Positions 1 to 23,852 of a stretch of 23,852 bases of DNA are shown piece by piece. The notes beneath the pieces are model-generated. The model was not told the DNA's origin, made no database searches, and saw only the letters and a program-made list of their open reading frames with translations. The DNA lies in the IMG/VR virus record IMGVR_UViG_3300026097_000103, positions 1-23,852 of that record; one strand, given 5' to 3'. Every line of letters begins with the position of its first letter. Position 1 is the first letter of the stretch. The DNA comes from a virus. Made by a program: the position numbers and the translations under genes.

Positions 1-642
1 AAGATCAATATATCTGGTCCAATCTACACCAGAGTACAATCTATGTGCAGGGTCCAGCCAGCCAAACTGCTGTTGATTACTTTTATCGTGAATATCCGCA
101 ATAAATGAAAAACGATAGTCAATTTCCAGTGAGTCTAAAACACACTGACATTTGATCATTGCCAATAGTGTTTGCTCACACCAGTACGAATTAGCAGGTT
201 GGTCGTGTGTTTCTAATGCCAGTTGCTCTGCACTGTGTCCTGTGTTAAACATGCCTCGTGTGATGGTTTCATTCTTTTTCATCATTGGTAACTGTTGCCA
301 TTCGGCATAGGACTCGCAGTTGACCCAGTTTGGACCTTTAATACGCTGATAATTTTCAGTTGGAAAAGACTTGTAAGGCAAATGCACATATTGAGTGTCA
401 CACAATGATGTTGTATACACTTCTTGTGTATCCACATGCTCTGGCAGTGCTAGATCCAATCTGTTAAGTCCAGACCATAGCACAAAAACACTGTTTACGT
501 TTTCTGATACCGCGTAATTTATTACACTGTCACTGATATATCTGTTGCCAGCGGCGCGGCGTCCTAGGTTTATATATCTAGAGAATAACACACTGGGCCA
601 GCTGGCGCCATCAGTGTAACTACACCCGCTAACAAGATTCAT
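1..642 (-). CDS. SGNH/GDSL-like hydrolase-fold protein (C-terminus off the left edge)
   Basis: An open frame of 214 codons starts with ATG at 642 and runs off the left edge without a stop, so the C-terminus is missing. The protein opens MNLVSGCSYTDGASWP. GCSYTDG resembles SGNH block I, with Ser8 as candidate nucleophile. Near residue 50 it has VFVLWSGLNR, which sits where SGNH block III would be. The second SGNH-like protein in this window (5490-6248) has the same GCSYT start and a similar VIYQSTFDQR segment. The start overlaps the upstream gene's end by 14 bases, so the two are probably translated together. SGNH proteins usually act as esterases or acyl/acetyl transferases on sugars or lipids. 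The catalytic Asp-His pair would lie beyond the edge, so activity is unproven. Confidence 0.6.
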   Translation of the reverse strand, partial: MNLVSGCSYTDGASWPSVLFSRYINLGRRAAGNRYISDSVINYAVSENVNSVFVLWSGLNRLDLALPEHVDTQEVYTTSLCDTQYVHLPYKSFPTENYQRIKGPNWVNCESYAEWQQLPMMKKNETITRGMFNTGHSAEQLALETHDQPANSYWCEQTLLAMIKCQCVLDSLEIDYRFSFIADIHDKSNQQQFGWLDPAHRLYSGVDWTRYIDL

Positions 643-1612
643 TTTGTTTCTCTGCAATTTTCAAACAATATCGGTGGGCATCCCCACTTAAAAAATGCTG
701 AATGTTGTATTCGATATTGTCTAACTCCATTAGATAAAGATCGTGCCAATCGTGCTTATTTAAAATTTGAAAAGGTTTAAGCATCACTAATAATTTATAC
801 AATCGACGAGCAGGATTAAATTCTTTGTCAAACTCATAGTTAAAAATTGAATCATATAGTTTGTATCCGTAGAGATCTCGCAAGGAGCTGTGCCAGCCTG
901 GCTGTGCATATGCTACAAACAGTCCTCTTGTTACCACACTGTAAACAAACTTTTCAGTGATAAAAGGTTGATAACTGTGACTCCAACTTTCACTCACAAG
1001 ATTTACAAAACATTTGGTGATTGTGCTAGCTAGAGCTTGCACATTATTGCCATGATCAAATCTGTCTTGGTTCCAGGTGTTTGTCGTATATTCTGTATTC
1101 GAAAAATCAGCATCTTGCGATACTAAAAACTTTCTATAAAACCGTGTTTCGTTGTCATCAAGATAATCTTTAAGATGACCGTCTATGCTGATAGGATTAT
1201 ACCGAAAGTTTTTAGTACAAGTAGACGTATTCCACATACCAATTTGCTTGAGCGCACTGGTTAACATGCGTCTGCCAACATGTCCGCTGCCGTTGAAACA
1301 GCACAAAAAATTGTTATAGTCTAGATCAGGATGTTCTGTATAGGTTTTAAGTGCAGAATACAGGTATTCTTCGCCAAGTTCTGGATCCCAGACAAGATCA
1401 AGTTCTGGGTAGTTTTGCCGAACTTGGGGCAAAAAAGGCATTGCCCAGACCACTCGACTACGAGGGCCAGGCAATGACTGAAAATGATCTAATAATGGAT
1501 TTCGGAGACTGTGATCAAACCCATTGATATAGTCACGAAGAACAATCAACCCAGGCCTTGGACCTGGGTGATTCATATAGTAGTCGTATTGATTTACATC
1601 AATATCCCACAT
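629..1612 (-). CDS. Putative glycosyltransferase-like protein of unknown specificity
   Basis: A 327-aa protein whose ATG overlaps the gp32 stop in a TAATG junction, so it is probably translated after gp32. I do not recognise a firm family. The C-terminal half has SESWSHSYQPFITEKFVYSV (residues about 205-225), then GLFVAYAQPGWHSSLRDLYG. A serine-rich stretch followed by F-x-TEK and a hydrophobic P/G-containing segment recalls the 'TEK' acceptor region of fucosyltransferase-like enzymes and many marine-phage glycosyltransferase-like proteins. It also has a CCFNGSGHVGRR stretch near residue 105. No signal peptide or membrane segment is evident. Its partner downstream is SGNH-like, so a joint role in modifying a glycan is an inference from context only. 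It could equally be an unrelated conserved phage protein. Confidence 0.45.
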   Translation of the reverse strand: MWDIDVNQYDYYMNHPGPRPGLIVLRDYINGFDHSLRNPLLDHFQSLPGPRSRVVWAMPFLPQVRQNYPELDLVWDPELGEEYLYSALKTYTEHPDLDYNNFLCCFNGSGHVGRRMLTSALKQIGMWNTSTCTKNFRYNPISIDGHLKDYLDDNETRFYRKFLVSQDADFSNTEYTTNTWNQDRFDHGNNVQALASTITKCFVNLVSESWSHSYQPFITEKFVYSVVTRGLFVAYAQPGWHSSLRDLYGYKLYDSIFNYEFDKEFNPARRLYKLLVMLKPFQILNKHDWHDLYLMELDNIEYNIQHFLSGDAHRYCLKIAEKQNESC

Positions 1613-2607
1613 TAACTGCTTTGGCGAGATCTAATCTTTGCCAAAATATCCTGAGCACTCTGTGAGCCACCTCCCGACGGTGTTTCAACTGGCTCAGATG
1701 CTGCTGTCTCTGTGGTTTCAAAAGGCACATCATCCTTGGTTACACTGGCTGGTGCTGTTTCTGGAATCGGTGCTGGCTTTGGTGCTGATGCTGTAGTAGA
1801 TGCAGAACCAGCTGCCGGTGCCGACATACCCGCAGGACGATAATACTGTCCCCAACGCTCCATATCAAAGCTTTGACCATCAACACTGGCTTCGAACATT
1901 TCTACCATCACTTTAAGCTCAACGTCTGTTGGCTTTTTAGGCAAGAAATCATTGAGATTGTACAAGCCATGCTGTTCAATGGCAGCCAACTCTTGCTCAG
2001 TGAGTGCGGATTCTTTACGAGCCCACTTACTGGTTGAGTAATCTGCATAACCACCTTTTGAAGTCTTGGTAATGCGGAAGTCCAAGCCATTTTCATAGTC
2101 TGTTGGCAGTTCTTCAAGATCGGGATCCATCAATGCCGACTTGATGATCTGGAAGATCTGCGGACCAATGATAAAACGTCGAATTGGATTCTCAGGTGTT
2201 TCATCATCTGCCAGTGCATTTTCACGCACAAAGCCTTGAAAGATGTAACTACGCTTTTTCCAATAGCGACGGCCCATTTCTTCCAATGAACTGTCTTTGA
2301 ACCATGTACGCACCTCTTGTAGGATAGGACATGTTTCATTCCACATTTCAACACAAGGTACTTGTACTAGGACGTTTTTACTGTCCATTTCCCCTTTTAC
2401 GCCATTGAACGGCAATTTAATCATTGCACGTTCTGCCCAAAAGAATGTGTTATCTGGATTGTCGTCAGGAAGAAAACGCAGTGTAGCATTGCTGCCTTCT
2501 GCCATGTTCCAGTGTGGGTAAATTGCGTTATCGCCGCCCGAAGTGTTTCCGCCTTGCTTGTTCTCCTGGGCTTGGAGACGAGCACGGATTTCTGCTAAAG
2601 ATGCCAT
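1612..2607 (-). CDS. gp32: Single-stranded DNA-binding protein, T4 gp32 family
   Basis: A 331-aa protein (T4 gp32 is about 301). It should bind ssDNA cooperatively during replication, recombination and repair. A basic N-terminal helix (MASLAEIRARLQAQ) would be the self-association segment. The OB-fold core contains YPHWNMAEGSNATLRFLPDD (30-49), a PCVEMWNETCP segment (84-94), RYWKKRSYIFQGFV (114-127) and FIIGPQIFQII (145-155). The tail after about 260 is Ala/Pro/Thr-rich and acidic (KDDVPFETTE), as expected for the partner-recruiting region, and ends in SAQDILAKIRSRQ. Only Cys85 and Cys93 are seen where T4 has a His-Cys3 zinc site, so metal binding looks lost or altered. ATG at 2607 follows AAAGGA. 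A sigma70-like promoter and a roughly 60-base leader lie upstream. Confidence 0.93.
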   Translation of the reverse strand: MASLAEIRARLQAQENKQGGNTSGGDNAIYPHWNMAEGSNATLRFLPDDNPDNTFFWAERAMIKLPFNGVKGEMDSKNVLVQVPCVEMWNETCPILQEVRTWFKDSSLEEMGRRYWKKRSYIFQGFVRENALADDETPENPIRRFIIGPQIFQIIKSALMDPDLEELPTDYENGLDFRITKTSKGGYADYSTSKWARKESALTEQELAAIEQHGLYNLNDFLPKKPTDVELKVMVEMFEASVDGQSFDMERWGQYYRPAGMSAPAAGSASTTASAPKPAPIPETAPASVTKDDVPFETTETAASEPVETPSGGGSQSAQDILAKIRSRQSS

Positions 2608-2672
2608 TGCTTTTTCCTTTTGTTGCCTTTGCTTCTATATTGCCTAATAATATGCCTGTGCATATACCCTAA
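2608..2672 (-). promoter_or_regulatory. gp32 5' leader with hairpin potential and AGGCA repeats
   Basis: This is the leader between the predicted promoter and gp32. On the minus strand it can form ATATGC-(ACAG)-GCATAT and, alternatively, ATATT-(ATTAGGC)-AATAT, which share bases. AGGCA occurs three times, at plus-strand positions 2624, 2641 and 2653. The stretch before the AAAGGA ribosome site is A-rich and looks unstructured. T4 gp32 represses its own translation through a leader pseudoknot followed by an unstructured A/U-rich stretch, so an equivalent operator is plausible, but no pseudoknot is proven here. Confidence 0.35.
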
Positions 2673-2702
2673 AGTATACGCAGAGATATTTAGCCTGTCG
2701 AA
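2673..2702 (-). promoter_or_regulatory. Sigma70-like promoter for gp32
   Basis: On the minus strand, TTCGAC (2702-2697) and TATACT (2678-2673) are separated by 18 bases. The -10 is one mismatch from TATAAT. The -35 matches the consensus poorly. The site lies just upstream of gp32 and overlaps the 405-aa gene only at its -35 side by a gap, not in coding sequence. A start near 2667 would give a leader of about 60 bases. I see no T4 MotA box, so middle-mode control is not supported. Confidence 0.45.
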
Positions 2703-2717
2703 CAAAAAGGTAAAATT

Positions 2718-3935
2718 TTACAGCAGTTTTAGCATGCTTTCAAGCATCGGATCACGGGCTGCCTTAAGAGTTTTAATGCCAGTGTCAGTGTCGTTGATTT
2801 CTTTTATAGATATCAAGCCAAGTTGTTCAAGGCGTGCTCGCACTGCAGGATCGTCGAATACATTTGCCTCAGGATCTTGATCGCCAACTTTGGCTACTAG
2901 TTCATCTAGTTCTTCGTCTTGCACAATTGACTCAAGTTCTGAGCTGGCTTCTAATCCATCTACTCCGGCACGAAGTCCTTGGTTTATTAATTTGTCCAGC
3001 TCTCTTTTCTGTATTGTGCTCAGAGATTCAGAAACTATCCAATTTTCAAACACCTGTACCGCATCGTCCACTGGTGCATAGTTTGCTTCAAAAGTTTCCA
3101 TGCGTTCGACCATGCTGTGGTTGTCTTCTGCGTTCCAGCTTTCATGATATTTTGCGTATCCACGTTTGCTGTTGAGACTTTTCAATGTCTTCTTAATGGT
3201 GTGTCTGCGTGTTTTAGCGTCATCTACCAAGTTCACTACATCTTCGTCGAGATTGCGACTGTGTTTGCGAACAAAGTGTGTAATGCTGTTCATTTCTTTT
3301 ACCATAGCGTGTATATGCTGTCCAAATGCATCATAAGGTGTGCCGCCTTCGCTAACATGCCTTGCCATGGCTTTTCCAGCATTGAGATTTTTAAACGGCA
3401 ATTTAAATCGTTCACCGCTGACTGTTTCCACAAATAGATCTTCTACAAATCTATATCGTGGATCACTGTCTTCCAGCTTTTTACTGTGACGTATTTTCAG
3501 TTTAGCACCTTCTGCGGCTTTGTTGTAGCTGGTGCGTTTGCTGCCATAATATCCTTCAAACACACTTTCGTTCACACTGTTGATCACACGCATGCTGTGT
3601 TTGAGCTTGGTAAAATCTCGTAGATTAAACTGCATCATGTTGCGAGCTGCAAAGCTCTTCAAATGTTGTAAAAACTTGTACCAATCACTGCGATGTTCTT
3701 TGTCCATGCCGCGACCAAGATTATCCCCGTAGTATACCTCAAATTGATTATCACCACTGAGTGTGATTACCACAGTACCGTAATTCTTGCCTTCTGAAAC
3801 AAAATCAAAAGAGAATATTTCACCTTGGTTTACATCGGTAATAGATTGCCCGCGACTGTCTAATATGTCAGGGTCAAATCCGCGACTAACCAGTAGATCA
3901 TAGAGTGTTTTAGAGGTACTTTCAGAATTTTTCAT
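2718..3935 (-). CDS. Conserved marine T4-like phage protein of unknown function
   Basis: A 405-aa, hydrophilic protein with no signal peptide or membrane segment. I recall similar proteins in marine T4-like myoviruses but know no function. An N-terminal domain (about 1-110) contains FEVYYGDNLGRGM and DWYKFLQHLKSFAARNMMQF followed by NLRDFTKLKH. A central region contains FEGYYGSKRTSY (about 126-137), VSGERFKLPFKNLN (about 178-191) and a HVSEGGTPYDAFGQHIHAMV segment. The C-terminal half is charged and probably helical (ELDELVAKVGDQDPEANVFD). It follows gp17 after only 11 bases, so it is probably co-transcribed with it. A virion, packaging or DNA-handling role is possible, but only by neighbourhood. 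Confidence 0.75.
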   Translation of the reverse strand: MKNSESTSKTLYDLLVSRGFDPDILDSRGQSITDVNQGEIFSFDFVSEGKNYGTVVITLSGDNQFEVYYGDNLGRGMDKEHRSDWYKFLQHLKSFAARNMMQFNLRDFTKLKHSMRVINSVNESVFEGYYGSKRTSYNKAAEGAKLKIRHSKKLEDSDPRYRFVEDLFVETVSGERFKLPFKNLNAGKAMARHVSEGGTPYDAFGQHIHAMVKEMNSITHFVRKHSRNLDEDVVNLVDDAKTRRHTIKKTLKSLNSKRGYAKYHESWNAEDNHSMVERMETFEANYAPVDDAVQVFENWIVSESLSTIQKRELDKLINQGLRAGVDGLEASSELESIVQDEELDELVAKVGDQDPEANVFDDPAVRARLEQLGLISIKEINDTDTGIKTLKAARDPMLESMLKLL

Positions 3936-3940
3936 ATGTG

Positions 3941-3948
3941 TATTTATT
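3941..3948 (-). promoter_or_regulatory. Possible late-promoter box next to the 405-aa gene start
   Basis: AATAAATA on the minus strand differs from the T4 late consensus TATAAATA at one position. It overlaps the gp17 stop codon and lies only five bases before the ATG at 3935. Initiation there would give an almost leaderless message, and no clear ribosome site is visible. It may be a chance match produced by the stop codon. Confidence 0.25.
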
Positions 3949-5497
3949 AGAACATAGCAATGAACGGCATTGGTTCTATGTCTACGTCATCATGGTCCTT
4001 TACAGTGTCATCAAGTTCTTGATGATAGTTTTGAAGTTCTTGCAACATTCGCACTACCAGCAGTGTACTCATCACAAGATCGTCAGTTTCGCCTGGTTTG
4101 GCAGCATAGCTAGCACCATGTGCGACAAAATTTTTCAGCTCACTGATCAATGGCTTGCTGTAGATGGTCATTCTGTTGCGTTCCACTAGGTTTTTAAATT
4201 TACTGCAGGCCTGTAGTTTTGGCTTGTTACTGGTATTAAATCCTTTTCTTTTGCCTTTTGCTTCGCTGAGAAAGTATCCTCGAATATTGTTTTCGCCGTA
4301 TTCGTTGATACTGATCAGTGCGGCTTCGCCTATGCTGTTGTTTTCCACACTGTAGTAAATGGTAGTGTCATCTTCTACTTTATCAAAAATTTCTTTAACG
4401 ATGTCTGTGAGCACACGGATTTGTCCTGGTATAGGTGTTTTGTTATCTCGCCATTCGGCCACTTGAGTTAGTGTGTTTGCTTCCCATACTTGTATAGCCG
4501 CAGGATCTCCGCCAGTGCCAAGACTAGGGTCAAGACCAATGGCATAAATTCGATTTTTTTCAGGCTGCTTGTACCAACGAACCTGTCCTGTTTTGCGAAA
4601 AGGATCGACACCTTCAAGGTCAATAAGGGTTGTAGGTGCAATCAGTGTTTCATCGTTGATGATAAATTCACAATCCATCTCTCGTCTAAAACGTTCTACG
4701 CCTAGAGCCGCTCGTTGTTCATTTGCCCATGCGTCATCGCGGTCTGGGTGTTCATACCAGTAGCTTCTAAATGCTTTAAATCCGTTTATGCCTGTTTCAG
4801 TTTCATTGCCGTTTTCATCAAAGGTTTTGTTAGCACCTTTCCAGATTAATGCAAACTGGTCTTCGTCGCTGTTTGGCGTACTGGTAATAATGGCTTTACC
4901 ACCAGTTGCCAGTGTAGGACTTATAGAAGTCCAAAATTCTTTGGCAATGGTTGGACGCACAAACGCAAACTCGTCCGAGTACAGCAACGAAATACTCATA
5001 CCACGTCCAGTGTTTTCTGTAGTAGCCTGGCTTACAATACGCGAACCATTGTCAAATTCAACACTGCCTTTGTTATAGCTCACTACTCCTGCTCGTATAT
5101 GATCCGGGCATGCTTCATATGCATACCGTAGCCGTTGCATGATTTCTTGTGCTCCACTGTACTTGTGTGCCGCAATGAGAATTGTGCTGTCGGGTTTAAA
5201 CATGCCGTACCAAAGTAGATAACCTGCAGCAGTGGTTGACTTACCGGTTTGTCTAGGCAACATACTGATGCTGAATCTGTAGCTGTGATATGTTTCGATT
5301 AAACGTTTTTGATATTCATAAGGCTGATACTGCATTTGTCCTTGGGTAGGATGCTGTATTTGGAAAAAATTCTCTAAAAAATACTCAGCACCAGTGTCCG
5401 GGTCTGCGCATTTTGCAAATTCTTCTAGTTCTTTTTCGGTGTAGTCATGTTTTTTGTGCGGCGACTTAACTAATACACCGTCTAGACTTTTACTCAT
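3947..5497 (-). CDS. gp17: Large terminase subunit, T4 gp17 family (packaging ATPase and nuclease)
   Basis: A 516-aa protein (T4 gp17 is 610). It should power DNA translocation into the prohead and cut the concatemer. The ATPase domain has a variant P-loop PRQTGKST (81-88), Walker B SLLYSDEF with Asp175-Glu176, and the coupling motif TSTPN (205-209). The RNase H-like nuclease domain has GLDPS with Asp323, SVENNSIGEAALI with Glu385, and TDDLVMS with Asp472/Asp473, matching the acidic triad of T4 gp17. The N-terminus is shorter than in T4. ATG at 5497 overlaps the SGNH gene's end by eight bases (ATGAGTAA), implying coupled translation. Unusually, its partner gp16 lies over 6 kb upstream. Confidence 0.96.
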   Translation of the reverse strand: MSKSLDGVLVKSPHKKHDYTEKELEEFAKCADPDTGAEYFLENFFQIQHPTQGQMQYQPYEYQKRLIETYHSYRFSISMLPRQTGKSTTAAGYLLWYGMFKPDSTILIAAHKYSGAQEIMQRLRYAYEACPDHIRAGVVSYNKGSVEFDNGSRIVSQATTENTGRGMSISLLYSDEFAFVRPTIAKEFWTSISPTLATGGKAIITSTPNSDEDQFALIWKGANKTFDENGNETETGINGFKAFRSYWYEHPDRDDAWANEQRAALGVERFRREMDCEFIINDETLIAPTTLIDLEGVDPFRKTGQVRWYKQPEKNRIYAIGLDPSLGTGGDPAAIQVWEANTLTQVAEWRDNKTPIPGQIRVLTDIVKEIFDKVEDDTTIYYSVENNSIGEAALISINEYGENNIRGYFLSEAKGKRKGFNTSNKPKLQACSKFKNLVERNRMTIYSKPLISELKNFVAHGASYAAKPGETDDLVMSTLLVVRMLQELQNYHQELDDTVKDHDDVDIEPMPFIAMF

Positions 5498-6248
5498 TGA
5501 TTTTCTCTATTAATTTTTCAGCAACCCTTTGATGAGCACCTGGCCCAGGATGCAATAAATCTCTGGCATAATCATCAGGATGGTCGGGTACAAAATCTTC
5601 TACATCAATTTCATACAAGGGTAAATCTAACTCGGCGCATAACCATCGCACACTGGCTAAATTTTTTATTTTAGCAAGCTCTCGATTTTGCTCACACATA
5701 ATCCAATCCTCATACAGTGCATTATTATTTAATCGAGGAGGTGTCCCGCCTCCTTCAGCTACTACACCGTACACAGATGCTTCCGTAAATCCCCTGCCCG
5801 GTCCGATCCACTCGAACCTTTGATCAAATGTGCTTTGATAAATCACAAACTTTGGTTTCAACTCGGGCAACCACGTAAATGCAAGCCTAGTGCTAGAACA
5901 GTTGCTGCCGCCGCTGTTGCCGAATGTTACAGGATCTAGATCTAATTGTTTGCCTAAAATGCTGGTATAGATTCGATCAAAAGGCAAACTGTCGCCTGCT
6001 GTATAACTGCATCCAAACGCTACAAAATACGGGTTGTGTTCAGGTATCTCTGGACTGCGAAACCCTATACTATTAAATTGATATTCTACACTGATTTCAG
6101 TCCAATTGTGATAGTTCATTCTTTGTGAAAAATGTTTCCAGTTCTTATCAAAATTGTCTTTGTTGTCTTCGCCTTTCCACTGCACTGTTCTATTCCGATA
6201 GTCTGCTTGTAATCCAGTCATTACACTGTTGAAATTTTTGCTTAACAT
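5490..6248 (-). CDS. SGNH/GDSL-family hydrolase-like protein
   Basis: The ATG at 6248 gives 252 aa. The frame also allows a TTG start at 6269 (259 aa), but the ATG has GGAG about 12 bases upstream and only a seven-base overlap with the radical-SAM gene. Numbered from the longer form: YFVAFGCSYTAGD (81-93) is block I with Ser88; GNSGGSN (117-123) could form the oxyanion hole; FVIYQSTFDQ lies at the block III position; and ARDLLHPGPGAHQ (235-247) supplies Asp237 and His240 as in SGNH block V. A complete Ser-Asp-His set suggests an active esterase, deacetylase or acyltransferase. No signal peptide is seen, so it should act in the cytoplasm. The substrate is unknown. It sits between a radical-SAM gene and gp17. 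Confidence 0.72.
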   Translation of the reverse strand: MLSKNFNSVMTGLQADYRNRTVQWKGEDNKDNFDKNWKHFSQRMNYHNWTEISVEYQFNSIGFRSPEIPEHNPYFVAFGCSYTAGDSLPFDRIYTSILGKQLDLDPVTFGNSGGSNCSSTRLAFTWLPELKPKFVIYQSTFDQRFEWIGPGRGFTEASVYGVVAEGGGTPPRLNNNALYEDWIMCEQNRELAKIKNLASVRWLCAELDLPLYEIDVEDFVPDHPDDYARDLLHPGPGAHQRVAEKLIEKINE

Positions 6249-7402
6249 AAGTGACTTAACTCCGGCCAAAGTTCAACAAATCTAGTGGTGCGATTTTTAT
6301 GGAACACATGTTCCATTTCATTTATGTGCGTTTTAAAACGCTTCGTGAGCGGGTCAGCATCTGTGGCAATAGTGGCAAGATTTTGCTTTGCAAGATCAAA
6401 AAAACTGTTTTCATGATCTGTCAGATCATAGTCTCTGGCATAGTTTTCAATTTCCTGTATTGCCAGTTCGCGCGTTTTTAAGTCGTGCTTGGTAGGATCA
6501 AGATAATCCGGTTGATACAGTGTTTGCCACAGAATTTTTGTGCCTATACTGTCTGCGTATTCCCGCAATTCACGCAGTCTAGTACAATTGTATAAATTAT
6601 AAACAGCATGGATGCCGTTCCAGTGTCCACGATCTTTCCAACTGTTGATAAGTCTTGCATTGTGGTCTAACATGTCCCAATCAGCGCCGTAGCGAACATA
6701 CTCAAATCTTTTGCCTACATTGTCAAAACTCATGCTCCAGCTGACTTTCTTACGATCCATTAACTTAGCAACAATGGCATTTTTTTCAAACTCTACACTG
6801 GTGTTTGTTATCAAGGTCACAATGCAATCATCAGGTATTACATCAAGCAAATAATGATTTTCTTTTAACAACAATGGCTCTCCACCTACCAACGCTACTT
6901 CTCGTACACTGTGTTGCCTTTGCTCCACATAGTCACACACCTGTTGTATATACGGCTTTACACCGTCGTGCTTTTGTTCAATGGTTAACAGTTCTTCTCT
7001 GCCTTTGGCAATAGCTGCCCATTTACTACTACAATAAGGTCCACAGTAGTTACAGGTCAAGTTACAGGTAATGTTCCAGCGTACATCAATGATGCTGGGC
7101 GAGTGTTCTTCTAAACTTGCTTGAGTGCTGTCAAAATCAGGATTTACATCGTTGTGCCAATGCCGCTCACTGCGTCCATAACGTTCTGCACTTATACAGT
7201 TATAACAGTACTGTTCGTGCATTTTGCCCGTTTGCAGTGTTGCACGGATTTCCTTCAAGGTATCACTTTGCAGTATTTCATCAATGCTTTTTGTGTTTAG
7301 ATCACCTAGCATGTTAGGGTCACCGGCACAACAGGTTTTTACATCGCCACGAAAGTTTATATGTAGCCCTCGCCATGGTGCGGCACAATAGGTTTTTGTC
7401 AT
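6242..7402 (-). CDS. Radical SAM protein with N-terminal twitch (auxiliary Fe-S) domain
   Basis: A 386-aa protein. The central radical-SAM core has CNLTCNYC (Cys113, Cys117, Cys120), the CX3CX2C motif that binds the SAM-cleaving [4Fe-4S] cluster, and GGEP (173-176) for SAM binding. Before it, CAAPWRGLHINFRGDVKTCC (6-25) with Cys66 and Cys69 forms an N-terminal twitch-like domain that probably holds a second cluster. SPASM/twitch enzymes act on peptides, sugars and other substrates. The substrate here is unknown. The ATG at 7402 starts right at the twitch motif, with no clear Shine-Dalgarno site. The gene overlaps the SGNH gene, suggesting a two-gene unit. It is probably an auxiliary enzyme rather than a virion part. 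Confidence 0.87.
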   Translation of the reverse strand: MTKTYCAAPWRGLHINFRGDVKTCCAGDPNMLGDLNTKSIDEILQSDTLKEIRATLQTGKMHEQYCYNCISAERYGRSERHWHNDVNPDFDSTQASLEEHSPSIIDVRWNITCNLTCNYCGPYCSSKWAAIAKGREELLTIEQKHDGVKPYIQQVCDYVEQRQHSVREVALVGGEPLLLKENHYLLDVIPDDCIVTLITNTSVEFEKNAIVAKLMDRKKVSWSMSFDNVGKRFEYVRYGADWDMLDHNARLINSWKDRGHWNGIHAVYNLYNCTRLRELREYADSIGTKILWQTLYQPDYLDPTKHDLKTRELAIQEIENYARDYDLTDHENSFFDLAKQNLATIATDADPLTKRFKTHINEMEHVFHKNRTTRFVELWPELSHLC

Positions 7403-7459
7403 GCGAGTATTTAACAGCTATGGCTGTGATACATAATTATTGTAGTATACAGGAGTTTT

Positions 7460-8782
7460 TTAACGGTTAGATAGTTCAGCCCAGCCAAAATTCCAAATGG
7501 CATTTGGGTTATTGTTGGTTGTTTGAACTGCTAGTGTAAGAGTGGTGCTTGTTCCGTCTACATCTCTTTCAAGTTGCAGTCTTTCTTGGATATCAGGATC
7601 AAGTTCAATAACATCTCGGCTGGCGAAAATTTTACTATAAACAATTTCTCCACCGCTGACTGCGTTTGCTGATGTGTCAAGTTGCACTGTGCTACTTGCT
7701 ACATTTGCGTAACTAGCTCCGGTGAGTGTTGCGTCTTTGATCAGTAAAACCTCGCCGTAAACCACGCTGGTTGTAACAAAGTCAATACTTGTTGGTTGAA
7801 CTATAGAATCAGGGTAAGCACTGTTGAGTCGAATTGTAGCCAATGGTTCGATAGTATCACTGGCACCCAAACTTGCTTCTGGTAGACCGCTGCGAGCATA
7901 CTTCACAGTCGGCTTTGGTTGAAATCCGCCTTCTGAAATCACAGTGCTACAAATCTGTTTCATTGTAGGAGTACCAGTGGTAGTGCCTGTATTTTCAATT
8001 TCATAACGACAGTTCAAATTAGCTGTGGTCATGTAGACTTCTGTTTGCCCTGACTGGTTTGCGTGATTAAACACATGAGCAATAAAGAATATGCCATTTA
8101 CAACAAATCCGCAACGTACACTTCCTACACCCAACCATTCAATATCAATCCAAAAAATTTGTGTTAGCGTCGGATCAATTGTTATGCCACTGGCGCCAGT
8201 GCCATCCATTTTGTCTTGATTCCAATCGGCTTGTGCTATTCGTGTGTCAACAGCACTGCCAGTTACATAACTACGGATTACAAGATAGAGATCTTCGCCA
8301 TCAGCTTCAAAAAATACACCATTTTCAGATGTGAAATAGCCAACTCGCTGTCGTAAATTGGGGTGAAGTTCGCTGAATGCAAAAGTGTTCATTATTTGTA
8401 AACTTTTGCCTGGCTGGTAAAGCTGAACTTTACGACCTTGGCGATAAACAAAGTCTCCGTCGGTTGTGCCTACTGCAAGATCAAAACTGCTTTCATTTGG
8501 CAAATATGTTACTGTGCCGTTGGTTTGTTTGGTAGCAAATTGATCTCCGTTGAGATATCTATTGTGACTGTCAAACAGTGTTCGCGGGCTACTAACGCGC
8601 TGTCTACCAAAAGCATCGAGTGTAGTGTCACCATTTACAACAGTGTTCCCTGTGCCCGTTGATCCTGTGTTTACTCTAAGAATAGGCTGGCCAGCTGAAT
8701 TATAATCCATAGCCTGATGAATGTCGTTCAACTGATAATTAGGGAACGGGTGTTCGTAATTAGTTGGGCCCTGAATAGCCAT
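7460..8782 (-). CDS. Putative virion structural protein (DAFGRQRVS family)
   Basis: A 440-aa protein rich in Thr, Ser, Asn and Gly, with predicted beta character and no membrane segments. A hallmark LDAFGRQRVSSPRTLFDS lies at residues 55-72. I associate this motif with structural proteins of marine phages, though I cannot name its position in the particle. Other segments include VGYFTSENGVFFEADGEDLY and FWIDIEWLGVGSVRCGFVVN, typical of beta-sandwich folds. ATG at 8782 overlaps the upstream stop (TAATG), placing it last in the leftward head-protein operon. It could be a head decoration or fibre component. It ends 58 bases before the radical-SAM gene. Confidence 0.65.
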   Translation of the reverse strand: MAIQGPTNYEHPFPNYQLNDIHQAMDYNSAGQPILRVNTGSTGTGNTVVNGDTTLDAFGRQRVSSPRTLFDSHNRYLNGDQFATKQTNGTVTYLPNESSFDLAVGTTDGDFVYRQGRKVQLYQPGKSLQIMNTFAFSELHPNLRQRVGYFTSENGVFFEADGEDLYLVIRSYVTGSAVDTRIAQADWNQDKMDGTGASGITIDPTLTQIFWIDIEWLGVGSVRCGFVVNGIFFIAHVFNHANQSGQTEVYMTTANLNCRYEIENTGTTTGTPTMKQICSTVISEGGFQPKPTVKYARSGLPEASLGASDTIEPLATIRLNSAYPDSIVQPTSIDFVTTSVVYGEVLLIKDATLTGASYANVASSTVQLDTSANAVSGGEIVYSKIFASRDVIELDPDIQERLQLERDVDGTSTTLTLAVQTTNNNPNAIWNFGWAELSNR

Positions 8783-9156
8783 TATCTAGGGTATCCTTTG
8801 AATCCTTTGACAGGGCTGATTGTATTCACTGCATCAGGCTCAGCACTTCGTCCTTCATTGTTTTTTCTGTGTTTGCTACCAAGTGCATCATAGGCTTTTT
8901 CTGTCATAGCACGTTCTTCGTCGGTATAGCCTACAATGTATGCATCATTGCCCATCCAACTTTCTGGATCTGGAACATGCTCGCTGTTGCCATCGCGATC
9001 CATGCCTGCTATTGCCATGCTGGTACGGTATAAGTCGTAGTAGCCTTTGCCCTGGATACCACCAGGACTTGCTTGAGAGTGTGTGTAGTGTTTTTTGCCT
9101 TTGGTTAGTTTGCTTCTAAAACCTTTGACTTCACTGATAAACTCTCTAGCACGCAT
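8782..9156 (-). CDS. Small protein with capsid-targeting-like N-terminus
   Basis: A 124-aa basic protein beginning MRAREFISEVKG. The first nine residues resemble the T4 capsid-targeting peptide (MKTYQEFIAE in the internal proteins), with I-S-E fitting the gp21 protease rule (L/I)-X-E. The body has many Gly, Lys and Tyr (KLTKGKKHYTHSQASPGG, YTDEERAMTEKAYDALGSKH) and ends in SPVKGFKGYPR. I know no function for it. If cleaved and packaged it would be an internal head protein, possibly DNA-binding given its basic N-terminal half. It is joined to both neighbours by one-base stop-start overlaps. Confidence 0.6.
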   Translation of the reverse strand: MRAREFISEVKGFRSKLTKGKKHYTHSQASPGGIQGKGYYDLYRTSMAIAGMDRDGNSEHVPDPESWMGNDAYIVGYTDEERAMTEKAYDALGSKHRKNNEGRSAEPDAVNTISPVKGFKGYPR

Positions 9157-9458
9157 CAGTCGTGGACACCTGCATCGCCGCTGGTTTCAGTGCCTATTTC
9201 CAATGTAGTAGCGTTGCCGCCTACAATAGTAAGTTGATTGCCTACACCTACCCATAGTTCTGTGGTATCATCAGCAGGGCAAACCACTGGTACCGAGTTG
9301 GCTACATTGCCATCATTGTATAAAAATACACTGGCATTGCTGGTAGGCTTACCTGCCAATCTTACCTGCGCTGTTACGCTGTTGGATCCAGTGGAAATGC
9401 GTACTTTATCTGTAGTAATAGTAGTATTTGCAAATGCACCCGAATACACCGTTGCCAT
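9156..9458 (-). CDS. Small putative virion protein, beta-rich
   Basis: A 100-aa protein opening MATVYSGAFANTTITTDKVR. It is full of alternating hydrophobic/polar stretches (SVTAQVRLAGKP, ASVFLYNDGN, ELWVGVGNQLTIVGG) that suggest a small beta-sandwich. Unlike three of its neighbours, it has no capsid-targeting-like start. It could decorate the capsid or a fibre, but nothing identifies it. ATG at 9458 lies three bases after the upstream stop, and its own stop overlaps the next start (TGATG). Confidence 0.6.
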   Translation of the reverse strand: MATVYSGAFANTTITTDKVRISTGSNSVTAQVRLAGKPTSNASVFLYNDGNVANSVPVVCPADDTTELWVGVGNQLTIVGGNATTLEIGTETSGDAGVHD

Positions 9459-9461
9459 TGA

Positions 9462-9965
9462 TTATTTTCCTTTTAGTATTTTACTTACTGGCTTGCTGGT
9501 CCACATTCTACAACTCCAGTAACTGGCTGTGGTTCCATCTTTTTTAAGAGTTTTATCTGCACACTTGTGTCTAGCTCTAAAACTGCGTCTGCGTGCTGGG
9601 TCATCTCGCTTGATTTCCATTTCTTTTGAGCCAAAGTTTACTTTTTTCACATTGCCAGTTTTTGGATCACGCACATATACCTTGAACTTTTTTACATCGC
9701 CTCTCATGGGCTTGTTGAGTTCAACGTCGCGACCTTGATATTCTGCTTCGTCTAATTCGACGTCTTCTTCAAAACTGCATCCACAGTGTTCAAGAATATA
9801 CTGTGCCACTGCATCCATTTCAACTACAATGCCGTCATCTGTGTGTTCTAGCACAGCCAAATCAACAGCTAATTCTTCATTGATATTGCACTCTACAACA
9901 TCTCCAGAGACTGGAAATGCCTGTTGTCTAGCCGTTTCTTTGATGTATTCTTCTAAACTTTTCAT
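9462..9965 (-). CDS. Virion-associated protein with capsid-targeting-like start and DUF5872-like domain
   Basis: A 167-aa protein. It opens MKSLEEYIKETARQQ, close to T4 capsid-targeting peptides, with I-K-E as a candidate protease site. The C-terminal half is a DUF5872-like domain: KPMRGDVKKFKVYVRDP (about 84-100), VNFGSKEMEIKRDDPARRR, SFRARHKC and YWSCRMW. This domain is common in marine phage proteins and its function is unknown. The middle (residues 25-80) is acidic. The combination suggests a protein brought into the prohead and perhaps trimmed there. ATG at 9965 overlaps the upstream stop (TAATG). Confidence 0.7.
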   Translation of the reverse strand: MKSLEEYIKETARQQAFPVSGDVVECNINEELAVDLAVLEHTDDGIVVEMDAVAQYILEHCGCSFEEDVELDEAEYQGRDVELNKPMRGDVKKFKVYVRDPKTGNVKKVNFGSKEMEIKRDDPARRRSFRARHKCADKTLKKDGTTASYWSCRMWTSKPVSKILKGK

Positions 9966-11176
9966 TACTTGCCTTTGTACTGCTTGTAAAGATTGTTCAA
10001 GCCTTCCTTGATACTGTCTTCAAGATTAAGTGCAGTCTTGCCGATCTTTTGCATTGCTAGAGGATTATCACCTGGATTGTTTGGATTTACTTGATTCTTT
10101 GGTCTGTTTAATCCACCAGCAATTGTTTGTGTCATAAAATCAGTGTCTTGTGTTTGCTCTTCGGGCTCGTTTGCATAGTCTTCCATTGTGCATTCGCCCT
10201 CGTGTATTTTACCGCAACTTGGGCAAGGCTCTTTGTATTCACTGCTTTGGAAAAGTCCAGCCATTTTCAGTAGGTGTCCAAGCTTTGCTGCATCTTCGCC
10301 TTCCGCAGATACTGTCATGCTTTGATTACCGTCATTGCCAGCGTTAATGCTAACATTCATGCTTTCTGTTAAAGCGTCGAACTTTTGCTTGAATTCATTT
10401 TCATAAACACTAGGATTTCCATAAACACCAGAACCTGTAGCATTTGTAGCAGTTGCAACTGCTCCGGCTACTGTGGTTTCGTTGGCTTTCTTTTTCTTTT
10501 CAGGTAAGCCTTTATGCTTGGTTCCTGCAAACTTTTTAAGTTCTTTAGTACTCATGTCGCCATCGGCAATTTTTAAAACAGCGTCGCTTGCATCATCGCG
10601 TGGCATATCGCCAGTACGCACAGCATAGGCCATACCCATTAGTTCTTGTTGATCTCTCGAAACTGCTTTTTCTTCTAAATTATCTGTATCTTCTTCATCT
10701 GGATTGGCTTTCATGTAATCACGAGCTGTATCGATATACTCTTTGGCAAGTGTTACTTTCTTTTGTACCCACTCTGGAAGATTTTCGTCGTCGTCGATGA
10801 TATCTTGCAATTCTTCGGCGGCATGTGCAATTGTTTTTGCTTGACTTTTAACCATTTCGCCTTCTTCATCATACTCGTCTTTGTCGTAGTCTTCTTTCAT
10901 TTTTTCAGCGTCTTTGGCAGCTTTTTTCATAGATTCTTCTTTGTCGCCATCTTTGTCGATATCAATATAATCTGGCTTGTCTGCTTCATTTACATCGTCG
11001 GATAACTGATGTGCTGTGCTTTTATCCATTTTTACAGGATAGGTTTTGCCGTCGAATTCAAAAGATTTTTTTCCTGCCTTGGCTGCATCTGCAGCTGCCT
11101 GGTTGAATGCATTTTCTTCAACTTCTGCTTCTTCTACTCGGTTAAAGTTTTCTAGAATTGTGTAAATATTTTCCAT
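9965..11176 (-). CDS. Modular acidic virion/prohead protein with DUF3008-like segment
   Basis: A 403-aa protein built as a string of modules. Residues 1-9 (MENIYTILE) are a weaker capsid-targeting-like start. Then come SFEFDGKTYPVKMDKSTAHQ (38-57), PDYIDIDKDGDKEE (68-81), a helical segment with ENLPEWVQKKVTLAKEYIDT (131-150), a DUF3008-like segment from DQQELMGMAYAVR (175-187) to FAGTKHKGLPEKK (216-228), NVSINAGNDGNQSM to LLKMAGL (274-308), a zinc-like CPSCGKIHEGEC (318-329), and a C-terminal NNPGDNPLAMQKI. It is highly charged. I recall these modules in marine T4-like phage structural proteins. An internal head or scaffold role fits the context. ATG follows AAGGA. Confidence 0.65.
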   Translation of the reverse strand: MENIYTILENFNRVEEAEVEENAFNQAAADAAKAGKKSFEFDGKTYPVKMDKSTAHQLSDDVNEADKPDYIDIDKDGDKEESMKKAAKDAEKMKEDYDKDEYDEEGEMVKSQAKTIAHAAEELQDIIDDDENLPEWVQKKVTLAKEYIDTARDYMKANPDEEDTDNLEEKAVSRDQQELMGMAYAVRTGDMPRDDASDAVLKIADGDMSTKELKKFAGTKHKGLPEKKKKANETTVAGAVATATNATGSGVYGNPSVYENEFKQKFDALTESMNVSINAGNDGNQSMTVSAEGEDAAKLGHLLKMAGLFQSSEYKEPCPSCGKIHEGECTMEDYANEPEEQTQDTDFMTQTIAGGLNRPKNQVNPNNPGDNPLAMQKIGKTALNLEDSIKEGLNNLYKQYKGK

Positions 11177-11187
11177 TGCTGGTATCC

Positions 11188-11763
11188 TTAAATCTTGTAT
11201 GGGTCTGGAATTCGGTTTGTCCCGCCTATCGGGCTCTTTTCTTGTACAGGAAAATCATTTGTGGTTTTAGCTGCCGCAGTTGACCCACCGGCAATTTCGT
11301 AATCTGCACCTTCTGCACTGTTTTGTATGACATCGGCATTGCTGTATGCTTCGCTAGCTTCTTTGCTTGCAGTACTAGCATCGTCGTAGTCTTTTTCTAA
11401 CAGTGGACTTTCTTCAACAGCTTCGGCTTGTTGATTAACACTGTCATCGTATTCAGCTGTAAACACACGAAAATGATCAGGAGATCCACCAGCTTGATGG
11501 AAAAGTTCTGTAAGCTCTTCCTGACTTGCAGGATAATTTAACACTGCATCAATGATGTGTATTTCTTGATTGGCCAATTCTGGAAAACCTGCTGGACTTT
11601 TTTGTACAGGTGTTTTCTTTGGTTCACTTACACTTTCTGGATCATATTTTGCCAGACGTTTTTTCAAGCCGTCTAACACTTCTGGTTGAAGGTCACCGGC
11701 TATTTTAATACGATAGCGATAAGGGTTGGCACTCTCTGCCAGATACTGTTTAAATGTTTTCAT
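11188..11763 (-). CDS. Conserved phage protein with strong capsid-targeting-like N-terminus
   Basis: A 191-aa protein opening MKTFKQYLAESANPYRYRIK. MKTFKQYLAE is nearly the T4 internal-protein peptide MKTYQEFIAE, with L-A-E as a protease site. A compact domain follows (RYRIKIAGDLQPEVLDGLKK, AKYDPESVSEPKKTPVQK, ANQEIHIIDAVLNYPASQEE, about 16-95). I recognise this from marine T4-like phages, without a known role. The acidic, low-complexity tail ends in GGTNRIPDPYKI. ATG at 11763 follows AAGGAAAG. A head-interior role is inferred from the leader and the neighbours. Confidence 0.7.
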   Translation of the reverse strand: MKTFKQYLAESANPYRYRIKIAGDLQPEVLDGLKKRLAKYDPESVSEPKKTPVQKSPAGFPELANQEIHIIDAVLNYPASQEELTELFHQAGGSPDHFRVFTAEYDDSVNQQAEAVEESPLLEKDYDDASTASKEASEAYSNADVIQNSAEGADYEIAGGSTAAAKTTNDFPVQEKSPIGGTNRIPDPYKI

Positions 11764-11781
11764 ATCATACTTTCCTTGCTG

Positions 11782-11788
11782 TATTTAG
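11782..11788 (-). promoter_or_regulatory. Weak late-promoter-like box before the MKTFKQYLAE gene
   Basis: CTAAATA on the minus strand, 19 bases before the ATG at 11763, with AAGGAAAG between. Spacing matches the stronger late boxes here, but two positions differ from TATAAATA, and it overlaps the end of gp16. Confidence 0.3.
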
Positions 11789-12297
11789 CTGGACGAACTA
11801 TCTTTTTTATTCTTGTCCAATATGGCTTTGAGCAGCTCATTTCTATCTAAAATTTGTGCTTCGCCAGTGGGTATATCATCTGTGTTTTGTTTTGCTTCCT
11901 GTTGGGCTAGCCTAGCCTGTTTTAGTTGCAATTCAATCATTTTTAGTTTTTTGTTTGCTTTTGCTGTTCTTGCTGTGATTGCATGATTGAGCATTTGTCC
12001 TGCAACACTGAAAATTTCGCTGCTGAATCTGCTTTCTACTTGCATACCAAGATCCATCAAATTCTCGTAGCTTTCTATTGCTTTGCTTGCTAGATCATCC
12101 ATTTCGCCATCGCTGGCTTCCAAACCTTTAACAGCAGGCAGGGCATTGTTAATTTTGTCTAATGCACTTAGATCCTGTTGCAAGGACGAAACATCCACTG
12201 GCACATTGTCGGACTCGGTTGTGTCTTCAACTTCTTCGGTGTTTTCTTGGTCAACATCCTCGTTCATGTTGAACAATTCTTCTAATTTTTTTGTCAT
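11785..12297 (-). CDS. gp16: Small terminase subunit, T4 gp16-like
   Basis: A 170-aa protein (T4 gp16 is 164). It should regulate gp17 and recognise DNA for packaging as an oligomeric ring. After an acidic N-terminus (EDVDQENTEEVEDTTESDN), the core from about residue 45 is helical: KAIESYENLMDLGMQVESRF, then SVAGQMLNHAITARTAKANK and KLKMIELQLKQARLAQQEAK. The last is a likely coiled coil for oligomerisation. The tail is charged and ends in KKDSSSS. The core pattern matches marine T4-like small terminases. The start overlaps gp4 by four bases (ATGA). gp17 is more than 6 kb downstream instead of adjacent. Confidence 0.78.
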   Translation of the reverse strand: MTKKLEELFNMNEDVDQENTEEVEDTTESDNVPVDVSSLQQDLSALDKINNALPAVKGLEASDGEMDDLASKAIESYENLMDLGMQVESRFSSEIFSVAGQMLNHAITARTAKANKKLKMIELQLKQARLAQQEAKQNTDDIPTGEAQILDRNELLKAILDKNKKDSSSS

Positions 12298-12719
12298 TGT
12301 CTAAAAATATCGTCCTCTGTGACCACTCTAAACCTAATGCCTTGTCCTTTGCACCACTTTTGTGCGGCATCCCACTTGGCATAATTCACAGCAACAACAG
12401 CCTTTTGTTGTTCACTCATGCGTCCCTCTATTACACTCTGCTTGCGAGGTTTTATTTCAATTAACTCGGCTTTCATTGTGTTGTTTTTGTCACGATAGGT
12501 AATAAAAAAATCAGGAACATAAATGCTCTGTTTGCCTGTTATCGGGTTGCGATAGGGTATTTGTATACTTTCGCTGGCCCATTGCATAACATTGTTATTG
12601 CTATCGCAAAAACGCATAAAAGCAAGTTCCCATCCGCTGCGATAAGTTGGTAATTTCTTGCCTACGTACTTGTCCTTATTTAAAGGAGTATACTTGCCTT
12701 GCGCATACTTTTTTCTCAT
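12294..12719 (-). CDS. gp4: Head completion protein, T4 gp4 (gp50/gp4) family, nuclease fold
   Basis: A 141-aa protein close to the size of T4 gp4 (about 150). It finishes filled heads before tail joining. Diagnostic segments are QGKYTPLNKDKYVGKKLPTY, YRSGWELAFMRFCDS (26-40), VMQWASESIQIPYRNPITGK (44-63), YVPDFFITY (67-75) and AELIEIKPRKQS (84-95). Glu31, Asp70, Glu88 and Lys90 have the arrangement of a PD-(D/E)xK-type nuclease. It overlaps its neighbours by ATGA at both ends, inside the leftward head/tail operon. Confidence 0.93.
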   Translation of the reverse strand: MRKKYAQGKYTPLNKDKYVGKKLPTYRSGWELAFMRFCDSNNNVMQWASESIQIPYRNPITGKQSIYVPDFFITYRDKNNTMKAELIEIKPRKQSVIEGRMSEQQKAVVAVNYAKWDAAQKWCKGQGIRFRVVTEDDIFRQ

Positions 12720-13078
12720 GTGTGTACATTTCTAGCTGCGGCTCTGATAGGAATAATAGGTTGACCAATTGCAAGGTATGTTGTGGAATTTCTAATACTG
12801 TTGAGATAATAGCTTAAACTGGCTGTGAGTTGCAGTTTGTCTTGTCCTTTGATCTGATCTAGAACATCCATGACCAAAAAATCATTATCAGCGGCTATTT
12901 TGAACACTGCCAGTGCTAGATTTTCTGCACTTTGCTCACTGCTGGCAATGCCACGTAGATAACTGTAGACCACGTCCCACTCGTTGCCGTTAATAGTCAT
13001 TTCTAAATCATAAAAACTATTGAATATGCTAACAGTTTTATCTTGATTGGTTTTTACATAGTTTACACTTTGTACCAT
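12716..13078 (-). CDS. Conserved T4-like marine phage protein, small
   Basis: A 120-aa, mostly helical protein. It contains SIFNSFYDLEMTINGNEWDV (17-36), VVYSYLRGIASSEQSAENLA (36-55) and QLTASLSYYLNSIRNSTTYL, and ends PIIPIRAAARNVHT. I recall a similar protein beside gp4 in marine T4-like phages. The function is unknown; a head-completion or neck role is only suggested by position. ATG at 13078 overlaps the upstream stop (TAATG), and its own stop overlaps gp4 (ATGA). Confidence 0.75.
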   Translation of the reverse strand: MVQSVNYVKTNQDKTVSIFNSFYDLEMTINGNEWDVVYSYLRGIASSEQSAENLALAVFKIAADNDFLVMDVLDQIKGQDKLQLTASLSYYLNSIRNSTTYLAIGQPIIPIRAAARNVHT

Positions 13079-14220
13079 TATTCATTGCCTGTAACAAAGT
13101 TTACTAAACTGTCGACACTTACCTTGCTTGGATTGCTTGTAGGCGGTGTAAGTGTTTTTATACCATTACTGATCTGCTGACTGGCGGCATCACTGCGCAA
13201 ATAGTTTACAGCATTGTCCTTGACTTCGTTGCGCAAAACTCCTGCAATATCATTTACACTGTTAAGTCTAGGATTATTAGCGATAGCACCTGCTTTCTGA
13301 ATAGCACCAAGAAAGTTACCACTGGATAGGTCATTGAATACACCAACTCCGGCATCTACTAGACCGCCTTGTCCTAGCACACTGGTTGTGCTGCCTCCAG
13401 TGGCAATGGGACTAGGTTCTGTGTCATAGTGCGAAGGATTAGCAAACCCTGGTACTGTACCACTGCCGATATTTCCACTGCCATATTTTACAGTTTCATA
13501 TGCTATTGTCATGGTGTTTGTCATCAATCCACCATCTTCGCTGTAGTCATAACGATCGTGATCGAAACTTGTGATAATAGGGTTGATCAAGGTATAACTA
13601 AAAAACTGCTTGTGACTGAATCCATATATGGTAATGTCTTTGAAAAACGCTGGCTTACCGCTGGTGCTCTGTGTACTATCGCTGTATGCTTCGCCTATGT
13701 ATCCCCAGTCATTCACAGCCAAATTGTTTTTGTAAATGTTTCTTTCATTGTAGTCAAATCCTGTAGGCGTTGTCACTGGACCAGCAGTGCCTTGGCTGTT
13801 TGGAGTGCCATTGTACTTTTGACTTGGATCTTTATAATAATAGCTGTAGTAATTGTACCACAACTTGCGGCTGAGATCTGCACTGTCGTCATGCATTACG
13901 ATCTGCACAGGCTGGTAGTTGATACGAGTTTGTATATTGCGTTTTCGATTGTACTGAATGAGTGTGTCTGTATCAACTTCATACTTGGGCAGGTCAACTT
14001 CTTTGCATAACAATCCCAATTGGTCTTGCTTGGTTGTGTCAAAAATTGTTCTAAGTGTTGGTATCTGTGAAGTATTTAAATTGAAATAAACATGATATAA
14101 AAACTTGAACCGCGGTGCTAGCTCATAGCCAGCACTGCGGAATGTTTTGCTTGCATGCGAATAGTCTTTAAGGTAGTCGTTGCCGAAAAACCCTTTTAAA
14201 AAGTCTTGGCCAAATGCCAT
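13078..14220 (-). CDS. Tail-tube-fold virion protein (possibly baseplate tube initiator, gp54-like)
   Basis: A 380-aa protein. FKFLYHVYFNLN (38-49), GLLCKEVDLPKYEVDTDTLI (69-88), QYNRKRNIQTRINYQPVQIV and MHDDSADLSRKLWYNYYSYY follow the strand order of the T4 gp19 tube family. A later FDHDRYDYSEDGGLMTNTMT and IAYETVKYG resemble the closing strands shared by gp19 and gp54. The C-terminal third (about 270-380) is Gly/Ser/Asn-rich and lower in complexity. It sits 11 bases after gp19 and is probably co-transcribed with it. Initiator or tube-cap roles are plausible, but I cannot assign a T4 gene number with confidence. Confidence 0.65.
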   Translation of the reverse strand: MAFGQDFLKGFFGNDYLKDYSHASKTFRSAGYELAPRFKFLYHVYFNLNTSQIPTLRTIFDTTKQDQLGLLCKEVDLPKYEVDTDTLIQYNRKRNIQTRINYQPVQIVMHDDSADLSRKLWYNYYSYYYKDPSQKYNGTPNSQGTAGPVTTPTGFDYNERNIYKNNLAVNDWGYIGEAYSDSTQSTSGKPAFFKDITIYGFSHKQFFSYTLINPIITSFDHDRYDYSEDGGLMTNTMTIAYETVKYGSGNIGSGTVPGFANPSHYDTEPSPIATGGSTTSVLGQGGLVDAGVGVFNDLSSGNFLGAIQKAGAIANNPRLNSVNDIAGVLRNEVKDNAVNYLRSDAASQQISNGIKTLTPPTSNPSKVSVDSLVNFVTGNE

Positions 14221-14231
14221 ACTAGCCTGCC

Positions 14232-14849
14232 TTAACCTGTAATAGATCCTACCGCGTTACGAGCTGCGCCGCCTAAACTTGTACCAACTCCAGTGCCCAG
14301 TGGTGTTTGTAGGGCATTGTCATAGCGCATGGTCAGTGTCATTGTTACTGGCTCGCTTGCACTATAGTCCAGGTCTTCATAGTTTACTGTGGTCAGGTAA
14401 CAACCATAGAGTTCCCAAGTTTCAAGCACTGTTGGTTCTGTTTCGCCATTGCCACCATCCAGTATTTCACAGAATGTTGTAAACTTATAGTCTATACCAG
14501 CTGCCGCACTTGACATTTCTGCAAAGTCCAACTGCTTCTGCAACTGTTCGCCTACTAATTTTGCAACGTTTCCGCCTGCGTCGTCACGCAATTCAACCTG
14601 GACATCCTGCCATTCGTGCTTGCCAGCAAGTCTCAACTTACTGTTATAGATATCGATGGTGATATCGTCGAACTGCACTTCTGGTCGACTGAATGTCATT
14701 ACCTGCTTAGTAAGTTCTGTTCTTGGAGTACTGATTCCAAAGTTGTTGAAACTCACTCTAAAGCGGTACTTTAGTTTTGGCATCAACAGACCTTGATTGG
14801 ATTGTCCTTCTAAAGGTACTGTCATTTTTGTTAATGATGAAATTGCCAT
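14232..14849 (-). CDS. gp19: Tail tube protein, T4 gp19
   Basis: A 205-aa protein (T4 gp19 is 163). It polymerises into the inner tube through which DNA passes. LKYRFRVSFNNFGISTPR (26-43), VMTFSRPEVQFDDITIDIYN (50-69), GKHEWQDVQVELRDDAGGNV (75-94) and ETWELYGCYLTTVNYEDLDY (143-162) form the expected tube-fold strands. The Gly-rich tail is dispensable-looking. ATG at 14849 follows AAGGAAG, and a late-promoter box CATAAATA lies 19 bases upstream. A terminator-like hairpin separates it from gp18, so sheath and tube can be dosed independently. Confidence 0.92.
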   Translation of the reverse strand: MAISSLTKMTVPLEGQSNQGLLMPKLKYRFRVSFNNFGISTPRTELTKQVMTFSRPEVQFDDITIDIYNSKLRLAGKHEWQDVQVELRDDAGGNVAKLVGEQLQKQLDFAEMSSAAAGIDYKFTTFCEILDGGNGETEPTVLETWELYGCYLTTVNYEDLDYSASEPVTMTLTMRYDNALQTPLGTGVGTSLGGAARNAVGSITG

Positions 14850-14867
14850 ATATTCTTCCTTATAACG

Positions 14868-14875
14868 TATTTATG
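14868..14875 (-). promoter_or_regulatory. T4-type late promoter before gp19
   Basis: CATAAATA on the minus strand, one base from TATAAATA. It is 19 bases upstream of the gp19 ATG, with the AAGGAAG ribosome site in between. It lies just after the gp18 terminator-like hairpin, as expected for an independent unit. Confidence 0.65.
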
Positions 14876-14885
14876 GTATCAAAAC

Positions 14886-14907
14886 CAAGGGCCTAATTAG
14901 GCCCTTG
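14886..14907 (-). terminator. Intrinsic terminator-like hairpin after gp18
   Basis: A perfect 22-base inverted repeat, five bases after the gp18 stop. The minus-strand arms are CAAGGGCC and GGCCCTTG around TAATTA, followed by GGTTTTGA. The stem is GC-rich, but the U-run is only four long, so termination may be partial. It lies between the gp18 stop and the gp19 promoter. Confidence 0.55.
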
Positions 14908-14911
14908 TGTA

Positions 14912-17900
14912 TCACTGACTTCCTGCGATCTCTCCGGTGTTCTGGATTCTCAACGGAATGTAAACAAACTCAACTGCCTTGCTAGGCTCAATAGCAACAT
15001 CAACGTATAGTTCGTTGCGATCAATTCTAGCCGGAGTATTATTGCTTTCATCACATACAACCAGATAGTCAAAGATACCACGCTTGGCAATCAAGTCATT
15101 TAACAGTCCTTCGACTACTAATTTAACTTCATCACGTGTGGCCTTGTCGTTTGGCTCAAACAAGAATTGACGTCCAATTTCTTCAAGTCTGCCTCTCAAA
15201 AAGGCAATCAATCGTGCAACGTTGATTCTGTCCAGCGCACTGGTTACACCAGTAGTGGTTTTATTACCAAAGTTTGTTATGCCTGTGCCAGGAATAAACG
15301 TAATTGGGTTTACTTTATTCTCGTAGAGTACATCACGTATGCCTTGGCTTACATTTATGCTTTCAAACTCGCCTGTAGCACTGTCGATGTACCCAATAGC
15401 AGTGGCATTATCAACAACACCTCGTCTCACACCAGCCGGTGCTAACCAAGGGAAGCTGACTTCGTCGCTCCGGATAAATGTTCTTAGCATCATATGACTG
15501 GCTGGCTGTACAACTGTACTACCTGTCAAGTCGCTGGTTTGACAACTTGGGTAAAACACGCCAAGATATGTGTCATTTACAGTCAACCCATCGCCTGTGC
15601 TCAGTCCTGCACCGTTGTTGTTGGTTGCCCAGGTTAACAGTTCGTTTGCATTGTTGCTTAATCTCAATGGTGTATCACCGATTACAAATGCAGTGTTGTC
15701 TCTGTCATTGTTTAGTGTTACCATGTTGCTGTACAACTCTGGATAACCAGGTGCTGCGATCAAGTTAAAGTTTCTCTGTTCTTCGCGCAACTCTACACTG
15801 TTATCCAATGAACTCTTCATTGCTTGCACAACAAGCTGACGCACAGATTGTCTACCCATATAAGGCGAGCCATCGGCTTTATTACCAGCAACTGTGACCC
15901 ATGTGTCAGTTTCTGCTGGAATAGCGCCAGAGAAATCGTCGCTGTTAAAGTAGTTTACACGGAATTCTTTAACGTTGAATCCACTTCTACGAGTATTAAA
16001 CAACAGTGTTCCTGCTGGATACAAGTTTTCGTTTGGTGCATCAAGGTCAAGGTAATCACTGGTTAACAAACTAACAATAGTAGGCAAGTCGCCTGCTACT
16101 GGATCTACTGTTCCGCTTGTTCCCCAACGAGCATCTCCAAATACCACACCGTTTTCAGTGGTTTGATCAGTGTTGTCAAGCAACACCCACTGTAGTTCGC
16201 CGTTTTGTGACTCCCAACGGTAAATTCTTGGATAATTTTCCAGGTCGCTTGAATCAATCCATAGATCACCTTGTACAAGATCGGTGCCATCAGATTGTTC
16301 AGTTGGTGCACTAGCACTTACTAGCGGACCAAGAGGATCCGTGTTACTTAGATCAAAACCTCTGACATCATTGGTTACATTTTGATAACCTTTCCAGGCT
16401 GTACCGTCGTGGATCATTATATCAATCTCATCCACAGCACTGTAATACCACTTGGTACCATCTGTAGGATCTTGATCTGGCGCACTGGTATTCGCGGTAT
16501 AACCGTCAGTGCCGCCTAGTGGAATCCAGTTGCTCAATATCAAGTCGCTGTCATTGCCAGCTCTTACATTACTTAAACTAGAACTAAAACCGGCATCAGC
16601 TACTGGTGTTCCAGCAGTGTCTTTTAGTACAATAACACCGCCTTGTGTATGACGTATTTGCACAGCACCGCTGGCTGTAACACTTGCAGTTGTATTTGCT
16701 ACGTTGGCATTTAGAAATGCTTCAACAAAACTGGTTGCATCTGTGCCATTTAGAGTAGCTGTTACTGCTGTAGTCAGGCTGTTACTGCCATTACTACTAG
16801 CTTGTATTGTAAATGTTTCGCCTATCGACAATGTGGGCGAAGTATTTTCACTGGTAACAACTGTCTGCCCTGTGCTTATTCTTTCAAACAGTTTAAAAGT
16901 CAAGGTATTGTTTTCACTTACATCTGTCTGAGCATATGTTGCGTTTTGGCTGATATTCTGTCCGCCGCCTGCTGGATCAAGTGCGTTGTTTGCTGTTTGA
17001 TCGTTTGCATACATCGGAGCATCTTGTTCAACAAAACTTCCTAACACACTGTCATAACGTTTTACAACAAGATCGGCGCCTTGATTTACTGCTGTGGTTT
17101 TTTGCCAAATACTGCCTGTAGGTCTTGGAGTAGTGTCAGTGCTTCTCCATCTTGGAACTTGTGTGTGTGGCGTTTGTTGCAGTGCTGGACATGCATATGT
17201 ACCAGCAAGTATACCCAACAAGACCAGTGTGTTGCCTGTTCCGTCAACGATATCGATAATACCATCTTCGGTACTGCCGTCGCTGGTTGCGGTACTGTTA
17301 GCATAAAGCTCGAGTTTGTTGTTTACAACTGCGGCTGTTACACCTGTAATACTTGCAGAGTTAATTGCACCAGCTAAACCAGAAATTGTTGCATCTGGTA
17401 CTGTTACAGTATCACCATTGATAACAATTGTAGCAGGAGTTGAAAGAGTTGGGTTGCTGTTTGGCGTTTGTATAGTTGGCCATGCTGTGCACCAATCGTC
17501 ACTTCCTACTAATACCCATCCAGCACTAGCAGTTAGTCCACTGAGTCTGTTGGCTTTATAATACACAGGATTGTTAACATTGGTGTTAACAACAGCATAA
17601 TCGCCGTAGTTTCCGATGCTGTCTTTTGGAACTCCACTTTCTAAATTTGCTGTGTCTGTAATTTCTATAAGTGTTTTATTTGTAAAACTGCTGGTTGTTG
17701 AACTCCATTCGAATACACCATACTGTGTGGTATTCAAGTCAAGCCACCAAGTACCGTTATCAGGATTTCCTGTTGGGCGTACTGTGGTAGCAGTAAGTTC
17801 TGCTAGATCAATATCAGCGCGTACAATAAATGCGCGATTGGTAACCCCTAGCACACTGTATGCAGCTAATAGCCCATACTCGTTGAGCTCGTATCCATTG

Positions 17901-18151
17901 ATTGGTGTGCCGTTGGTTGTTTTGTAGAAAAACGGATTTCCAAAAGTTGTTACAAGCTCTCTTTGACTGGTTACAAGAAAAGGTTTGCCTGCGTTTGCAG
18001 CAGTGGTTCCGCCAGCTATTCCAGTGCCGGTGCCACTTTGTTTGTTCTGTGCTGTAGCAATAACAATGGTAGGCACTGTTGCGGCTGCAGCTGGTAGATA
18101 ATTTGATTCGTCGATTACGGTGACTTCAACACCAGGACTTACTAAAGCCAT
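14912..18151 (-). CDS. gp18: Contractile tail sheath protein, T4 gp18, with very large insertion
   Basis: A 1079-aa protein (T4 gp18 is 659). The N-terminal MALVSPGVEVTVIDESNYLP and TIVIATAQNKQSGTG, and the C-terminal third (about 690-1079: GRQSVRQLVVQAMKSSLDNS, RINVARLIAFLRGRLEEIGR, FLFEPNDKATRDEVKLVVEG, DVAIEPSKAVEFVYIPLRIQ), are clear sheath core. Residues about 125-690 hold inserted, Thr/Asn/Gly-rich beta modules. These include four GxxW-type repeats (about 129-149, 343-374, 561-589, 618-658) and a stretch at 241-282 resembling the flagellin IN motif. Inserted domains probably lie on the outer sheath surface. ATG at 18151 follows AGGATAAAAAT. A perfect late promoter lies upstream, and a hairpin terminator follows the stop. 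Confidence 0.93.
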   Translation of the reverse strand: MALVSPGVEVTVIDESNYLPAAAATVPTIVIATAQNKQSGTGTGIAGGTTAANAGKPFLVTSQRELVTTFGNPFFYKTTNGTPINGYELNEYGLLAAYSVLGVTNRAFIVRADIDLAELTATTVRPTGNPDNGTWWLDLNTTQYGVFEWSSTTSSFTNKTLIEITDTANLESGVPKDSIGNYGDYAVVNTNVNNPVYYKANRLSGLTASAGWVLVGSDDWCTAWPTIQTPNSNPTLSTPATIVINGDTVTVPDATISGLAGAINSASITGVTAAVVNNKLELYANSTATSDGSTEDGIIDIVDGTGNTLVLLGILAGTYACPALQQTPHTQVPRWRSTDTTPRPTGSIWQKTTAVNQGADLVVKRYDSVLGSFVEQDAPMYANDQTANNALDPAGGGQNISQNATYAQTDVSENNTLTFKLFERISTGQTVVTSENTSPTLSIGETFTIQASSNGSNSLTTAVTATLNGTDATSFVEAFLNANVANTTASVTASGAVQIRHTQGGVIVLKDTAGTPVADAGFSSSLSNVRAGNDSDLILSNWIPLGGTDGYTANTSAPDQDPTDGTKWYYSAVDEIDIMIHDGTAWKGYQNVTNDVRGFDLSNTDPLGPLVSASAPTEQSDGTDLVQGDLWIDSSDLENYPRIYRWESQNGELQWVLLDNTDQTTENGVVFGDARWGTSGTVDPVAGDLPTIVSLLTSDYLDLDAPNENLYPAGTLLFNTRRSGFNVKEFRVNYFNSDDFSGAIPAETDTWVTVAGNKADGSPYMGRQSVRQLVVQAMKSSLDNSVELREEQRNFNLIAAPGYPELYSNMVTLNNDRDNTAFVIGDTPLRLSNNANELLTWATNNNGAGLSTGDGLTVNDTYLGVFYPSCQTSDLTGSTVVQPASHMMLRTFIRSDEVSFPWLAPAGVRRGVVDNATAIGYIDSATGEFESINVSQGIRDVLYENKVNPITFIPGTGITNFGNKTTTGVTSALDRINVARLIAFLRGRLEEIGRQFLFEPNDKATRDEVKLVVEGLLNDLIAKRGIFDYLVVCDESNNTPARIDRNELYVDVAIEPSKAVEFVYIPLRIQNTGEIAGSQ

Positions 18152-18173
18152 ATTTTTATCCTCTTACTGTCTT

Positions 18174-18181
18174 TATTTATA
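18174..18181 (-). promoter_or_regulatory. T4-type late promoter before gp18 (perfect TATAAATA)
   Basis: TATAAATA on the minus strand, an exact match to the T4 late -10 element, 22 bases upstream of the gp18 ATG. AGGA lies between the box and the start. It is the best late-promoter match in the window, which suits a major structural gene. Confidence 0.78.
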
Positions 18182-18212
18182 AAAAAACTAGAAAATACGA
18201 CGTAGCAGGTGC

Positions 18213-18224
18213 CCTTACGTAAGG
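18213..18224. repeat. 12-base palindrome between sheath gene and zinc-finger gene
   Basis: CCTTACGTAAGG is a perfect palindrome in the 89-base gap between divergent starts at 18151 and 18241. On the plus strand its AAGG lies about 17 bases before the ATG. It could be an operator, a small hairpin, or simply the ribosome-site side of the plus gene. Function is unknown. Confidence 0.4.
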
Positions 18225-18240
18225 ACTAAATATATTTGTT

Positions 18241-18585
18241 ATGAGAAAACTCTGCCCAACATGCAAACAAAACCCTGTAGCCATAAACTGTTATAAGGGC
18301 AGTAAGGTTTATTATCGATCGCAATGCGATCGTTGTATACGTGCAAAGAAGAAATTACCTAAGCAAGAACCGAGATGGAAAAATGCAGGGTACGAAAAGA
18401 AACGTGTGTGCGATCGATGTGGTTTTAGATCGAAGTATGCCAGCCAAATAAGTGTGCATCACATAAACGGCAATCTCAATGACACAAGCGGATACAATTT
18501 AAGAAGTATTTGTTTAAACTGCGCAGAAGAAATTAGAAAAAGCGGAATGCCTTGGTCTACAAGTGATCTTGAACCAGATCTTTAA
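18241..18585 (+). CDS. Small zinc-finger, HNH-like protein
   Basis: A 114-aa protein on the strand opposite its neighbours. Paired cysteines occur at Cys5/8, Cys29/32, Cys57/60 and Cys91/94. The second half, CDRCGFRSKYASQISVHHIN and then GNLNDTSGYNLRSICLNC, follows the HNH pattern: a zinc pair, His73-His74, Asn86 and a second zinc pair. The last His usual in HNH endonucleases is absent (CLNCAEE), so catalysis is doubtful and a DNA-binding role is possible. I recall similar small proteins in many cyanophages. A CTAAATA box and AAGGAC lie before the ATG. The 3' end overlaps the dNMP kinase gene tail-to-tail by 29 bases. Confidence 0.75.
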   Translation: MRKLCPTCKQNPVAINCYKGSKVYYRSQCDRCIRAKKKLPKQEPRWKNAGYEKKRVCDRCGFRSKYASQISVHHINGNLNDTSGYNLRSICLNCAEEIRKSGMPWSTSDLEPDL

Positions 18586-19210
18586 CCTTGTTTGACAGTA
18601 CGTCTAGCGTGGTATTTTCAATAATAGTGTCGAATGCATCATCAGTGTCTACCCAACGCCATTCGCTTTCGTGAATATCAGGATACGCAGTTTCCATATG
18701 CTCCTGCTGGTCATATATAATCCATTCTTGATCTGGATCTACAGTGTTGGTTTTAATTGCAACGTCCCACCAAGGTGGAAGATCTCCTCGACGAATTTGC
18801 CATACACTTCCTCCCATGTTTTTTATCATCTGCACTTCGTTGGCAAATCTAGCGTCTGGTATTACCCAGTGTGTGTTAGGTTCAGCTAACAACTGTTGCT
18901 TTACAATGTTTACCCAAATACTGTCGTGGAAACCACTTCTCATACAGTTTGTGCCAAACAATTGCATTACAAGTCTTGGGGTAATGTCTTGTCCTAATTC
19001 TTTACTCCAAAATTCATCTGGTTTTTCTCTCCAAAGTCGACTGCGATCTGTATCACCTTCTAGTAGATCTCTTGGCCACCCAAACACTGTTGCTAAGCCG
19101 TCTTTTACACGGTCAGCAAATGCAATTTTTTTAAATCCGTGATTTTCCACCAGGATGTCGGCTACTGTTCCTTTACCGGAACCAATAAGTCCGCATATAC
19201 CAATGATCAT
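18557..19210 (-). CDS. gp1: Deoxynucleoside monophosphate kinase, T4 gp1 family
   Basis: A 217-aa protein (T4 gp1 is 241). It phosphorylates dNMPs to dNDPs for phage DNA synthesis in the cytoplasm. The P-loop GLIGSGKGT is at 7-15. Then come GFKKIAFADRVKDGLATVFG (25-44), the lid/substrate region RSRLWREKPDEFWSKELGQD, TPRLVMQLFGTNCMR and WVIPDARFANEVQMIKNMGG, which match the phage dNMP kinase fold. ATG at 19210 follows AGAGGT. It lies after gp13-like and a small basic gene, so it is read in a mostly structural transcript. The 3' end overlaps the convergent zinc-finger gene. Confidence 0.9.
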   Translation of the reverse strand: MIIGICGLIGSGKGTVADILVENHGFKKIAFADRVKDGLATVFGWPRDLLEGDTDRSRLWREKPDEFWSKELGQDITPRLVMQLFGTNCMRSGFHDSIWVNIVKQQLLAEPNTHWVIPDARFANEVQMIKNMGGSVWQIRRGDLPPWWDVAIKTNTVDPDQEWIIYDQQEHMETAYPDIHESEWRWVDTDDAFDTIIENTTLDVLSNKVKDLVQDHL

Positions 19211-19218
19211 AGATACCT

Positions 19219-19494
19219 CTAGCGATATTTGTTAAGACGAGATATGAGTCTACTTGACGGGTTGACTCTTTTGGTTTTCTTTGCTTTGCGTGCTTGGCGC
19301 ACTTTGGTCTGTGCACGAGTTTTTTTCATGCGAATTGATTGTGCTACATCGGGTGCTTTTGAGCAATCTGCTACGTTTGGCACTGTACGTCCGGCTCTGG
19401 GTCCACTCATGCAACGCCATTTCATACTGACTTTACCGCTTTTACTGCGTTTCCAAACCATTTTATGTTCAGGAATAAATTCTGTACTACGCAT
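19219..19494 (-). CDS. Small basic conserved phage protein
   Basis: A 91-aa, very basic protein from the ATG at 19494, which overlaps the upstream stop as TAATG. A TTG five codons earlier (19509) is in frame, but the ATG fits the overlap style used across this window. EFIPEHKMVWKRSKSG leads to RCMSGPRAGRTVPNVADC and then a Lys/Arg-rich tail (MKKTRAQTKVRQARKAKKTK). I recall similar proteins in marine T4-like phages but no function. The basic tail suggests nucleic-acid binding. Confidence 0.7.
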   Translation of the reverse strand: MRSTEFIPEHKMVWKRSKSGKVSMKWRCMSGPRAGRTVPNVADCSKAPDVAQSIRMKKTRAQTKVRQARKAKKTKRVNPSSRLISRLNKYR

Positions 19495-20255
19495 TAACCA
19501 ATTACCCAAGTCAACGGATGCGAGCCATCAATATAATTGTTCAGCTCTTCTATTTTGCTATCCATGATTGCCTGTCCTTCGGCTTTCATGCTTGCACCGT
19601 TAAGCGCAGTTCCACCTTGTGGGCCAGCAATAGCAGCATACTTTTCTCTGGCTTCTCCGATTATTAGTTTACTGGCACCAACCATATAGTCTTTGATCCA
19701 CTGCGATATTTGCATGTCTTGTAAAAGCACAAATTCTGGCTTGAGTTGATACACCCATAGTAGTACCACTTCGCCATCACCCCGAATGTTGCGGATAAGC
19801 TGTAGTTGCTTTGTGACTGGATTGAATGTGTAGTTCATGTAACCGCCAAACATACGGGCAGCCTGTTCAACATACTGTGTGTAGAAATCATATGTAGCAA
19901 GTCCGCCGGATGCATTGTAGTTAAGCAAGTAAACATTTAGAGTAGCGGCCGAAAACGGATCAAAACTGCTGCTACCAGGCCCAGTTGCATTGCCGATTGT
20001 TCTGCGAAACACCTGTCTTACACTTTGCACATCCTGCGGAAGAGTATACACATTTTCTTCTTCCACTAGCTCTAAAAAGATATAACTTTCTTCGTATGCA
20101 TTCTGGGCACGCTGTCTATATGTGCCAATGGTTTTTTGATAGGCAGCTTCGTAGTGTGCCGGGTCTAATTCAATATCAATGATCTCATCGCCTAGCTGTA
20201 AGCGAACATAATCAATGAGATTGTTTTTTAGTGTGTCGATTGTGGTGTCTGCCAT
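19494..20255 (-). CDS. gp13: Neck protein, T4 gp13-like
   Basis: A 253-aa protein (T4 gp13 is 309). It joins head and tail in the neck. The N-terminus TLKNNLIDYVRLQLGDEIID and IELDPAHYEAAYQKTIGTYR parallels the gp13 start (ELKDVILRRLG, INVELTPDQIYDCIQRALE). The C-terminus also agrees: WIKDYMVGASKLIIGEARE against VKDYATALAKELNGQ, then GGTALNGASMKAEGQAIM and an ending WVIG against ILVG. VYTLPQDVQSVRQVFRRTIG (74-93) fits the strand before the tip domain. A late promoter box lies upstream. Confidence 0.7.
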   Translation of the reverse strand: MADTTIDTLKNNLIDYVRLQLGDEIIDIELDPAHYEAAYQKTIGTYRQRAQNAYEESYIFLELVEEENVYTLPQDVQSVRQVFRRTIGNATGPGSSSFDPFSAATLNVYLLNYNASGGLATYDFYTQYVEQAARMFGGYMNYTFNPVTKQLQLIRNIRGDGEVVLLWVYQLKPEFVLLQDMQISQWIKDYMVGASKLIIGEAREKYAAIAGPQGGTALNGASMKAEGQAIMDSKIEELNNYIDGSHPLTWVIG

Positions 20256-20274
20256 GATGTGTCTCTTAGACTAT

Positions 20275-20282
20275 TATTTATC
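20275..20282 (-). promoter_or_regulatory. T4-type late promoter before gp13-like gene
   Basis: GATAAATA on the minus strand, one base from TATAAATA, 20 bases upstream of the ATG at 20255. It overlaps the last codons of the DUF59 gene. AAGAGA between box and start is a weak ribosome site. Confidence 0.55.
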
Positions 20283-20622
20283 GACTACTGAAAATTAAAT
20301 TATCTCGATCGACACTGTCACTGAAATCATATCCCAAGGCTAATTTTGCTTCGTCGCTCATTCTGTCAGGTGTAAGCGGTGGGTCAAAGGTAACTTCTAC
20401 ACTCACACTGTCCATGCCACTTGCGGCTTGCACAGCTGACTTGACTTCTGCAACAATATGATCTGCCATTGGACAAAACGCACTAGTCAGTGTCATCAAC
20501 ACGTGGCAATTTTTCTGAGATTCATCAACATTGACCTCATAGATTAATCCAAGGTCGTACACATTGATGCTGATCTCTGGATCATATACTTGTTTTAATG
20601 CATCAATGATTTGTTGTTTCAT
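20278..20622 (-). CDS. DUF59/MIP18-family iron-sulfur cluster assembly protein
   Basis: A 114-aa protein matching the family that includes SufT and PaaD, which help mature Fe-S proteins. VYDPEISINVYDLGLIYEV (12-30) has the family's DPE(I)-x4-DLGLI motif. VLMTLTSAFCPMADHI (41-56) carries the conserved Cys50. VTFDPPLTPDRMSDEAKLAL (77-96) matches the typical PPxTxDxMSxEA tail. No extra domain is present, and its 114 aa is about the usual size. It is ATGA-coupled to the 378-aa gene and just before gp13-like. It is probably a host-derived auxiliary gene that supports host or phage Fe-S enzymes, such as the radical-SAM protein here (inference). Confidence 0.85.
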   Translation of the reverse strand: MKQQIIDALKQVYDPEISINVYDLGLIYEVNVDESQKNCHVLMTLTSAFCPMADHIVAEVKSAVQAASGMDSVSVEVTFDPPLTPDRMSDEAKLALGYDFSDSVDRDNLIFSSR

Positions 20623-21755
20623 TTTGCTCTGAGCAATAGTAGATTTTCGTTGCCGCGACCTGTGAACTTGGTTTCAACAGCCTTGGTATTTTTGAAAATC
20701 TTTCTGGCATTCGGCACACTGGCTTTCATGAATTCTTTCAATTGTTCTTCGGGCTTGCGCAGTGTTTTCTGCACAGTCTTAGCTGGATCAAACCCAACAA
20801 TACTGTTGTTTTTCACTGTAAATGTCTTCATATACGTGTCGGCCACAACCTGTATCAGTTTGCGTTTTTTCACATCATACAAGTATGCTTCAGTGCATTC
20901 TACTAACTTGGTTACTGCAACACTTTCGATATTCAACGGTTCGTGTTTTTTCAAGTACTTGAATTTTTGTGTAATCTTTTCTGGAGAAACAGGTTTCTTT
21001 TTGCGTGGCTTCCGTGCTACTTTTTTGCTTTGAGCATAACTGTTAATACCAGCAATAACTGAATCAGCAAATTTCACAAGATTACGCAGTTGTATTTTTC
21101 CTAAATGACTGTATGCTTCTGTAACATCTGGATCAGTTTGGTCAATTGCTGTTTGATATTCTTCACGACGCTGTGTCCATTCGTCAATGACCATACCTGC
21201 CATTGGCGCTGGGGACTCGTAATATTCAAAAACGCCCAAAAATTCTGGCACGTCTTTGTAGCCATTGTCGGCAAAATCATCCAACATGCCTTCAATCTCG
21301 CCCATGGCCTGCGACATTTTAATCCGCATGCGATCTTGTATACTCAGTGTTGGTGCTTTCTTTTCTACCGGAGTTTGCTGTTGTTCTTCTAATGCGGCTT
21401 CAACACATTCAGAAATATGATTTTCTAATAAATTGTTTTCTTTTTCGGTAAGCTCAAGTCCTTTGGTTGCCATTCTAGCAAGCCAACCGTATGTGGTTAG
21501 GTAGATATTGTCAGGACCGCGTTTATAAGCATCAGCTTCGCTTTTACGATCTACATTTGTTAGATATTCTAAAACAAAATCTTTTGCTTCTGCACGACCA
21601 AGATGATAGTTGTACCAATCAAATGCTCGTCCTACTGCAATTCTACGACTGCTTTCAGTGTCGTCCATTGTTGGCTGTACAGTCCACTCTGGTTCAGGTC
21701 CAGTGTATTTGATTTGATCTGCACGCAGTTTAATCTTGCTTACTGTCACTGTCAT
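20619..21755 (-). CDS. Conserved marine T4-like phage protein of unknown function
   Basis: A 378-aa, charged, mostly helical protein. The N-terminal third has RRIAVGRAFDWYNYHLGRAE (37-56) and NIYLTTYGWLARMATKGLEL. The middle is Glu/Gln-rich, followed by MRIKMSQAMGEIEGMLDDFA (141-160) and a basic KKVARKPRKKKPVSPEKI stretch. The C-terminal domain has ECTEAYLYDVKKRKLIQVVA, TFTVKNNSIVGFDPAKTVQK and KTLRKPEEQLKEFMKAS, which I recall in marine phage proteins without a known role. A sigma70-like promoter with perfect TTGACA lies upstream, and AAAGGAG precedes the ATG. This points to earlier expression than the structural genes. Confidence 0.75.
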   Translation of the reverse strand: MTVTVSKIKLRADQIKYTGPEPEWTVQPTMDDTESSRRIAVGRAFDWYNYHLGRAEAKDFVLEYLTNVDRKSEADAYKRGPDNIYLTTYGWLARMATKGLELTEKENNLLENHISECVEAALEEQQQTPVEKKAPTLSIQDRMRIKMSQAMGEIEGMLDDFADNGYKDVPEFLGVFEYYESPAPMAGMVIDEWTQRREEYQTAIDQTDPDVTEAYSHLGKIQLRNLVKFADSVIAGINSYAQSKKVARKPRKKKPVSPEKITQKFKYLKKHEPLNIESVAVTKLVECTEAYLYDVKKRKLIQVVADTYMKTFTVKNNSIVGFDPAKTVQKTLRKPEEQLKEFMKASVPNARKIFKNTKAVETKFTGRGNENLLLLRAK

Positions 21756-21781
21756 AGTTGCTCCTTTCAGCTACTTTATAT

Positions 21782-21810
21782 ATAGTACACTAGGCAACAT
21801 CATCTGTCAA
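21782..21810 (-). promoter_or_regulatory. Sigma70-like promoter for the 378-aa gene
   Basis: On the minus strand, a perfect TTGACA (21810-21805) is followed after 17 bases by TACTAT (21787-21782). This ideal spacing and -35 make it the strongest host-type promoter in the window. It drives the 378-aa and DUF59 genes. A late box on the opposite strand starts 14 bases away. Confidence 0.7.
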
Positions 21811-21823
21811 CCTTTCTGAAGTC

Positions 21824-21831
21824 CATAAATA
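21824..21831 (+). promoter_or_regulatory. T4-type late promoter before gp14-like gene
   Basis: CATAAATA on the plus strand, one base from TATAAATA, with AGGAAG at 21838-21843 and ATG at 21848. It drives the rightward gp14-like/gp15-like pair and faces away from a sigma70-like promoter on the other strand. Confidence 0.7.
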
Positions 21832-21847
21832 CTTAATAGGAAGAAAC

Positions 21848-23134
21848 ATGCCACGATTAAGTTTATATAAACCAAACAAGACCAACGATTATAAATTTCT
21901 TGACAGAACAATCAGAGAAATGTACACTGTCGGCGGCATTGATATTTTTGTACACAAGTATCTTGGCCCAGAAGCCACTGGTGATTTGAGCAGTGCCGAA
22001 ACAGGTGATGCAACACAGCCAAACTATGATTCTGAAAATCCACTGTTTATCGAAGATCTCTTGTTACTGGAAAACAGAGACAGGGTGTACGACGACAGTG
22101 TGTATATCATGCGTGGTGTATACACAGTAAGCGATCTTGATTTTGATTTGACTCAATTTGGACTGTTTCTCAACAACGACACACTGTTTATAACATTTCA
22201 TTACAACGACATGATCGATTCGCTTGGTAGAAAATTAATGAGTGGTGACGTACTGGAAATTCCAAATCTCAAAGACTATCACCCATTAGATAGCAGTCAA
22301 CCCGCTCCTCTACCGAGATACTATGTAATTCAAGATGCTGCTTTTGCTAGCGAAGGATTTACTCCAACTTGGCAACCACACCTGTGGCGTGTTAAAGCAA
22401 CACCAATGGTGGGTGCACAAGAATACAACAGTATACTGGAAAAACCAAACAGTTCAGGAACAGACTGGGATCCAGGTAACTTTTACCCAGCTGGTACAAA
22501 AGTACTACTAGGCGGACTAGAATACACAGCAAAAATCGATGTACCTGCTGGCACTGAGCTAACAAACACCACGTACTGGGAGCAAACCACGCCCGAAAGT
22601 TTCTTGGATACCATTACAACCAAGAGCAAAGATCTTGAAATCAATGATGCAATTTTAACACAGGCTGAAGCTGAAGTTCCACTCAGTGGATACGACGTTA
22701 CTCGATTTTACATTGTTGCTAGTGACGAAGAAGGTAATCCTGTCACTCCCGCCGGTGACGAAGAAGCTGATGCAAGCACTATAAGTAACGCTACTCCAAG
22801 AAGCGACGGATATACCATGGGCTATCTCACTGGTGACGGTATACCGCCAAATGGGTTGCCGGTTACTCCTGGTGTAAGTTTTCCTATCAATGCAGACAGC
22901 GGAGATTATTGTTTACGCTTGGACTATAAACCAAATCGTTTGTTCCGCTACGATGGTAAACGCTGGATACACATTGAAAGTGCAGTGAGAACAGATCTCA
23001 CACCCGGGCCAAGCAACGACAGCCAGCGCAGTGAATTTGTTAACAACAGTGACACTGTACAAACCACTGATCGCGGACTGATTCCAAGTAGACAGAGCTT
23101 GAGTGATGCGTTGAAACCCGAGGCAGATAATTAA
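21848..23134 (+). CDS. gp14: Neck protein, gp14-like, with carbohydrate-binding-like insert
   Basis: A 428-aa protein (T4 gp14 is 256). The N-terminal half has MPRLSLYKPNKTNDYKFLDR, VGGIDIFVHKYLG (28-40), DLLLLENRDRVYDDSVYIMR (70-89), DFDLTQFGLFLNNDTLFITF (98-117), MSGDVLEIP (131-139) and RYYVIQDAAF. This order resembles gp14 (a peptide like GVECYYVPR, then FSNFGMQVQDEVTL, then GDLIYFP). Residues 207-247 (WDPGNFYPAGTKVLLGGLEY to YWEQTT) look like a CBM5/12-type module. Residues 352-378 (GDYCLRLDYKPNRLFRYDGK, RWIHIES) resemble the W modules in the sheath. It is TAATG-coupled to the gp15-like gene. The gp14 assignment is moderate; the extra modules are clearer. Confidence 0.6.
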   Translation: MPRLSLYKPNKTNDYKFLDRTIREMYTVGGIDIFVHKYLGPEATGDLSSAETGDATQPNYDSENPLFIEDLLLLENRDRVYDDSVYIMRGVYTVSDLDFDLTQFGLFLNNDTLFITFHYNDMIDSLGRKLMSGDVLEIPNLKDYHPLDSSQPAPLPRYYVIQDAAFASEGFTPTWQPHLWRVKATPMVGAQEYNSILEKPNSSGTDWDPGNFYPAGTKVLLGGLEYTAKIDVPAGTELTNTTYWEQTTPESFLDTITTKSKDLEINDAILTQAEAEVPLSGYDVTRFYIVASDEEGNPVTPAGDEEADASTISNATPRSDGYTMGYLTGDGIPPNGLPVTPGVSFPINADSGDYCLRLDYKPNRLFRYDGKRWIHIESAVRTDLTPGPSNDSQRSEFVNNSDTVQTTDRGLIPSRQSLSDALKPEADN

Positions 23135-23852
23135 TGCAAAGTTTCTTTTACGACCAACAAATACGTAGATTTCTGCTTCAGTTCACACGTATCTTTAGTA
23201 ATTTTCAAGTAGAATACGGAAAGGACAGCAGTGGTGCTCCCACACTGTATCGTGTGCCTGTACGCTATGGTGATAGCAGTAGACAGGTTGCGTCTGTGAT
23301 ACAACAAAACAGTGCCGCAACGCTGCCTGCTACACCACTGATGACATTTTATGTTAGCAATCTAAACTATGATCGTCCTAGGATGCAAGAGCCTTATCAT
23401 GTAAACAAAATGAATGTGAGGCAACGCACCTATGATCCAGCAACCGAAACATATGATACCACACAAGGTAATGCGTTCACTGTTGAAAGAGCTATGCCAG
23501 TGCCATATGAACTGGAAGTGCAGCTGGAAATATGGACCAGTAATACCAATCAAAAATTACAGTTGCTAGAACAAATACTAACACTGTTCAATCCAGCACT
23601 GGAGATTCAAAGCACTGACAATTACATAGACTGGACCAGTCTCAGTGTGGTAGAGTTAGATGACGTTACTTGGACCAGTAGAACCATTCCAGTTGGCACA
23701 GATGACCCAATTGACATTGCAAGTTTACGTTTTAAAATGCCAATTTGGATCAGCGGTCCAGCAAGAGTTAAAAAGCTAGGCGTTGTAGAAAAAATCATTG
23801 CCAGTGTGTTTGATGAAAACGGCGATGCAAATAATGCAATTCTCGACAGTGA
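23134..23852 (+). CDS. gp15: Tail sheath stabiliser/tail completion protein, T4 gp15-like (truncated by right edge)
   Basis: An open frame from ATG at 23134 runs to the edge with no stop: 239 codons, against about 272 aa in T4 gp15. It should cap the finished tail and let it bind the head. FFYDQQIRRFLLQFTRIFSN (4-23) parallels the gp15 start (YFYNSSFRRYATLMGDLFSN). RVPVRYGD, MTFYVSNLNYDRPR, PVPYELEVQLEIWTSNTNQK and LLEQILTLFNPALEI also follow gp15 (IRVPITYA, LVDFSYNAPFK, KMIYELSIFTRYED, VEQILPYFQPHF). The start overlaps the upstream stop (TAATG). The C-terminus lies outside the window. Confidence 0.85.
   Translation, partial: MQSFFYDQQIRRFLLQFTRIFSNFQVEYGKDSSGAPTLYRVPVRYGDSSRQVASVIQQNSAATLPATPLMTFYVSNLNYDRPRMQEPYHVNKMNVRQRTYDPATETYDTTQGNAFTVERAMPVPYELEVQLEIWTSNTNQKLQLLEQILTLFNPALEIQSTDNYIDWTSLSVVELDDVTWTSRTIPVGTDDPIDIASLRFKMPIWISGPARVKKLGVVEKIIASVFDENGDANNAILDS

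Follow-up and report, generated by a model that had tools for sequence, protein, structure and literature searches.

Probable capsid-targeting tags on a cluster of genes downstream of gene 4 in T4-like and jumbo phages

In phage T4, the capsid-targeting sequence is the mark of counter-defence proteins that are injected, and this leader is all that the internal proteins Ip1-3 have in common (PMC12373910). Residues 4 and 7 of the leader are the main determinants of targeting, and residues 8 and 10 those of processing (PMC9026906). An earlier note on a T4-like phage fragment of 23.9 kb (23,852 nucleotides of IMG/VR record IMGVR_UViG_3300026097_000103; hereafter the window) had proposed that four neighbouring genes begin with sequences of this kind. 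Here, we asked whether these short N-termini represent a common import and processing signal, and which proteins carry it.

The large terminase of the window is ~54% identical to the terminases of the jumbo phage PA5oct and its relatives. On the minus strand, neck genes and a dNMP kinase precede the tail sheath (14912-18151), which is followed by a pair of tail-tube genes, a small gene and the head-completion gene 4 (12294-12719, minus strand). A 170-aa gene and the tag cluster come next, then the gene for a 440-aa virion structural protein and, beyond two insertions of unrelated kinds of gene, the terminase. The two insertions (6242-7402 and 5490-6269, both minus strand) encode a radical SAM/SPASM protein and an SGNH-hydrolase-looking protein, and the same pair is present in G001, a near-sibling contig of 182 kb with 82-84% DNA identity to the window. 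Next to the start of the sheath gene, the plus strand contains an HNH-like ORF (18241-18585); in PA5oct, a Hef-like homing endonuclease flanks the sheath gene at its other end (L262, 722-2338). Among the neck genes, a 114-aa gene (20278-20622, minus strand) has by eye the look of a PaaD/MIP18-type iron-sulfur assembly protein.

All four ORFs named in the earlier note are present in the run, on the minus strand and with the N-termini and coordinates given there. In the order of transcription, the run consists of a 191-aa protein (11188..11763; MKTFKQYLAE at 11734-11763), a 403-aa acidic protein (9965..11176; start MENIYTILE), a 167-aa protein (9462..9965; MKSLEEYIKE at 9936-9965), a conserved but untagged 100-aa gene that starts MATVYSG (9156..9458) and a 124-aa protein (8782..9156; MRAREFISE at 9130-9156). 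The claim that all four starts fit (L/I)-X-E held for MKTFKQYLAE, MKSLEEYIKE and MRAREFISE, which belong to conserved tag families, but not for MENIYTILE, as discussed below. A search for further proteins with the same start, which had also been suggested, revealed a fifth tagged gene, encoding a 91-aa strongly basic protein (27 K/R and 4 D/E; 19219..19494, minus strand; MRSTEFIPE at 19468-19494). Two types of tag could be distinguished, one of 10 residues (MKxFxxYLxE) and one of 9 residues (MRAxEFIxE). MKTFKQYLAE and MKSLEEYIKE have the hydrophobic positions 4 and 7 and the (L/I)xE end of the T4 type, and MRAREFISE and MRSTEFIPE fit it in a 9-residue register. The conserved families match the starts of T4 ipII and ipIII (MKTYQEFIAE) and ipI (MKTFKEF).

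To estimate how often such starts occur, we used 80 loci (G001 and 79 others) gathered by similarity of gene 4 and not by tags. A strict tag was defined as M, 4-6 residues, an aromatic residue or His, L/I, any residue and E, ending at residue 9-11; a loose rule required only an [LI]xE start. The strict tag was found at 100 of 895 predicted gene starts and at 1 of 4569 internal methionines, a rate ~500 times higher at gene starts (Fisher p ~2e-79, which serves only as a guide because related sequences are not independent). Tagged genes were located at +2 to +7 after gene 4, with only one match further upstream. When the internal-methionine rates of these 80 related loci were applied to the five genes of the window run, the loose rule (4/5 genes) gave p ~6e-7 and the strict rule (3/5 genes) p ~1e-10. 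Across the whole of G001, loose [LI]xE starts were not enriched (15 of 206, p = 0.09), so the signal is specific to the cluster. The tag itself is real and far above chance.

Conservation dropped sharply right after the glutamate of the tag in alignments that were in part tag-selected, and the tag was still kept when homologues were collected by body-only searches and aligned without tag selection. Apart from M1, no residue is better conserved than this glutamate (P1), and the residues that follow vary freely; in the 9-residue type, K, Q or R is frequent at P1', and small residues follow the 10-residue type.

For the 191-aa protein, predicted to be cut after E10, all 40 body-only homologues at the gene 4 loci have Y-L-x-E at residues 7-10. 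The protein matches PHROG 14802, a virion structural protein, and its gene is nearly universal in place (43/45 at +2 after gene 4). Among cultured relatives, Atu_ph07 has MKTLQDYLTE and 121Q has MNRLQQILTE; the annotated start of the Atu_ph07 protein (AUZ94910; L263, 8001-8756) lies 87 bases too late, with MKTLQDYLTE upstream of it. The PA5oct homologue is annotated as structural by ESI-MS/MS, an annotation that concerns presence in the virion; it begins MKSFRDYYDA and has lost LxE, so not every relative depends on the motif. That the sole relative with stated virion mass-spectrometric support has lost LxE is the main weakness of our interpretation. A scan of PA5oct for other tagged cargo found none, its one strict match being spurious. 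In the AlphaFold model of the 191-aa protein, the tag lies in a helix (residues 4-11) ahead of a confident ferredoxin-like domain (residues ~14-107). A fold search with this model returned the ferredoxin-like or ribosomal-S6-like arrangement (Z ~7), which is common, and the modelled fold gives no indication of function; in a viral library, the matches were mostly unnamed phage proteins. The 'Ip7 protein' of Escherichia phage MX01 matched the model only weakly (E 5e-3) and is taken as no more than a lead.

The 9-residue tag of the 124-aa protein, with a predicted cut after E9, is similarly retained: F-[ILV]-x-E occupies residues 6-9 in 30 of 31 body-only homologues at the gene 4 loci. Relatives carry tandem paralogues of this protein, which share a nearly invariant C-terminal SPVKxFKGYPR and diverge strongly elsewhere; AlphaFold gave only a low-confidence model. 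The G001 homologue of the 91-aa protein starts MRSEDFLPE, and the two belong to a tagged family of 12 (cluster 4).

In the case of the 403-aa protein, which contains a DUF3008 module, MENIYTILE was rejected as a capsid-targeting tag, since only 5 of 34 relatives have [LIV]xE at residues 8-11. In the remainder, the protein starts with MTFFYDLNKKL... or MNNMYDILAKMNLLEG..., and [LIV]xE comes later, often as LNE|G or LNE|R. If the protein is processed at all, VEE16 (11129-11137) would be a likelier candidate site than ILE9. It is probably a virion protein; its positional counterpart in PA5oct carries a structural annotation from ESI-MS/MS. A short hydrophobic motif (LLKMAGL, DILRLAGV or MLSLAGINE) is repeated in this family and its positional counterparts (window 9965-11176, minus strand; L262, 6633-8129; L264, 8637-9617), and is possibly a docking motif.

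Cleavage of such tags would call for a prohead protease. The gp21-type enzyme whose presence the earlier note had made a check of its proposal was indeed found in the near-sibling G001 (Peptidase_S77, E 1.3e-28), the window fragment itself being without the gene. Peptidase_S77 was also detected in 6 of 9 other large relatives, and the remaining three are contigs of 110-123 kb that may be incomplete. In G001 and 19 relatives, the border of the major capsid protein that homology to T4 gp23 predicts to be the cut site has P3 = L and P1 = E in 20/20 sequences, mostly as YLKE|N, YLQE|S or HLxE (YLQE|SS in G001). Thus, the motif of the tags recurs at the predicted processing site of an unrelated capsid protein in the same genomes.

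The 167-aa protein appears to contain a second prohead-protease site. Behind its tag lie the rest of an acidic propeptide (residues 1-73) and a conserved basic domain (residues 74-167) belonging to PHROG 7595 (match over residues 70-155, E 1.5e-16); the net charges are -17 for the propeptide and +16 for the mature part, and copies of the protein within the cluster have tag-like starts. The predicted site, LDE73|AEYQGR (9747..9755, minus strand), is located where the variable N-terminal part meets the conserved domain. Of 76 homologues, 75 have E at P1, all have A at P1' and 72 have one of LIVM at P3, and the predicted cut at this site is better supported than that at the N-terminal tag of the same protein. 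Isolates that lack S77 have the PHROG 7595 domain as a small protein of its own. Among these, the closer homologues start exactly at the LDE73|A border (MAKYKGR, MAKYQGR, MATYKGK), the more diverged ones have short N-termini of their own, and in CRP-6 the domain is inside a longer unrelated protein and the site is absent. In the S77-positive HTVC008M, Melnitz-3, immuto and C48C1, on the other hand, the domain is extended with [LM]xE in front of it, and the C48C1 homologue is also tagged (MKKFKQYIDE). With shared ancestry ignored, the form extended with [LM]xE was found in 4/4 protease-bearing and 0/12 protease-free isolates. Free where the protease is absent and extended, with an LxE-type site, where it is present, this domain offers a natural comparison for prohead processing.

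The tag is also attached to bodies that have nothing else in common. Scanning viral contigs at the DNA level for MRAxEFIxE gave at least 120 matches, compared with 10 for the same codons reordered; 69 of 83 were at ORF starts among the matches listed and read, and 1 of 10 in the reordered control. The tagged ORFs gathered here formed 38 clusters of mutually dissimilar bodies, ~35 of them with credible gene starts. An SLT transglycosylase match was just above the curated cut-off, weak ART-PolyVal/DUF3990, PARP, GNAT and M78 matches were below theirs, and strongly basic small proteins were present as well. A PDB sequence search with a GNAT-like tagged protein returned nothing relevant. One contig, G006, has five tagged genes in 20 kb, two of which encode similar GNAT-like bodies. 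In a tagged protein of 542 aa from the same contig (L288, 4766-6391; G006, 64466-66094), the modules are separated by repeated QGVAEG-like linkers. These are similar to [LIV]xE|G sites and may represent multiple points of protease cleavage. Of 83 tagged starts (L332-L411), 33 are closely preceded by TAAATA, which resembles the T4 late promoter, compared with 13-21% when all the genes of four genomes are counted; tagged starts with TAAATA often lack a clear Shine-Dalgarno sequence.

Taken together, it is likely that these phages possess a T4-like capsid-targeting system, in which internal head proteins are imported by means of N-terminal tags and processed by the prohead protease. We base this reading on the conservation of the tag and its confinement to the cluster, on the protease gene of the sibling contig, on the matching capsid-protein site and on the recurrence of the tag on unrelated bodies, all of them features of the sequences. 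The tag would be a short segment, probably a helix, that contains hydrophobic or aromatic residues and ends in an [LIV]-x-E protease site, and it would dock the protein onto the scaffold core. The S77 protease (gp21) would then cut after the glutamate at the same time as it processes the capsid protein, and the mature protein would remain in the head with the DNA. While we infer import into the prohead and cleavage of the tag in this way, DNA binding by the basic mature parts is only plausible: the 167-aa protein would probably be cut again at LDE73, releasing a free 94-residue basic domain that may bind DNA. Injection into the host is suggested by the enzyme-like nature of tagged bodies, and, like the function of each cargo, it is speculative.

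Several other explanations should be considered. That the N-termini resemble each other by chance or by shared gene ancestry, with no common signal, is very improbable: E-rich phage proteins often give LxE and loose starts are not enriched across G001, but the strict excess at gene starts, the retention of the tag by body-only homologues, the mutual dissimilarity of tagged bodies and the reordered-codon control are all difficult to reconcile with such an origin. We also regard it as unlikely that the segments are uncut docking helices for the portal vertex, neck or tail, [LIV]xE being the end of an amphipathic helix. The surroundings of the cluster (tail, neck and head-completion genes), the PA5oct homologue that keeps the start and not the LxE, and the P1' of the 9-residue type, which is not small, would agree with docking. 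However, a helix that stays uncut hardly explains why the P1 glutamate is most conserved and the residues downstream are free to vary, why the capsid-protein processing site has the same motif, why proteins of protease-free phages naturally start at the domain border of the 167-aa protein, or why the starts match those of T4 internal proteins.

A further explanation, tentative in our opinion yet deserving more weight than docking, is that the tagged proteins are transient scaffold or core components for head assembly, which are degraded or kept rather than delivered as cargo. It shares the tag and protease mechanism with capsid targeting and differs only in purpose. The near-universal position of the 191-aa gene suggests an assembly role, and both the 403-aa protein and the propeptide of the 167-aa protein are acidic. 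On the other hand, folded or basic parts would be left after the predicted cuts, and the enzyme-like tagged bodies in relatives have no obvious use in assembly.

The proposed capsid-targeting system resembles that of T4 IPI, IPII and IPIII (and Alt) in the short tag with hydrophobic or aromatic residues and (L/I)xE on otherwise unrelated proteins, in the S77 protease (gp21) and in the small basic proteins. It differs in that the bodies are not the same, the genes follow gene 4 near tail and terminase genes, there is a second tag of 9 residues, one protein is bipartite and has a further predicted cut at LDE|A, and the tags occur in marine or freshwater T4-like and jumbo phages. In phiKZ-like giants (phiKZ, SPN3US), N-terminal propeptides of head and inner proteins are also cut after glutamate (PMC5694885), but their motif is A-x-E or S-x-E and the propeptides are mostly long. 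The present tags have only 9-10 residues, and we rejected the phiKZ-type motif for these proteins, since the P3 position is occupied by L, I or V in the tags and by L in all 20 capsid proteins. The C-terminal domain of the 167-aa protein is shared with the small PHROG 7595 proteins of pelagiphages and roseophages; it is free in small phages without S77, whereas here it is preceded by an acidic propeptide that begins with a tag and ends in the predicted protease site. Injected polyvalent proteins with ART/GNAT-type domains have been described (PMC7824862), and the weak ART, PARP and GNAT matches of tagged bodies recall both these and T4 Alt, another injected enzyme. Unlike them, the tagged proteins are single small proteins with a short tag, and their domain matches are mostly below curated cut-offs. 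Our search of open-licence papers found no report of a capsid-targeting sequence for cyanophages or these jumbo phages.

A broader proposal, for and against which we find the balance about equal, is that the tag is a portable import code of 9-10 residues on dozens of unrelated proteins, including ART-, acetyltransferase- and transglycosylase-like enzymes, and that its presence is enough to recognise a large, undescribed set of injected proteins in uncultured T4-like and jumbo phages. As the tag predicts exact mature N-termini, its cleavage could be checked by proteomics. With a tag conserved in marine and jumbo T4-like phages, probable head cargo, and among it candidate injected proteins, may be listed from sequence alone.
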